A stretch of 64,000 bases of DNA, taken from a bacterium (lineage in GTDB: Bacteria > Desulfobacterota > Binatia > DP-6). The notes beneath the pieces are model-generated. The model worked only from the letters and a program-made list of their open reading frames with translations, did not search any database and was not told the origin of the DNA. The position numbers were made by a program, and so were the translations under genes. Within the stretch, counting starts at the first letter, position 1, and every line of letters begins with the position of its first letter. Positions 1 to 64,000 of the stretch are shown here, piece after piece. The stretch lies in NCBI GenBank assembly GCA_026129405.1, contig JAHCID010000001.1, positions 961,237-1,025,236 on the forward strand, given 5' to 3'.

Positions 1-559
1 CGCCGCGCAGGCGTGCGTTCTGCTCCTGCACCGGGAGACCGACTACTATCCCGAGTGCTCCAGCATCCTCGTCTATCCCCACGCGTACGTCGCGCCCGTA
101 CTGGAGCTGGGGCCCGACGGCATCGTGCACGAGGGAGCCAGTGCCCGGCTGGGCGAATCCTGGGTGCGCGGCGTCGTCGTGCTGTCGTGGGACGACGTTC
201 TCGCCGGCGCCGCCGACGTGCACGACGGCCACAACGTCGTGCTGCACGAGTTCGCGCACCAGCTCGACCAGGAGGACGGCGCCGGTGACGGCGCACCGCC
301 GCTGCCGCGCCGGAGCATGTACGTCGCCTGGGCGCGCGTCCTCTCGGCCGAGTACGACGCCCTGCGCGCCGACGCGGCCGCCGGGCGCGTGTCGGTCCTC
401 GACCACTACGGGGCGACGAATCCCGCCGAGTTCTTCGCGGTGGCGTCGGAATGCTTCTTCGAGAAGTCGCGCCAGCTGCGGGCCAAGCATCCCGAGCTGT
501 ACGAAGAGCTGCGCGTGTTCTACGCCCAGGACCCGGCGGCGTTCGCCGGCGCGGATTGA
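1..559 (+). CDS. mtfA: MtfA-type zinc metallopeptidase, 3' part
   Basis: The gene enters from the left edge in frame 2, so its start is missing. The visible part carries the zincin motif HEFAHQLD near base 245, the two His being zinc ligands and Glu the general base. It continues with the conserved family tail that places a further Glu in 'NPAEFFAVASECFFEKS'. The MtfA (M90) family are cytosolic peptidases. In Escherichia coli MtfA also binds the glucose regulator Mlc, but no mlc or ptsG gene is visible here, so that role should not be assumed. About 185 residues are present against roughly 260 in the family. The gene ends with TGA at 557-559 and is followed by a long gene-poor stretch. Confidence 0.88.
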   Translation, partial: AAQACVLLLHRETDYYPECSSILVYPHAYVAPVLELGPDGIVHEGASARLGESWVRGVVVLSWDDVLAGAADVHDGHNVVLHEFAHQLDQEDGAGDGAPPLPRRSMYVAWARVLSAEYDALRADAAAGRVSVLDHYGATNPAEFFAVASECFFEKSRQLRAKHPELYEELRVFYAQDPAAFAGAD

Positions 560-1017
560 CCCCCGGGACGGTGCGGCGCCGCGCGCCGTACGCGGCCGTG
601 CGACGGGCCGGATCGGCGGATCGCCGACTTGGACGCCGGCCGGCACGGCGATGACGCTGCGGCACGGAATCGACGCCCATAGGCCGGCGGCGCGCCCGCT
701 GGTGGCGTGCGCGGGCTCCGCGGCGGCGACGGCGACAGGTGATGTCGCTCGGCCGGGACGGGGTAGCCCGTCGCACCTCCTCCACGCGGCACCGCATGAG
801 AGGCGCGAAAGGAGCCGGAAGCACGATGGGTTGGATCGGCACCCGATCGCCTGCTGCGGCAGACGCCGGCCCCGGATGCAGGGGAGGCCATGTCCGCGCC
901 GGCATGGGCGCTGCACCTGCGAGCGGCCACACCACACACCCCGGCGACGAGGCCGGGTCCCAAGGACGGGTCGCTGCCCTCCGTTCCCGTCCTCCGGCCT
1001 CGTCGCCCGCCCCCGGC
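560..1017. other. Gene-poor stretch before the HDOD gene
   Basis: About 460 bases without a gene I can support. It holds the presumed promoter and leader of the HDOD gene and the long hairpin annotated separately. An in-frame ATG at 826 sits 11 bases after an AAAGGAG sequence and could be an alternative start for the HDOD protein. The resulting 64 extra residues are low-complexity and would put the hairpin inside the coding sequence, so I prefer ATG 1018. No riboswitch consensus was recognised. Confidence 0.5.
943..1007 (+). promoter_or_regulatory. Long leader hairpin ahead of the HDOD gene
   Basis: The 14 bases GGCGACGAGGCCGG (943-956) pair perfectly with 994-1007. Inside them AGGACGGG (963-970) pairs with CCCGTCCT (986-993), leaving a 15-base loop. 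The result is a two-part stem of 22 base pairs with one 6-base one-sided bulge, ending 10 bases before ATG 1018. No U-run follows, so a simple intrinsic terminator is unlikely. Blocking of translation initiation or a protein-binding site are alternatives. The pairing is seen directly; the function is inferred. Confidence 0.6.
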
Positions 1018-2337
1018 ATGACCTCCGCAGAGCCCCAGTACGCCGCCGAGCTGCTTCGCGAGACGATGGCCGCCCTCGGTCGCGGCGACGCCCGCGCCGC
1101 CGTCGACGGCGTGGTCTCGGCGCTTGGGGTGCTGGCCGACGGCGATGCCGCCGGCCTCGGCCTCCGGGTCGGCGGGTGCCACGTCCTGGCGAGCACCTGG
1201 GGAGCCTGTCCGCTGCCGTGCGGGCTGCGCGCAAGCGATCTGCTCACCCGACTGGAAGGCCTCGCCGGCACGTCGTGCACCTGGCCGGTCTCGACGGCCA
1301 GCGGGCCGGTGGGCTGGCTGTGGGTCGGCCGCCGCCGCGGGCGGCGTTTCAGCCTGCGTGAAGTGGAGCTGGTCCACACGCTGGCCGACCTTACGGCGCT
1401 GCGCTTCGGGCGCGCTCGCGGGCCGGCCCCGGACGCCGGCGCGACGCGCCCGGTGCCCGCGATCCGTTTGGCGGCGCCCGCCGACGCGCCGTCCCCCGTG
1501 CCCGCCGCGTCGCCGGGCGCGGAGCCCGGTCGTCTCGTCGTCCCCACGTTTCCGCCCGCGCTCGCGCGCATCGTGGCCGCCACCGACGACGAGCGGGGAG
1601 ACCTCGCGGCGCTCGCGGACGCCGTCACGCTCGATCCGCTCCTACCTCCCCACCTCCTGCGCGCGGCCAACGCGCCGGCGCTGGGACGGCGGCGGGCCGT
1701 CGGCTCGATCACCGAAGCGCTGGGCCTGCTCGGCATGCGCGGCGTGCGCAATCTCGCCGTCGGGCAGTTCGCCCGGACGCTGTTCGCTCGCTGGGAGCCG
1801 GTGGATCAGATGCTCTGGGAGCAGGCGCTCGGCACCGCCGCGGGGACGCAGATGGTGCTCGAGCGGGCCGGCCACGGCGGCGGCGAGGACGGCTATCTCT
1901 GCGGCCTCCTGCACAACATGGCGACGGTCGCGCTCCAGAGCGCGGAGCCCGAGCGCTATCGCCGGGTCGTGGGCCGGGTCGTCGCCGGCACGACGGATTG
2001 GGACGACGCGGAGCGCGCCATCTTCGGACAGCCCGCGCTCGCCCGCCTGCCCGAGCTCCTCGACGAGTGGGGCCTGCCCGCCGGTATCGCGCAGGTCCTC
2101 TGCGCCTGCGCGCAGGGCCGGGCGCACGGTCCGCTCGGCGCCGCGCTCGCCTGGGCGCGATGGAGCGGCCTGCGCGCGAGCGGCGAGTGGCAACGTCTGC
2201 TCGGCGGCGATCCCGAGCCGGTCTGGCTGAGCGAGGCGGTCGCGCGTGCGACGCCGCCGGGGAGCGCCGAGACGCTCGTCGCGCTCGAGGCGCAGATCGC
2301 CGAACGCTGCCGCGCGCTGCGTCGCCTGATGGACTGA
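1018..2337 (+). CDS. HDOD domain signalling protein
   Basis: A 439-residue protein. Residues about 1-135 resemble a GAF-like sensory region by position and pattern, but I cannot assign a ligand. A Pro/Ala linker leads to an HDOD domain from about residue 175 ('FPPALARIVAATDD ... VTLDPLLPPHLLRAAN ... GSITEALGLLGMRGVRNLAV'). HDOD domains are HD-superfamily relatives that usually lack phosphodiesterase residues and act as regulatory modules in motility, stress or cyclic-di-GMP networks. ATG 1018 ('MTSAEPQYAAELL') is chosen because upstream sequence is non-protein-like; ATG 826 and 739 are longer in-frame options. No partner gene lies nearby. Confidence 0.8.
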   Translation: MTSAEPQYAAELLRETMAALGRGDARAAVDGVVSALGVLADGDAAGLGLRVGGCHVLASTWGACPLPCGLRASDLLTRLEGLAGTSCTWPVSTASGPVGWLWVGRRRGRRFSLREVELVHTLADLTALRFGRARGPAPDAGATRPVPAIRLAAPADAPSPVPAASPGAEPGRLVVPTFPPALARIVAATDDERGDLAALADAVTLDPLLPPHLLRAANAPALGRRRAVGSITEALGLLGMRGVRNLAVGQFARTLFARWEPVDQMLWEQALGTAAGTQMVLERAGHGGGEDGYLCGLLHNMATVALQSAEPERYRRVVGRVVAGTTDWDDAERAIFGQPALARLPELLDEWGLPAGIAQVLCACAQGRAHGPLGAALAWARWSGLRASGEWQRLLGGDPEPVWLSEAVARATPPGSAETLVALEAQIAERCRALRRLMD

Positions 2338-2377
2338 TCGGCTTGCGCTCGCCGGGGCCCGCCGGCATGGAGGGGCG

Positions 2378-3514
2378 ATGCGGACCGGGTGGGGGCGGAC
2401 GGGATTCGCGTTGCTGGGCGCCATCGCCGCACACGCCGCGCCGGCATGGGCGGGTGCACCCTCGTATCGGGCCGTCTTCAAGGCGGCACGCGCCGTCGTG
2501 GACGGCGGGGCGCCGAGCGCCGCCGTGGAGATCGTCACGCCCGCGCAGCGGGAGAACATCCTGCACGGCTACGCGAACGTGCCGAAGGCCGAGCGGCTGA
2601 AGGTCGGCGCCCAGGTCCGTCTCGCGGACGTCACCCAGGTCGTGACCGGGTCCGTCGTCCTCGCGCTGGTGGGCGACGGCGTGCTCGCGCTCGGCGACAC
2701 CGTCGAGCGCTGGGTCCCCGGCCTCCTCGGACCGGGCGCGGTGGTCACCGTCGGCCAGCTGCTCCAGCAGACGAGCGGCATCCCGGACTACACGGCGACC
2801 GACGCCTTCGCGGCCGACGTCAGGGCCGATCCGCTCGCCGACGTGCCGCCGCAGCAGCTGACGGGCTACGTCGCCCAGCTGCCGCTGCTGTTCCCCCCGG
2901 GCAGCGCGTTCGGCTACTCGCGCACCGACGCCATCGTGCTCGGGCTCATCGTCGAGGCGGCGACCGGCATGTCGCTCGAGGCGGTGATCGCGGCCCGCGT
3001 CGCCGCGCCGCTCGACCTCGAGCGGACCGCGCTGCCGGCGAGCAACGAGCTGCCGGCGCCGCGCACCGAGGGCTATCACTTCAAGCGCACCGAGTACGGA
3101 CCGATCCGCAAGGTGACGGACGCGATCTCGCCGTCGTGGACCTGGGCGGCGGCGGGCATGATCTCGACGCCGGTCGAGGTGGGACGTGTGCTGCGCGCAC
3201 GCATGGCGGGACGCCTGTTCCCCGACGCCCTCGTCGAGCAGAGCCTCGCGAGCCTCGTGCGCGGCGACGGCTTTCCGCCCGGGCCGGGTACGAGCCGCTC
3301 CGGGCTCGGCATCTTCGCGTATCGCCTGCCGTGCGGGCTCGTGTACGGCTACACGGGACGCATCCCGGGCTGGCGCACGTTCGCGGTGGCGAACCGCCAG
3401 GGTACGCGCTCCGCCACGGTCGTCGTCAACGTCGACAACGGCAGGAAGCACGTCGCCAACCTGGCGCGCCGCCTTCAGCAGAAGGCGGCCTGCCGCGCGC
3501 TGCGTTTCGAGTGA
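2378..3514 (+). CDS. Beta-lactamase/DD-peptidase fold protein lacking catalytic residues
   Basis: A 378-residue exported protein with a signal peptide ending near 'HAAPAWA' (residue 25). The whole length follows the class C beta-lactamase/R61 DD-peptidase family: 'VVLALVGDGVLALGDTVERW', 'QLLQQTSGIPDY', 'VYGYTGRIPGW'. The three active-site motifs are degenerate. The SxxK position reads ADVTQ (residues 83-87), so Ser is Asp84 and Lys is Gln87. The Tyr-x-Asn motif is Tyr180-Ser-Arg182, and His-Thr-Gly is Tyr325-Thr-Gly. The fold is clear but serine hydrolase activity is not expected. It may be a binding or scaffolding pseudoenzyme in the periplasm. There are no stops or frameshifts, so it looks maintained rather than decayed. 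It stands alone, convergent with the cytochrome gene. Confidence 0.82.
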   Translation: MRTGWGRTGFALLGAIAAHAAPAWAGAPSYRAVFKAARAVVDGGAPSAAVEIVTPAQRENILHGYANVPKAERLKVGAQVRLADVTQVVTGSVVLALVGDGVLALGDTVERWVPGLLGPGAVVTVGQLLQQTSGIPDYTATDAFAADVRADPLADVPPQQLTGYVAQLPLLFPPGSAFGYSRTDAIVLGLIVEAATGMSLEAVIAARVAAPLDLERTALPASNELPAPRTEGYHFKRTEYGPIRKVTDAISPSWTWAAAGMISTPVEVGRVLRARMAGRLFPDALVEQSLASLVRGDGFPPGPGTSRSGLGIFAYRLPCGLVYGYTGRIPGWRTFAVANRQGTRSATVVVNVDNGRKHVANLARRLQQKAACRALRFE

Positions 3515-3641
3515 GCGCCACACGCTTCCGCGGCGCCGGGTCCGGGCGGGCGCGACGCGCCGGTCGTAGGCGCGGGTAGCGCGCCGAAGCGGGATGCGCG
3601 CGGCCGGGAGAGCCGTCGCCGCGCGCGGGAGCGGAAGCCGC

Positions 3642-3677
3642 GCGCGCGGCCGGGGGACGGCTCCCCCGGCCGCGCGC
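3642..3677. terminator. Bidirectional hairpin between convergent genes
   Basis: A perfect 15-base-pair stem: GCGCGCGGCCGGGGG at 3642-3656 pairs with 3663-3677 around a 6-base loop. It lies between the stop of the beta-lactamase-fold gene (3514) and the stop of the cytochrome gene (3684, opposite strand). It lacks long T-runs on either side, as is common in GC-rich genomes, so termination is inferred from position. Confidence 0.65.
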
Positions 3678-3683
3678 CCACGG

Positions 3684-7088
<3,405 letters not shown>

Positions 7089-7294
7089 GCCGCCCGGCTT
7101 CCCGCGCCGGACCCCTCGGCGTCAATGGGAACCTTGCGTCAACGGCGATTTGGACGCGCTGAGCGACCGTGCCCGTGCCCGCCGCGGCGCCCGGTCCACT
7201 CACGCGTGGAGCATCGGTGTGCGCGTAATTCGTTTCGGCATGAAAGATGCGCGTCGCGCATGTCGTCTGCCGAAGCGACGCCGCAGCGGCGCAG

Positions 7295-8068
7295 TCATGC
7301 CGGCAGCGGCCAGGCGCGCAGCAGCGGCCACCGGGCCGCGGTGTCCGGGTCGAAGGGCCGCCAAGCGCCGTCGGCCTGTGCGAGCCGCTCGGCGACGACG
7401 AGCAGGACCGCGGGATGGTGCGGCATGCCGGCGTGGCTCGACTCGACGGCGATCGTCTCGCGGTTCGGCCCCGGCACCTCGACGCAGCTCCGCCACGCGA
7501 CGATGCCGTCGGTGCGGCTGAGGATCGAGGTCGAGGGCACGGGCAACGGCTCGCGCAGGCGGTCGACGAAGGCGGCGAAGCGCTCGTCGGCGCGCGGCCC
7601 GATGCCGAACCGCTGGAGACGGGCGACGGTCGTGGCGTTGGGATCGCGGAAGGGCGAGCCGAGCGTGATGACCTGGCGCACGTGGTCGGGAAAGTGCCGC
7701 GCCAGCTCGCGGGCGTAGATGCCGCCGAGGCTCCAGCCGACGAGCGCGACGCGCTGCTCGTGCCGCGCGTGCAGCGCGAGGAGGCGTGCCGCGAGACCCT
7801 GCACGGTCTCGGGGGCCGGCCCGAAGTTGCGGCCGAGCCGCCAGCCGTGGACGTGGTGGCCGCGGTCGCGCAGGAACCAGCGCAGCGCGCGCGTCGCGAC
7901 GTCGTCGGCGAGGTAGCCGGGCAGGACCAGCACCGGGCTGCCGCAGCCGCGATGGGCGGCCCGCAGCCAGGGCAGGGCCGGCAGCAGGCCGAGCAGCTCG
8001 AGGCCCGCGCGCATCTCGAGGGCCAGCAGCGCGGCCAACGGCGGCGCGATGGGCGTCTCGGGCGGCAC
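7295..8068 (-). CDS. Alpha/beta hydrolase (lipase/esterase-like)
   Basis: About 257 residues from GTG 8068. An ATG at 8188 extends the frame but would overlap the divergent DoxX start, and the extra 40 residues look random. The nucleophile elbow is GWSLGG, the acid is probably Asp in 'SRTDGIVAW', and the catalytic His lies in 'SSHAGM', in family order. 'PVLVLPGYLADD' near the N-terminus forms the oxyanion strand-turn. No signal peptide is visible. The substrate cannot be deduced; members of this group include thioester and lipid hydrolases. It is the first gene of a divergent pair with DoxX. Confidence 0.78.
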   Translation of the reverse strand: MPPETPIAPPLAALLALEMRAGLELLGLLPALPWLRAAHRGCGSPVLVLPGYLADDVATRALRWFLRDRGHHVHGWRLGRNFGPAPETVQGLAARLLALHARHEQRVALVGWSLGGIYARELARHFPDHVRQVITLGSPFRDPNATTVARLQRFGIGPRADERFAAFVDRLREPLPVPSTSILSRTDGIVAWRSCVEVPGPNRETIAVESSHAGMPHHPAVLLVVAERLAQADGAWRPFDPDTAARWPLLRAWPLPA

Positions 8069-8174
8069 CTCGCCACTTAGGCCCGGCGCCGTCGGGCGCG
8101 TCAACGACGGGCGCGCACGGCCGCGTGGTGCGAGGGACGTTGACTGCGCCGCCGTCGCCGTCGAAAAGCGGCGC

Positions 8175-8567
8175 ATGGCGACGTTCATGCGGCCCTGGGA
8201 GCCCCAGACCTACGCGCTCATGCGCATCGTGGTCGGATTCCTCTTCATGTGGCACGGCTCGCAGAAGATCCTCGGGGTCCCGCCCATGCCGCCGGTCGAC
8301 CCGCCGCCGCCGGCCGCCATCATCTGGACGGCGGGTCTCATCGAGCTCGTGGGCGGGCTCCTCGTGATGATCGGCCTCCAGACGCGCTGGGCCGCCTTCC
8401 TGTCGAGCGGGCTCATGGCCTGCGCGTACTGGATGGCGCACGGCCTCCAGGCGCTGCTGCCGATCCAGAACGGCGGCGAGCTGGCGGCGCTGTACTGCTT
8501 CGTCTTCCTCTACGTCGCGGCGCGCGGGCCCGGCATCTGGAGCGTGGACGGGGGGCGCGCGACGTGA
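8175..8567 (+). CDS. DoxX family membrane protein
   Basis: A 130-residue integral membrane protein with about four helices ('MRIVVGFLFMWHGSQKILG', 'AGLIELVGGLLVMIGLQ', 'SGLMACAYWMAHG', 'AALYCFVFLYVAARG'), a typical DoxX pattern. DoxX proteins are poorly defined; some associate with thiosulfate:quinone oxidoreductase or with redox-stress complexes. ATG 8175 ('MATFMRPWEPQTYA') is chosen; ATG 8187 is also possible. Its TGA overlaps the GTG of the acyl-CoA synthetase gene (GTGA), so the two are probably co-translated. Confidence 0.85.
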   Translation: MATFMRPWEPQTYALMRIVVGFLFMWHGSQKILGVPPMPPVDPPPPAAIIWTAGLIELVGGLLVMIGLQTRWAAFLSSGLMACAYWMAHGLQALLPIQNGGELAALYCFVFLYVAARGPGIWSVDGGRAT

Positions 8568-10327
8568 GCGGGACGCAGCTCGCGTCGCTCGTCGAGCTCT
8601 GCGAGCGCAGTTGCAGCACCTTCGCGGCGCGGCCGCTCTTCGGCGTGAAGGCTGGCGAGTCGTGGTCGTGGCTAACCTACGGCGACTTCCACGCGCAGGT
8701 GGCGGCGGCGCGCGGCGGGCTCTCCGCGCTCGGCGTGCGGGCGGGGGACACGGTCGCGATCGTCGCCGACAACCGCGTCGAGTGGGCGGCGGCGTGCTAC
8801 GCCACCTACGGCCGCGGCGCGGCATACGTGCCGATGTACCAGGCGCAGCATCCGTCGGAGTGGCAGTTCATCCTGCGCGACTGCGGCGCGCGGGTGGTGC
8901 TCGCCGCCACCGACGGCGCGGTCGCGCGGTTGCGCGCCATGCGGGACGAGCTGCCGGCGCTCGAGCACGTGGTCGCGCTCGACGCGCCGGCGGAGCGGTC
9001 CGACTCGTGGGGGGCGCTGCTGGCGGCGGGCCGCGCGCGCCCCGTTCCGCCCGTGTTCCCCGCTCCGGTCGACACGGCGGGGCTCATCTACACCTCCGGC
9101 ACCACGGGCATGCCGAAGGGCGTGATCCTGAGCCACGCGAACATCACCTCGAACATCAACGCCATCCACGAGGTCTTCACGTTCTCGCCCGACGACCGCT
9201 CGCTCGCCTTCCTGCCGTGGGCGCATTCGTTCGGCCAGACCTGCGAGCTGCACGGCCTCGTCAGCATGGGCTGCTCGATCGCCGTCAACGACGACGTGAA
9301 GCACCTGATCCCGAATCTCGCGGCCGTGCAGCCCACGGTCCTGTTCGCGGTGCCGCGCATCTTCAACCGCATCTACGACGGGGTGCGTGCGCAGATCGCG
9401 TCGCGGCCGGCGCCGATCCAGTGGTTGTTCGCGCGCGGCGTCGACGCGGCGATCCGGCGCGGGCGCGGCGAGTCGCCCGGCGTCGGCGACCAGGTGCTGC
9501 TGGCGCTCGCCGACCGGCTGATCTTCTCGACCGTGCGGGCGCGCTTCGGCGGGCGGCTGCGCTACGCCGTCAGCGGCAGCGCCGCCCTGGCGCGCGAGGT
9601 CGGCGAGCTCATCGACGCGCTCGGCATCACCGTCTACGAGGGCTACGGCCTCACCGAGACGAGCCCGATCGCGACGGCGAACCACCCCGGGGCACGCAAG
9701 CTCGGCAGCGTCGGCCGCGCCATCCCGCACGTGCGCATCGAGATCGACGCGAGCGTCACCGGCGGCGGACCCGACGGCGAGGTGATCGTCCACGGGCCCA
9801 ACGTGATGCAGGGCTACCACGAGCGCCCCGAGGAGACCGCGGCGGCGCTGCGCCCGGACGGCGCGCTGCGTACCGGCGACCTCGGGCGGCTCGACGAGGA
9901 AGGCTATCTCTGGATCACGGGCCGCATCAAGGAGCAGTACAAGCTCGAGAACGGGAAGTACGTCGTGCCGGCGGCGATCGAGGAGAAGCTCAAGCTGTCG
10001 CCGTTCATCGCCAACATCTTCGTCTACGGCGACAACCGGCCGCACAACGTCGCGCTGATCGTGCCCGATCCCGACGCGCTCCGCCGCTGGGCGGAGGAGC
10101 GTCGGCACACGCTGGGCGATCTGGCGCAGGACCCGCGCGTCGTCGAGCTGCTGGAGCGCGAGCTCGAGGCGCACAGCGGCGACATCAAGGGCTTCGAGCG
10201 CGTGAAGGCGTTCGCCGTCGTCAGCGAGGACTTCACGACCGAGAACGGTCTGCTCACGCCGTCGCTCAAGCTGAAGCGCCGCAAGGTGATGGAGCGCTAC
10301 GGCGACGACCTCGCCCGGCTCTACTGA
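8564..10327 (+). CDS. Long-chain acyl-CoA synthetase (AMP-forming)
   Basis: 587 residues from a GTG that overlaps the DoxX stop. The AMP-binding P-loop 'LIYTSGTTGMPKGV', the adenylate motif 'YEGYGLTETSPI', the 'TGDLGRLDEEGYLWITGR' hinge region and the C-terminal 'ENGKYVVPAAIEE' place it in the long-chain fatty acyl-CoA synthetase group of the ANL superfamily. It activates a carboxylic acid to acyl-AMP and then to the CoA thioester. It is cytosolic or membrane-associated. Two acyl-CoA dehydrogenases, a crotonase and a MaoC hydratase occur elsewhere in the window but are not contiguous. The stop overlaps the end of the convergent TonB-like gene. Confidence 0.92.
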   Translation: MSGTQLASLVELCERSCSTFAARPLFGVKAGESWSWLTYGDFHAQVAAARGGLSALGVRAGDTVAIVADNRVEWAAACYATYGRGAAYVPMYQAQHPSEWQFILRDCGARVVLAATDGAVARLRAMRDELPALEHVVALDAPAERSDSWGALLAAGRARPVPPVFPAPVDTAGLIYTSGTTGMPKGVILSHANITSNINAIHEVFTFSPDDRSLAFLPWAHSFGQTCELHGLVSMGCSIAVNDDVKHLIPNLAAVQPTVLFAVPRIFNRIYDGVRAQIASRPAPIQWLFARGVDAAIRRGRGESPGVGDQVLLALADRLIFSTVRARFGGRLRYAVSGSAALAREVGELIDALGITVYEGYGLTETSPIATANHPGARKLGSVGRAIPHVRIEIDASVTGGGPDGEVIVHGPNVMQGYHERPEETAAALRPDGALRTGDLGRLDEEGYLWITGRIKEQYKLENGKYVVPAAIEEKLKLSPFIANIFVYGDNRPHNVALIVPDPDALRRWAEERRHTLGDLAQDPRVVELLERELEAHSGDIKGFERVKAFAVVSEDFTTENGLLTPSLKLKRRKVMERYGDDLARLY

Positions 10328-11103
10328 GCCACGCGCGGGGCGGGCGGCGGCGCGCAGCGGAGGCTGCGCTTGGCCACGCCCCGCACCGCGGGGGTGGCGT
10401 GCTCGAGCGTCCGTTGGCCGTCGCACACACGCTGGCCGACGAAGCTGCCGACGACGCGCCACTGGTCGAGCGGCGCCGCAGTGAGCGGCACGCCGCCGGT
10501 CGCGCCCGGCGCGAGCAGCAGCACGACCCATCCGGGCGGCGGCGGGTCCGTCACCTGGGCGATCGGGACCACCGCCTCGTCGGGCGCGCCGACGTCGATG
10601 ACGCAGCCGCGGACGTCGCCCGCCGTCGCGAGCGCGGCGTCCTCGCAGGCGCGGCGGGTGGGGAAGGTCGCGTCGGCGGGACGCAGCGTGCCGTCGTGCC
10701 CCGGCACCGAGGCGACGAGGCGCCAGGGCCGGATCTCGAGGCGGAAGCGGACCGGGATCACGACCCGCGCCGAGACCGCCTTGCCGTCGCGCCGCGCCGG
10801 CTGGAATTGCCACTGGCGCACCGCCGCGAGCGCGGCGCTGCCGAGCGGCTCGCCGCCCGTGCGCACGCGCGCGTTGCCGACCGATCCCGTCGGCAGCACC
10901 TCGGCCTCGACCTCGACGACGCCTTCGAGCCCGCGGCGCCGGGCCTCGTCGGGATAGACGGGCGTGGGGTTGCCCGGGGCGGGCACGGGCGCCGTCGGCG
11001 GCTGCTTGTGCGCGGCGCCGCGGGCGGCACAGCCGGCGAGGGCGAGGAGGCCGAGGACGAACGAGAGCGATCGATGCACGCGCACGAGATCGCTGCGTAG
11101 CAT
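10321..11103 (-). CDS. TonB-like lipoprotein
   Basis: A 260-residue protein from ATG 11103. The signal sequence ends in a lipobox (LALAGC), so it is probably lipid-anchored instead of having the usual TonB membrane helix. After a Pro-rich stretch comes a TonB C-terminal domain ('YPDEARRRGLEGVVEVEAEV' through 'VRQWQFQPARRDGK'). The remaining ~130 residues are unassigned. ExbB/ExbD genes are absent from the window, so energy coupling is doubtful; TonB_C domains also occur in proteins unrelated to active transport. Upstream ATG 11190 would only add low-complexity residues. Confidence 0.75.
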   Translation of the reverse strand: MLRSDLVRVHRSLSFVLGLLALAGCAARGAAHKQPPTAPVPAPGNPTPVYPDEARRRGLEGVVEVEAEVLPTGSVGNARVRTGGEPLGSAALAAVRQWQFQPARRDGKAVSARVVIPVRFRLEIRPWRLVASVPGHDGTLRPADATFPTRRACEDAALATAGDVRGCVIDVGAPDEAVVPIAQVTDPPPPGWVVLLLAPGATGGVPLTAAPLDQWRVVGSFVGQRVCDGQRTLEHATPAVRGVAKRSLRCAPPPAPRVAQ

Positions 11104-11278
11104 GCCCGGGCCGCAGCGTCGTGCGGCGGCGGTGGTGCTGCACATCGACGGACTCGGCGCCGCAGGGGTCGCCGTCCCACGGCCGCGCACGCGGCTGTCG
11201 ACCCAGGTGCGACGGCACGGCGACGACGCGCTCTACACGACCGTGCTGGTCGCCGCGTAGCGGCGGTCGCGCGCCGTC

Positions 11279-12286
11279 TCACCCGTAGTTGTGCCCCGCC
11301 GGCAGGTGCTCCGGCGCGTGCAGCCGGCGCAGGCGCAGCGCGCGCACGTGGGTGACGCCGTCGCGCTGCTCGACGAGGCCCTGCACCTCGAGCAGCGACG
11401 ACGTGTTCAGCAGCAGGCGCCAGCGCTCGAAGAGCGGCGGGGTGAGGAAGGCGTTGGCGGTGCCGGTCTCGTCCTCCAGCGTGAGGAAGCACATGCCCTT
11501 CGCGGTGCCGGGGCGCTGGCGCGCGATGACGTGGCCGGCGACGCGCACGGCGCCGCCGTCGCGCCGTCGTGCGAGGTCGGCGGCCGGGACGACGCCGCGG
11601 GCGTCGAGCTCTGCGCGCAGCCAGCGCATCACGTGCGGGCCGGTGGTGAGGCTGGTGGCGGTGTAGTCGGCGGCGGTTTCCTCGTAGGCGGTCATCGGCG
11701 ACAGCGGCGCGGCCGCCGCAGAAGGGCGCACGCGGGCCAGCAGCGAGCCGGCGTCGCGCTCCACGGCGCCCGCCTGCCACAGCGCCTCCCGCCGCGTCAT
11801 GCCGAGCGACGCGAACGCACCGGCGTGCGCCATCGCCTCGATCTCGTCGCGCCGGAGCGCGCCCGCCTGCGCCACCGCGGCGATCGAGGCGAGCGGCCCA
11901 TGCGCGCTTCGCGCCGCGACGATGCGCTCGGCCGCCTCGCGCCGCAGCCCGGCGACGTAGCGCAGGCCGAGGCGCACGCCGAGCACGCCTTCCTTCCGCT
12001 CCGGCACGCAACGCCACGCCGAGCGCGCGACGTCGACCGGCAGGAACGGCACGCCGTGCCGCATGCCGTCCTGCACGAGGGTGGCCGGGTGGTAGAAGCC
12101 CATCGGGTAGGCGTTCAGCAGCACGCAGGCGAACGCCGCCGGGTGGTGCGCCTTCAGGTACGCCGACGCGTAGGCGAGCAGCGCGAAGCTCGCGGCGTGC
12201 GACTCGGGGAAGCCGTAGAGCGCGAACGAGGTGATCGCCAGCACGATCTCGTCCTGCGCGGCTCCGGCGATGCCGTGCGCGGTCAT
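11279..12286 (-). pseudogene. dnaE2: Error-prone DNA polymerase DnaE2, C-terminal fragment
   Basis: A 335-residue open frame matching the last third of DnaE2: 'ITSFALYGFPESHAASFALL' and 'HHPAAFACVLLNAYPMGFY' of the helix-rich region, then a helix-hairpin-helix stretch and an OB fold ('VAGHVIARQRPGTAKGMCF'). The family is normally about 1030-1080 residues. Residues roughly 235 to 700, which include the palm with its catalytic aspartates, are missing between this frame and the upstream N-terminal fragment. The join also changes frame. ATG 12286 overlaps the stop of the N-terminal part (ATGA), so two polypeptides could still be made. Polymerase activity is impossible from either. Confidence 0.85.
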
Positions 12287-12984
12287 GCCATGGCGGCCGG
12301 CGTGCGCAGGTGGCGCTCGGCGTTGCCGAGCAGCGCCCGGCCGGCGCGGTCGAGCGTGGTGCCGAGGCGGATGCAGGTGAGCACGTCGAGCAGCGCCTTG
12401 GTCGCGGGCTCGGCGTGGCGCACGTCGCCGGTGGCGACGACGGGCACGCCGCGCGCGTCGGCGAGGTCGGCGAGGCGACGCGCCAGGCGCTCGGCGTCGC
12501 GCTCGCGCGTGCGCTGCACGTCGACCGCGAGGCGCGCGCCGAAGATGTCGCACAGACGGCCCAGGTGTGTGCCCGCGTCGGCGCCGGCGAGCGGGCCGTC
12601 GGCGCCGCCGGCGAGGCAATGGAGCCCGGCGGCGTGCGCCTCGAGGACGTCCCAGCCGACCTGCGCGTCGCCCTTCGCGCGGCCGAGCGCCCCCTCGGTG
12701 AGGAGGCGGCACAGGTTGCGGTAACCGGTGCGGTCCTCGACCAGCAGCAGGAGCTGGCCGGCACCGGCGACGGTGACGTCGGCGCCGACCAGCGCCCGCA
12801 GGCCGGCCCGCTTCGCGGCCTGGAAGAAGCGCGGCGCGCCGTAGACGCCGTTGCGGTCGGCCAGCGCCAGCGCGTCGCAGCCGAGGTCGGCGGCACGCGC
12901 GACGAGGTCTTCCGGCAGCGACGCCCCGCGCAGGAAGCTGAAGGCGCTGCGGCAGCGCAGCTCGACGTAGTCGGCGGGGGGCAT
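12283..12984 (-). pseudogene. dnaE2: Error-prone DNA polymerase DnaE2, N-terminal PHP fragment
   Basis: 233 residues from ATG 12984 ('MPPADYVELRCRSAFSFLRG') covering the PHP domain of DnaE2: 'LALADRNGVYGAPRFFQAAK', 'LVGADVTV', 'LLVEDRTGYRNLCRLLTEG', 'VPVVATGDVRHAEP'. The frame ends at TGA 12283-12285 just after 'ERHLRTPAAMA', where intact DnaE2 would run on into the polymerase core. The C-terminal fragment follows in another frame. DnaE2 acts with ImuA/ImuB in SOS mutagenic translesion synthesis. The only imuB trace in the window (22.5-23.2 kb) is also broken. An assembly deletion is the main alternative to genuine loss. Confidence 0.85.
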
Positions 12985-12993
12985 GGGGTGATA

Positions 12994-13012
12994 TTCGCCT
13001 TGTGTTCGCCTT
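12994..13012 (-). promoter_or_regulatory. Direct repeat just upstream of dnaE2
   Basis: On the coding strand AAGGCGAA occurs twice with an 11-base period (12994-13001 and 13005-13012), starting 10 bases before the dnaE2 ATG. One helical turn spacing suits a regulator site. It could be an SOS-type operator or chance; it does not match a LexA consensus that I can state with confidence. Confidence 0.35.
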
Positions 13013-13122
13013 CTGGCAAGCCGTGCTTCCGCCCCCGGAAGCGACCGGTGACGGGGCTGGCGCTGCGGCTCGGGCCGCTCCGGTCGACCGTTCTGGGGCT
13101 CCTGTCCTAAGGCTGGGCGCGC

Positions 13123-14730
13123 ATGCGTGCCTCCTCCGTCCGGACCCTCGCCGTCACCCTGCTCCTCCTCGTCGCGACCGTCGCCGGCGCCGCGAAGGAC
13201 GCCGCCACCGAGTGCCGCCTGCGCAAGCTCGCCCTCGCCGCCGCCCACGCCGGGTGTCGCGTCGCGGCGGAGACGCGCGCCGCGCGTACCGGCCGGGCGC
13301 CGTCCAACGCCGCGTGCGACGCGCGCCTCGAGGCGAAGATGGCGCGCGTCGAGCGCCGCTTCGCCGACGCCTGTCCGAGCCGTGGCGACGTCGCGATCGT
13401 GCGCGCGGCGACGCATCGCTTCGTCGACGGCCTGGTCGCCACGACGCAGGGGCGGCTCCACTGCTCCGAGGATCCGGGGCGCCTCGTCGTCGGCGTGCCG
13501 CCGACGCGGCCGATTCCCACCGGCCCGACGCCCGTCGGCTCGGCGGGCGTCGTCCAGGTCGCCGAGGGCGTCTACATGGCGCCGGGCTTCGGCAACACGT
13601 TCCTCGTGACCACGCCCGAGGGCAACGTCGTCATCGACACCTCGCTGTCGCTGTTCGCGCCGTCGCACGTGGCCGCGCTGCGCGCCGTCGCCGACGGGCC
13701 GATCCGCTACGTCATCCTGACCCACGGCCACAGCGACCACACCGGCGGCGTGGCGCTGTGGCGCGAAGAGGGCACGCAGGTGATCGCGCAGGCCGAGCAG
13801 ACCGAGATGCTGCACTACCAGCGGCGGCTGAACGGCGTGCTCGGGCATCGCAGCGCCGAGCAGTTCTCCGTCCTGCTCGGGCTGCCGCGCGTGCCGTTCC
13901 TCGCCCCGGACGCGCCGGTCGACAACTACGCCGCGCCCCTGCTGGCGACGACGACCTTCGAGCGCTTCTGCGAGTTCCGGCTGGGCGGCCTCACGTTCCA
14001 GCTCGTGCACACCCCCGGCGAGACCTACGACCACCTGTCGGTATGGATTCCCGAGGCCGGCATCGCATTCCCGGGCGACAACATCTACGGCTCCTTCCCG
14101 AACCTCTACACGCTGCGCGGCACGAAGCCGCGCTGGGCGCTCGACTACGTCGAATCGCTCGACCTGGTGCAGTCGTGGCAGCCCGCCGTGCTGGCGCCGA
14201 GCCACGAAGGGCCGATCTACGGCACCGACACGGTGCGCGCGCGCATCCAGCAGTACCGCGACGCGCTCCTCTACGTGCACGACGCGACCGTGCGCGGCAT
14301 GAACGCGGGCACCGACGTCTACACCCTGATGGACGCGATCACGCTGCCGCCCCACCTCGCCGTCGGCGAGGGCTACGGCGCCGTCGCGTGGACGGTGCGC
14401 GGCATCTACGAGGGCTACCTCGGCTGGTTCGACGAGAACCCGGCGACGATGTACGGCGTCTCGCCCTCGGCGACGTACCGCGAGCTGGTGACGCTGCTCG
14501 GCGGCACGGGCGCGATCGCGGTGCGCGCCGCCGCGCTGGTCGCGGAGGATCGGCACGCCGAGGCGATACGTCTGACCGACGTCGTGCTCGCCGCCGATCC
14601 GGACGACCAGGAGGCGCTGGCGACGCGTCTCGCCGCCGTCGAGGCGCTGCTCGCGGCGAGCGGGAACATCAACGAGCAGGGCTGGCTGAACGGTGCGCGC
14701 CGCGAGCTGCGCGCGCGGCTCGGGCTGTAG
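13123..14730 (+). CDS. Secreted metallo-beta-lactamase-fold hydrolase with N-terminal Cys-helix module
   Basis: 535 residues with a signal peptide ('TLAVTLLLLVATVAGA'). Residues about 27-105 form a Cys-paired helical module: CX13C, then CX18C, ending 'SRGDVAIVRAATHRFVDGLV'. From ~125 comes the MBL domain with the metal motif THGHSDHTGG (His201, His203, Asp205, His206), later 'LVHTPGETYDHLSVW', 'PGDNIYGSFPNLY' and 'LAPSHEGPI'. The C-terminal ~120 residues look like the alkylsulfatase dimerisation region ('GYLGWFDENPATMYG'). Alkylsulfatases (SdsA1-like) are the nearest characterised group, so hydrolysis of sulfate or other esters outside the cytoplasm is plausible. The Cys module is probably lineage-specific. 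Confidence 0.85.
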   Translation: MRASSVRTLAVTLLLLVATVAGAAKDAATECRLRKLALAAAHAGCRVAAETRAARTGRAPSNAACDARLEAKMARVERRFADACPSRGDVAIVRAATHRFVDGLVATTQGRLHCSEDPGRLVVGVPPTRPIPTGPTPVGSAGVVQVAEGVYMAPGFGNTFLVTTPEGNVVIDTSLSLFAPSHVAALRAVADGPIRYVILTHGHSDHTGGVALWREEGTQVIAQAEQTEMLHYQRRLNGVLGHRSAEQFSVLLGLPRVPFLAPDAPVDNYAAPLLATTTFERFCEFRLGGLTFQLVHTPGETYDHLSVWIPEAGIAFPGDNIYGSFPNLYTLRGTKPRWALDYVESLDLVQSWQPAVLAPSHEGPIYGTDTVRARIQQYRDALLYVHDATVRGMNAGTDVYTLMDAITLPPHLAVGEGYGAVAWTVRGIYEGYLGWFDENPATMYGVSPSATYRELVTLLGGTGAIAVRAAALVAEDRHAEAIRLTDVVLAADPDDQEALATRLAAVEALLAASGNINEQGWLNGARRELRARLGL

Positions 14731-14874
14731 GGGGCGTCGATGCCCTGCGCCCTGCGACACGTCGTCGTGCTCCGGCGCGCCGACCCCGCCCGCGGCGCGC
14801 CCGGCGGGAGGTGTGCCTGGGGCGCCCGGAGCGTTTGACCGCGGCGCATCCGACGGGAAGCCTCGCGGGCACGG

Positions 14875-15828
14875 ATGTCGCCCCGCGCCTCCCGCCCGAC
14901 GCTCCGGGGCGTTCTCGACGTCGTCGCCGCCGTGCTCGCGCTCGTGACGGCGACGGCCTTCGTTCCCGCGTCGCCCTGGCCGCTCGAGCTGACGACCCAC
15001 TTCCGCGTGCAGTACGCCACCGGCTTCGCGCTGCTGGCGCTGATCGCCGCCGCGATGCGCCGCTGGAAGCCGGTCGTGCTGCTCGTGGCGGGTGCGCTCG
15101 TGAACGCCGTCGTGGCGGCGTCGCCGGCGAGCCCCGGCGGCGTCGCCGACGCGGCGGCGCCGCGCCTGCGTGTGCTGTTCGCGAACGTCCTGCGCGTGAA
15201 CCCGGCGCACGTGGCGGGGCTCGAGGTCATCCGCGCGGCCGCCGCCGACGTCGTCGTCGCCGCGGAGGTCGACGCGGGGTGGTGGGAGGCGCTGCGGACG
15301 GGGCTGCCGGACCATCGCCACACGCTCGCCGAGCCGCGTGAGGACGATTTCGGCATCGCGCTGCTCTCGCGCGTGGCGCTGGTGCGGGGCGAGGTGGTGG
15401 GGCTCGACGACCTCGACATGCCGACGGTGATCGCCGAGCTGCCGCTCGGCGGCGGTGCGCTGACGCTCGTCGCCACTCATACGATCCCGCCGGTCGGCCT
15501 CGCGGCCTTCGCGGAGCGGAACGCGCATCTCGCGGCGCTCGCGCGCGTGGCACGCATGGCGTCGGGACCGGCGCTCGTGCTCGGCGATCTCAACGTGACG
15601 CCGTGGTCGCCGTGGTTCGGCCGCCTGCTGCGCGACGGCGGCCTGCGCGACAGCCGCGTCGGCTTCGGCCTCCAGGCGAGCTGGCCCGCCGGCGCGTGGC
15701 CGCTGCTGCGCATCCCGATCGACCACGCGCTCGCGTCGCCGTCGCTGCGGGTGCTCGATCGTCGCGTCGGCGCGGCCTACGGCTCGGACCATCTCCCGAT
15801 CGTCGTCGACGTGGCGCTCGCCGGGTGA
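14875..15828 (+). CDS. Endonuclease/exonuclease/phosphatase-fold membrane protein
   Basis: 317 residues. The first ~90 hold two or three hydrophobic helices. The rest is an EEP catalytic domain: 'LRVLFANVLRVNP', 'VVAAEVDAGW', 'LGDLNVTPWSPWF' (Asp-x-Asn metal site), and the terminal 'SDHLPIVVDVAL' His. This membrane-anchored layout with an extracytoplasmic EEP domain is common in proteobacteria and its substrate is usually unknown (nucleic acid, lipid or sugar phosphate). The gene follows the MBL gene by 144 bases on the same strand. ATG 14875 gives the first in-frame start. Confidence 0.82.
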   Translation: MSPRASRPTLRGVLDVVAAVLALVTATAFVPASPWPLELTTHFRVQYATGFALLALIAAAMRRWKPVVLLVAGALVNAVVAASPASPGGVADAAAPRLRVLFANVLRVNPAHVAGLEVIRAAAADVVVAAEVDAGWWEALRTGLPDHRHTLAEPREDDFGIALLSRVALVRGEVVGLDDLDMPTVIAELPLGGGALTLVATHTIPPVGLAAFAERNAHLAALARVARMASGPALVLGDLNVTPWSPWFGRLLRDGGLRDSRVGFGLQASWPAGAWPLLRIPIDHALASPSLRVLDRRVGAAYGSDHLPIVVDVALAG

Positions 15829-15862
15829 GTGCGATGGCTCGTCGTGCGGGCGAGCGGAGGCG

Positions 15863-16171
15863 TCAGATGCCGGTGAAGAGCAGGTCGAGCGCGCCGACGA
15901 TGTCGTCGCGCCGAGCGCGGAGCGAGCCGACCGTGGGGCCGAGGGCGGCCTTCGGGATGGCCGCCAGCTCCTGGAAGACGAGGACGTAGTCGACCTGCCG
16001 GAGCCTCGCCATCGGGTTCAACCGGGTGAGGGGTGTCGCCGGCCACTGGCGGACCGGGGCCAGCGGCACGACGACTCGCGTGGCCAGCTCGGACAGGAGC
16101 TCGGATTGGACGTCGAGCAGGAGCGGAAACGTTCCCCCGCGCGGGTTCCGGAACACGTCGAACTGGGCCAT
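15863..16171 (-). CDS. ccdB: CcdB family gyrase-poisoning toxin
   Basis: 102 residues from ATG 16171 ('MAQFDVFRNPRGGTFPLLLD'). CcdB hallmarks are present: 'LLLDVQSELL' near the N-terminus, a central 'VVVPLAPVR', and the end 'DDIVGALDLLFTGI', where the Trp-Gly-Ile tail of F-plasmid CcdB is replaced by Thr-Gly-Ile. F-plasmid CcdB uses its last three residues to poison DNA gyrase; loss of Trp may reduce or alter this. The ATG overlaps the ccdA stop (ATGA), the standard operon order. The genes around it are chromosomal in type. Confidence 0.88.
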   Translation of the reverse strand: MAQFDVFRNPRGGTFPLLLDVQSELLSELATRVVVPLAPVRQWPATPLTRLNPMARLRQVDYVLVFQELAAIPKAALGPTVGSLRARRDDIVGALDLLFTGI

Positions 16172-16425
16172 CAAAAGCGCCGCCACCCGTCGCTGAACAC
16201 GCCCCGCTGCTCGACCTGCGCGTTGTAGCTGCGAATCCCTTCGCGGTTGTCCGCGAGCCACCGCTCACGCAGGCGGTCGGCGATCGCCCGCTCGAGGGCA
16301 CGCTCGAGGAGGTCCGACAGGTTCAGCTGCAGCGCTCTCGCCTGCCGGACGAGATCGGCTCGCAGCGAGAGGTTGGTGGGGGCCTTGCGGGCGCCGCCCG
16401 GCCGCCCTTTGCGCCCTGGAGGCAT
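16171..16425 (-). CDS. ccdA: CcdA family antitoxin
   Basis: 84 residues. The N-terminal half is a ribbon-helix-helix-like segment ('APTNLSLRADLVRQARALQL'). The C-terminal half has the CcdA toxin-binding signature 'RWLADNREGIRSYN' and 'GVFSDGWRRF'. It neutralises CcdB and represses its own operon by binding upstream DNA. The 117 bases between its start and the next gene would hold promoter and operator, but no clear palindrome was picked out. Confidence 0.88.
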   Translation of the reverse strand: MPPGRKGRPGGARKAPTNLSLRADLVRQARALQLNLSDLLERALERAIADRLRERWLADNREGIRSYNAQVEQRGVFSDGWRRF

Positions 16426-16542
16426 ACGATGCGCATGGTAGTGCGCATGAGGATGCGCTTCAAGGCGGCCCGCGCTCCCGCGCGCTCCCGACGCCCCGCC
16501 TGCGTACGTCGTCGCGAGTGGGCCCGGCGACCCGTCGCGCTC

Positions 16543-16812
16543 TCAAGGCGTCGTCGCCGGTACGGTGTCGAGCGCCCAGCCCTTCCTCTTCATGCAGTCG
16601 AGGAAGAAGCCGATGGCGGCCTTGCTGAGCGTGCCGCTGCCGCCGCTGACCGAGGTCTCGCGGGTGGCCTCGTCGGTGCACTCGTCGCGTGCCGCGGCGA
16701 GCGCCTCCGCCGACGGCCGTGTGGCCTTCCACTCGCCCTTCTCCTTCGGCGTGGGCGTGCTGCAGGCTGCGGCGAGGGTCGCGAGCAGGAGGACCACCGG
16801 GAAGCGTCGCAT
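16543..16812 (-). CDS. Small lipoprotein of unknown function
   Basis: 89 residues. A signal peptide with lipobox LAAAC at residues 13-17 is followed by a Lys/Glu-rich stretch and two further Cys residues ('DECTDEATRE', 'FFLDCMKRKGW') that could form a disulfide. The 'C..W' ending resembles several proteobacterial small lipoproteins. I do not recognise a named family. It stands alone with about 75 bases to the carotenoid oxygenase gene. Confidence 0.7.
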   Translation of the reverse strand: MRRFPVVLLLATLAAACSTPTPKEKGEWKATRPSAEALAAARDECTDEATRETSVSGGSGTLSKAAIGFFLDCMKRKGWALDTVPATTP

Positions 16813-16889
16813 GCGGGCGGTCTAGCGATCGCGAGGGCGTGGGGCAACGGGCGGGCGGCCGTCGGCACGACGACCGCCCGCCGCGGGCG

Positions 16890-18224
16890 TCACGCCGGGT
16901 CGGGCACCCAGTTGCCGTGGAAGCCGAACGGGACGCGGTCGGGCAGGTGGATCGTCGCCACCGGTACGCCGGCGAAGTCCTGCGCGTGCAGGATGACGAC
17001 GTCGCTCGTGTTGGCGGTCGCGTCGTAGACGTAGGAGAGCACGTAGCCGTCGTTCTCCGCCGCGTCCGGCGTGCGCGGCACGAAGATCGGCTCGAGCGTC
17101 GCGCGGCCCTTGCCGTAGTCGTGGACGGCGACCGCGCCCGTCTCGAGGTCGTACTGGTAGGCGGGGCCGTGCTGCAGGCGATCGAAGGTGGCGGCGTAGC
17201 CCCAGCGGATCGGCTGGCCGACGCGGCGCTCGTCGTGGCGCGGGAACTCGACGCCGCGATCGTCGAGCGGCCGCTCGGTCCCGCGCCCGCTCGCCGGATC
17301 GAGCGTCCAGCGCACGAGGTGCGGCGGACCGTCGTTGGGGCCGGCCTGGTCATTGTCGAACATGCTCGGGTGGCGCACGACGTCGACCACGACGCGCCCG
17401 TCCGGCAGGTCCCACGCGTTCAGCGGGTGGAAGACGTAGCCGATCGGCACCTCGACCCAGCGCACTGCGTTCGCGTCGCCGTCGCGCGGCAGGAGCCCGA
17501 CGCGGGCGCCGTACTCCGGATGCCAGCGGTACGGGAACGACGCGCCGCCCATCGCCATCTCCATGTCGAAGTGGACGGGCAGGTCGAGCAGCAGGACCTG
17601 CGTCGCGGTGATCGCGCAGTCGTGGACCATCGGTCGGCCCGTGACCGGCACGTCGACGCGGCGGCGGACGCGGCCGTCGGTGCCGACGGCGAGGTAGCGC
17701 AGCGTGTCCCACTCCCAGCTGTAGACGACGGCGTGCAGCTCGCCGGTCGTGGGATCGCGCTTCGGGTGCGCGGTGAACGGGCCACCGAGCGTGCCGTCGA
17801 AGTCGGTGCGGCGGACGGTCTCGAGGTCGGGGGTCAGCTCCATCGGCAGGCTGCTGCCCTCGACGATGGCGAGGACGCGGCCGCCGTGCGCGATGACGTT
17901 GGTGTTGACGGCGCCGTCGTTGGGGGCGTTCTCCGGGCGCGGGGCCGCGGGCCATCCGAACGTCTCGCAGACCTTGTCGTCGCGCACGTAGCGCCGCCGG
18001 TACCACTCGGCGCGCCCGTCGCGCAGGCGCAGCCCGTGCACCATCCCGGCGCCGGTGAACCAGTGGTAGCTCTCGCCCGCGGTGCCCGGCGGCGGGTTCG
18101 GGCCGATGCGCAGCAGGCGGCCCTGCAGCTCGGGCGGGATGGTGCCGGTCACGCGCAGCACCGTGTCGGTGCGCTCGTCGGGGACGGGGGCGAAGTTGTC
18201 GGCGAGATAGACGTTGGTCGTCAT
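16890..18224 (-). CDS. Carotenoid oxygenase family protein
   Basis: 444 residues from ATG 18224. The four iron-binding histidines of the carotenoid cleavage dioxygenase family are present: His153 ('FTAHPKRDP'), His201 ('PMVHDCAIT'), His266 ('VFHPLNAW') and His436 ('FGFHGNW'). 'LLRIGPNPP' near the start and 'VLSYVYDA' are also typical. It should be a cytosolic Fe(II) dioxygenase cleaving an alkene in a carotenoid, stilbene or lignin-like substrate. No carotenoid synthesis genes are in view, so import or degradation of an outside compound is possible. Its ATG overlaps the stop of the TetR gene (ATGA), which points to control by that regulator. Confidence 0.9.
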   Translation of the reverse strand: MTTNVYLADNFAPVPDERTDTVLRVTGTIPPELQGRLLRIGPNPPPGTAGESYHWFTGAGMVHGLRLRDGRAEWYRRRYVRDDKVCETFGWPAAPRPENAPNDGAVNTNVIAHGGRVLAIVEGSSLPMELTPDLETVRRTDFDGTLGGPFTAHPKRDPTTGELHAVVYSWEWDTLRYLAVGTDGRVRRRVDVPVTGRPMVHDCAITATQVLLLDLPVHFDMEMAMGGASFPYRWHPEYGARVGLLPRDGDANAVRWVEVPIGYVFHPLNAWDLPDGRVVVDVVRHPSMFDNDQAGPNDGPPHLVRWTLDPASGRGTERPLDDRGVEFPRHDERRVGQPIRWGYAATFDRLQHGPAYQYDLETGAVAVHDYGKGRATLEPIFVPRTPDAAENDGYVLSYVYDATANTSDVVILHAQDFAGVPVATIHLPDRVPFGFHGNWVPDPA

Positions 18225-18874
18225 CGTGCGGTCCTCCTGCGTCGCGCGGGCTTCTTCGTCGTGCGCGGCGCGCCGATGCCGTCGAGGAGCAGGTCCTGGG
18301 TGAGGTCGAGGAGCGTGTCGAGCCGGGCGCCGTCGTGCGTCGCGCCCTGGAGCGAGCCCTGGATCCAGAGCTGGGCGAGGCCGTGCACCGACGCCCAGCA
18401 GGCGGCGGCGAGCTCGGTCGCGGCGACGTCGGGGCGCAGGCCGGCGGTCTGGGCGGCGGCGGCGAGCTCGACGATCTGGCCGAACGCCGCCGCGCCCGCC
18501 TGCTCCAGGTCGGGATCGTCGGCGTCGAAGCGCTCGGGCCGGAACATGAGGCCGAAGACGCCGGGATTCGCGAGCGCGAAGCGGACGTAGCCGCGGCTCG
18601 CGGCACGCAGGCGCGCGAGCGACGTCGCGCGCGCGCCGGCGGCGGCGACCGCGGCGCCCACCGACGCATGGAGCTCGCAGAACCCCTGCGCGGCGACGGC
18701 GGCGAGCAGGTGCGCGAGCGTCGGGAAGTGCCGCAGCGGCGCGCCGTGCGAGACGCCGCAGGCGCGCGCGATCTGCCGCAGGCCGATGCCCTCGAGGCCG
18801 TCCGCGTCGAGGAGGCGGCGCGCGGCGGCGACCAGCTGGTCGCGCGGCGCGAGCACGCGGGCGGCGACTCCCAT
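18221..18874 (-). CDS. TetR family regulator of the carotenoid oxygenase operon
   Basis: 217 residues. The N-terminal helix-turn-helix region runs through 'AARRLLDADGLEGIGLRQIA' and 'GVSHGAPLRHFPTLAHLL'. The C-terminal domain has a WHG-like pattern ('YVRFALANPGVFGLMFRPER') seen in TetR regulators of hydrophobic-compound genes. It is the first gene of a two-gene unit with the carotenoid oxygenase and probably represses it. Two near-identical palindromes abut its start codon, leaving no room for an ordinary leader. The transcript may be nearly leaderless, or the real start is internal. Confidence 0.88.
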   Translation of the reverse strand: MGVAARVLAPRDQLVAAARRLLDADGLEGIGLRQIARACGVSHGAPLRHFPTLAHLLAAVAAQGFCELHASVGAAVAAAGARATSLARLRAASRGYVRFALANPGVFGLMFRPERFDADDPDLEQAGAAAFGQIVELAAAAQTAGLRPDVAATELAAACWASVHGLAQLWIQGSLQGATHDGARLDTLLDLTQDLLLDGIGAPRTTKKPARRRRTAR

Positions 18875-18912
18875 GTAGACGGTGTCTACGTCGCGATGTA
18901 GACAGTGTCAAC
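18875..18912 (-). promoter_or_regulatory. Twin palindromic operators of the TetR regulator
   Basis: GTAGACGGTGTCTAC (18875-18889) is a perfect inverted repeat with a 3-base centre. A second copy, GTAGACAGTGTCAAC (18898-18912), differs by one arm base. Centres are 23 bases apart. They lie directly before the TetR ATG, and the second overlaps the stop of the upstream methyltransferase gene. Position, symmetry and duplication match TetR autoregulation. Confidence 0.75.
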
Positions 18913-19903
18913 CGGTGCGCTTGCGGTAGATCGCGAACGCCGTGCCCGGCGGGACCAGACCGGCGTCGCTCGCCGCCTCGCCGACGAGGAAGAGCTCGTC
19001 GAGGAAGCGGTCGGCGACGAGCGCCTGGAACGAGCGCCGCTTGCCCCGCACGAGCCGATGCAGGTGCCCGCGCAGGATCTGCCAGCGTGAAGCCGACTCG
19101 ATGATGCCGGCGGCACCCGCGGGCCGCGAGCGCATCAGCGGCACGAGCAACGTGCCGGACGTGCCGAGGTGGATCTGGTCGAGGAAGCGACGGAACACCG
19201 GCAGCACCTCGTCGGAGCGTACGCCGCAGAACGGGGAGAGATCGCTCTGGTCGCTCCAGACGACGTCGCGCCCGCGACCGGGCGTGTGCGCCAGCTCCCG
19301 GTCGTAGAGGATCTCGTAGAGCCGGCGCTTCGCGGGCGAGAAGTCGAAGCGCTTCTCGCCCACGTAGTCCTGGAGGAACACGTGTCCGCGCGGCCGCAGC
19401 GCGCGGTTCAGCTGGAAGGCGAGGTACTCGAGGTTGGTCACGTGGTGCACCGTGCCCGACGTCACCACCACGTCGAGGCTCTCGGGCGCGAGGTCGAGGA
19501 AGTTCAGATCGGCGAGGCGCGTCGTGACGCGGCCGGGGAAGCGCGCGCCGAGCGTGCGCTCGCGGCGTGCGAGCGCCCCGGCGCTGAGGTCCACGAACGT
19601 GAGGCGCAGCGTCGGGTTGGACTCGAGGATGCGCGCCTCGACGTGCAGCTCGCCGGTGCCGAGCGCGAGGCCGTCGTGGAACGGGCCGTAGCGGACGACG
19701 ACGTCGCACCACGGCACCGCGCGATCGCCGGTGAAGCGCAGGTTGGTGTAGCGGTCGGCGTGGCCCTCCCCGAAGTGGCCCTCGAACGCCTCGAGGCTGA
19801 AGGGGTGGACGTTCTGCCAGAAGCGGCCCTCCGCCTCGGCCTGCGCGCGGTACGCGGGATCGTCGGCGCGGACCCGCAGCAGGGACTCGGGGTCGGAGCT
19901 CAC
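18908..19903 (-). CDS. SAM-dependent methyltransferase
   Basis: 331 residues from ATG 19903. A class I Rossmann fold is indicated by 'ALGTGELHVEARIL', 'TLRLTFVDLS', 'FLDLAPESLDVVVTSGTVHH' and 'ALRPRGHVFLQDYVGEKRF'. The glycine-rich motif I is atypical. The N-terminal 'RFWQNVHPFSLEAFEGHFGEG' is not a part I recognise. The acceptor is unknown. It lies upstream of the TetR/carotenoid oxygenase pair on the same strand, with the operator region inserted between, so it may be a separate unit. Confidence 0.75.
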   Translation of the reverse strand: MSSDPESLLRVRADDPAYRAQAEAEGRFWQNVHPFSLEAFEGHFGEGHADRYTNLRFTGDRAVPWCDVVVRYGPFHDGLALGTGELHVEARILESNPTLRLTFVDLSAGALARRERTLGARFPGRVTTRLADLNFLDLAPESLDVVVTSGTVHHVTNLEYLAFQLNRALRPRGHVFLQDYVGEKRFDFSPAKRRLYEILYDRELAHTPGRGRDVVWSDQSDLSPFCGVRSDEVLPVFRRFLDQIHLGTSGTLLVPLMRSRPAGAAGIIESASRWQILRGHLHRLVRGKRRSFQALVADRFLDELFLVGEAASDAGLVPPGTAFAIYRKRTG

Positions 19904-20031
19904 GCGGGCTGAGGCGATACGGCGTCGTGCCGCGTGTCGTCAAGGAAGGCTCCGCGCCGCTTGCCTCGCCCCCGCCCCGGGTGCTCCCATGCGCCGGCAG
20001 CGGGGCATGGACGCCCCGCGGGGGAGGGGCG

Positions 20032-20373
20032 ATGCGGTTCCTGGTCCATTGGCTCGTGAGCGCGCTCGGGCTCTTGATCGTCGCGCACGTCGTGCCCGGG
20101 TTCCGGGTGGCGGGGTTCGGGACGGCGCTCCTGGCGTCGGTGGTGATCGGGCTCGTCAACGCGACGATCGGACTCGTGCTCTTCGTGCTGACGCTGCCGC
20201 TCACGGTCGTGACGCTCGGCTTCTTCCTGCTGATCCTGAACGCGCTGCTCCTGTGGATGGCCTCGGCGCTGGTCCCGGGCTTCCACATCGACGGCTTCGG
20301 TGCCGCGTTCATCGGGGCGATCGTGCTCGCCATCGTGAACGCGATCCTACGCTATCTGGTCGCGCCGGGCTGA
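20032..20373 (+). CDS. Four-helix membrane protein (phage-holin-IV-like family)
   Basis: 113 residues, almost entirely hydrophobic, with four helices and two copies of the family pattern: 'VVPGFRVAGFGTALLASVVI' and 'LVPGFHIDGFGAAFIGAIVL'. These are the internal repeat of the PF04020-type family. Despite the holin name most members are chromosomal and their role is unknown. ATG 20032 follows a GGGGAGGGGC Shine-Dalgarno-like stretch. The 3' end overlaps the convergent VOC gene by 22 bases. Confidence 0.85.
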   Translation: MRFLVHWLVSALGLLIVAHVVPGFRVAGFGTALLASVVIGLVNATIGLVLFVLTLPLTVVTLGFFLLILNALLLWMASALVPGFHIDGFGAAFIGAIVLAIVNAILRYLVAPG

Positions 20374-21101
20374 GCGTCGAGCAGGCGCAGGCGGGTGCCG
20401 CCGACGACGATCGTGTCGCCGTCGGCGGTGAGCCCGCGCGCCCGCGCCCGGGCCCGCGCCGCCGGCGCGTCGGTCGCGGCGAGCGCGTAGCCGCGCACGC
20501 CGGTCGTCGGGCCGGGCACGAAGGCGAGCGTCGCACCGGCGAGGGCGATCGTGTGGTCGCTCGCGACCGGACGGCCGAGGATCTGGCTCCAGCATGCGGC
20601 GAGCGCGGCGGGGTCGGGCGCTTCGAGCTCGACGCCGACGACGTCGTGCACGACGTCCGTGCGTACGTGCTCTTCCCAGGACGGCCCTGCCCAGTGCCAC
20701 GACGCGGGCGGGGTCGCGTCGTCGAGCGAGAGGATCGCGCCGCCGACGTCGGACGGATGCAAGTGCGTGCCGCGAATGGTGGGCAGGTCGCCCTGCCAGA
20801 CGACGCGCACGCCGAGCGCGGCCACGCGGCGGCGATCGGCGTCGAGGTCGCGTGACTGCAGGATCACCATGTAGCCGCCGTCGCTACCGCGCCGATCGAG
20901 GAAGCGGCGGGCCGGGGCGCCGGCGGTGGTCGGCGAGACCACCTCGAGGAAGGCGTCGCCGACCGGCAGCACGGCGTTGACGAGGCCGAACGTCGCGACC
21001 AGCGGATCGCGGTAGGCGACCTTCAGGCCGAGCACCGCCTCGAGATCGGCGACGGTGGCGTCGAGGTCGCGGGCGGCGATGACCACCTGACGCAGGCGCA
21101 T
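20352..21101 (-). CDS. VOC family protein (glyoxalase-like)
   Basis: 249 residues with two beta-alpha-beta-beta-beta units: 'MRLRQVVIAARDLDATVADL', 'GDAFLEVVSP', then 'VVHDVVGVELEAPDPAALAA' and 'TGVRGYALAATDAP'. This matches the glyoxalase/bleomycin-resistance/dioxygenase superfamily. Metal ligands of true glyoxalases are not clear, so I do not assign a reaction. Proteins of this type are often called glyoxalase-like domain proteins. It is convergent with the membrane-protein gene. Confidence 0.78.
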   Translation of the reverse strand: MRLRQVVIAARDLDATVADLEAVLGLKVAYRDPLVATFGLVNAVLPVGDAFLEVVSPTTAGAPARRFLDRRGSDGGYMVILQSRDLDADRRRVAALGVRVVWQGDLPTIRGTHLHPSDVGGAILSLDDATPPASWHWAGPSWEEHVRTDVVHDVVGVELEAPDPAALAACWSQILGRPVASDHTIALAGATLAFVPGPTTGVRGYALAATDAPAARARARARGLTADGDTIVVGGTRLRLLDAQPGATR

Positions 21102-21185
21102 GGCGGACGCTTATCGAAGGCCTGCGCGGGCCGCGAGGGCGCATCTGCTTGCACCGCGCCCCGGGTTTCGCGATGGGATGCGGCC

Positions 21186-21434
21186 ATGCGACGTGTACCG
21201 GGGTTGGCGATGGTCCTGGGTCTGCTGCTCGCGGCGGTGGGTACGGCGGCGGCGGATCAGGCGAAGGAGCACTGCAAGCAGGGTTGTCAGGAGGAGTTGC
21301 GCTCCTGCAAGTCCGGTTGTCAGCTCGTGCGCGATTCCGGCGACATGCAGGAGTCGCAGAGCTACGCCGACTGCGATTCCGGCTGTCATTCCACCTACGA
21401 CAGCTGCAAGGACGACTGCGAGGACGACGACTGA
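21186..21434 (+). CDS. Small secreted protein with two CX3CX6CX3C repeats
   Basis: 82 residues. A signal peptide ('LAMVLGLLLAAVGTAAA') leads to a 55-residue acidic mature part with eight Cys. They form two units of identical spacing, C-KQG-C...C-KSG-C and C-DSG-C...C-KDD-C, each CX3C-X6-CX3C. Paired CX3C helices suggest two disulfide-locked helical hairpins in the periplasm; metal binding is an alternative. Not a family I recognise. It begins a run of three small exported proteins on this strand, separated by 66 and 38 bases. Confidence 0.72.
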   Translation: MRRVPGLAMVLGLLLAAVGTAAADQAKEHCKQGCQEELRSCKSGCQLVRDSGDMQESQSYADCDSGCHSTYDSCKDDCEDDD

Positions 21435-21500
21435 CGCTGCGCGTCCCGGGTTGATCCCCGGCCCGCAGCACGGCAGAGAGGCAGCAAGGAGAAGCACGTC

Positions 21501-21869
21501 ATGACGATCGTCCACCGTCGATCCGTGTTCGCGACCGCGCTCGTGGCCCTCGTGGCCTTCGCGGGAGTCGCCGCGGCGGCAGGTTCCAGCCTCCAGCGCG
21601 TCGAGCCGCAGAAGGTGTGCATGGTCAACGACACCGTCTTCGAGCGCGACCAGATTCCCGTGCAGGTCGACGGCCGCACCTACTACGGGTGCTGCGAGAT
21701 GTGTAAGGGGCGGCTCGGCACCGATGCCGCCGTCCGCAGCGCCAAGGACCCGGTGACGGGTCACGCGGTCGACAAGGCCAAGGCCGTGATCGGCGCGACG
21801 CCGGACGGCAAGGTGCTGTACTTCGAGAGCGAGAAGACGTTCGGCAGCTACGGTCAGTCGGGTTCCTGA
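21501..21869 (+). CDS. Secreted TRASH/YHS-like metal-binding protein
   Basis: 122 residues with a signal peptide ('ALVALVAFAGVAAAA'). The mature region reads 'VCMVNDTVFERDQIPVQVDG', then 'YYGCCEMCKGRL', then 'DPVTGHAVDKAKAVIG' and 'KVLYFES'. Cys spacing (CM...CCEMC) and the DPVTG tail resemble TRASH/YHS domains, which bind copper or other soft metals. A periplasmic role in metal handling is likely. A good AAGGAG Shine-Dalgarno lies about 9 bases upstream of ATG 21501. No P-type ATPase is nearby. Confidence 0.75.
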   Translation: MTIVHRRSVFATALVALVAFAGVAAAAGSSLQRVEPQKVCMVNDTVFERDQIPVQVDGRTYYGCCEMCKGRLGTDAAVRSAKDPVTGHAVDKAKAVIGATPDGKVLYFESEKTFGSYGQSGS

Positions 21870-21907
21870 GCGCGCCGTCGCGGCAGCAGCCAGGAAGAGG
21901 AGCAAGG

Positions 21908-22525
21908 ATGCGACGAGTGATGGCCGTGGCGCTGGGAAGCGCCCTACTGGTGGGCTGCGGGGCGACAGGGGGCGCGAAGTCCGAGAGCAGGTCGACGCCG
22001 CCGCCCGCATCGACGTCGTCCGCCGGGGCGATCGGCGCTTCGGCCGGACCCGGCGGTCACCCGCAGATCGACGAGGCGACCCGCAACGACATCGAGCAGC
22101 TCGCGAACCGCTGCATCCCGTTCGCCCTGAAACAGATCGAGGACACGGGAGAGCTCTATCCGTTCGCGGGCATGATGATGACCGACGGCGAGTTCAAGGG
22201 CGCCGTGGCCAAGCCCGAGAACGTCGAGCACCCGACCTCCGAGCAGGTGATCGGCAAGCTCGTCGCCGGCCTGCGCGAGGAGGCGGCCGCGAAGCGCATC
22301 AAGGCCACGTGCATCGTCGCCGGCGGCCGCATGGCGCCGACCGAGGGGGCCGCGCTGATGGACGCGGTCCAGGGTCGCATCGAGCACATCGGCGGGGTCG
22401 CGGTCGAGGTGTACGTGCCCTATACGCGCGACGCCAAGGCCAAGAGGGTGAAGCCGGGCGAGGCCATCTGGGGCCCGGGTCGCCCCGAGGTCTTCACCGG
22501 CGCTGCGCCGACGACGACGCGTTGA
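21908..22525 (+). CDS. Lipoprotein of unknown function
   Basis: 205 residues. Signal peptide with lipobox LVGC at residues ~14-17, a Ser/Thr/Pro linker to ~60, then a globular domain ('IPFALKQIEDTGELYPFAGM', 'FKGAVAKPENVEHPTSEQVI', 'ATCIVAGGRMAPTEGAALMD', 'GVAVEVYVPYT'). The GGRM..PTEG part with beta-alpha alternation recalls an uncharacterised stress-associated domain, but I make no assignment. ATG 21908 has AGGAGCAAGG immediately upstream. Last of three small exported genes. Confidence 0.68.
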   Translation: MRRVMAVALGSALLVGCGATGGAKSESRSTPPPASTSSAGAIGASAGPGGHPQIDEATRNDIEQLANRCIPFALKQIEDTGELYPFAGMMMTDGEFKGAVAKPENVEHPTSEQVIGKLVAGLREEAAAKRIKATCIVAGGRMAPTEGAALMDAVQGRIEHIGGVAVEVYVPYTRDAKAKRVKPGEAIWGPGRPEVFTGAAPTTTR

Positions 22526-22544
22526 CGACGGAACCGCGGCGGCG

Positions 22545-23225
22545 TCAGTCGTAGACGCCGTCGACCCACCAGGCGCCAGGCCCGAGCTCGCGGTAGCAGC
22601 GGTAGAGCCCGCCGTCGCTGAGCTCGAGGTCGAAGTAGTCGCGTGCGCAGGGCGCGTCGGTCCATCAGGCCGCCTGCACGCGCCACGGGCCGGCGACGCC
22701 GACCACGCGGCCGCCGCGCCCCGGGCCGCGGACGAAGGTCGGGCGCTCGCGCTCGGTGAACACGTCGAGGCGGCGCGGCGGGCGCAGGGGCACGACGAGG
22801 CGACAGGTGACTTCCGCCGGCGGGGCGACGGCCGGCGCCGGGGGCACGAACGGGACGATCGCCGCCGCGCCCGGGCGGTGCGTGTCGACCACGCCCGGCG
22901 CCCCGACGCGATCGGGGCCGCACAGCACGCCGAGCCGCGCGAGCGTGGTGGCGAGTCGCTCCGGCGCCGGGCCGGGCGGCGCGAACAGCCCGAGCTGCGT
23001 CGGGCGCATGACCTCGGGCTCGGCGCGCACCAGCACCTGGCGGATGGCGGCGCGCGGCGGTTGCGCCTCGAGCTCGACGCGCAGGCAGCCGAGCATCGTG
23101 CGCACGTCGCGCGTCGGCGCGATCAGCCCGAGCGTGCGGACGTCACGGCTGCGGTCGTCGAGGTCGAGCGCGAGCCGGGCCACGGTACGCTCGACGAGGC
23201 CGCGCCGCGTCGAGCCCGACGACCC
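22545..23225 (-). pseudogene. imuB: ImuB (Y-family polymerase-like mutasome protein), broken 3' remnant
   Basis: Only the C-terminal part is recognisable, from about 23225 down to TGA 22545: 'RTVARLALDLDDRS', 'PTRDVRTMLGCLRVELEAQP', 'LGLFAPPGPAPERLATTLAR', 'LCGPDRVGAPGVVDTHRPGA', 'GPWRV'. An in-frame TGA at 22665-22667 stands where ImuB has Trp. The same frame then continues for 39 residues with a clear ImuB ending ('WTDAPCARDYFDLELSDGG' and 'WWVDGVYD'). The N-terminal two thirds, including the polymerase-like domain, are absent. ImuB links DnaE2 to the beta clamp in SOS mutagenesis; dnaE2 is also broken, 10 kb away. Confidence 0.85.
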
Positions 23226-23249
23226 CGGTACACAGCCGCTCGGCCCGGG

Positions 23250-23284
23250 GGGCCGTCCCGAGGCGTATGGCCCCGGGACGGCCC
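23250..23284. repeat. GC hairpin at the imuB break point
   Basis: GGGCCGTCCCG (23250-23260) and its exact inverse (23274-23284) enclose a 13-base loop, about 25 bases from where imuB homology ends. It could be a terminator or a remnant of the rearrangement. A related hairpin with the same GGGCCGTCCCG core lies near 52.64 kb. Confidence 0.5.
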
Positions 23285-23406
23285 AGGTGGTGGAGGAGTG
23301 CGGCCGCTGACGACGCGCGACTCTATTCGCTCTTTCTTCGCCTGCGGTCAAGCGGGCGGCGCCGCTCGGTTCCCCTGGCCGGCACGCTCTCCTAGAACCC
23401 ACCGCC

Positions 23407-23952
23407 ATGGGACGCACGTTCGACGCCCTCGACGACGATCTCGGCGCCTTCATCGCACGCCAGCACGTCTTCTTCGTCGCGACCGCGTCGTGCGATCCGG
23501 CCACCCACGTGAACGTGTCGCCCAAGGGCCTCGACACCTTCGCCGTCCTCGGGCCGACGACGGTCGCGTGGCTCGACCTCACCGGCAGCGGCGTCGAGAC
23601 CATCGCCCATCTGCGCGACGACGGCCGCGTCACGATCCTCTTCTGTGCCTTCGAGGGGCCACCGAAGATCCTGCGGCTCTACGGTAGCGGCACGGTGATC
23701 GAGCCGGCCGACGCCCGCTTCACCGAGCTGCTCGCGCGCTTCCCCGCGCATCCCGGCGTGCGCAGCGTCATCGTCGTCGAGCTCGATCGGATCGCCGATT
23801 CGTGCGGCTACGGCGTGCCGCGCATGCGCTACGAGGGCGAGCGCACGCAGCTCACGCAGTGGGCCGAGCGCAAGGGACCGGACGGCATCGCCGCGTATCG
23901 TCGCGAGCGCAACGCGCGCAGCATCGACGGTCTGCGCGGCGTCGAATCCTGA
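23407..23952 (+). CDS. Pyridoxamine 5'-phosphate oxidase-like flavin protein
   Basis: 181 residues. A split-barrel flavin-binding domain is shown by 'HVFFVATASCDPATHVNVSP', 'VAWLDLTGSGVETIAHL', 'VTILFCAFEGPPKILRLYG' and 'GTVIEP'. The C-terminal 'GYGVPRMRYEGERTQLTQWA' belongs to a well-populated subgroup annotated as pyridoxamine 5'-phosphate oxidase family; its reaction is not established and is unlikely to be true PNPO. Single gene, ATG 23407. Confidence 0.85.
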   Translation: MGRTFDALDDDLGAFIARQHVFFVATASCDPATHVNVSPKGLDTFAVLGPTTVAWLDLTGSGVETIAHLRDDGRVTILFCAFEGPPKILRLYGSGTVIEPADARFTELLARFPAHPGVRSVIVVELDRIADSCGYGVPRMRYEGERTQLTQWAERKGPDGIAAYRRERNARSIDGLRGVES

Positions 23953-23961
23953 CGCCGGCGC

Positions 23962-24513
23962 TCAGCGCACCAGCGGCTGGAGCAGCCCGGCCGCGGTGCG
24001 CGCTGCCAGCAGGGCGGGGATCGCCACGCGCAGCGCCAGGCCGGCGGGCGTGAAGCGCACGCCGGCCGGCGGCCACGCCAGCACGGCGATCGCCGCGACG
24101 CCGGCCAGCAGGCGCGCGTCGGCCAGCATGTGGCCGCCGGGCGGGGTCAGGCCGCCGCCCGCGAGCAGCGCGAGCAGCGACGCCGTGTGGCGGCCGGCCG
24201 CGGACCAGGCGAGCGTTGCGACGACGTCGGTCGCGGACCGCCAGAGCATCCAGGAGCGCGCCCATCCGCGCCGCTGCGACAGCCCGAGCGCCGCCAGCAC
24301 CGTCAGGGTGGCGAGCCCGATGTCCACGATCACCCACGCGACCCCGGGCCCCCACGCCCCACGCGAGAGCTCCGGCCATCCGATCGTGGCGAGGAACGCC
24401 GCCGCCCCGATCGCCGTCCAGGCGCTGACCGCGATCTCGAGCAGCGCCACCGCCCGCACCGCCGCGCCCCACGGCGCCGCGGTCTCCGTCTCCGCCCGCA
24501 CGACCGCCTGCAT
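23962..24513 (-). CDS. Predicted membrane protein
   Basis: 183 residues with about five hydrophobic stretches ('AVRAVALLEIAVSAWTAIG', 'VAWVIVDIGLATLTVLAAL', 'ASLLALLAGG', 'LLAGVAAIAVLAW', 'LRVAIPALLAARTAAG'). No family recognised; the layout is DoxX-like in size only. Convergent with the flavin protein gene (9-base gap). ATG 24513. Confidence 0.6.
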   Translation of the reverse strand: MQAVVRAETETAAPWGAAVRAVALLEIAVSAWTAIGAAAFLATIGWPELSRGAWGPGVAWVIVDIGLATLTVLAALGLSQRRGWARSWMLWRSATDVVATLAWSAAGRHTASLLALLAGGGLTPPGGHMLADARLLAGVAAIAVLAWPPAGVRFTPAGLALRVAIPALLAARTAAGLLQPLVR

Positions 24514-24560
24514 GGGGGGGAGGATCCGGCATCGGGTCGCGAGTCACAAGCAGGGGGGCC

Positions 24561-24715
24561 CCGGTGCGGCGGGGGGCGCGGGGGGCGGCGGGGCGCGGGC
24601 TTCGCTTCGGGCGATGTCCCGGCGGTCGGTACGTCTCCGGCTGGGCGAGGGTGCCGGGAACATCACCAGGCGCTTCGCCCGCGCCCCGCCGCCCCCGCTC
24701 GCAACACCGCACCGG
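24561..24715. repeat. Long imperfect inverted repeat in a gene-free gap
   Basis: The 269-base gap 24514-24782 contains two arms (24561-24622 and 24654-24715) that pair imperfectly. Their core is a perfect 19-base inverted repeat at 24582-24600 and 24677-24695, and their outer 9 bases also match. No transposase or target duplication is visible. It may be a transcription terminator, a REP-like element or a miniature element remnant. The rest of the gap, up to 24782, is GC-rich with nothing recognised. Confidence 0.55.
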
Positions 24716-24782
24716 GGGGGCGGCGCGTTGCGCTTCGCGCTCGCGCTGCGGCTCCTTTGGGCTTACGACCGCGCCTTTGGAC

Positions 24783-25355
24783 CTAGCCTGCGACTGCTGT
24801 CGGAGCCTGCCGTGGCAGAAGGCAGAGGCCGTCGCTTTCGATGCCGAGTGGGACGTTGATCATGTTGAAGTAGTTCTCGACCGCGTTGATCCACGTGATC
24901 GCCGCGATCTCGCGGTCGTCGAAGTGACGGCGCAGCGTCGCGAAGGTTTCGTCGGCGACGGTGCGGCGGCGCGTGGCTTCGTCGACGTAGGCGAGGGCGG
25001 CACGCTCGCGCTCGGTGAAGCGCGGGTCGGTGCGGAAGTCGGCGACGGCGTCGAGCTTCTCGAGATTGCGGCCGCGCTGGAGCGCGATGGCGCGGCCGAT
25101 GTCGACGCAGAACGCGCAGTCGTTCGACTGGGCCGTCTGCATCTGGACCAGCAGCTGCAGATCGGGGTCGAGCGGCAGGCGCTCCATCGCCCAGTAGAGG
25201 CCGAGCTGCATGGGGATCGCGTGCGGCAGGCGCGCGAACACGACCTTCCAGGGCGTGATCACCTTGCCGAGCTTCCGCTTCAGCAGCCAGTAGACGAAGC
25301 GGACGCCGAGGCTGGGGGGCGTCTCAATGGACGTGAGACGTTGCGTGGGATGCAT
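24783..25355 (-). CDS. AhpD/carboxymuconolactone decarboxylase-like protein
   Basis: 190 residues. The AhpD-type redox motif is CAFC in 'SNDCAFCVDIGRAIALQRG', followed by 'RERAALAYVDEATRRRT' and 'REIAAITWINAVENYFN', the usual order of this family. AhpD proteins act as thiol peroxidases or disulfide reductases. The His that normally follows CxxC in AhpD is absent, so activity is uncertain. ATG 25355 has AAGGAGG upstream, inside the end of the small overlapping gene. Third gene of a coupled unit. Confidence 0.82.
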   Translation of the reverse strand: MHPTQRLTSIETPPSLGVRFVYWLLKRKLGKVITPWKVVFARLPHAIPMQLGLYWAMERLPLDPDLQLLVQMQTAQSNDCAFCVDIGRAIALQRGRNLEKLDAVADFRTDPRFTERERAALAYVDEATRRRTVADETFATLRRHFDDREIAAITWINAVENYFNMINVPLGIESDGLCLLPRQAPTAVAG

Positions 25356-25473
25356 GGGAGTCCTCCTTCGAGGCGGCGTGGTGGCTGCCGCCCCATCCGA
25401 AGTGCAGCAGGGGGAGCGCCGCGAGGAGCGCGCCCAGCGCGAGGCCGAGCCCGAGGCGCAGCGCGTTCGTCAT
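25324..25473 (-). CDS. 49-residue membrane peptide with His-rich tail
   Basis: ATG 25473 overlaps the TGA of the upstream membrane gene (ATGA). The frame runs 49 residues to TGA 25324, overlapping the AhpD-like gene by 32 bases and containing its ribosome-binding site. The product has one hydrophobic helix ('LGLGLALGALLAALPLLHF') and a polar tail with six His ('GGSHHAASKEDSHASHATSH'). Coupling at both ends argues that it is real. Metal binding by the tail is a guess. Confidence 0.55.
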   Translation of the reverse strand: MTNALRLGLGLALGALLAALPLLHFGWGGSHHAASKEDSHASHATSHVH

Positions 25474-25886
25474 GTCCGCTCCGCGCCGCGCGTCGCGAGC
25501 ACCGCCAGCACGATCATGACGACCGCCGGCGCGTAGACGCCGGGCGTGTCGACGAGCCAGTGGCTGGGCGGCAGGCGCCCGGCGAGCGTGTCGGTGACGT
25601 GGACGAGGGCGTGCAGGACGTAGAAGAGCGCCGTCAGCGCGAGGAACGGTGCGCGCAGCGCGGGGCGGAACGCCGCCCAGCCGAGCGCGACGCCCATCAT
25701 CGCGAAGGCGCTGCCGATGTCGCGCACGAAGTGCACGTTCAGCGGGCCGGTGTCGGGGACGCCGGCGGGCAGCCGCGCGTACCAGTCCGCCGGCTCGACG
25801 AGCATCCAGGCGGCGTTGGCGAGATTGGCCACCGCGGCGATGGCGAGGCCCCAGCGCCAGGGATCCATGGGTTCAGTGCGCGCCAT
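25470..25886 (-). CDS. Small four-helix membrane protein
   Basis: 138 residues from ATG 25886; ATG 25868 is an alternative. Helices: 'WGLAIAAVANLANAAWML', 'AFAMMGVALGWAAF', 'FLALTALFYVLHALVHVTD', 'APAVVMIVLAVLATRG'. The 'ALFYVLHALVHVTDTL' helix resembles a family of uncharacterised membrane proteins. Its 5' end overlaps the MocR stop by 14 bases and its 3' end overlaps the 49-residue gene, so MocR, this gene, the peptide and the AhpD-like gene appear to form one operon. Confidence 0.7.
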   Translation of the reverse strand: MARTEPMDPWRWGLAIAAVANLANAAWMLVEPADWYARLPAGVPDTGPLNVHFVRDIGSAFAMMGVALGWAAFRPALRAPFLALTALFYVLHALVHVTDTLAGRLPPSHWLVDTPGVYAPAVVMIVLAVLATRGAERT

Positions 25887-27429
25887 GTCGCCTCCGGGTC
25901 GGGGTGTGCGCGGCCGGCCGGTGCGCAGCCCGGCGCGACGTCGCCCGGGCGCCCGCGGGCAGAAGGCTGCGCAGCACCGCCGCCAGGCGGCCGACGCCCT
26001 CGCGGATCGCGGCCGCGTCGAGCGCGCTGAACGCCAGGGAGAGCTGATCGCCGCCGCGGCCGTCGGCGAAGAAGACCTCGCCGCGTGTGTAGGCGACGCC
26101 GCGGGCGCGCGCCGCTTCGTGGAGCGCGTCGGGATCGACGCCGGCCGGCAGCCCGACCCACAGGTGATGCCCGCTCGCGGGCGCGCGCCAACGGACGCCC
26201 GGCGGCATCGTGCGCGCCAGCGTCGAGGCGAGCACCTCCAGCCGCTCGGCGTAGAGCCGGCGCACGCGGCGCAGATGCCGATCGAGGCCGCGCGTCGTGA
26301 GCAGCGTCGCCAGCGCGGCCTGCTCGACCACGCCGCCGCCGAAGTCGGCACGCCAGCGCATCGTCACCAGCCGCGCGAGCAGCGGCCGCGCGGCGACGAC
26401 GTAGCCGACGCGCAGCCCCGGGAAGAGGATCTTCGAGAACGTGCCAGCGTAGATCACCTGACCCGCCGGGTCGCTCGCTTTCAGCGCCGGCAGCGCGGGG
26501 CCGCGGTAGCGGAGGTCGCTGTCGTAGTCGTCCTCGAAGATCGGCACCTGGTGCTCGTCGGCCAGCGCGAGCAGCTCGGCGCGCCGCGCCGGGCTCAGCG
26601 CGACGCCGGTCGGACTCTGCGTCGCGGGCGTCACGTAGACGAGCTTCGGCCGGCGCAGGCGCAGCACGCGGGCGAGCCGGTCGGTGCGCAGCCCCTCGTC
26701 GTCGACCTCGACGCCGAGCAGGTCCGCGCCGCGGCCGGCGAAGGCCAGCGTCGCGCCGAAGTAACCCGGCTGCTCGACGACCACCGCGTCGCCCGGCTCG
26801 ACGAGGAGGCCCGCGACGAGGTCGATCGCATGCTGGAGTCCGCCCACGACGGCGACGTCGGCGGCGTCGCAGGCGAGGCCGCGGCCGGCGAGGTGGCGGG
26901 CGATCTCCTCCCGCAGCGGCGGCCAGCCGTGCGCGTCGGCGTGTCCCGCGAGCGCCGCGAGCCGCGCGCGCTGCTGGAACGGGCGCGCGAACGCCCAGCG
27001 CAGGTCCGCGGCCGGCAGCAGCGACGGCTCGACGCGGCCGCCGCGGAAGTCGAAGGGCAGCGGCGGGCCGCTCTCCGAGCGCAGCAGCATGTCCGGCAGC
27101 CGCAGGCGCGCGCTGCGTGCGAGGAGGCCGTCCCAGGCGAACTCGCGCGGCGTCGCGGCGGCCGGCGCCGCCGGCCCGCGCGTCGCGACGGCGACGAAGG
27201 TCCCCTGGCCGACGTGCGCCGTCACGAGGCCGCGCGTCGCCAGCATCTCGTACGCGGCGGTGACGGTGTTGCGCGCCACGCCGAGCGACGTCGCCACCTC
27301 GCGCGACGCCGGCAGCTTGCTGCCGGCCGCCAGCCGCCCTGCCGCGATCAGCCCCGCGAGATGATCCGCGAGCTGGCGCGCGATCGGCGCCGGGCCCTGC
27401 CGATCGGGGTGGAACGCGACGTCGAACAC
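25873..27429 (-). CDS. MocR/PdxR-type GntR regulator with aminotransferase domain
   Basis: 518 residues from GTG 27429. N-terminal GntR winged helix: 'PIARQLADHLAGLIAAGRLA', 'GSKLPASREVATSLGVARNT', 'VTAAYEMLATRGLVTAHVGQ'. From ~120 a fold-type I aminotransferase domain with 'YVTPATQSPTGVALSPARR', 'FEDDYDSDLRY' and the PLP lysine in 'YAGTFSKILFPGLRVGYV'. MocR proteins sense PLP or amino-acid adducts and often regulate PLP synthesis or amino-acid genes. Here the linked genes are a membrane protein, a peptide and an AhpD-like protein, so PdxR itself is unlikely. Triplicated upstream half-sites suggest autoregulation. Confidence 0.88.
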   Translation of the reverse strand: MFDVAFHPDRQGPAPIARQLADHLAGLIAAGRLAAGSKLPASREVATSLGVARNTVTAAYEMLATRGLVTAHVGQGTFVAVATRGPAAPAAATPREFAWDGLLARSARLRLPDMLLRSESGPPLPFDFRGGRVEPSLLPAADLRWAFARPFQQRARLAALAGHADAHGWPPLREEIARHLAGRGLACDAADVAVVGGLQHAIDLVAGLLVEPGDAVVVEQPGYFGATLAFAGRGADLLGVEVDDEGLRTDRLARVLRLRRPKLVYVTPATQSPTGVALSPARRAELLALADEHQVPIFEDDYDSDLRYRGPALPALKASDPAGQVIYAGTFSKILFPGLRVGYVVAARPLLARLVTMRWRADFGGGVVEQAALATLLTTRGLDRHLRRVRRLYAERLEVLASTLARTMPPGVRWRAPASGHHLWVGLPAGVDPDALHEAARARGVAYTRGEVFFADGRGGDQLSLAFSALDAAAIREGVGRLAAVLRSLLPAGARATSRRAAHRPAAHTPTRRRHGAH

Positions 27430-27444
27430 GCCCCGAGCATAGGA

Positions 27445-27511
27445 GGAGCCAATTGGCCCAGGGAAGGGCCGTCGGGAGCCAATCGGCGTCGTGCCGGAGG
27501 GGCCAACGGGG
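27445..27511 (-). promoter_or_regulatory. Repeated CCAAT-type sites upstream of the MocR gene
   Basis: GGAGCCAATTGGC (27445-27457), GGAGCCAATCGGC (27475-27487) and GGGGCCAACGGGG (27499-27511) are direct copies, 30 and 24 bases apart. The first begins 16 bases upstream of the GTG. MocR regulators commonly bind direct repeats, so these are likely operators. Seen directly; role inferred. Confidence 0.62.
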
Positions 27512-27539
27512 GGCGGCCCCGGCACGACCGGCGGGCGCG

Positions 27540-27779
27540 TCAGCCCTTGGTCCAGCGCACCTCGAGGCCGTCGCGGTCGCCGACGGCCGCGCGCAGGAGG
27601 CCGATCACCGCGGCGTCGACGCCTTCCTCTTCCAGGGCGTCGAGCGTGGCGCCGTCGATCCAGTAGTCCTGGTCCTCGGGCGTCTCCTCCTCGAGGTGCT
27701 CGACGAGCTGTGCGAGCTGCTCCTCGGTGATGGTGCCGATGGTGGCCCCGGTGTCGGAGTCGGTGAGCGTGACGGCCAT
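27540..27779 (-). CDS. Small acidic conserved-type protein
   Basis: 79 residues: 'MAVTLTDSDTGATIGTITEE', 'QLAQLVEHLEEETPEDQDYW', 'LLRAAVGDRDGLEVRW'. It has no signal peptide or membrane helix and is strongly acidic in the middle. Similar short proteins occur in Deltaproteobacteria under unreliable names; I assign no function. AAAGGAG precedes ATG 27779. It lies upstream of the crotonase operon's 3' end on the same strand. Confidence 0.65.
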   Translation of the reverse strand: MAVTLTDSDTGATIGTITEEQLAQLVEHLEEETPEDQDYWIDGATLDALEEEGVDAAVIGLLRAAVGDRDGLEVRWTKG

Positions 27780-27800
27780 GGGGAAGGCTCCTTTCGCGAG

Positions 27801-28652
27801 CTAGCTGAACTTCCGCTCCGGCCACCACGGCCAGACGTCGGGCAGATCGGTGCTGGGACGCATCGGGAAGACGGCGGGACGCTTCTGCAGGAACGCGCCG
27901 ACGCCCTCGGCCGCGTCGGCCGAGCGGCCGCGCTCGTAGATGAGCCGCGAGTCGATCTCGTGCGCCGCCATCGGATGGTCGGCGCCGAGCATGCGCCACA
28001 GGAGCGCGCGCGTCAGCGTCACGGAGACGGGCGCGGCGTGGTCCGCGATCTCGCGGGCGATGCCGCGGGCGGCGTCCATGAGCGCCTCGGGGTCAACGAC
28101 GCGGCTCACGAGCCGGCCGGCCAGCGCCTCCTCGGCGGGGAAGACGCGGCCGGTGTAGCACCACTCCGCCGCCTGGCTGATGCCGACGATGCGTGGCAGG
28201 AACCAGCTCGACGCCGCCTCGGGCACGATGCCGCGGCGGGCGAACACGAACCCGAAGCGGGCGGCGGTGGAGGCGATGCGGATGTCCATCGGCAGCGTCA
28301 TGGTGACGCCGACGCCGACCGCCGGCCCGTTGATCGCGGCGATGACCGGCTTCTTCGACTCGAAGATGCGCAGCGTGACGAGCCCGCCGCCGTCGCGATG
28401 GGCGTCGCGCTCGGCGTGCTCCCCGTAGTCGAACGTGTCGCCGCCGCTCGAGAGGTCGGCGCCGGCGCAGAAGCCGCGGCCGGCGCCGGTGACGATCACG
28501 GCGCGCACGTCGTCGTCCGCGTCGATGCGATCGAAGACGTCGAGCATCTCCGACATCATGCGGACGGTGAACGCGTTCAGCTTGTCGGGACGGTGGAGCG
28601 TCACCGTCGCGACGCCGTCCGCGACCTCGTAGCGCAGCTCGGTGAGCTCCAC
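27801..28652 (-). CDS. Enoyl-CoA hydratase/isomerase family protein
   Basis: 283 residues. Crotonase fold features: 'VTLHRPDKLNAFTVRMMSEM', 'VIVTGAGRGFCAGADLSSGG' (first oxyanion-hole segment), 'KKPVIAAINGPAVGVGVTMT' (second). Glu in 'FARRGIVPEAASSWFLPRIV' sits where crotonases carry the catalytic acid. The length and 'TLRIFESKKP' insert resemble enoyl-CoA hydratases of fatty-acid or terpenoid breakdown. Last gene of a same-strand group with the 61-residue protein, a lipoprotein and the MaoC-like hydratase. Confidence 0.88.
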   Translation of the reverse strand: MELTELRYEVADGVATVTLHRPDKLNAFTVRMMSEMLDVFDRIDADDDVRAVIVTGAGRGFCAGADLSSGGDTFDYGEHAERDAHRDGGGLVTLRIFESKKPVIAAINGPAVGVGVTMTLPMDIRIASTAARFGFVFARRGIVPEAASSWFLPRIVGISQAAEWCYTGRVFPAEEALAGRLVSRVVDPEALMDAARGIAREIADHAAPVSVTLTRALLWRMLGADHPMAAHEIDSRLIYERGRSADAAEGVGAFLQKRPAVFPMRPSTDLPDVWPWWPERKFS

Positions 28653-28655
28653 GGC

Positions 28656-28841
28656 TCAGGCCTGCGGCGCGCGGCGGAGCTCGTAGTCGAGGCACTCGAC
28701 GACGGCGCCGTCGTCGAGGATCACGTCGTACTTCCAGGCGCCGTTGGTGGCGATCAGGCGCTCGGTGCTGACGCGGCCCTGCTGGCCGCCGGGGATCGTC
28801 ACGCGCTCGCCGAGCTGGATGCGTCCGGCTGGTGGATTCAT
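28656..28841 (-). CDS. 61-residue protein, unknown
   Basis: Sequence pattern 'LGERVTIPGGQQGRVSTERL' and 'KYDVILDDGAVVECLDYELR' suggests a small SH3-like beta barrel of about 50 residues. There is no signal peptide. It sits 3 bases before the crotonase gene and 4 bases after the lipoprotein gene, so it is co-transcribed. No family recognised. Confidence 0.6.
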   Translation of the reverse strand: MNPPAGRIQLGERVTIPGGQQGRVSTERLIATNGAWKYDVILDDGAVVECLDYELRRAPQA

Positions 28842-28845
28842 GGTG

Positions 28846-29250
28846 TCACCTCCCGATGGCTTCGACGTGGAACGTCCGGATGCCGGGGTCGTTCGGCAGC
28901 CGCACGAGCCAGCTCGCGCTGCTGCCGGGGGGAATGAGCTGTGGGGTGGGCTGGGTCTTCACGCGCACGATGACGTTGCCGCCGGCGCCGACGCCCGCCA
29001 CCGACACGGTGACGTCGCGGCTCGGCCGCGAGCCGGTGTTGCGGACGGTCCCCTCGACGAAGAGCGCCATGCCGTCGGCACTGCGCGTATCGCGAATCCG
29101 GCCGATGGAGAAGTCCGCCGTCGTGCTCGGCGGCAGGCGCTCCTCCTGCATCTCGTCCGAGAACCGGACCGGCGGGGGCGGCTCGGGCGCCTGCTTCGCG
29201 CAGGCGCCCAGCGCCACTCCGGCGGCGAGGAGGCCCGCCGCGCGTCTCAG
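28846..29250 (-). CDS. Lipoprotein, probably started from CTG
   Basis: 134 residues if translation starts at CTG 29250. The frame then begins with a proper lipoprotein signal ('LRRAAGLLAAGVALGAC', lipobox ALGAC). No ATG, GTG or TTG is available at a position that would preserve it. The CTG overlaps the MaoC stop (CTGA) and GGAG lies 8 bases upstream. The mature part ('FSIGRIRDTRSADGMALFVE', 'TVRNTGSRPSRDVTVSVAGV', 'IPPGSSASWLVRLPND') is an FxLYD-like immunoglobulin-type beta domain. Function unknown. Confidence 0.6.
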   Translation of the reverse strand: MRRAAGLLAAGVALGACAKQAPEPPPPVRFSDEMQEERLPPSTTADFSIGRIRDTRSADGMALFVEGTVRNTGSRPSRDVTVSVAGVGAGGNVIVRVKTQPTPQLIPPGSSASWLVRLPNDPGIRTFHVEAIGR

Positions 29251-30083
29251 GCCGTGATCTCCGCCGAGGCGCCCGACAGCACGGCCTCGCCGCGCTCGGT
29301 CTTCGCCTGGAAGACGATGGCCCTGCCCTTCTCGACCTCCCACATCTCGGTGGTGATGGTCTCGCCCGGGAAGACGACGCCCGAGAAGCGCACCTCGAAC
29401 TTCGTCATGCGCTTGGGATCGTTGTCGCAGTAGGCGGCCAGCACGGCGCGCCCGGCGTGCCCGTAGGTGCACAGGCCGTGCAGGATCGGACGGTCGAAGC
29501 CGCCCATCGCCGCGAACTGCGGGTCGGCGTGCAGCGGGTTCATGTCGCCCGAGAGGCGGTAGACGAGGGCCTGCTGCGGCAGCGTCTGGTAGCTGATCAC
29601 CTTGTCGGGGGCGCGGCCGGGCGGGACGTTCTTCGGGCCGCTGGGCCCGCGGTCGCCGCCGAAGCCGCCTTCGCCGCGCGCGAAGATCGACGAGCTGGCG
29701 CGGAAGAGCAGCTTGCCCTTCTCGTCGACCGACTCGGTCTCGACCACCACGACGGCGCCCTTGCCCTTGTCGTACACGGCCTTGATCGTCGGCGTGGTGA
29801 CGACGGTGCCCTCGGTCGGGATCGGCGCCGGCACCTCGATGCCCTGCTCGCCGTGCAGGATCATCGCGGGATTCACCTGCAGCGCGCCGCCCAGGTTCAG
29901 CATCGCGGGGAACGACGGGATCACCGCGAAGGTGGGCAGCACCTCGAGCTCGCGCTCGTAGGTGAACTTGAGGTCGTCGGTGCCGCAGCCCACCCCGAGC
30001 GCGTAGAGCATGACGTCGCGCTGCGTGTAGGTGTGGGTGACGGAGCCGAGCTTCTTGCCGATGGCGCTCAGATCGATGGGCAT
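29247..30083 (-). CDS. MaoC-like double hot-dog enoyl-CoA hydratase
   Basis: 278 residues from ATG 30083, preceded by GAGGAGG. The N-terminal hot-dog half has 'DVMLYALGVGCGTDD' and the C-terminal half carries hydratase-2 residues in 'LSGDMNPLHADPQFA' (Asp and His) plus 'RPILHGLCTYGHAGRAVL'. This matches (R)-specific 2-enoyl-CoA hydratases, as in peroxisomal multifunctional enzyme 2. It would hydrate trans-2-enoyl-CoA. Co-located with a crotonase it suggests acyl-CoA degradation. First gene of the group and divergent from the SDR gene, with 105 bases between. Confidence 0.9.
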   Translation of the reverse strand: MPIDLSAIGKKLGSVTHTYTQRDVMLYALGVGCGTDDLKFTYERELEVLPTFAVIPSFPAMLNLGGALQVNPAMILHGEQGIEVPAPIPTEGTVVTTPTIKAVYDKGKGAVVVVETESVDEKGKLLFRASSSIFARGEGGFGGDRGPSGPKNVPPGRAPDKVISYQTLPQQALVYRLSGDMNPLHADPQFAAMGGFDRPILHGLCTYGHAGRAVLAAYCDNDPKRMTKFEVRFSGVVFPGETITTEMWEVEKGRAIVFQAKTERGEAVLSGASAEITA

Positions 30084-30188
30084 GGATCCTCCTCGAAAGC
30101 GGCGAGAGTCATCCGATTCGCCGGGGGAGGTCAAGCCGCGCCCGGCCCGATTGACCCCGCCGCCGACGCCGCCCTAGTGTTCCCCACG

Positions 30189-30944
30189 ATGTCCACCGAC
30201 CTCGCCGGCCGCAGCGTCGTCGTCACCGGGGCCTCGAGCGGGATCGGCGACGCCGTCGCGCGCGCCTTCGCTGCGGCCGGCGCCCGCGTGACACTCGCCG
30301 CGCGCCGCGCCGATCGGCTGGAGGCGCTCGCAGCGGACCTGCGGGCCGGGGGCGCGGAGGTCGCGGTCGCGGTCGCCGACATGCGCGACGAGGCGCAGAT
30401 CGTCGCCATGATCGGCCTCGCGCGCGAGCGTTTCGGCGGCGTCGACGTGCTCGTCAACAACGCCGGGCTCGGCCGCCAGGCGCCGCTCACCACCGGCGCG
30501 ACGGCGCTCTGGCGCGAGATGCTCGAGGTCAACGTGCTCGGGCTCTGCATCGCCACCCGCGAGGCGGTGCAGGACATGGAGCGGCGCGGCGTCGCGGGCC
30601 ACATCGTGCACGTTTCGTCGATGGCCGGGCATCGCGTGCCGTCGCCGCAGTCGGGCGTCTACCCGGCGACGAAGTTCGCGGTGCGTGCGCTCACCGAGGC
30701 GCTGCGCCAGGAGCTGCGCGCGGAGGGCAGCGCGATCCGCGTCTCCTGCGTGTCGCCGGGGCACGTCGAGACCGAGTTCGCGGGCGTCTGGTCGGGCGAC
30801 GCCGAGGCGGGCGCCGCGTCGTACCGGAAGATGCGCGCGCTCCAGCCGGCGGACGTCGCCGAGGCGATCCTCTGGATCGTGCGCCAGCCGCCGCACGTGC
30901 AGGTGCACGACGTCCTCGTGCGGCCCTCGGATCAGAAGAGCTGA
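30189..30944 (+). CDS. Short-chain dehydrogenase/reductase
   Basis: 251 residues. NAD(P)-binding 'TGASSGIG', 'VNNAGLG', catalytic Ser-Tyr-Lys in 'VHVSSMAG' and 'GVYPATKFA', and 'SPGHVETEF'. Arg-rich 'AARRADRL' after strand 2 favours NADP. It belongs to the classical SDR group close to YdfG-type or fungal-type dehydrogenases; the substrate is unknown. The TGA overlaps the ATG of the methyltransferase-like gene by one base. Confidence 0.9.
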   Translation: MSTDLAGRSVVVTGASSGIGDAVARAFAAAGARVTLAARRADRLEALAADLRAGGAEVAVAVADMRDEAQIVAMIGLARERFGGVDVLVNNAGLGRQAPLTTGATALWREMLEVNVLGLCIATREAVQDMERRGVAGHIVHVSSMAGHRVPSPQSGVYPATKFAVRALTEALRQELRAEGSAIRVSCVSPGHVETEFAGVWSGDAEAGAASYRKMRALQPADVAEAILWIVRQPPHVQVHDVLVRPSDQKS

Positions 30945-31636
30945 TGGACCTCGCCGCGCTGCTGCGCGAGGCGCCGGCCTTCCACACCGACGAGGGCTGG
31001 AATCCGGTGTCGCTGCAGGCGTCCGACGAGGTGCTGCATCTCCTCGCGGCGACCGTCCGGCCCGGCATGCACACGCTCGAGACGGGTGCGGGCATGAGCA
31101 CCGTCGTCTTCGCCGCCGCCGGCGCGGTGCACACCTGCGTCACGCCGGCCGACGGCGAGGTCGGGCGCATCCGCGCCTGGTGCGCCGGGCACGGCGTCGA
31201 CCTCGCGCGCACGACGTTCCGTACGCAGCGCTCCGAGACCGCGCTGCCGCGGCTCGCGGCGACGCCGCTCGACGTCGTGCTGATCGACGGCGGCCACGGC
31301 TTCCCGACCCCGTTCATCGACTGGTTCTACACCGCGGATCGGCTGCGCGTCGGCGGCACGCTGGTCGTCGACGACGTCCACCTGTGGACCGGCGCCGTGC
31401 TGCGCGACTTCCTCGCTGCCGAGCCCGCGTGGCGGCTGCGCGACGAGTTCGCCGAGCGGGCGGCCGTGTTCGAGAAGGTCGCGACGCTGCCGGCGCTGCC
31501 GGAGTGGACGCACCAGCCCTTCGTCGTGCGCCGCAGCCGCGTCGCGGGCACGCCGGCGCGCGTCCTGCGCCGGGCGCTGGGCGTCGTGCGGCGCGACGGG
31601 CTCGCGGCGCTCTGGCGCGGTGCGCGCGGGCGGTAG
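30944..31636 (+). CDS. Class I SAM-dependent methyltransferase-like protein
   Basis: 230 residues. A Rossmann methyltransferase pattern: 'MHTLETGAGMSTVVFAAAGA' (motif I), 'VVLIDGGHGFPTPFIDWFYT' and 'RVGGTLVVDDVHLWTGAVL'. It resembles the O-methyltransferase/CmcI-like group in which a 'DGGH' and 'DDVH' metal region is found. The acceptor is unknown. Start ATG 30944 is translationally coupled to the SDR gene. Confidence 0.78.
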   Translation: MDLAALLREAPAFHTDEGWNPVSLQASDEVLHLLAATVRPGMHTLETGAGMSTVVFAAAGAVHTCVTPADGEVGRIRAWCAGHGVDLARTTFRTQRSETALPRLAATPLDVVLIDGGHGFPTPFIDWFYTADRLRVGGTLVVDDVHLWTGAVLRDFLAAEPAWRLRDEFAERAAVFEKVATLPALPEWTHQPFVVRRSRVAGTPARVLRRALGVVRRDGLAALWRGARGR

Positions 31637-31665
31637 GACGCCGTGTCCGCGCCGCGGGCGGCTCG

Positions 31666-32313
31666 CTACGCCCGCGCGGCCAGCGCGCCGTGTGCGACCA
31701 GGAAAGCCTCGATCTCGCCCCACATGGGTTCCAGCACCTCCGTCAGCTCGTGGCCGGCGTCGTAGACCACGAGGCGGCGCTGCGGGCGGCGGTGCGCGAA
31801 CGATTCGACCGCCGGCAACGGCACGGCGTCGTCGCGGCGGCCGGCTAGCACGAGCGCGGGGGCGGCGGGATCGGGCTCGGCCGGCCAGCGGGCGGCGTCG
31901 TCCAGGAAGCCGACGCCGAGGTCGGCGTGCCGGCCGAGGCCGTAGTGCGGCACCGACAGCGTCCCGGCCGCGCGCCAGCGTGCGATCGCCGTCGCCCCGA
32001 GGCGCTCCGTCCAGCGCGCCACGAAGCCGAACGCCGGCGCCAGGAGGACGAGGCCGCGCACGGCGTCGGGCCGCTGCGCGGCCACCAGCGTCGCCAGCCA
32101 GCCGCCGAGGCTCGAGCCCATCAGCATGGCGGGGCCGTCGCCGACGAGCGCCTCCGCGATCGCGAGCTGGCTCGTCATCGTCATGGCCCGGAAGTCGGGT
32201 GCGAGGTCCGGGACCTGGAGCGTCGCACCGCGGGTGGCGAGCCGGGCGCGGAACCACTGCGCCTTCGTGCTGCCCGGGCCCGAGGCGAAGCCGTGGAGAT
32301 AGACGAGCGTCAT
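31666..32313 (-). CDS. YqiA/UPF0227-like esterase
   Basis: 215 residues. 'MTLVYLHGFASGPGSTKAQW' at the start, nucleophile in 'LMGSSLGGWLATL', acid in 'LAGRRDDAVPL' and His in 'YDAGHEL' make a complete alpha/beta-hydrolase triad typical of YqiA-type esterases. It is cytosolic. The stop of the next gene upstream (DUF202, 32324) is 10 bases away, so it is probably the last gene of a glycosyltransferase-DUF202-esterase operon. Confidence 0.85.
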   Translation of the reverse strand: MTLVYLHGFASGPGSTKAQWFRARLATRGATLQVPDLAPDFRAMTMTSQLAIAEALVGDGPAMLMGSSLGGWLATLVAAQRPDAVRGLVLLAPAFGFVARWTERLGATAIARWRAAGTLSVPHYGLGRHADLGVGFLDDAARWPAEPDPAAPALVLAGRRDDAVPLPAVESFAHRRPQRRLVVYDAGHELTEVLEPMWGEIEAFLVAHGALAARA

Positions 32314-32323
32314 GCGGCCGGCG

Positions 32324-32701
32324 TCAGCCGAGGACGAGCAGATGCAGCGCCATGCCGACTCCCACCACCGCGAGGCCGAGCGCGACCGCGACGCCGAAGT
32401 GCGGCCGCGGGGCGAAGAGCTGGCCGCGCGACAGCATGCGCAGGCGGCGCACGTGCTGCGCCGCCGCGAGCGCGTTCACGCCGACGCCGAGGACCACCAG
32501 CGCCGAGCCGAACCACACCGAGTAGTGACCGCCGGGCGGGACGCCGGCCGGCCGCGCGGCGCCGAGCTCGTGCAGGAAGACGCCGAAGCGGGCCACGACG
32601 AAGCCGAAGCCCATGAGCGCCAGGCCCGTCCGCACCCAGGCGAGGAGCGTCCGCTCCTGGGCGAGGGCGACGCGCGGATCGTCGGCGAGCGGATCGCTCA
32701 C
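32324..32701 (-). CDS. DUF202/YidH-type membrane protein
   Basis: 125 residues from GTG 32701, overlapping the glycosyltransferase stop (GTGA). Family signature: 'RVALAQERTLLAWVRTGLAL' with 'MGFGFVVARF', then helices 'YSVWFGSALVVLGVGVNALA' and 'GVAVALGLAVVGVGMAL'. YidH/DUF202 proteins are small inner-membrane proteins of undefined function. Upstream ATGs would read through the glycosyltransferase frame and are rejected. Confidence 0.85.
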   Translation of the reverse strand: MSDPLADDPRVALAQERTLLAWVRTGLALMGFGFVVARFGVFLHELGAARPAGVPPGGHYSVWFGSALVVLGVGVNALAAAQHVRRLRMLSRGQLFAPRPHFGVAVALGLAVVGVGMALHLLVLG

Positions 32702-33492
32702 GACGGAGGCGTGGACGCGCGCTGGCGGTGGGCGGTCACGGCCGAACCGTATGCCGTCACCGCTCGGGGCGCCAGACCCGACGACGCCGTGCGCAGGCGG
32801 GCGAGCAGGAAGGCCGCCTCGATCACGGTCCGGCGGGAAAGCTTGCTGCGCCCGCGCGTGCGGTCGCGAAAGACGATCGGCACCTCGGCGACCCGCAGCC
32901 CGGCCCGCAGGCTCCGCCACGCGAGCTCGATCTGGTAGCCGTAGCCGTCGCTGCGCAGCGCGCCGACGTCGAGGGCGCGCAGCGCCTCGGCCCGGAAGCC
33001 GCGAAACCCGCTCGTCCAATCCCGCAGTCCGCCGCCCAGAGCGGCGCGCGCGAGGCGGTTCGCCGCCGCCGACAGCATGCGGCGCGGCCACGGCCAGTCC
33101 GGGATGGCGCCGCCGGGCACATAGCGGCTGCCGATGGCGACGTCGGCGTCGTGCAGCGCCGCCGCCAGCGCCGGCAGCACGGCCGGGTCGTGCGAGAAAT
33201 CGCAGTCCATCTGGAAGACCGGATCCCAGCCGCCAGCGAGGGCGCGGGCGAAGCCGTCGGCGTAGGCACGCCCGAGGCCGGCGCGGGCCGGCCGATGCAC
33301 GGCGATCACCTCGCCCGGGTGCGAAGCAGCGAGCGCGTCGGCGACGGCGCCGGTGCCGTCCGGCGACGCGTCGTCGAGCACCATCACCGCGAACGGCCAG
33401 CGGGCCGCGCCGGCGTGTCGGATGGCGGCGACCAGGGGCGCCAGGTTCTCGCGCTCGTCGTAGGTGGGGACGAGGACGAGGGGACGGGGCAC
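32698..33492 (-). CDS. Polyprenol-phosphate mannosyltransferase-like GT2
   Basis: 264 residues. Dolichol-phosphate-mannose synthase features: 'LVLVPTYDERENLAPLVAAI', 'VLDDASPDGTGAVADAL', 'FQMDCDFSHDPAVLPAL' (metal-binding Asp), 'GSRYVPGG', and 'DWTSGFRGFRAEALRAL'. There is no C-terminal membrane domain, so it resembles the soluble DPM1/Ppm1 form. It would transfer a sugar from a nucleotide donor to polyprenyl phosphate for use in the periplasm. Leads the operon with the DUF202 protein. Confidence 0.88.
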   Translation of the reverse strand: MPRPLVLVPTYDERENLAPLVAAIRHAGAARWPFAVMVLDDASPDGTGAVADALAASHPGEVIAVHRPARAGLGRAYADGFARALAGGWDPVFQMDCDFSHDPAVLPALAAALHDADVAIGSRYVPGGAIPDWPWPRRMLSAAANRLARAALGGGLRDWTSGFRGFRAEALRALDVGALRSDGYGYQIELAWRSLRAGLRVAEVPIVFRDRTRGRSKLSRRTVIEAAFLLARLRTASSGLAPRAVTAYGSAVTAHRQRASTPPS

Positions 33493-33498
33493 GTGAGG

Positions 33499-33666
33499 TC
33501 AGCGCTCGTCGGCGGGCTCGTCGTCCGCCTCGTCCGCGAGCTCACCGTTGCGGGCGACGCCGTCGACCGGCGTCCACGCAGGCGGATCGCTTGCCGGGAA
33601 CGACTCGTCGGACGCTTCCGCCACCGGATCGTCCACCACGTCCTCCGGCTTCTTTCCGCGCTCCAT
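33499..33666 (-). CDS. Small acidic protein with SFPASDPPAW motif
   Basis: 55 residues from ATG 33666 (ATG 33690 would add eight). It contains 'VAEASDESFPASDPPAWTP', a short conserved motif found in many small bacterial proteins of unknown role, followed by a highly acidic tail. No membrane segment. Seven bases upstream of the glycosyltransferase start, so probably in the same transcript. Confidence 0.65.
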   Translation of the reverse strand: MERGKKPEDVVDDPVAEASDESFPASDPPAWTPVDGVARNGELADEADDEPADER

Positions 33667-33713
33667 GACGGGAGCATGCCGCGGCGGCATACTCCGTCAA
33701 GATGGCGCGGAAA

Positions 33714-34043
33714 TCAGGCGGCGAAGCGCGGAGCCGTGCGCTCGGCGCGGCGCCGGCGCAGGGCCGTGCGGACCGCGTCGCGATCGAGTCCGAGCGCGTC
33801 GCAGACGTTGCCGAAGGCGTACGGCCAGCCGATGTCGTCGGATTCGACCCAGGCGACGCTCTCCGCGGCCAGCTCCGGGTGGCGGATGTACAGCGTGATG
33901 GCGTCCTCGAGGACGGCCAGCATGAGCCGCTTCTCCGGCTGGAGCTCCGCGCGGCGGTCACCGCGAAAGTACTGGGACGGCAGGACGGTCGAGGTCAGAG
34001 GCTCGCCGTCGACGAAGATCCTTCTCCTGCGTGCGCGTGGCAT
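33714..34043 (-). CDS. Hypothetical protein, 109 residues
   Basis: From ATG 34043: a basic N-terminus ('MPRARRRRIFVDGEPL'), then 'RLMLAVLEDAITLYIRHPEL', 'SDDIGWPYAFGNVCDALGLD' and a basic end ('VRTALRRRRAERTAPRF'). The central pattern is like a small family annotated only as hypothetical in Deltaproteobacteria. A nucleic-acid-binding role is suggested only by charge. The ~200 bases upstream (34044-34241) are shared with the divergent acetyltransferase and show nothing else. Confidence 0.65.
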   Translation of the reverse strand: MPRARRRRIFVDGEPLTSTVLPSQYFRGDRRAELQPEKRLMLAVLEDAITLYIRHPELAAESVAWVESDDIGWPYAFGNVCDALGLDRDAVRTALRRRRAERTAPRFAA

Positions 34044-34241
34044 GACCTCCCGCACTGCAAGAGCGTTGCCAGGGCCCAGGTGCCGGTCCTGCGCGGTCTG
34101 GCGGCATCCAGCGACGCCCGCTGCCCGCGCCGTGGTCAGCCTGCTGCCCGCCGCGGCGGCGCCCCCGCGCTTTTCCGGGCGCCGGGAACGTTGGCTACCC
34201 CGATCGCCTACCTTGCTCCGACCCCGCGCCTGAAATAGCCG

Positions 34242-35039
34242 ATGCGCGTGACGCCGGAGGAGATCGTCGGACGCGCCGACCTCAACTACGCCGAGGCGCA
34301 GCGCGACTTCACACGGCGGGCCGGCGGCGTCGTGCTCGACGAGGGCGGTGTGCTCTGCTTCGCCGGAGGGCATCCCATGCCCGTGCTCGTGAACGGCGTG
34401 ATGCGCATCGACCCGCGGGTGCCGGCCGACGAGGTGCTGGACCGCGCGCGCCGCTTCTTCCGCGCGCACCGGCGCGGCTTCAGCGTCCTCGCCCGCGGGC
34501 GGGCCGACGCGGATCTCGACGCCGTCGCGGAAGCGGCGGGCATGGTCGGGATGGGGGATCCGCCCGGCATGGTTCTGCACGCGCGCTTGCCGGATCCCGT
34601 GCCGCCCGCCGGCGTGACGGTTCGGCGCGTCGTCACCATGGCCGACGTCGCCGCCTTCGCCCAGGTGCAGGCGGAAGCCTACGCCACGTACGGCATGCCG
34701 CTCGACGTGGCGCCGGCGCTGTTCGCGCGCCTCGAGACCGCCGTCGCGCCGCACATCGTCGCCTTCCTCGCGCTCGACGGCGAGACGCCCGTCGCCGGCG
34801 CGCTCACCATCGTCACGCACGGCGTCTCGGGCGTGTACTGGGTCGGTACCGTCCCGGCGGCGCGCAGGCGCGGGCTCGCGGCGCTGGTCACGACGCTCGC
34901 GGGCAACGCGGGCTTCGATCTCGGCGCGCAGGTGGGAGCGCTCCAGGCGTCGGTGATGGGCGAGCCGGTCTACCGCGGGCTCGGCTGGGTCGAGGTCACG
35001 CGCTATCCGTACCGCGCACAGTTCGCGCCGCCCGCCTGA
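34242..35039 (+). CDS. GNAT family N-acetyltransferase
   Basis: 265 residues in two GNAT-like halves. The C-terminal half has the acetyl-CoA pattern 'VYWVGTVPAARRRGLAALVT' (R/Q-x-x-G-x-A/G). Substrate unknown; GNAT enzymes acetylate amines of small molecules, antibiotics or proteins. ATG 34242 is the first start; the TGA overlaps the ATG of the antiporter gene by one base. Confidence 0.85.
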   Translation: MRVTPEEIVGRADLNYAEAQRDFTRRAGGVVLDEGGVLCFAGGHPMPVLVNGVMRIDPRVPADEVLDRARRFFRAHRRGFSVLARGRADADLDAVAEAAGMVGMGDPPGMVLHARLPDPVPPAGVTVRRVVTMADVAAFAQVQAEAYATYGMPLDVAPALFARLETAVAPHIVAFLALDGETPVAGALTIVTHGVSGVYWVGTVPAARRRGLAALVTTLAGNAGFDLGAQVGALQASVMGEPVYRGLGWVEVTRYPYRAQFAPPA

Positions 35040-36567
35040 TGTCGCAGGACGTCCTCACCGAGGTCATCGCGCTGGTGCTGGCGAGCGCGGGCATCGCCTA
35101 CGTCTGCTTCCGACTCGGCCTGGTGCCCATCGTCGGCTTCCTCGTCGCCGGCGTGCTGATCGGCCCGAACGCGCTCGGCCTCGTGCGCGATCACGCGACC
35201 GTCGACACCGCGGCCGAGATCGGCGTCATGTTCCTCCTGTTCACCATCGGCATCGAGTTCAGCCTCGAGAAGCTCGCGGCGATGAAACGGGTGATCTTCG
35301 GCTGCGGCGGGCTCCAGGTCGTGCTGGCGTCGCTCGCGACCATGCTCCTCCTGCTCGCGTGCGGCATCGACTGGGCGACGGGGCTGTTCACCGGGTTCCT
35401 GGTCGCGCTCAGCTCGACCGCGATCGTCCTGAAGCTGCTCGCCGACCGCAACGAGACGAGCTCGCCGCAGGGACAGGTGGCTCTCGGGCTGCTCGTGTTC
35501 CAGGACCTCGCCGTGGTCGTGATGGTGCTCGTGGTTCCCATGCTGGGCGGGCAGAGCGGCTCGATCACCGAGCTGCTGGTCGCGCTCGGAAAGGCAGCGG
35601 CGATCATCGCGCTGGTGCTCGTGGTGGCGCGCAAGGGCATGCCGATCGTGCTCGAGCAGGTGGCGCGCACGTGCTCGCCGGAGCTGTTCCTGCTGACGGT
35701 GATCGCGATCTGCTTCGGCACCGCCTTCCTCACCAACCTGGCCGGCGTCAGCCTGTCTCTGGGCGCCTTCCTCGCCGGGCTGGTCGTCAGCGAGGGCCGC
35801 TTCAGCCGGCATGCGCTGGGCGAGATACTGCCGCTCCAGATCCTCTTCAGTGCGACGTCCTTCGTGTCGGTCGGCATGCTGCTCGACCTCGGCTTCCTCG
35901 CGCAGCACCTGCCGCTCGTGCTGGCGGCGATCGCGGCGGTCCTCCTCGTCAAGGTCGCGACCACCGGGGTCGCGGTGGGCGTCCTGCGCCAGCCGCCCGC
36001 GGTCGCGGCGGCGGCGGCGCTGATGCTGGCGCAGGTCGGCGAGTTCTCGTTCGTGCTGGAGCGCTCGGGCCGCGGGCTGGGACTCACCCCGGCCGGTCTC
36101 GGCGGCGCGGGCGCCCAGGCGTTCATCGCCGCCACGGTCGTCCTCATGGTCGCGACGCCGTTCCTCACGGCGGTCGGGGGCAGGGTGGCGGCGCGGCTCG
36201 GACGTCCGGCGCGCCTGCCGGAGGACGACGCGGCGCCCCCGCTGCCGGCCGAGCATCCGTCGCTGGCGAACCACGTGGTGGTCGCCGGCTACGGCCAGGC
36301 GGCGCGCCGGCTGGTGCGGGGTGCGAGCACGTGGGCCAGCTGCGCACCGTCCATCCGAGCGCCCGCGGCTGCGAGGAGTGCCTGCGCAGCGGCGATCGCT
36401 GGATCCACCTGCGCCTCTGCCAGAGCTGCGGCCACGTCGGCTGCTGCGACTCGTCGCCGAACAAGCACGCGACGGCGCACTTCCACGCGAGCGGCCATCC
36501 GATCATGCGCTCCCTGGAGCCGGGCGAGGGCTGGGGCTGGTGCTACGTCGACGCGGTCACGCTCTGA
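35039..36567 (+). pseudogene. CPA2 cation/proton antiporter with RCK region deleted, UBP zinc finger out of frame
   Basis: Residues 1-390 are an intact KefB/CPA2 transporter: 'LVPIVGFLVAGVLIGPNALG', 'GVMFLLFTIGIEFS', 'GLLVFQDLAVVVMVLVVPML' and about twelve helices. A TrkA-N (RCK) domain begins with 'NHVVVAGYGQAARRLVRG' and stops there. At about 36,320 the sequence jumps, in another frame, to a complete UBP-type zinc finger ('CEHVGQLRTVHPSARGCEEC', 'LCQSCGHVGCCDSSPNKHAT', 'HASGHPIMRSL') ending at TGA 36565-36567. Antiporters with RCK then UBP finger exist, so this gene has lost most of the RCK region plus frame. The frame-2 product would run on into unrelated sequence. Assembly deletion is the alternative. 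Confidence 0.82.
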
Positions 36568-36583
36568 GCGCGCCGGCACGGCC

Positions 36584-39148
<2,565 letters not shown>

Positions 39149-39224
39149 CTCCGGGGAGTATCGGTCGATCGGCGGGATGTCTTTCGACCGCCGCTCGGGG
39201 GTGTCGGCGGATTGACGCCGCCGG

Positions 39225-40361
39225 CTACAGCCCGATCAGCGCGGCGACGCGCTCGCGGTGCCAGGCGGGATCGCCGAACGCCAGCTCGTTCGCGTGGGCG
39301 CGCTTGAACCAGAGCTGGAGGTCGAACTCCCAGGTGAAGCCGATGCCGCCGTGGATCTCGACGGAACGCCGCGCCGTGCGGGTGTAGACCTCGGCGAGGC
39401 TGGCCTTCGCCATGGCGGCCGCGCGGGCGGCGTCGCGCGGCCGCGCGTCCCAGGCGTGGGCCGCGTACCAGACGAGCGAGCGCGCCGGCTCCACGTCGGC
39501 GACCATCTCCGCGGCGATGTGCTTGATGGCCTGGAACGATCCGATCGTGCGCCCGAACTGCTCGCGCACGCCGGCGTAGGCGACCGCCATCTCGAGCGTG
39601 CGCTGGGCGCCGCCGAGGCAGTCGGCGGCGATGCCCACCGCGGCGAGATCGAGCAGGCGGGCGAGGGCCGGCCAGCCGTCGTGCAGGCGGCCGAGGAGCG
39701 CGTCGGCCGGCAGGTTCACGTCGCGCAGCACGAGCTCGCCGGTGCGGCGGGTGACGTCGACGCCGTGCTGCGGCTTCACGCCGACGCCTTTCGTGCCGCG
39801 CTCGACGAGGAAGAGCGACACGCCGGTCTCGCCGGCGCCGGCGCGCGTGCGCGCCGCGACGACGAACAGATCGGCGCCCGGCGCCTCGGGGACGAAGAGC
39901 TTCGTGCCGCGCAGGCGGAAGCCGCCGCGCACCTTCTGCGCCGTCAGCTGGACGCCCGCGGGATCGTGGCGATCGCTCTCCTCGACGTGCGCCAGCGTGG
40001 CGAAGGCCTCGCCCGCCGTGAGCCGCGGCAGCCAGCTCTTCTTCTGTGCCGGCGTGCCGGCGAGCAGGAGCGCGCGGATCGCGAGCTGCGTCGCGAGGAA
40101 CGGGCCCGGCGCCGCGGCGCGGCCCAGCTCCTCGAGGACGAGGGCGAGGTCGAGCGTGCCCAGCCCGAGGCCGCCGTGCGCTTCGGGCACGACCAGGCCG
40201 AGCCAGCCGAGCTCGGCCATGCGACGGTAGAGGCCGCGCGGCACGCCGTCGTCGAGGCTCGCCGTCGTGCGCACGAGCTCCGGCGGGCATTCGCGCGCCA
40301 GGAACTCGCGGGCGGCGCGCTGGAGCGCCTCCTGCTCCTCGGACAGCCCGAAGTCGATCAC
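39225..40361 (-). CDS. Acyl-CoA dehydrogenase (second subunit-like)
   Basis: 378 residues from GTG 40361, overlapping the stop of the first dehydrogenase gene (GTGA). Family pattern: '[20 protein letters not shown]', '[18 protein letters not shown]', '[20 protein letters not shown]' and '[20 protein letters not shown]'. The catalytic-base Glu position in the last helix region is not clear to me. Such unequal pairs (here 409 and 378 residues) often form heteromeric dehydrogenases for bulky acyl-CoAs such as sterol side chains in actinobacteria; that is an analogy only. FAD-dependent, cytosolic. Confidence 0.9.
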
Positions 40362-41587
40362 GACGCGGCCCGGGGACGCGGCTCGCGCGGCATGCCGAGG
40401 CCGCGCTCGGCGATGATGTTCTTCTGCACCTGTGCGGTGCCGCCGCCGATGATGAGGCCGAGCGCGAACATGTAGTCGGTGGGCCAGCTGCCGTCGTCGC
40501 GCACGCGCGAGTCGCGCTTGTCGAGCCAGCCGTAGTCGCCCATGAGCTCGATCGCCGCACGGGCGAGCTGGTGGTTCAGCTCGCAGGTGACGAGCTTGTT
40601 CACCGAGGCGTTGATGCCGGCCGGCCGCTTGCGGAGCGCGTCGGTCAGCTGGCGATAGGCTTCGAGCTTCATCGTCTCGACGCGGATGGCGAGGTCGGCG
40701 AGGCGCTGGCGCACGAGCGGGTCCTGCGACGCCGGCTTGCCGTGTCGCGTCTCGCGCTTGGCGCGGGCGAGCAGCTCCTTCAGGAGCTGCTGCGTGCGCG
40801 TCGTCGAGGCGAGCATGTTGCGCTCGTGGCGGAGCGTCGCGTTGGCGACCGTCCAGCCGTCGTGCAGCTGCCCGACGAGGTTCGTCCGCGGCACGCGCAC
40901 GTCCTCGAAGAAGACCTCGTTGAAGCCCGGGTCGCCGGTCATCTGGACGAGCGGGCGCACGGTGATGCCGGGCGACTTCATGTCGATCAGCACGTAGGAG
41001 ATGCCGCGATGCTTGGGCGCGTCGGGGTCGGTGCGCACGAGGCAGAACATCCAGTCGGCGTACTGCGCGCCCGAGGTCCAGATCTTCTGGCCGTTCACGA
41101 CGAAGTCGTCGCCGTCGACCACGGCGCGCGTGCGCAGCGAGGCGAGGTCGGAGCCGGAGCCCGGCTCCGAGTAGCCCTGACACCAGATCTCGTCGGCGCT
41201 GAGGATCGGCGGCAGGTGGCGTCGCTTCTGCTCCTCGCTGCCGTACGCGATCAACGTCGGGCCGACCATCTGGATGCCCATGCCGCCGATCAGCTGCGGC
41301 GCGCGGGCGCGCACCAGCTCCTCGTTGACGATCGTCTGGTGCATGACGTCGGCGCCCTGGCCGCCGTACTCGCGCGGCCAGCCCATGGCAACGTAGCCCG
41401 CGGCGTAGAGCTTCTTCTGCCAGGCCTTGGCGCGCGCGATGCGCGCCTGCTCGCGGCGCGCGGCGTCGGGCGCGCCGCCCGCGACCGCGGCCGCCGTCTT
41501 GGGCTCGCGCTGCGGGACGTTCTTCCCGAGCCAGGCGCGGACCTGGCGCTGGAGCGCGCGCTCGTCGGGGCCGAGCGTCAGGTCCAT
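40358..41587 (-). CDS. Acyl-CoA dehydrogenase (first subunit-like)
   Basis: 409 residues from ATG 41587. 'WPREYGGQGADVMHQTIVNE', 'CQGYSEPGSGSDLASLRTRA' (FAD binding), 'NGQKIWTSGAQYADWMFCLV', and 'MGDYGWLD' near the C-terminus. The sequence type is the FadE-like group common in aerobic degraders. Coupled with the second dehydrogenase downstream. The ATG shares one base with the stop of the CHRD gene, an unlikely functional partner, so the transcript unit may be read through from a secreted-protein gene. Confidence 0.9.
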   Translation of the reverse strand: MDLTLGPDERALQRQVRAWLGKNVPQREPKTAAAVAGGAPDAARREQARIARAKAWQKKLYAAGYVAMGWPREYGGQGADVMHQTIVNEELVRARAPQLIGGMGIQMVGPTLIAYGSEEQKRRHLPPILSADEIWCQGYSEPGSGSDLASLRTRAVVDGDDFVVNGQKIWTSGAQYADWMFCLVRTDPDAPKHRGISYVLIDMKSPGITVRPLVQMTGDPGFNEVFFEDVRVPRTNLVGQLHDGWTVANATLRHERNMLASTTRTQQLLKELLARAKRETRHGKPASQDPLVRQRLADLAIRVETMKLEAYRQLTDALRKRPAGINASVNKLVTCELNHQLARAAIELMGDYGWLDKRDSRVRDDGSWPTDYMFALGLIIGGGTAQVQKNIIAERGLGMPREPRPRAAS

Positions 41588-42363
41588 CAGTCGATCTCCG
41601 GCGCGAGGAAGGCCCCCGAGACCGAGCAGCCGGCCGCGCACGAGGCGGGCGTCGTCGCCGTGCCGCCGAGCTTCGTGCACTGCTTCGCGGGGACGAGGGC
41701 GCACATCTTGCCGCCGATCAGGTTCGCCGGATCGCTCGAGGCCGCGGCGCAGCAGCGGACGGCCTTCTTCTTGCCCTTCGTCTTGCCGCAGGCCGCCTTG
41801 TTGGCGAACGCCTTCGCCGCCTTCGCGGCCCGCCGCTGGTCCTTCGGCAGCGCCTTCCAGGCCTCGCGCACGCACTCCTTGAAGTTCTTCCAGCCCAGCA
41901 TGGCGCAGTTGCAGCCGCCGGCCTCGATCTGCCCCCGCACCTCGCCGGCCGGGTTCGCCGCCGTGTGGAAGTTGACGTACATCTCGTTGCCCGGCGTGGT
42001 GATCGCCGCGAAGCGGTCGAGGTCGTTGGAGGTGAGCGACACGAGGCCCTCGGCCGTACCGTTCGCGGGCGGCAGGACGGGCAGGGTGACGACCGCCGGA
42101 CCCGACACGCCGGGCGCGCCCACGTGGACGTGTCCGAGCACGGGGTTGCCGGTGAGGCTCCGGAGCGTGACCACGTACGAGAGCGTACCCGCGGCCTCGT
42201 CGACGGCGAGGAAGGCGGTGCCGCCGGCGGTGGCAGGTGCACTCGCCGGCGGCACCTCCTGCGCCGTGTCGAGCGTGGCACGGAACGCCGTGATGTGGGC
42301 CTGGCTCGCGACCGGAGCCGCGAGCAACGCCAGGGCGGCAATCAGTCTGGCGGAGATGCGCAT
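41587..42363 (-). CDS. Secreted CHRD domain protein with Cys-rich tail
   Basis: 258 residues with signal peptide ('LIAALALLAAPVASQAH'). Residues 24-150 are a CHRD domain: 'ATLDTAQEVPPASAPATAGG', 'LSYVVTLRSLTG', 'HVHVGAPGVSGPAVVTLP', 'MYVNFHTAANPAGEVRGQI'. The tail has eleven Cys ('GGCNCAMLGWKNFKECVREA', 'KAVRCCAAASSD', 'GGKMCALV', 'PASCAAGC'). CHRD domains bind or organise extracellular matter in several phyla; bacterial function is unknown. The tail has the style of lineage-specific secreted modules seen elsewhere in this window. Confidence 0.82.
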   Translation of the reverse strand: MRISARLIAALALLAAPVASQAHITAFRATLDTAQEVPPASAPATAGGTAFLAVDEAAGTLSYVVTLRSLTGNPVLGHVHVGAPGVSGPAVVTLPVLPPANGTAEGLVSLTSNDLDRFAAITTPGNEMYVNFHTAANPAGEVRGQIEAGGCNCAMLGWKNFKECVREAWKALPKDQRRAAKAAKAFANKAACGKTKGKKKAVRCCAAASSDPANLIGGKMCALVPAKQCTKLGGTATTPASCAAGCSVSGAFLAPEID

Positions 42364-42445
42364 GCCGGGGGCTGTAGCCGAGCCCCGAAACGGCGACAAG
42401 ACGTGGCCGCCTCCCGGCATGGCTGCGCGGCGGCCACGCGTCCGG

Positions 42446-43296
42446 CTACCGGAACAGCGCCTTCGCCAGCTCGCCGCGGAATCGCTCCGTGAGCGGGTGA
42501 TCGTTGCCCAGCACGGCGAAGGTGTCGACCATCGCCTTGCGCGCCCCGTCGTCCTCCAGCTGGCGGTCGCGTTGCACGACGACGAGCAGCTCCGCGAGGC
42601 CGTCCTCGTGGCGGCCGCCGGCGATGAGCGCGCGACCGAGCGCGAGCCGGGCCGTGAGGTCGTTCGCATCGGCGGCGATGCGCGCCCGCAGCGCGGCCTC
42701 GTCGCCGGCGCCGTCGCGGCGCGTGCGCAGCGCCGCGGCGAGAGGCGCTCCGCGTCGGCGACCAGCGGCGACGGCGGCGCGACGCGCTCGAGCAGCGCGA
42801 GGGCCTCGTCGGTGGCGTCGCGGGCCCCGAGCATCTCGGCGAGGGCGAGGAGGGCCCGGGGATGCCGGGGGTCGGCCTCGAGGGCGGCGCGCAGCGTCGG
42901 TTCGGCCTCGGCCGGCGGCAGGCTCGCGGCGGCGGCGACCAGTCGGTCCGCCTCGGTCGGCAGGATCGCGTCGATCAGCTGGCGCACGACCGGCTCGGGC
43001 TGCGCGCCGACGAACTCGCCGACGAGGACGCCGTCGCGAAACGCCTTCACCGCCGGGATGCTGCGGATGCCGAACGCCGCGGCGACCTCCTGGGCGACGT
43101 CGACGTTCACCTTGGCGAGCACGAAGGCGCCGTCGTGCTGCGCCGCGAGCCGCTCGAGCATCGGCCCCAGCGCCTGACAGGGTCCGCACCAGGGCGCCCA
43201 GAAGTCGACGAGGACGGGCGTCGCCTTCGAGCGTTCGAGCACCTCGCGCTCGAAGTCCGCGTCGGCGACGTCGATGACGTGCGGAGAGCTGGCCAT
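42446..43296 (-). pseudogene. CnoX/YbbN-type thioredoxin-TPR co-chaperone, frameshifted
   Basis: ATG 43296 starts a thioredoxin domain with redox pair Cys37-Cys40 ('DFWAPWCGPCQALG') and 'IRSIPAVKAFRDGVLVGEFV'. TPR-like helices follow ('PTLRAALEADPRHPRALLAL'). Near 42,740 the reading frame must change to keep homology: 'ADAERL' continues as 'AAALRTRRDGAGDEAAL' and 'RLALGRALIAGGRHEDGLAE' in another frame, ending at 42446. The nucleotides CTCTCG where CTCG would restore the frame point to a two-base duplication. Intact, it would be a ~283-residue chlorinase/holdase-type co-chaperone. Real mutation or sequence error is undecided. Confidence 0.8.
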
Positions 43297-43389
43297 GACG
43301 TCGAGTAGTGCGCACTCCGGGCACCGGAGACAACCCGCGGGCCCCGAATTGACCCTCCCCCGACCGGCTCCTATAGTCCGCCGCCGTAG

Positions 43390-45893
<2,504 letters not shown>

Positions 45894-45894
<1 letters not shown>

Positions 45895-46715
45895 TGGCCC
45901 GCACCGCGCGCGTCGGCGCGATCACCATCGGCGCGGGCGCGCCGCTCGCCTGCATCGCCGGTCCGTGCGTCATCGAGTCGCGCGACGCGGCGCTGCGCCA
46001 CGCCGAGGCGCTCGCCGCGATGGCGGCCGCGGCCGGCATGCCGCTGGTCTATAAGTCGTCCTTCGACAAGGCGAACCGGACGTCGCTGGGCTCGTTCCGC
46101 GGCGTCGGCATGGACGAGGGGCTTCGCATTCTCGCCGACGTGCGCCACGAGACGGGCTTGCCGGTGCTGACCGACGTGCACGAGAGCGCGCAGATCGCGC
46201 CGGTCGCCGCGGTCGTCGACGTGCTGCAGACGCCCGCCTTCCTCTGCCGCCAGACCGACTTCGTGCTCGCCGCCGCCGGCGCGGGCAAGCCGGTGAACGT
46301 CAAGAAGGGGCAGTTCCTCTCGCCCTGGGAGATGGCGAAGGTCGTCGAGAAGGCGCGCGCGACCGGCAACCCCGACGTCCTCGTCACCGAGCGCGGCTTC
46401 GCCTTCGGCTACAACGACCTCGTCGCCGATCTGCGCGCGATCCCGGTGCTGGCCGCGACCGGCTGCCCGGTGGTGTTCGACGCCACCCACAGCGTGCAGC
46501 GGCCGGGCGGCCTCGGCACGGCGTCGGGCGGCGACCGCGATCTCGTGCCGACGCTCGCCCGTGCGGCCGTCGCCGCCGGCTGCGACGCCGTCTTCCTCGA
46601 GGTACACGAGGAGCCGGAGCGCGCGCTGTCCGACGGCGCGACCAGCCTGCGGCTCGCCGACGTGCCGGCGCTGCTCGCGCAGCTTGCCGCCCTCGCCCGC
46701 GTGGTACGCGCGTGA
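45894..46715 (+). CDS. kdsA: 3-deoxy-8-phosphooctulonate synthase
   Basis: 273 residues from GTG 45894, which shares a base with the pyrG stop. 'CIAGPCVIESRDAALRHAEA', 'YKSSFDKANRTSLGSFRG', 'DVLQTPAFLCRQTDFV', 'NVKKGQFLSPWEM' and 'FDATHSVQRPGG' are KdsA signatures. It condenses PEP with arabinose 5-phosphate to Kdo 8-phosphate. 'DVLQTPAFLCRQTD' is the PEP-binding segment. Next to kdsD, which makes its arabinose 5-phosphate. Confidence 0.97.
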
Positions 46716-47677
46716 TGTCCGAGCGCCAGCGCCGCGGCCGCCGCGTGCTCGACGTCGAGCTGCGCGCCCTCGAGGCCGTGCGCGACCGTCTCGACGCCGG
46801 CTTCGACCGCGCGCTCGACCTGCTCCTCGCGTGCCGCGGCAAGGTCGTCGTCACCGGCATCGGCAAATCGGGGATCGTCTGCCGCAAGATCGCCGCGACG
46901 CTCGCCAGCACCGGCACCCCGGCGCTGTTCCTGCACGCGGGCGAGGGCGGCCACGGCGATCTCGGCGTGGTCGCGCGCGGCGACGTCGTGCTCGCGGTGT
47001 CGAACAGCGGCGAGGCCGAGGAGCTGGTGCGCCTGCTGCCGGTCGTGCGCCGCCTGTCGTTGCCGCTGATCGCGATCACGGGACGCCGGGAGTCGACGCT
47101 CGGCGCCGTCGCCGACGTCACGCTCGACGTGAGTGTGCCGGAGGAGGCGTGCGCGCTCGGCCTCGCACCCACGTCGAGCACGACGGTCGCGATGGCGCTC
47201 GGCGATGCGCTCGCCGTCGCGCTGCTCGAGGAGCGCGGCTTCTCCGCCGACGACTTCGCGCTCCTGCACCCCGGCGGCGCGCTCGGCCGACGCCTGACGC
47301 GCGTCGAGGACCTCATGCACAAGGGCGCGCAGCTCCCGAGCGTGCCGGCGGCCGCGTCGCTCGAGGAGACGATCGGCGAGATCAGCGGCAAGCGCCTCGG
47401 CATGACCGCCGTCGTCGACCCGAGCGGCGAGCTGCTCGGCATCGTCACCGACGGCGACTTGCGCCGCGGCCTCTCGCGCGCCGCGGACATTCGCGCGCTC
47501 ACCGCGGGCGACCTCATGACGTGCAACCCGAAGACGATCGCCGCGGGCGCGCTCGCGGGCCAGGCGGTGGCGCTGATGGAGCGGCACTCGATCACGTCGC
47601 TCCTCGTGCTCGACGAGACGCGCCGCCCGGCGGGGGTTATCCACCTCCACGACCTGCTGCGCGCCGGCGTCGTATAG
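46715..47677 (+). CDS. kdsD: Arabinose-5-phosphate isomerase
   Basis: 320 residues from ATG 46715 (GTG 46712 also possible), TGATG junction with kdsA. SIS domain: 'KVVVTGIGKSGIVCRKIAAT', 'LFLHAGEGGHGDLGVVARGD', 'AVSNSGEAEEL', 'LHPGGALGRRL'. Two CBS repeats follow from ~200 ('MTAVVDPSGELLGIVTDGDL', 'ITSLLVLDETRRPAGVIHLH'). It isomerises ribulose 5-phosphate to arabinose 5-phosphate. The Kdo-8-phosphate phosphatase kdsC, often next, is not in the window. Confidence 0.95.
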   Translation: MSERQRRGRRVLDVELRALEAVRDRLDAGFDRALDLLLACRGKVVVTGIGKSGIVCRKIAATLASTGTPALFLHAGEGGHGDLGVVARGDVVLAVSNSGEAEELVRLLPVVRRLSLPLIAITGRRESTLGAVADVTLDVSVPEEACALGLAPTSSTTVAMALGDALAVALLEERGFSADDFALLHPGGALGRRLTRVEDLMHKGAQLPSVPAAASLEETIGEISGKRLGMTAVVDPSGELLGIVTDGDLRRGLSRAADIRALTAGDLMTCNPKTIAAGALAGQAVALMERHSITSLLVLDETRRPAGVIHLHDLLRAGVV

Positions 47678-47805
47678 CGGCGCCTGGCCCACACGCCACG
47701 TCCTCCGCCCACGCATCGCCTCGTCGGTTTTGGGGGTTGTCGCGTCGGGAGGATCCGGCAGGGTCGAAGTCGGTCGGTCCCTTCGGGGGCGGCGAGGAGG
47801 CGGTG

Positions 47806-48399
47806 ATGAATCGTCGAACGGCATTGGCGATCCTCTCGCTCGTGACTGCGGGCTGCAGCATCCCGGTCGGCAGCGCCGGTGATCTGCGGCTGGTCCCGTC
47901 GGTGCGCAGCGACGAGCTCGCCACGACCGGCTTCTCGGCGGGTGGAAGCATCATGGGGCTCGAGCTCGGGTTCTCGATGGGCTCCCGCTGTACGGGACTG
48001 GTCTCGGGCGTGGACGGCGACGCGCGCTGCCTCGGCGTCGGCGTCCAGAAGAAGGACGAGCCCGAGAAGAAGAACGAGCCCGCCGAGCGGCAGCCGCCGG
48101 TGCTGGCCTCCCGCAGTGACGGCCGCGAGTACCTCGCGATGTCGCCGAGGATCGACGCGAAGCAGGACGCGAAGCAGAAGGAGCGCGGGGTCTCGGCGCG
48201 CGTCGATCTCTTCGGCGTCGGTGCGGGCCTGTCGGCGAGCGGAAGTTGCGTCGGCGCGACGACGGCGGTCGACGGCGAAGGCCGCTGCCTCGGCGTCGGG
48301 CTGCGTCCGAAGGACGAGGATACCGCGGCGCCGGCGCCGACGCGCACCGCCCGCAGCAAGCGCGCGCTGACGAACGTCAGTCTTCCGGCGCGCAGGTGA
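47806..48399 (+). CDS. Lipoprotein with an internal duplication
   Basis: 197 residues, signal peptide with lipobox TAGC. Two related segments: 'CTGLVSGVDGDARCLGVGVQ' with 'KKDE', and 'CVGATTAVDGEGRCLGVGLR' with 'PKDE', about 85 residues apart. Each follows a Gly-rich lead ('GLELGFSMGSR', 'GVGAGLSASGS'). A Lys/Glu-rich linker lies between. No family recognised; a surface or periplasmic location is likely. It is the first gene after the Kdo operon (128-base gap) and overlaps the end of the convergent repeat protein by 23 bases. Confidence 0.7.
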   Translation: MNRRTALAILSLVTAGCSIPVGSAGDLRLVPSVRSDELATTGFSAGGSIMGLELGFSMGSRCTGLVSGVDGDARCLGVGVQKKDEPEKKNEPAERQPPVLASRSDGREYLAMSPRIDAKQDAKQKERGVSARVDLFGVGAGLSASGSCVGATTAVDGEGRCLGVGLRPKDEDTAAPAPTRTARSKRALTNVSLPARR

Positions 48400-49520
48400 A
48401 CGTCGGGTGACTCCACACGGACGCGCCGGCGCTCACGCCGCTGCAGGTGGCGCTCACCGACGTGCTGCCGCCGCCGTCGGTGCGAACCGCACCGGGGGCG
48501 CACTGCACGGCGCAGGTGCTCCCGGTCGGCGCCGTGCCGCAGTCGCTGACGACGTGCGCGACGTTCAGCGGCGCGCACGTCGCCGGCACGCAGGTAGTCT
48601 CGCCGATCGCCGTGAAGGCGCCGAAGATGCAGATCGGATCGTTGGCGCCGGACTTGGAGTATCCGGCGGCGCACGCGAGTGCGCATGTCTGGCCGCTCGA
48701 CACGGGCGCGGCACAGCCGGGATACGCACCACCCGTCGGCGGCGGCGGCACGGCGGGGCAGGGATCGGCCTCGCAGGTGAAGGTCGCGTGCGACCAGGCC
48801 GACGCGCCGGTGGCGACGCCGGCGCAGGTCGCCGTCGTCGTGGCACCGCCGCCGCCGTCGCTGCGGTGTGCACCGGGCGCGCATCCCAGCGTGCACTGGC
48901 TGCCGGTCGGGGCCGTCCCGCAGTTGCTGACGACGAGCGGAAGCGTCAGCGGCGCACAGGTCGCCGGCACGCACGTCGTGTCGCCGCCCGCGAAGGCGCC
49001 GGACGTGCAGGCCGGATCGGCCGTGCCGGTCTTCGTGTAGCCGGCGGCGCACGCGAGCGTGCACGTGGTGCCGCTCGGGACGTCCGTCGTGCAGCCGGGG
49101 AACGACCCGCCCGCCGGCGGCGGCGGTGCGGTCGGGCAGGGGTCGGGACCGCACGTGAACGTGGCGAAGCTCCACGTCGACGTGCCCGGCCCGACGCCGG
49201 TGCACGTCGCGGTCGTCGTGTCGCCGGTGCCGCCGTCGGTGCGGTGCGCGCCGGGCGCGCAGCCTACGGTGCACTCGCTGCCCGTCGGTGCCGTGACGCA
49301 GTCGCTGGCGATCGCAGGGAGATCCAGCGGCGCGCAGGTCGCCGGCTCGCACGACGTGTCGGCGCCCGTGAAGCTGCCGTCGAAGCACGCGGGGTCCGTC
49401 ACGCCGAGCTTCGTGTAGCCGTCGGCGCAGACGAGCGTGCAGGTCTCGCCGCTCGGCACGCTCGTCGTGCAGCCGGGATACGACCCGCCCGCGGGCGGCG
49501 GCGCGGCGGGGCAGGCCTGC
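48377..49520 (-). repeat. Three tandem ~375-base repeats inside the sushi-like gene
   Basis: The three protein units above are also recognisable in DNA. Each begins with a segment coding 'GG-Y/F-PGC', recurring with a period of about 375 bases. Divergence between copies is moderate, so the duplication is not very recent, yet copy-number change by recombination is possible. Confidence 0.6.
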
Positions 49521-50095
49521 AGGGCCGCGGGGCAGTCCGGGTCGCCGGTGCCGAGCGTGCACACCAGCTTGCGCTGGCGCCCGTCGGGGCTGACCTTGTG
49601 CCGGCAGCCGGTGAAGCGCGTGCAGAGCCGCGTCTCCTCGCCGTCGTTCACGATCGTCGTCGCGACCAAGACGCTGCCGGTCGGAGCGGCGGCGACGTCG
49701 AGCGGCGTGTCGCCGAGGCTGCCGGCGACGATCTTGAGCAGCGCCCCAGGCTTCAGCAGGCTCGATTTCACCGCGCCGTCCTCGGGCGCGGCCTTGTTCA
49801 CGTACTTGGCGACCCGCGGGCCGTTGAGGATCCAGCCCGCGCCCTGCGGCATGCGGAAGACGCCCTTCGCGCCGTCGTAGGCGACGTCGAGCGTCGCCGC
49901 GATCCGGGCCGGATCGCGGCCCGGACCCTTCGCGACGGCGGCGTCCTTGACGACGAAGACGACCTTCGCCTTGCCGGCGGCGCCCTTGCTCACGACGGTC
50001 AGCTTGCCGCCGGCGATCGGAACGTTCGCTGCACCCGACGTCGCCGCGGAGAGCAGACCTGCGAGGACGGTGAGCAGGGCGACGACGCGAGGCAT
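48377..50095 (-). CDS. Secreted protein with three tandem Cys-rich (sushi-like) units
   Basis: 572 residues from ATG 50095 (GGAG six bases upstream; ATG 50107 possible). After a signal peptide comes a ~165-residue domain ('GKLTVVSKGAAGKAKVVFVV', 'GWILNGPRVAKYVNKAAPED', 'LCTRFTGCRHKV'). Three units of ~125 residues begin near 192, 318 and 443. Each has a CCP/sushi-like half ('PPPAGGSYPGCTT', 'GETCTLVCADGYTK', 'TSCEPATCAPL') and a second Cys half ('GSECTVGCAPGAHRTDGG', 'TATCTG'). Such repeats are rare in bacteria and suggest binding at the cell surface. Ligand unknown. Confidence 0.8.
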   Translation of the reverse strand: MPRVVALLTVLAGLLSAATSGAANVPIAGGKLTVVSKGAAGKAKVVFVVKDAAVAKGPGRDPARIAATLDVAYDGAKGVFRMPQGAGWILNGPRVAKYVNKAAPEDGAVKSSLLKPGALLKIVAGSLGDTPLDVAAAPTGSVLVATTIVNDGEETRLCTRFTGCRHKVSPDGRQRKLVCTLGTGDPDCPAALQACPAAPPPAGGSYPGCTTSVPSGETCTLVCADGYTKLGVTDPACFDGSFTGADTSCEPATCAPLDLPAIASDCVTAPTGSECTVGCAPGAHRTDGGTGDTTTATCTGVGPGTSTWSFATFTCGPDPCPTAPPPPAGGSFPGCTTDVPSGTTCTLACAAGYTKTGTADPACTSGAFAGGDTTCVPATCAPLTLPLVVSNCGTAPTGSQCTLGCAPGAHRSDGGGGATTTATCAGVATGASAWSHATFTCEADPCPAVPPPPTGGAYPGCAAPVSSGQTCALACAAGYSKSGANDPICIFGAFTAIGETTCVPATCAPLNVAHVVSDCGTAPTGSTCAVQCAPGAVRTDGGGSTSVSATCSGVSAGASVWSHPTFTCAPED

Positions 50096-50190
50096 GGGGC
50101 GCTCCATGGCAGATCGCAAAATAGCGACGTCCATGATTGCGGGCGGCACGCGCGGTCTCAACCGGCGCGGCCGCGCATCGCGCCGCGCGC

Positions 50191-51462
50191 TCAGTGACGC
50201 GCCGACATCGCCCCGCGCGACAGCAGTAGCAGGGCGACGAGCGTCAGGACGCTCATCCCGGACAGGTACCAGCCGACCGCCGCGAGCCCGTACGCCTGCG
50301 CGAGCCACGTCGCCGCGTAGGGCGTCAGCGAGGCGCCGACGATGCCCGCGAAGTTGAACGTGAGCGACGCGCCCGTGTAGCGCACCGCGGTGGGGAAGAG
50401 CGCGCCCAGGGCGGCGCCGAGCGGCCCGTAGGTGAGGCCCATGAGGCCGAGGCCGAGCGACAGGCAGAGGAGCACCATGCCGTCGGTGCCGCCGGCCAGC
50501 AGCGGCGCGAAGACGAACCCGAAGAGCGCGAGGCTCGCGGCGGCGGCGATCAGCACCGAGCGCGGATCGAAGCGGTCGGCGAGCCGGGCCGACAGCGGGA
50601 TCGTGAGGCCGAAGCAGACGATGGCCGCGATCTGCAGGAGCAGGAAATGCTGGCGCGAGTAGCCGAGCTCGCTCGTGCCCCACGACAGCGTGAACACCGT
50701 CATCAGGTAGAACACGACGAACGTGGCCACGGCGGCGAACGTGCCGAGGACGAGCCGTGCGCCGTGACGGCGGAACAGCTCGGCGACCGGCACGCGCACG
50801 CGCTCGTGGTTGTGGAGCGCGCGGCGGAACGCCGGCGTCTCTTCGATGTTGAGCCGCACCCACAGCCCGAGGAGGACCAGCGCAGCGCTGGCGACGAACG
50901 GCACCCGCCAGCCCCACGCGAGGAACGCCTCGTCGCTGAGGTAGTGCGTCAGCACGAGGAAGACGCCCGACGAGAAGATGAAGCCGATCGGCGCGCCGAG
51001 CTGCGGGAACATGCCGTACCAGTTCTGCTTGCCGGGCGGCGCGTTCTCGGTAGCCAGCAGGACGGCGCCGCCCCACTCGCCGCCGAGGCCGAAGCCCTGG
51101 CCGAAGCGACACAGCGCGAGCAGCGCCGGCGCGAGCAGGCCCGCGGTCTGGTACGTCGGCAGGAGGCCGATGAGCACGGTCGAGAGGCCCATCGTCAGCA
51201 GCGCGGCCACGAGCGTCGCCTTGCGGCCGATGCGGTCGCCGTAGTGCCCGAAGACCGCCGAGCCGACCGGCCGCGCGAAGAACGCGAGCGCGAACGTGGC
51301 GAGCGACTGGAGCGTGGCCGACGCGGGATCCGTCGCCGGGAAGAACAGGTGCGGGAACACCAGCACCGCCGCCGTGGCGTAGATGTAGAAGTCGAAGAAC
51401 TCGATCGTGGTGCCGATGAGGCTCGCGAACAGCACCCGGCCCGGCGAATTTCCCTGCATCAT
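50191..51462 (-). CDS. MFS transporter of the metabolite:H+ symporter type
   Basis: 423 residues, twelve helices. MHS-family marks: 'SLIGTTIEFFDFYIYATAAV', 'FARPVGSAVFGHYGDRIGRK', 'RFGQGFGLGGEWGGAVLLAT', 'WGWRVPFVASAALVLLGLWV', 'LPTAV'-like 'LFPTAVRYTGASLTFNFAG'. Members include ProP, ShiA and KgtP, importing osmolytes, shikimate or dicarboxylates; the substrate cannot be told. The start (ATG 51462, second ATG at 51459) is immediately preceded by fourteen G residues, which replace a normal ribosome-binding region. Confidence 0.92.
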   Translation of the reverse strand: MMQGNSPGRVLFASLIGTTIEFFDFYIYATAAVLVFPHLFFPATDPASATLQSLATFALAFFARPVGSAVFGHYGDRIGRKATLVAALLTMGLSTVLIGLLPTYQTAGLLAPALLALCRFGQGFGLGGEWGGAVLLATENAPPGKQNWYGMFPQLGAPIGFIFSSGVFLVLTHYLSDEAFLAWGWRVPFVASAALVLLGLWVRLNIEETPAFRRALHNHERVRVPVAELFRRHGARLVLGTFAAVATFVVFYLMTVFTLSWGTSELGYSRQHFLLLQIAAIVCFGLTIPLSARLADRFDPRSVLIAAAASLALFGFVFAPLLAGGTDGMVLLCLSLGLGLMGLTYGPLGAALGALFPTAVRYTGASLTFNFAGIVGASLTPYAATWLAQAYGLAAVGWYLSGMSVLTLVALLLLSRGAMSARH

Positions 51463-51476
51463 CCCCCCCCCCCCCC
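51463..51476 (-). repeat. 14-base poly-G tract abutting the MFS start codon
   Basis: Fourteen C on the plus strand, G on the coding strand, directly touching ATG 51462. Long homopolymers are prone to slippage, and changes in length here would alter ribosome binding or promoter spacing. It is the only run of this length I noticed in the window. A sequencing artefact in run length is possible. Confidence 0.75.
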
Positions 51477-51545
51477 TGCGGCGACCCGTGCTGCCCGCGC
51501 CCGATCACATAGTCGGCCCGGGCGCCGTTCGCACGCGCCGCGCGC

Positions 51546-52469
51546 TCACGGCCCGGTCGCCGGGAAGGGCCCGAGCCGGGCGTCCGCCGCGTCGAACACG
51601 AACAGCTGCGCCGGCATGGCCGGCGCCGGCGGCGGGCCCGTCCGGATGCGCGCGACGATCTCCTCGCCCAGCGCGAACGTGCCGCGGCAGGACAGGATCG
51701 CCTCACCGGCGGGGCTCTCGATGGCGGCGCACGTGAAGAGCGGAGGCGCGACGGAGTTCGTGAGCGCGCGGCCGCCGCCGAGCACGACCTGGAAGCGCTG
51801 GAACGGGCCGCCGCTGCCGTCGCAGCGCACGCGGACGTCGACCTCGCTCGGCGAGGACGTCGCGCCGAAGGTGACGAGGCAGGCGGTGGGCGGGAGCGTG
51901 GTGGTCGTGGTCGATCCCGGCGCCTCGCCCTGCTCGACCTGGCGGACGCCGCGCACGAACGCGTCGATGGCCGCGGCGGCGCCGTCCGCGCAGTCGCGGG
52001 TGATCTTCCCGCGCCGCGCGGCGCGGTAGAGCTTGCGACGGAACAGCCCGATCTGGCGCACGGCGAGGTTCGCGCGCCGCGCCGCGTTCTTCTGCGCCCG
52101 GCAGGCGAGGTCGGCGCGCGCGAGCTTCGCCAGCACCTCGGCCCGGACGGCGTCGACCTCTTCCGGCAGCGTGATCGAGCCGCACCCGAACGACAGCGAG
52201 AGCGCGAGCCCGACGCGGCCGTAGTTGCAGCCGATGGGCCCGATCGGCCGGCTGCACACGCAGCAGCACGTCTCGTCGAGATGGCTGCCGACGACGATCT
52301 TGCACGTCTTCGCGTCGAAGCAGCCGTCGCCCGGCGTGCTGCCGAAGCAGAGGCCGGCCGACAGACAGCCGTCGCGGTCGCCGCAGACGCAGGCGGCGGA
52401 CGCGGGGCCGGCGCCGAGCACGATCAGCAGGGCGAGCGCGGCTCCGGCGAGGCATCGGACGATGGACAT
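51546..52469 (-). CDS. Secreted Cys-rich protein with poly-Thr linker
   Basis: 307 residues with signal peptide ('ALALLIVLGAGPASA'). The mature N-terminus has about fifteen Cys in 75 residues ('ACVCGDRDGCLSAGLCFGS', 'CFDAKTCKIV', 'ETCCCVCSRPIG'). A helical basic region ('ACRAQKNAARRANLAVRQIG') and 'GKITRDCADGAAAAIDAFVR' follow. A 'GSTTTTTLPP' linker leads to a C-terminal beta domain ('VDVRVRCDGSGGPFQRFQVV'). The linker and helical Cys unit are in the style of other secreted proteins of this genome. No function assigned. Confidence 0.75.
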   Translation of the reverse strand: MSIVRCLAGAALALLIVLGAGPASAACVCGDRDGCLSAGLCFGSTPGDGCFDAKTCKIVVGSHLDETCCCVCSRPIGPIGCNYGRVGLALSLSFGCGSITLPEEVDAVRAEVLAKLARADLACRAQKNAARRANLAVRQIGLFRRKLYRAARRGKITRDCADGAAAAIDAFVRGVRQVEQGEAPGSTTTTTLPPTACLVTFGATSSPSEVDVRVRCDGSGGPFQRFQVVLGGGRALTNSVAPPLFTCAAIESPAGEAILSCRGTFALGEEIVARIRTGPPPAPAMPAQLFVFDAADARLGPFPATGP

Positions 52470-52695
52470 GGTCGGGCGCGAGCATCCCGATCCGTCGCGC
52501 ACACGTCCAGCACCGCGGGGCTTCGCAAGTGCCTGAGCATGAGCACGAGCCGCGGCGCCCGCTCTCGTCACGACCAACGCGTTCCCCGGTCGCCCGCGAG
52601 GCGTGTCCATCGTCCGTGTCCCGTGGGACGGCGCGGACGCCGGGGGGCCGTCCCGCCGTGCGCCCTCCCCGGCCGTGTGGTAGAGGCGCAACACC
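52470..52695. other. Divergent intergenic region before the PqqD/HPrK-like cassette
   Basis: 226 bases between the secreted Cys-rich gene and the PqqD-like gene, likely holding promoters for both. GGGACGGC (52625-52632) pairs with GCCGTCCC (52647-52654) around a 14-base loop, 42 bases before the PqqD-like ATG. No sigma-54 or other promoter consensus could be fixed with confidence. Confidence 0.45.
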
Positions 52696-53136
52696 ATGGG
52701 GAGCCGCTACCGGGTGAACGGGCCCAACGTCGTCCACGAGACCGTGGAGCGCGAAGCGATCCTGATCCACCTGGAGTACGGCACCTACTACAGCCTCACC
52801 GAGGCGGGCGCGTGCGTGTGGGACGTGGTGGTCCGCGGCGGCGACGTCGCCGACGCGGTGGCGGCGGTGACCGCGGCGTACGACGTCGCGCCCGAGGACG
52901 CCGCGCCGGTCGTGGCGGCGCTCCTCGATACGCTCGTCGCGGAGGAACTCGTGACCGCCGACGACGTCGCGCCGGCGCTGCCCCTCGCGGTCGCGGGCGT
53001 CGCCGACGGCGCGCGGCGGCCATGGAGCGCGCCCGAGCTGGGACGCTTCACCGACATGCAGGAGCTGCTGCTGGCCGATCCGATCCACGAGGTGGCGGAC
53101 GCGGGTTGGCCGCACGTGAAGCCCGTCGCACGCTGA
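52696..53136 (+). CDS. PqqD-like protein with conserved C-terminal tail
   Basis: 146 residues. Residues 1-95 are a PqqD/RRE winged-helix-type domain ('NVVHETVEREAILIHLEYGT', 'YYSLTEAGACVWDVVV', 'AVAAVTAAYDVAP', 'LLDTLVAEELV'). These domains bind leader peptides in RiPP pathways or act as chaperones of peptide substrates. The last ~40 residues are a separate tail ('FTDMQELLLADPIHEVADAG', then 'WPHVKP'), similar to PqqD proteins that I recall next to HPr-kinase-like genes. It could be a docking or substrate segment. First gene of the cassette, 10 bases from the HPrK-like gene. Confidence 0.82.
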   Translation: MGSRYRVNGPNVVHETVEREAILIHLEYGTYYSLTEAGACVWDVVVRGGDVADAVAAVTAAYDVAPEDAAPVVAALLDTLVAEELVTADDVAPALPLAVAGVADGARRPWSAPELGRFTDMQELLLADPIHEVADAGWPHVKPVAR

Positions 53137-53146
53137 GTCGAGGCGG

Positions 53147-54190
53147 GTGGAAGCGCACGCAGCCGACGATCCGTCCCTGGCCTTCTTCGCCCGGACGCGA
53201 CGGGTCGCGCGTGCGGCCATCGATGCGGCCGGCGCCGTCGAGCGCACGTACGCGATCGCCGGGCATGCGGTCACGGTGCGCGCCGCGGGCGCGGCGTTGG
53301 CGGATCTGCTCGGCGGCGCGCTCGCGCAGCGGCGAAGCGCGCCCGCCGCCGCGCCGGCGCTCGTCGTCGAGTGCTGGGACGGTGCGACGAGCGGCCTCGA
53401 GCCGCCGCCGTTTCCGTGGAGCCTGCCGTCGCATCTCCGGCGCGGCGAGCTGCCCGGCGCCACGAGCGCGCGCATCGGCGCGACGCTGCAACCGCAGGAT
53501 CGCTGTCTCGGGCTCGTCGATCGCGTCGAGCGACGCGCCGTCTGGTGGGCCGCCGCCGCCGCGCTGCCGGTGCACCAGCAGGGCTCGCCGCTGCGCGACC
53601 TGCTGCACGCGTGGCTCGCCGACGCGGGCCTGACGCTCACCCATGCCGCCGCCGTCGGCCGCGGCGGCCGCTGCGTGCTGCTCCCGGGGCGCAGCGGCTC
53701 GGGCAAATCGACGACCGCGCTCGCGGCGCTCGCGGCCGGCTTCGATCTCCTCGGCGACGACTACGTCGTCGTCGACGCGCCCGCGCGGACCGCGCACGCG
53801 CTCTACTCGTTCGGCAAGCTCACGCCCGACGGCCTCGCGCGGCTGCCGGCGCTCGCGCCGGACGTCGTCGTGGCGCCGCGGGGCGACGAGAAGGCCCTCG
53901 TCGACCTGCGCCCGCGGCATGCCGCGCGCCTGCCGCACGCGCTGCCGATCGCCGGCGTCGTCCTGCCGCGCATCACCGGGACGCCGGAGACGCGGGCGCA
54001 GCGCGGCACGGCCGGCGCGGCGCTCGCGGCGCTGGCGCCGAGCACCGTGTTCCAGCTGCCGGGCGGCGGCGGTCGTGAGCTCGCCGCGCTCGCCGGTCTC
54101 GTGCGCACGATGCCGGTCTGGGAGCTGCAGCTCGGAACCACGCTCCCCGGCGTCGCCGCCGCGCTCGACGCGATCCTGGCGGCGACATGA
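53147..54190 (+). CDS. HPr-kinase-like P-loop protein (HprK-related type)
   Basis: 347 residues from GTG 53147. The C-terminal half has the HPrK-like nucleotide core: 'THAAAVGRGGRCVLLPGRSG' with Walker A GRSGSGKST (181-189) and acidic 'LLGDDYVVVD' (Asp204-205). The MEIRGLG signature of true HPr kinase/phosphorylase is absent. The N-terminal ~150 residues are unassigned. Related proteins occur with PqqD-like and nucleotidyltransferase genes, and kinases of this fold phosphorylate some lasso peptides. I infer a kinase acting on a peptide, sugar or protein of this cassette. A bona fide hprK lies at 62.98 kb. Confidence 0.82.
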   Translation: MEAHAADDPSLAFFARTRRVARAAIDAAGAVERTYAIAGHAVTVRAAGAALADLLGGALAQRRSAPAAAPALVVECWDGATSGLEPPPFPWSLPSHLRRGELPGATSARIGATLQPQDRCLGLVDRVERRAVWWAAAAALPVHQQGSPLRDLLHAWLADAGLTLTHAAAVGRGGRCVLLPGRSGSGKSTTALAALAAGFDLLGDDYVVVDAPARTAHALYSFGKLTPDGLARLPALAPDVVVAPRGDEKALVDLRPRHAARLPHALPIAGVVLPRITGTPETRAQRGTAGAALAALAPSTVFQLPGGGGRELAALAGLVRTMPVWELQLGTTLPGVAAALDAILAAT

Positions 54191-54870
54191 CGCGGCCGAC
54201 CGTCGCCGTCGTCATGCCGATCTACAACGGCGGGACGTATCTTGCGGAGGCGCTCGCCAGCCTCCGCGCCCAGACGCTGCTGCCCGACGAGATCGTCGTC
54301 GTCGACGACGGCTCGACCGACGGCTCCGGCGCGCTCGCCGCGGCGCGCGCGCCGCAGGCGCGCCTCGTGCGCCAGGAGAACGCCGGCGTCGCCGCCGCGC
54401 TCGCCCGCGGCGTGCGCGAGACGACGGCCGAGATCGTGACCTTCCTCGAGGCCGACGACGTGTGGCTTCCCGAGAAGCTGGCCCGCGAGGCCGCCCGCTT
54501 CGCGGCAGAGCCCGACGTCGCCTGGACGCTGTGCCACACGCAGATATTCCTCGACGCCGGCTGCGAACGACCCTCCTGGCTGCGCCCGGCGCTGCTCGAC
54601 GGGCCGTCGCTGGTCGCGTTCGTGAGCGCGCTCGCCATACGCCGGACGGTGTTCGCGCGCGTCGGCGACTTCGACGCGACCTACCGCTACGGCCAGGACA
54701 CGGAGTGGATGATGCGCGCGCAGGCGGCCGGCATGCGCCGCGCGATCCTCCCCGAGGTGTCGGTGCGCCGGCGCATCCACGCCAGCAACATGACGGACGT
54801 CCAGCGTCACGCCACCGCCATGCTGCGCGTCGCGCGCGCCGCCGCGCGCCGGCACGCGGGCGCGTCGTGA
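54187..54870 (+). CDS. GT2 family glycosyltransferase (first)
   Basis: 227 residues. GT-A fold: 'VAVVMPIYNGGTYLAEALAS', 'DEIVVVDDGSTDGSGALAAA', metal-binding 'VTFLEADDVWLPEKLAREA', and 'FDATYRYGQDTEWMMRAQAA' with the acceptor-site Asp. No membrane helices, so it acts in the cytosol on a soluble or membrane-presented acceptor. ATGA overlap with the HPrK-like gene argues for a common pathway. Confidence 0.9.
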   Translation: MTRPTVAVVMPIYNGGTYLAEALASLRAQTLLPDEIVVVDDGSTDGSGALAAARAPQARLVRQENAGVAAALARGVRETTAEIVTFLEADDVWLPEKLAREAARFAAEPDVAWTLCHTQIFLDAGCERPSWLRPALLDGPSLVAFVSALAIRRTVFARVGDFDATYRYGQDTEWMMRAQAAGMRRAILPEVSVRRRIHASNMTDVQRHATAMLRVARAAARRHAGAS

Positions 54871-55547
54871 CCCGCGCACCCGGCGCGCGCGTGAGCGTCG
54901 TCGTGCCGGTACGCGACGGCGCCCGTCACCTCGGCGCGGCCCTCGACAGCGTGCTCGCGCAGGGCGATCGCGTCGGCGAGATCGTCGTCGTCGACGACGG
55001 CTCGTCGGACGACTCCGTCGCCGTCGCGCGCTCGCGCGGCCCGCTCGTGCGCGTGATCGCGCAGCCGCCGTCCGGCGTCGGCCCGGCGCGCAACCGGGGC
55101 GCCGCGGCGGCGAGCCATCCGCTGCTCGCCTTCCTCGACGCCGACGATCTCTGGCCCGACGATCGGCTCGCGGGGCTGTGCGCGGTGCTCGAAGCGGCGC
55201 CCGAGCTCGACGCCGTGTTCGGGCTGGTCGAGGAGTTCTTCACCCCCGAGCTCGACGCCGCCGTCGCCGCGACGATGCGCTGCAAGCCCCTCGGCGCGGC
55301 CATGCTGCCCGGAGGCATGCTCATCTGGCGCGACGCCTTCGCGCGCCATGCCGGCTTCGCCGCCCGCGGCGCGGAGTTCGTCGCGTGGTTCGTCGGCGCG
55401 CGCGACGGCGGGCTGCGCTGGCGCGTGCTCGATACGCTCGTGCTGCGCCGTCGCCTGCACGATCGCAACCGCGCCCGCGTCGATCCGCGTGTCGCCGCGG
55501 ACTACCTCCGGATCGCGCGCGAGCGCGTCGCGGGACGACGGCCATGA
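54867..55547 (+). CDS. GT2 family glycosyltransferase (second)
   Basis: 226 residues from GTG 54867 (GTGA overlap). 'VSVVVPVRDGARHLGAALDS', 'GEIVVVDDGSSDDSVAVARS', 'LLAFLDADDLWPDDRLAGLC', then a shorter C-terminal region in which 'GAEFVAWFVGARDGGLRWRV' takes the acceptor-site place. It is related in size and layout to the first GT2 but clearly diverged. The pair with the kinase-like and nucleotidyltransferase-fold genes suggests decoration of one product with two sugars. Confidence 0.88.
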   Translation: MTRAPGARVSVVVPVRDGARHLGAALDSVLAQGDRVGEIVVVDDGSSDDSVAVARSRGPLVRVIAQPPSGVGPARNRGAAAASHPLLAFLDADDLWPDDRLAGLCAVLEAAPELDAVFGLVEEFFTPELDAAVAATMRCKPLGAAMLPGGMLIWRDAFARHAGFAARGAEFVAWFVGARDGGLRWRVLDTLVLRRRLHDRNRARVDPRVAADYLRIARERVAGRRP

Positions 55548-55557
55548 CGGGGTCTCC

Positions 55558-56640
55558 ATGACGTCGTCCTGCTGGCCGACGCCCGATCAGGAGCTGCTGC
55601 TCGGCGCGTGTCTGCGCGGCGGGTCGGACGCGATCTCGGCCTGGCGCCGCTGGCGCCGCCGCGTGGATCTCGACGACGTCGACCCGGCATCGTTTCGGCT
55701 GCTGCCGCTCCTCTACCGGACGCTCGCGAAGCACGGCGTCGCCGACGCGGACCTCGCGCGCCTCGCCGGCGTCTACCGCTGGCACTGGGTACGCACGCAG
55801 CTGCAGGTGCGGGCCGCGGCGCAGGTGCTCGATCGGCTCACCGCCGCCGGCGTGCCGACGCTCGTGCTGAAGGGCGGCGCCGTCGGCCCGCGCTACTACG
55901 GCGATCAGGGCGTGCGTCCGATGGACGACCTCGACGTCCTCGTGCCGCCCGCGCACGCCGCCGCGGCGGTGGCGTTGCTCCGCGGCGACGGCTGGACGGC
56001 GCGCCGGCCCGACGTCGAGCGTCGCTTGCAGTTCCGGCACTCGGCCGATCTCCAGCACGCCGACGGCGGCGCGGTCGATTTGCACTGGCGCGTCTTCAAC
56101 GAGTTCGGCGGGACGCTCGACGAGGACGCGGCGTCGTGGGACGCGGCGGAGCCGCTGCGTCTCGCCGGCCGCGACACGCGCGCCCTCTGCGCGACCGACG
56201 AGCTGCTCCTCGCCTGTGGGCACGGCCTGCGCTGGAGCCCCGTGGCGCCGGTGCGCTGGCTCGCCGACGTCGCCACGATCTGTGCGACGGCGGGACCGCA
56301 GCTCGACGCGGAGCGGCTGCGGCGGATCGCCGGCGCGCGCGGCCTCGTCGCGCCCGTGGCGGAGACCGCGGGCTGGCTGCGTGACGCCCTCGGGCTCGCG
56401 CTGCCGCCGGCGCTCGCGGGCATGATCGGCGCGCCGGCGCGCCGGCGCGACCGTTGGGCGCACCGCGTGCGCATGGCGCCGCATCGTGCGGGCGAGCGGC
56501 TCGCGCCGCACGCTGCTGTTCGCGCGCCGGTGGCGCCGGCGCGCGCGCCGGGCTTCGCGCTGCGCGACTATTCCGCCTTCCTCGCGTGCCAGTGGGAGCT
56601 GCCGGACGCCGCGTGCCGCCGCTGCGCACGGTCGGCAGGC
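55558..56640 (+). CDS. Nucleotidyltransferase-fold protein (NTP_transf_5-like), damaged 3' end
   Basis: From ATG 55558 ('MTSSCWPTPDQELLLGACLR') an intact region of ~300 residues: helices, then the nucleotidyltransferase core 'VPTLVLKGGAVGPRYYGDQG' with 'RPMDDLDVLVPP' (Asp-x-Asp), and 'GAVDLHWRVF'. This family sits beside PqqD-like and HPrK-like genes in RiPP-type and polysaccharide loci. The formal frame stays open to 57093. After ~56,480, however, homology-like segments alternate between frames ('RRTLLFARRWRR', 'ALRDYSAFLACQWELPDA', 'RRVPPLRTVGRPVWSELRG'), so the true end is near 56,640 and several indels are present. Confidence 0.72.
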
Positions 56641-56769
56641 CTGTGTGGAGCGAGCTGCGCGGCCGCACGCCGTGGCGTGGACGATCCGCCTGCGCGCCGA
56701 GCGCGACGAGCTGCGTGCGCCCGCCCGCCGATGCCGCACCGCACGCGGCGGCGGCCGCGTGCCGGGCGT

Positions 56770-57152
56770 CACGCCGGCGTCGGCGTCGCACTTCTTCTGG
56801 ATCGACGCCCTCGTCCGTCTGGCTGCGCGCGAGCGAGGACGTCCGCCTCGCGGGCTGGTGCTCGCGCTGCGACGGTGCGCCGTTTCGCCGGGCTGCGCAC
56901 GCGCACGCGGGACGGCGCCGTGTTCGTCGCGCGGCGCGGCCGCCACCGCCCCACGTCGCCGCGGCGTTCCCGACCTTGCCCGAGGCGGCGTGGGCCGGCT
57001 TCGTGCTCGACGTGCGGCTCGGGCCGGGCGAGCGCCGCATCGAGGTGGAGGTCTGCGGGCGCGACGGCGTCTGGGAGCTGCTCTGCACGGTGACGCCGCA
57101 CGACGCGGCGTCGAGCCCCCCGCCGGCTCGCGAAGCCCGGCCGGCGGGGTGA
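56770..57152 (+). pseudogene. Frameshifted remnant of a beta-domain protein
   Basis: Protein-like segments occur in three frames in colinear order: 'SHFFWIDALVRL' (frame 2), 'RASEDVRLAGWCSR' (frame 3), 'TVRRFAGLRTRTRDGAVFVA' (frame 1) and 'VAAAFPTLPEAAWAGFVLDV' with 'RLGPGERRIEVEVCGRDGVW' (frame 3, to TGA 57150-57152). Joined, they resemble the ~100-residue N-terminal beta-sandwich found ahead of some glycosyltransferases and methyltransferases. The rest of such a protein is missing. Probably the last piece of the cassette. The 240 bases after it hold nothing I can call. Confidence 0.6.
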
Positions 57153-57392
57153 TCGACGTGCAGCCGACGCGGCGCATGCCGCCGCGTCGGGCGCACGAGC
57201 GCGACGCCGCGGCTGCCGGTTCGGCCGTGGGTGCGGGGTGCGAGCAGATTTCCGACTCCCGGGCGGGTCGCGGCGACTGGCCGCTGCGCGCGGACGCGTG
57301 CTAGCGACGGGCGTCGTGCGAGACCCCGGCGACACGGCCCTGCCCGCGCAGCCGAGCATGCGCGTCGCCCCCCCGAAGCGGCGGCGCTCGCT

Positions 57393-58291
57393 GTGGAAAC
57401 GCGTCCGGCGCGCGACCCGCGGCCCGCGCAAACGCCGCTCGCGCGCGCGATCGGCGGCGTCGCGCATAGGGCCGGCGCGCTGCCGCCGAGGTCGGGCTGG
57501 CGCTCGACGCCCGGCCGCGCGGCGCACGGGCTCTCGGCAGCACGCGGCGGCTCGCGCTCGCGCACGTCGCGCTCGCGTTCCCCGCGCTCGACGCCGCCGC
57601 CCGCGCGGCCCTCGTACGCGCGACCTTCGAGCACACCGGGCAGTCGTATGCCGAGCTCGGCCTCGCGCGCCGCCTCGCGGCCGCGCCCGACTACGTGCGC
57701 ATCGACGGCCTCGCCGAGCTCGACGCGCTCCGCGGCGGCGGCCGCGGGGTGCTCGCCATCACCGGGCATTGCGGCAACTGGGAGCTGCTCGCCGCGACGA
57801 TGGCCGCACGCGGCTACCCGCTGTCGGTCGTCGCCCGCAAGGTGAACGACGATCGCTTCGACGCGCTCATCCGCCGCTTCCGCGGCGAGCAGGGCATGGA
57901 GATACTCCTGCGCGACGCGCCGGACTTCCTCCCGCAGGTGCGCGCCGCGCTCGAGCGCAATCGCATCGTCTGCATCCTCATGGATCAGGACAGCCGCGGT
58001 GCCGGCGTCTTCGTGCCGTTCTTCGGGCGGCCGGCGCACACGCCGCCCGGGCCGGCGATCATCGCGCTGCGCACGCGGGTGCCGGTCGTCGGCGCGTTCA
58101 TTCGCCGGCGCGTCGACGGCGGCCACGTCATCACGATCCGACCGATCCCGACGGCCGGCGAGAGCGGGCGTGGGGCGATCGTCGGGCTCACCGCACGCTT
58201 CACGGCGGCGATCGAGGACGCGATCCGGCGCGCGCCGGCGGAGTGGGTGTGGTGGCACGAACGCTGGCGGCGGCAGACCGACGAGGAGTGA
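57393..58291 (+). pseudogene. LpxL/HtrB-type lipid A acyltransferase, frameshifted 5' part
   Basis: The last ~265 residues are clear, in frame 2: 'RRLALAHVALAFPALDAAAR', then 'VLAITGHCGNWELLAATMAA' with the His-x4-Glu acyltransferase motif, 'VCILMDQDSRGAGVFVPFFG' and 'WVWWHERWRR'. ATG 57695 opens only the last 198 residues. The expected N-terminal segment 'TPLARAIGGVAHRAGAL' lies in frame 3 (from GTG 57393), and a basic start ('PPKRRRSLWKRVRRATR', ATG 57358) lies in frame 1. One, probably two, indels are therefore present. Intact, it would transfer a secondary acyl chain to Kdo-lipid A at the inner membrane. Confidence 0.75.
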
Positions 58292-58392
58292 GAGCGCACG
58301 GCCTCGAAGGCCGTGGATCCGCGGGGTTGTGCGCGCGTGCAACCTTTACTCCCCGTGGACCCCGTGGTAGCTCGGCCGACTTGGGAGCCGCC

Positions 58393-58977
58393 TTGTCACG
58401 CTCGCGATTGCGCACCGGTCTCCTCGTCGTGGTGGCCCTGGCGTTCCTGGGCCTCGGTGTCCAGGTGTGGCGCAGCGTCGGCCGGGCGGAGAAGTCGATC
58501 GCGGAGCTGGGCGCGGGTCTTCTGCCGGACGTCGCCCAGCGCATGCAGTTCTTCAAGCGTGTGAAGGTCAAGGACGGCCGGACGGTGTGGGAGATCACGG
58601 CCGACGACGCGCAGTACTTCGACAAGCAGAACGCCGTCGTCGTGCGCCGGCCGCGCGTCACCTTCTCGATCGACGACGGCGAGCGCCGGGGAGAGCTCAC
58701 CGGGACCGAAGGGCGCCTCGTGCTCGTCGATCGCGAGCTCGAGTCGATGGTCCTGCGCGGCTCGGTGGTGCTGAAGCTCGACGACATGGTCCTCAACGCC
58801 GACGAGGCGACCTACGATCGCACCCGCGACCTGATCACGGTGCCGGGCGACGTCACCATCACGGGGAGCGACCTCGATCTCACGGCGCACGGCATGGAGG
58901 TCGACGTGACGCCGCAGCTGGTCCGCTTCCAGGGCGACGTGCGCACGGTGCTGAAGGACGATGCGAAGCGGTCCTGA
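58393..58977 (+). CDS. lptC: LPS export protein LptC
   Basis: 194 residues from TTG 58393 (TTG 58381 is an alternative). One N-terminal helix ('[20 protein letters not shown]') and a periplasmic beta-jellyroll: '[20 protein letters not shown]', '[16 protein letters not shown]', '[18 protein letters not shown]', '[20 protein letters not shown]'. LptC sits on the LptB2FG transporter and passes LPS to LptA. The 3' end overlaps lptA by 17 bases. Its place directly before lptA and lptB confirms the call. Confidence 0.9.
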
Positions 58978-59678
58978 GATCGGACTGCTGCTCGCGGTGA
59001 CGGTGCTCGTCTGTTCCGCGGCGGCGCAGCCCGCACGCGAGGCGGCGCCGGCCGGGGGCGGTCTCCTCGGCTTCGGCGGCTTCGGCAGCGGCAAGGGGCC
59101 GGTGACGGTCACGTCCGACCGCCTCGAGTACGACTACAAGGCGAACGTCGTCGTCTACCGCGGCCTGGTCGAGGTGGTGCAGGGCGAGGTCAAGCTGAAG
59201 AGCGACACGCTGACGATCACGCTCGCCGACGACGAGCGGCCCGCGGGCAAGCTCGGCGGCAGCAAGGAGGCGGCCAGGCCGGAGGACGCGGCCGCCGACC
59301 CGGCCCCGGCCGCCGCCGCGCCGGGCGCCGCCGGCGCCCGGGCCTGCCGCGACCGGCGATCCGCGCGTGAAGGAGATCGTCGCGCAGGGCAGCGTCCGCA
59401 TCGACCAGGGCACGCGTTGGGCGGTCGGCGGGCGTGCGGTCTACGATCAGGCGGCGCGCACCTTCGTCCTCACCGAGAACCCCGTGCTGCACGACGGACC
59501 GAACGAGGTCGCGGGCGATCGGGTCATCGTCTACCTCGACGAGGACCGCAGCGTGGTCGAGGGCGGCCGGCGGCGGGTGAAGGCCGTGCTCTACCCCGAC
59601 GAGAAGCAGAACGGCGGGGGCGGCGACGGGCGCCGGAAGAAGGGCGCGCAGACCACGGCGGCGGGGACGACGCCGTGA
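58961..59678 (+). pseudogene. lptA: LptA/OstA periplasmic LPS bridge protein, frameshifted in the linker
   Basis: Frame 2 from ATG 58961 gives a signal peptide and the first OstA half ('[20 protein letters not shown]', '[18 protein letters not shown]') to an Ala/Pro linker. The second half continues in frame 3: '[20 protein letters not shown]', '[20 protein letters not shown]', '[20 protein letters not shown]', ending at TGA 59676-59678. One extra base in the GC-rich run around 59,335-59,342 (CCCGGG) explains the shift. LptA is normally essential for LPS transport, so sequencing error is at least as likely as mutation. Confidence 0.82.
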
Positions 59679-60412
59679 ACGGCGCCGGCGCGGCCCTGCT
59701 GCGCGCCGAGGGACTCACCAAGTCGTTCGGCGGCCGCTGCGTGGTGAACCGCATCAGCATCGAGGTGGCCGCCGGCGAGGTCGTCGGTCTCCTCGGTCCG
59801 AACGGCGCGGGCAAGACGACGAGCTTCCACATGATGGTCGGGCTGCAGCGTCCCGACGCCGGCCGCGTGCTCTTGAGCGGCGAGGAGGTCACCGAGCTGC
59901 CGATGTTCGAGCGCGCCCGGCGCGGCATCGGCTATCTGCCGCAGGAGGCGTCGGTGTTCCGCAAGCTCACCGTCGAAGAGAACATCCTCGCGATCCTCGA
60001 GACGCTCGACCTCGACGCCGTCGAGCGTCGCAAGCGCCTCCAGCAGCTGCTCGACGAGCTCGGCATCGCGCGCCTGGCAAAGAGCAAGGCCTACTCGCTG
60101 TCGGGCGGAGAACGTCGCCGATTGGAGATCACGCGCGCGCTCGTCATCAGCCCGTCGTTCATGCTCCTCGACGAGCCATTCGCAGGCATCGATCCCATCG
60201 CCGTGGTTGACATTCAGAGCATTGTCACCCAGTTAAAGACGCGAGGCATCGGAGTCCTGATCACCGATCACAACGTGCGCGAGACGCTCGGAATCTGCGA
60301 TCGCGCGTACATCGTGAACGAAGGCGCGGTGCTCGAAGAAGGGGTGCCCGCGCACATCGCCGCGAGTCGGCGCGCGCGGGAGATATACCTCGGCGAGAAA
60401 TTCCGACTGTAG
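59675..60412 (+). CDS. lptB: LPS export ATPase LptB
   Basis: 245 residues from GTG 59675 (GTGA overlap with lptA). ABC ATPase with Walker A '[11 protein letters not shown]', signature '[17 protein letters not shown]', Walker B '[14 protein letters not shown]' and the switch His in '[11 protein letters not shown]'. '[20 protein letters not shown]' is characteristic of LptB. It powers LPS extraction from the inner membrane with LptFG, which are not in this window. Confidence 0.96.
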
Positions 60413-60439
60413 TATGCTGCGCCTCAGGTAACCGAGATC

Positions 60440-61924
60440 GTGGACACCCGGATCGCGCTCCAACATCGTCTGACGCAGCAGCTGGTGATGACGCCGCAGC
60501 TGAGGCAGGCGATCAAGATCCTCCAGGTGTCGCGTGCCGAGCTCGAGTCGCTGATCGATCAGGAGCTCACCGAGAACCCGGTCCTCGAAGAGAATCTCAC
60601 CGAGGAGAAGATCGACACCGAGGTTCCGACCGTCGACGGGCTCGAGACGCCGGCCACCGAAGAGTGGGCCGTCGAGCAGCAGTCGAAGGAGACGAGCGAC
60701 GACATCCCGCAGGCCTCCACGATCGACCAGATCGATTGGAAGGACTTCGCGGAGAACTACGGCAACGACCTGCACGGCTCGATGAGCGGCGGCGCGGCCG
60801 ACGACGACGACGAGCGCCGCCCCGCGCTCGAGAACGTCCTCGTGAAGCGCACGCAGCTGCCCGACCACCTCATGTGGCAGCTCCGCCTCTCGGACATGTC
60901 GCACGACGAGAAGGAGATCGGCGCGCTCATCGTCGGCAGCCTCGACAAGGACGGCTACCTGACGCTGTCCGTCGACGAGATCGCCTTCCTCTGCAACGTG
61001 TGGCCGGACACCACGCTCGTCGACCAGACGCTCCGCCGCGTGCAGGAGTTCGATCCGCCCGGCGTCGCCGCGCGCGACCTCGCCGAGTGCCTGCTGATCC
61101 AGCTGCGCCAGCTCGGCTCCGACGACGACTCGCTGCCGGCCCGCATCGTGCGCGACCACCTGCCGATGCTCGAGAGCCGCCGCTTCGACCGCCTCGCGCG
61201 TGAGCTCGGCGTCGGCGTCGAGCAGATCGCCGAGGCGACGAAGATCATCTCGGTGCTCGAGCCCAAGCCGGGCCGTGACTACCACGACGGCGAGACCCGC
61301 TACGTCACCCCCGACGTCTACGTGCAGAAGGTCGGTGAGGAGTGGGTCGTGACGCTGAACGAGGACGGTCTGCCGCGGCTGCGGGTGTCGTCGTTCTACA
61401 AGCAGATGCTCGGCAACGGCGGTACGTCCGAGGCGCGCAGCTACATCCAAGAGAAGATGCGGGCGGCGGCGTGGCTCATCAAGTCGATCCACCAGCGCCA
61501 GCGGACGCTCTACATGGTCACCTCGAGCATCGTGAAGTTCCAGGAGGAGTTCCTGGAGAAGGGCGTGTCGATGCTGCGCCCGCTGGTGCTGAAAGACGTC
61601 GCGAACGACATCGGCATGCACGAGTCCACGGTCAGCCGCGCGACCGCCGGCAAATACGTGCACACGCCGCAGGGCACCTTCGAGCTCAAGTACTTCTTCA
61701 CCTCGAGCCTGCGCAGCGGGCAGGGCGAGGAGATCTCGGCCGAGAGCGTGAAGGAGAAGATCCGCGGCATCATCGCGAAGGAAGACGCGCGGAAGCCGCT
61801 GAGCGATCAGTACATCGCCGAGCTGCTCAAGAAGGAGCAGATCGACATCGCGCGCCGCACGGTGGCGAAGTACCGCGAGCTGATGGGCATCCTGCCGTCG
61901 TCGAAGCGCAAGCAGGTGTACTGA
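60440..61924 (+). CDS. rpoN: RNA polymerase sigma-54 factor
   Basis: 494 residues from GTG 60440. Region I: 'LQHRLTQQLVMTPQLRQAIK', 'LIDQELTENPVLEE'. Region III contains the core-binding and DNA-binding parts ('MLRPLVLKDVANDIGMHEST', 'VSRATAGKYVHTPQGTFELK') and the RpoN box 'ARRTVAKYRE' near the end. It directs transcription from -24/-12 promoters and needs AAA+ activators; none is encoded in the window. Lies 27 bases after lptB, as in many proteobacteria. Confidence 0.97.
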   Translation: MDTRIALQHRLTQQLVMTPQLRQAIKILQVSRAELESLIDQELTENPVLEENLTEEKIDTEVPTVDGLETPATEEWAVEQQSKETSDDIPQASTIDQIDWKDFAENYGNDLHGSMSGGAADDDDERRPALENVLVKRTQLPDHLMWQLRLSDMSHDEKEIGALIVGSLDKDGYLTLSVDEIAFLCNVWPDTTLVDQTLRRVQEFDPPGVAARDLAECLLIQLRQLGSDDDSLPARIVRDHLPMLESRRFDRLARELGVGVEQIAEATKIISVLEPKPGRDYHDGETRYVTPDVYVQKVGEEWVVTLNEDGLPRLRVSSFYKQMLGNGGTSEARSYIQEKMRAAAWLIKSIHQRQRTLYMVTSSIVKFQEEFLEKGVSMLRPLVLKDVANDIGMHESTVSRATAGKYVHTPQGTFELKYFFTSSLRSGQGEEISAESVKEKIRGIIAKEDARKPLSDQYIAELLKKEQIDIARRTVAKYRELMGILPSSKRKQVY

Positions 61925-61960
61925 GCGCGAGATCCGCGCCCGGGGTGCGGGAGGGGCTGC

Positions 61961-62509
61961 ATGCAAGTCACCGTCACGTTCCGCCACGTCGACCCGACGC
62001 CGGCGCTGCGCGACCATGCCGAGCGCAAGGTCACGCACATGGTGAAGAAGTACCTGCGGCGTCCGGGCGACGCGCACGTCATCCTGAGCGTCATCAAGTC
62101 GCGCCACCTGGCGGAGATCACGCTCCAGGCGCAGCACGTGTCGATGGTCGCCAAGGAGACGACGCACGATCTCTACTCGGCGATCGACCTCGCCGTCGCC
62201 AAGCTCGCGCACCAGGCGCAGAAGCTGAAGGCGAAGCGTGCGGACCGTAAGGGCGTCGCGAGCGTGCGCGAGGTGTTGCCGGAGCCGGAGGCCGCGAAGG
62301 CGACGAAGCCCGCGAAGGCGAAGAAGACGCTGCCGCGCACCGAGCGCGTCATGCTGCCGCTGCTCACCGTCGAGCAGGCCATCGCCCGGTTCGAGCAGAC
62401 CGAGCCCGTCTTCATCTGCTTCACCAACGAGGCGGACGAGCGCCTCCACATCGTCTACCGGCGGCCCGACGGGCGGCTGGGTCTCGTCAAGCCCGTTCCG
62501 GGGCGCTAG
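61961..62509 (+). CDS. hpf: Ribosome hibernation promoting factor, long form
   Basis: 182 residues. N-terminal S30AE domain ('MQVTVTFRHVDPTPALRDHA', 'VIKSRHLAEITLQAQHVSMV', 'DLYSAIDLAVAKLAHQAQKL'), a Lys/Ala linker, and the C-terminal dimerisation domain ('LTVEQAIARFEQTEPVFICF'). The long form pairs 70S ribosomes into 100S dimers in stationary phase. GGGAGGGG precedes ATG 61961. It follows rpoN, the usual place for hpf. Confidence 0.93.
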   Translation: MQVTVTFRHVDPTPALRDHAERKVTHMVKKYLRRPGDAHVILSVIKSRHLAEITLQAQHVSMVAKETTHDLYSAIDLAVAKLAHQAQKLKAKRADRKGVASVREVLPEPEAAKATKPAKAKKTLPRTERVMLPLLTVEQAIARFEQTEPVFICFTNEADERLHIVYRRPDGRLGLVKPVPGR

Positions 62510-62518
62510 TACGCGCCC

Positions 62519-62980
62519 ATGAAGATCGAGGACATCCTCCCCGAGGAGCTGGTCGTCCCGGAGCTGGAGGCCCGGTCCAAGTCTGAGGTCCTCGAGGAGC
62601 TGGCGGGGCGGGTCGCCGCCCAGTACCCTGAGCTGAACCGCACCCGCCTGGTCCAGGCCCTGGAAGACCGCGAGCGTCTCAACAGCACGGCGCTCGGCGA
62701 CGGCGTCGCGATCCCGCACGGGAAGCTGCCCGGCATCCGCCGCGTCTTCGCCGCCTTCGGGCGCAGCCGGGCCGGCGTCGATTTCCAGTCGCTCGACGGC
62801 AAGCCGACGCACCTCTTCTTCCTGCTCGTCGCGCCCGAGGACTCCGCCGGGGCGCACCTGAAGGCGCTGGCCCGCATCTCGCGTCTCCTGAAGGACCAGA
62901 GCTTCCGCGAGCGCCTGCTCGCCGCCGGCGACGCGGCCGCGATCTACCAGACGATCCGCGACGAGGACGCGCGGTACTGA
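62519..62980 (+). CDS. ptsN: PTS IIA-like nitrogen regulatory protein
   Basis: 153 residues. Phosphorylation site His67 in 'GDGVAIPHGKLPG', plus 'KPTHLFFLLVAPEDSAGAHL' and 'ALARISRLLKDQSFRERLLA'. IIA-Ntr receives phosphate through PtsP and NPr and regulates potassium transport, nitrogen and envelope functions. Nine bases after hpf and two before hprK, so clearly one operon. Confidence 0.94.
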   Translation: MKIEDILPEELVVPELEARSKSEVLEELAGRVAAQYPELNRTRLVQALEDRERLNSTALGDGVAIPHGKLPGIRRVFAAFGRSRAGVDFQSLDGKPTHLFFLLVAPEDSAGAHLKALARISRLLKDQSFRERLLAAGDAAAIYQTIRDEDARY

Positions 62981-62981
62981 G

Positions 62982-63917
62982 ATGGTCACCGTCGCCGGGC
63001 TGCTCGCGGCCGCGGAGGCGGGGATGGACCTCCGGCTCGTCGCCGGCGACCGCGACCTCGGGCGAGCGATCGCGCAGCCGCGGCTCCAGCAGCCGGGCCT
63101 CGCCCTGGCGGGCTACCTGCCGCAGCTGCACCCCGATCGCGTGCAGGTGCTCGGCAACAGCGAGGTCTCCTATCTCGCCACGCTGACGCCCGAGGGCGCG
63201 CGCGCCGCAGTCGCGGCCGTGGCTGCCGCCGGCGTCGCGTGCTTCGTCGTCACGAACGGCACGCTCCCGCCCGCGGCGCTCGTCGAGCCGGCCACGGCAG
63301 CCGGCGTTCCGGTGCTGACGACGACGCTGCGGACGGGCGAGTTCATCCGGCTCGCCGCGGCGTGGCTCGAGGAGCAGCTGGCGCCGGAGACGACGATGCA
63401 CGGCGACCTCGTCGAGGTGCACGGCCTCGGCATCCTGATCTCCGGCCGCAGCGGCATCGGCAAGAGCGAGGCGGCGCTCGATCTCGTCGCCCGCGGCCAT
63501 CGCCTGGTGGCGGACGACGCCGTCCTCGTGCGCCGCATCTCGCCGAGCGTCCTGCGCGGCCGGGCCGCCGAGCTGCTCCGGCATCACATGGAGATCCGCG
63601 GCCTGGGCGTCATCGACGTCGAGGCCCTCTTCGGCACGCTCGCGACGCTCGACGAGCACCGGATCGACCTGGTCGTCGAGCTGAGCGAGTGGGCGCCCGG
63701 CGCGGACCGGCTCGGCCTGGCCCACGACACGATCTCGCTCCTCGAGGTGGCGCTCCCGGTCGTGCGGCTGCCGGTGCAGCCGGCCCGCAGCATCGCGCTG
63801 CTGATCGAGACCGCGGCCCGCAACCAGCTCCTGCGCTGGCGGGGACGGCACAGCGCCGCCGACTTCGCCGCCCGCATCGACGCGCGAGCGGCAGGCGGGG
63901 GCCGGGATCGGACCTGA
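62982..63917 (+). CDS. hprK: HPr kinase/phosphorylase
   Basis: 311 residues. N-terminal domain to ~130, then the kinase core with His140, Walker A GRSGIGKS (155-162), 'GHRLVADDAV' (Asp178-179) and the family signature 'MEIRGLGVIDVEALFG'. It phosphorylates or dephosphorylates a serine on HPr/NPr. In Gram-negative bacteria it accompanies ptsN and is linked to regulation rather than sugar uptake. The signature distinguishes it from the paralogous P-loop protein at 53.1 kb. Confidence 0.95.
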   Translation: MVTVAGLLAAAEAGMDLRLVAGDRDLGRAIAQPRLQQPGLALAGYLPQLHPDRVQVLGNSEVSYLATLTPEGARAAVAAVAAAGVACFVVTNGTLPPAALVEPATAAGVPVLTTTLRTGEFIRLAAAWLEEQLAPETTMHGDLVEVHGLGILISGRSGIGKSEAALDLVARGHRLVADDAVLVRRISPSVLRGRAAELLRHHMEIRGLGVIDVEALFGTLATLDEHRIDLVVELSEWAPGADRLGLAHDTISLLEVALPVVRLPVQPARSIALLIETAARNQLLRWRGRHSAADFAARIDARAAGGGRDRT

Positions 63918-63968
63918 CGGCCCGTCCAGCGTGCATGAGCAGGCGTCGACGGGCACAATGATCGCGGC

Positions 63969-64000
63969 ATGAACGCCGGCCTGCGCGCGATCGTCGTCAC
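63969..64000 (+). CDS. Start of the next gene, possibly rapZ
   Basis: Eleven codons only (MNAGLRAIVVT) before the right edge. In deltaproteobacterial operons hprK is usually followed by rapZ, whose product begins with a short strand such as 'IVVTGLSGSGKS', consistent with these residues. The identity is an inference from gene order. Confidence 0.4.
   Translation, partial: MNAGLRAIVV

Follow-up and report, generated by a model that had tools for sequence, protein, structure and literature searches.

How could a cluster encoding a PqqD-type recognition domain, a kinase, two glycosyltransferases and a nucleotidyltransferase-fold protein modify a peptide if no gene for that peptide lies beside it? 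This question is raised by five adjacent genes in the stretch of 64,000 nucleotides analysed here (the window), which the original prediction had singled out as a candidate undescribed modification system. Our analysis supports a candidate undescribed peptide-modification system, because the genes co-occur elsewhere and the PqqD protein has a predicted RRE fold; what has changed is the view of the precursor, which is probably fused rather than absent. The reading we favour, to which we assign a probability of roughly 45%, is that the cassette represents a self-presenting peptide-modification module, in which an RRE carries its own substrate as a tail, attached through a flexible linker.

Gene content and genomic setting

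The features considered in this study are:

52696-53136, + strand: PqqD/RRE-domain protein, 146 aa (PF05402, E 1.7e-12), with the RRE fold at residues 5-88, a variable linker at 89-107 and a conserved C-terminal tail at 108-139
53020-53112, + strand: tail-coding DNA, encoding PWSAPELGRFTDMQELLLADPIHEVADAGWP (match to tail model A2, E 1.2e-18)
53147-54190, + strand: HPr-kinase-like P-loop kinase, 347 aa (weak match to PF07475, 7e-5), with H166, Walker A G181-S188 and D204-D205
54187-54870, + strand: GT2 (GT-A) glycosyltransferase 1, 227 aa (PF00535, 4.2e-28)
54867-55547, + strand: GT2 (GT-A) glycosyltransferase 2, 226 aa (PF00535, 2.7e-23)
55558-57093, + strand: NTP_transf_5 nucleotidyltransferase-fold protein (PF14907, 5.9e-37; domain at about 55696-56367)
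47678-57357, strand not applicable: accessory insert between kdsD and lpxL (boundaries by tblastn), comprising the cassette and four other genes

The five genes lie on one strand and belong to the families originally proposed for them, as borne out by Pfam matches, by their reading frames and, for the four genes upstream of the nucleotidyltransferase, by third-position GC content (GC3), which agrees with the frames given above. Their spacings (a 10-base gap, ATGA, GTGA and another 10-base gap) had been described correctly; the 3' end of the cassette had been misplaced at 57152, a coordinate that belongs to a different frame, and the stop codon of the nucleotidyltransferase is at 57093. The nucleotidyltransferase reading frame is open up to this position, with the GC3 coding signal and the homology fading near 56650 (homology was judged from an alignment of 11 relatives, which are 355-408 aa long). 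The two GT2 enzymes share about 35% identity. In the whole genome there is a single PqqD-domain protein and a single PF14907 gene. Searches for RNA and tRNA features gave none.

The interval between kdsD and lpxL measures 9.7 kb in the window; besides the cassette, it contains an MFS transporter gene and further genes. In four genomes of the same family this gap is 0 to about 120 bases, and kdsA-kdsD-lpxL-lptC-lptA-lptB-rpoN are contiguous. Because kdsD and lpxL are split by 9.7 kb, and because a tailed PqqD gene is absent from all six other genomes of the family that were searched, we regard the cassette as an accessory insert. Its location beside lipopolysaccharide (LPS) genes is weak evidence for a role in LPS synthesis or decoration.

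Recurrence of the gene set and its kinase

The module was found again at 22 PqqD loci. Searches with the kinase, the PqqD protein and the tail recovered tailed PqqD genes from the same class, from other families of the phylum (GC 40-61%), from a Rhodobacteraceae MAG (L038) and from a plasmid carried by the cyanobacterium Crinalium epipsammum (L039); no relative was found on viral contigs. At the 14 tailed loci that were found via PqqD similarity alone (L064-L069 and L109-L116), the kinase adjoins PqqD in every case (14/14), a GT2 gene is present at 12 and the nucleotidyltransferase at nine, and several of the absences fall at contig ends. Among 18 tail-less PqqD controls of the class, by comparison, the kinase was matched at four (weakly), GT2 at two and the nucleotidyltransferase at nine. 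The supposition that the five genes recur elsewhere thus passed the gene-neighbourhood check. The C. epipsammum locus (WP_232229449 to WP_015180013) likewise comprises a tailed PqqD protein, a nucleotidyltransferase, an HPr kinase and a GT-A protein, which are annotated separately; it differs in gene order and by an extra FkbM methyltransferase, and is without described function. Single-gene fusions of kinase and GT2 occur in two genomes (L064:6524-8311 and L069:156-1952, the kinase half of the latter detected by tblastn only), and three GT2s are fused in L109. Some relatives adjoin genes for an ABC-2 exporter, GT1, sulfotransferases or sugar-epimerase-like proteins.

This distribution bears on the notion that the cassette is a functionless remnant of a lasso-peptide cluster which has lost its protease and cyclase. 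Genes of the B1, K and N type are indeed shared with lasso clusters, and the untidy 3' end of the nucleotidyltransferase in the window might be taken as a sign of decay. However, the same set without protease and cyclase, with a conserved tail and conserved catalytic residues, is present in unrelated bacteria. Recurrence has therefore largely refuted this explanation, and we consider it very improbable.

The family profile of the kinase matches the HPr kinase structures 1jb1 and 1ko7 (E about 3e-7), and H166, G184, G186, K187, S188 and D205 are invariant among 15 kinases, with D204 present in at least 90%. By motif, H166, G181, K187, S188, D204 and D205 correspond to H148, G163, K169, S170, D186 and D187 of BsfK, residues which that enzyme requires. 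With its catalytic His, Walker A and Asp-Asp region the enzyme resembles HPr kinase/phosphorylase, but it lacks the MEIRGLG segment of the genome's own HprK, which is encoded by a separate gene in the ptsN operon (62982-63917). The named HprK-related families were rejected as its identity since all scores are under the curated cut-offs: 41.2 bits (E 1e-10) for TIGR04352 (HprK_rel_A) and 32 bits for TIGR04355 (HprK_rel_B), each with a cut-off of 200, and 25 bits for TIGR00679 (HPr kinase/phosphorylase), with a cut-off of 240. Both TIGR04352 and TIGR04355 were matched weakly by 15 of 15 kinases tested. The AF2 model of the kinase, built from a two-row alignment, is of low confidence (pLDDT 31).

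The RRE domain and its C-terminal tail

The AF2 model of the PqqD protein, which also derives from a two-row alignment, adopts an RRE fold at residues 1-88 (pLDDT block means 73-94). Its best solved matches in Foldseek are leader-bound TbiB1 (with the TbiA leader, TM 0.84) and TfuB1 (TM 0.87), by target length, and the match to 5v1v has a TM of 0.84 and an rmsd of 1.5. At the level of the predicted fold, the RRE-like nature of the PqqD domain is thereby borne out, lasso RRE-leader complexes being closest to it. The RRE sequence has its best matches among lasso B1 proteins as well (TbiB1, 8e-19), and the window PqqD protein misses the cut-off of the lasso PqqD family (42.7 vs 70). The tail is disordered in the model from the two-row alignment (pLDDT 30-42) and does not dock onto the RRE.

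The original prediction had noted that no separate precursor, radical SAM enzyme or lasso cyclase was visible. This holds for the five genes, but a conserved tail on the PqqD protein had been overlooked. Following the variable linker, it has the consensus [FYW]xxPxLxxYxDMxxLLLLDPIHxVxxxGWP. Among 22 proteins drawn from three or more phyla, mean pairwise identity is higher in the tail (45%) than in the RRE (30%) or the linker (10%), and tail identity reaches 53% within the DP[IV]H group (n=16). D120 and D128 of the tail are invariant. Across the aligned relatives, the invariant positions hold Asp, Pro, His (in the DPIH group) or Gly, with Trp nearly always present, and none of them is a Ser, Thr or Tyr. 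A DPPxPG variant of the tail is found in six relatives (DAPMPD in L115), and three loci (L038, L068, L069) retain the distal part only. By inspection, the start of the tail, [FYW]xxPxL, matches the spacing of the lasso-leader motif YxxPxL, of which lasso B1 proteins recognise Tyr-17, Pro-14 and Leu-12 (PMC10368454). Judged by its sequence, the tail is a candidate fused substrate, comprising leader and core, and would answer the question of the missing precursor, which seems to be lacking probably because it is fused to the PqqD protein.

Alternatively, a separate small precursor might be encoded elsewhere, and the tail would then compete with, or regulate, the binding of its leader to the RRE. 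Separate precursors are the usual partners of free-standing RREs (PMC7470986, PMC12710340), yet the genome encodes only one PqqD-domain protein, no precursor gene is adjacent to it, and the leader motif of the tail is never free-standing. Across 143 genomes from the class and 395 from the phylum, the matches to the tail model (35 positions, built on DP[IV]H tails and retrieving both kinds of tail) fell inside PqqD genes and included no free-standing copy, although such a search could miss precursors of unrelated sequence. We consider a separate precursor distinctly unlikely. One weak tail-like match outside PqqD, in an SMC-like frame of G165, was judged to be at chance level.

Tail distances correlate more strongly with kinase distances (Mantel r 0.61) than with those of the RRE to which the tail is attached (0.41). 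Co-variation with the kinase would also be expected if the tail served, as a docking or allosteric motif, to bring in the kinase, the nucleotidyltransferase and the GT2s, which would then act on a separate saccharide or lipid acceptor and decorate surface polysaccharide or lipopolysaccharide. That the tail is near-invariant and has no conserved hydroxyl is consistent with such a function, as are the position of the insert between LPS genes and the polysaccharide genes next to several relatives (the exporter, GT1, sulfotransferase and sugar-epimerase-like genes mentioned above). On the other hand, the YxxPxL match, the lasso-type RRE and the peptide substrates known for K and N enzymes point to a peptide; the insert in the window contains no polymerase, flippase or acceptor-lipid gene, and the relatives occupy many unrelated loci. 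We regard recruitment by a docking tail as a serious rival to the self-presenting scaffold, though a less probable one. Unlike most natural-product cores, the distal part of the tail is nearly invariant across phyla, which would suit a docking motif or a cofactor-like core more readily than an antibiotic under diversification.

Proposed route and known pathways

The lasso systems with a K/N pair (paeninodin kinase, BsfK with BsfB1, PsmK with PsmN) have the clustering of an RRE, an HPr-kinase-like enzyme and a nucleotidyltransferase in common with the cassette. HPrK-like kinases phosphorylate lasso precursors, and the PqqD-like protein BsfB1 strongly accelerates BsfK (PMC10368454); the partner nucleotidyltransferase PsmN adds one or two hexoses to the phosphate of pseudomycoidin (PMC8498205). 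In these systems the YxxPxL motif is recognised and the RRE speeds the kinase, and a YxxPxL-like motif is found in the cassette, too. In contrast to lasso K/N clusters, the cassette lacks a B2 protease, a cyclase and a separate precursor, its motif is fused to the RRE, and two or more GT2s are present. In addition, the characterised lasso kinases phosphorylate Ser or Thr, whereas the cassette tail has no conserved Ser/Thr acceptor. A B1-like RRE and K and N tailoring enzymes are present, but assignment to the lasso clusters was rejected, as precursor, B2 and cyclase are missing near the cassette. No separate short precursor gene lies between or beside the cassette genes (judged from ORFs of at least 80 aa, gene spacings and the tail model), the only genome match to the B2 leader peptidase (PF13471) is weak and falls in a frame of 505 aa at a distance of over 260 kb, and no asparagine-synthetase-like C cyclase is among the gene calls of the insert. 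There is also no protease or exporter within the window cassette.

For the self-presenting module, we infer the role of the tail as substrate, the order of steps, their chemistry and the product of the cassette as follows. Docking of the YxxPxL-like part of the tail in the RRE groove, whether of the same chain (in cis) or of the other chain of a dimer (in trans), would display the DPIHEV...GWP segment. The HPr-kinase-like enzyme would then phosphorylate the displayed tail at an acceptor residue, and the resulting phosphate would receive a sugar from the nucleotidyltransferase-fold protein, much as with PsmN and pseudomycoidin; the glycan would be lengthened by the GT2 enzymes. Phosphorylation and glycosylation of the fused tail are proposed here by analogy with the lasso K/N pair, and a phosphorylated, glycosylated peptide, one of the products originally envisaged, would agree with the precedent for the kinase and the nucleotidyltransferase; the product may also be a capsule-like polymer, as the original prediction had allowed. 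The acceptor of the kinase may be non-standard, or it may be a semi-conserved Thr or Ser (as in FTDM); the kinase may also not act on the tail. An unlikely but more far-reaching version holds that the invariant tail, which has no conserved hydroxyl, receives a phosphate on His or Asp from the HPr-kinase-family enzyme, followed by a sugar cap from the nucleotidyltransferase and elongation by the GT2s. Recognition element and substrate would here be a single polypeptide in a widespread RiPP-like system, whose product would be a new class of phosphoglycosylated peptide or peptide-borne cofactor with a core shared across phyla.

If the module does present its own substrate, this would explain why PqqD, HPr-kinase-like and nucleotidyltransferase genes recur as orphan sets that lack a precursor, and the engineering of peptide kinases and glycosylation enzymes could start from a recognition domain with a tethered substrate as a natural template. 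The tail motif provides a searchable handle for genome mining, and the chemistry of the kinase is directly testable, since the candidate substrate has no conserved Ser or Thr.

While the kinds of components are already known, their arrangement and the tail appear to be undescribed. At their cut-offs, neither the curated NCBIfam models nor those of PADLOC give the set a name; only the PqqD, GT2 and nucleotidyltransferase domains are recognised by Pfam, and no description of the gene set or the tail motif was found in the literature searched, a scope outside which most subscription journals and bioRxiv fall. A function in anti-phage defence was rejected, with none of the five proteins matching PADLOC models. 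The mycofactocin and PQQ pathways employ an RRE and conserved peptide cores, and mycofactocin also a GT2. The cassette resembles both in its RRE and mycofactocin in its GT2s as well, but the scores of its GT2 and PqqD proteins are far under the respective family cut-offs, and no radical SAM maturase is encoded in the insert. Radical SAM genes are found near or fused to the module in the relatives L064, L065, L066 and L069, and in L069 it is the nucleotidyltransferase that is fused to a radical-SAM domain.

Further genes and coding signals beside the cassette

The insert between kdsD and lpxL that carries the cassette also encodes two cysteine-rich proteins, neither of which has a match in Pfam:

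48377-50107, minus strand: cysteine-rich, apparently secreted protein, showing repeated units
51546-52469, minus strand: cysteine-rich, apparently secreted protein, in the same insert as the cassette

Downstream of the nucleotidyltransferase gene, a short coding signal in another frame (about 56880-57152, including ...PHVAAAFPTLPEAAWAGFVLDVRLGPGERRIEVEV...) accounts for the 3' end of the cassette at 57152 in the original prediction. This stretch has no match in Pfam and is perhaps a gene remnant. The lpxL gene (57358-58291) is divided between two frames, its 5' part at 57358-57432 and the remainder at 57533-58291, so that either the gene is broken or the sequence, very rich in GC here, contains an error.

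Surroundings of related cassettes

At three loci of other genomes, L064, L065 and L066, radical-SAM or SPASM genes are located close to the cassette. At a further locus, L069 (2389-4473), a nucleotidyltransferase is fused to a radical-SAM domain, and genes for a SPASM-like protein and an ABC transporter come next.

At locus L036 (1935-3229), a second HPr-kinase-like gene adjoins the gene of a PqqD-domain protein, whose C-terminus comprises a twin-arginine/signal-like hydrophobic stretch and a tail with cysteine; this protein is another PqqD-plus-tail architecture.

The Crinalium cassette (L039) is carried by a mobilizable plasmid with a group II intron alongside, a setting that represents a possible vehicle for spread of the cassette.
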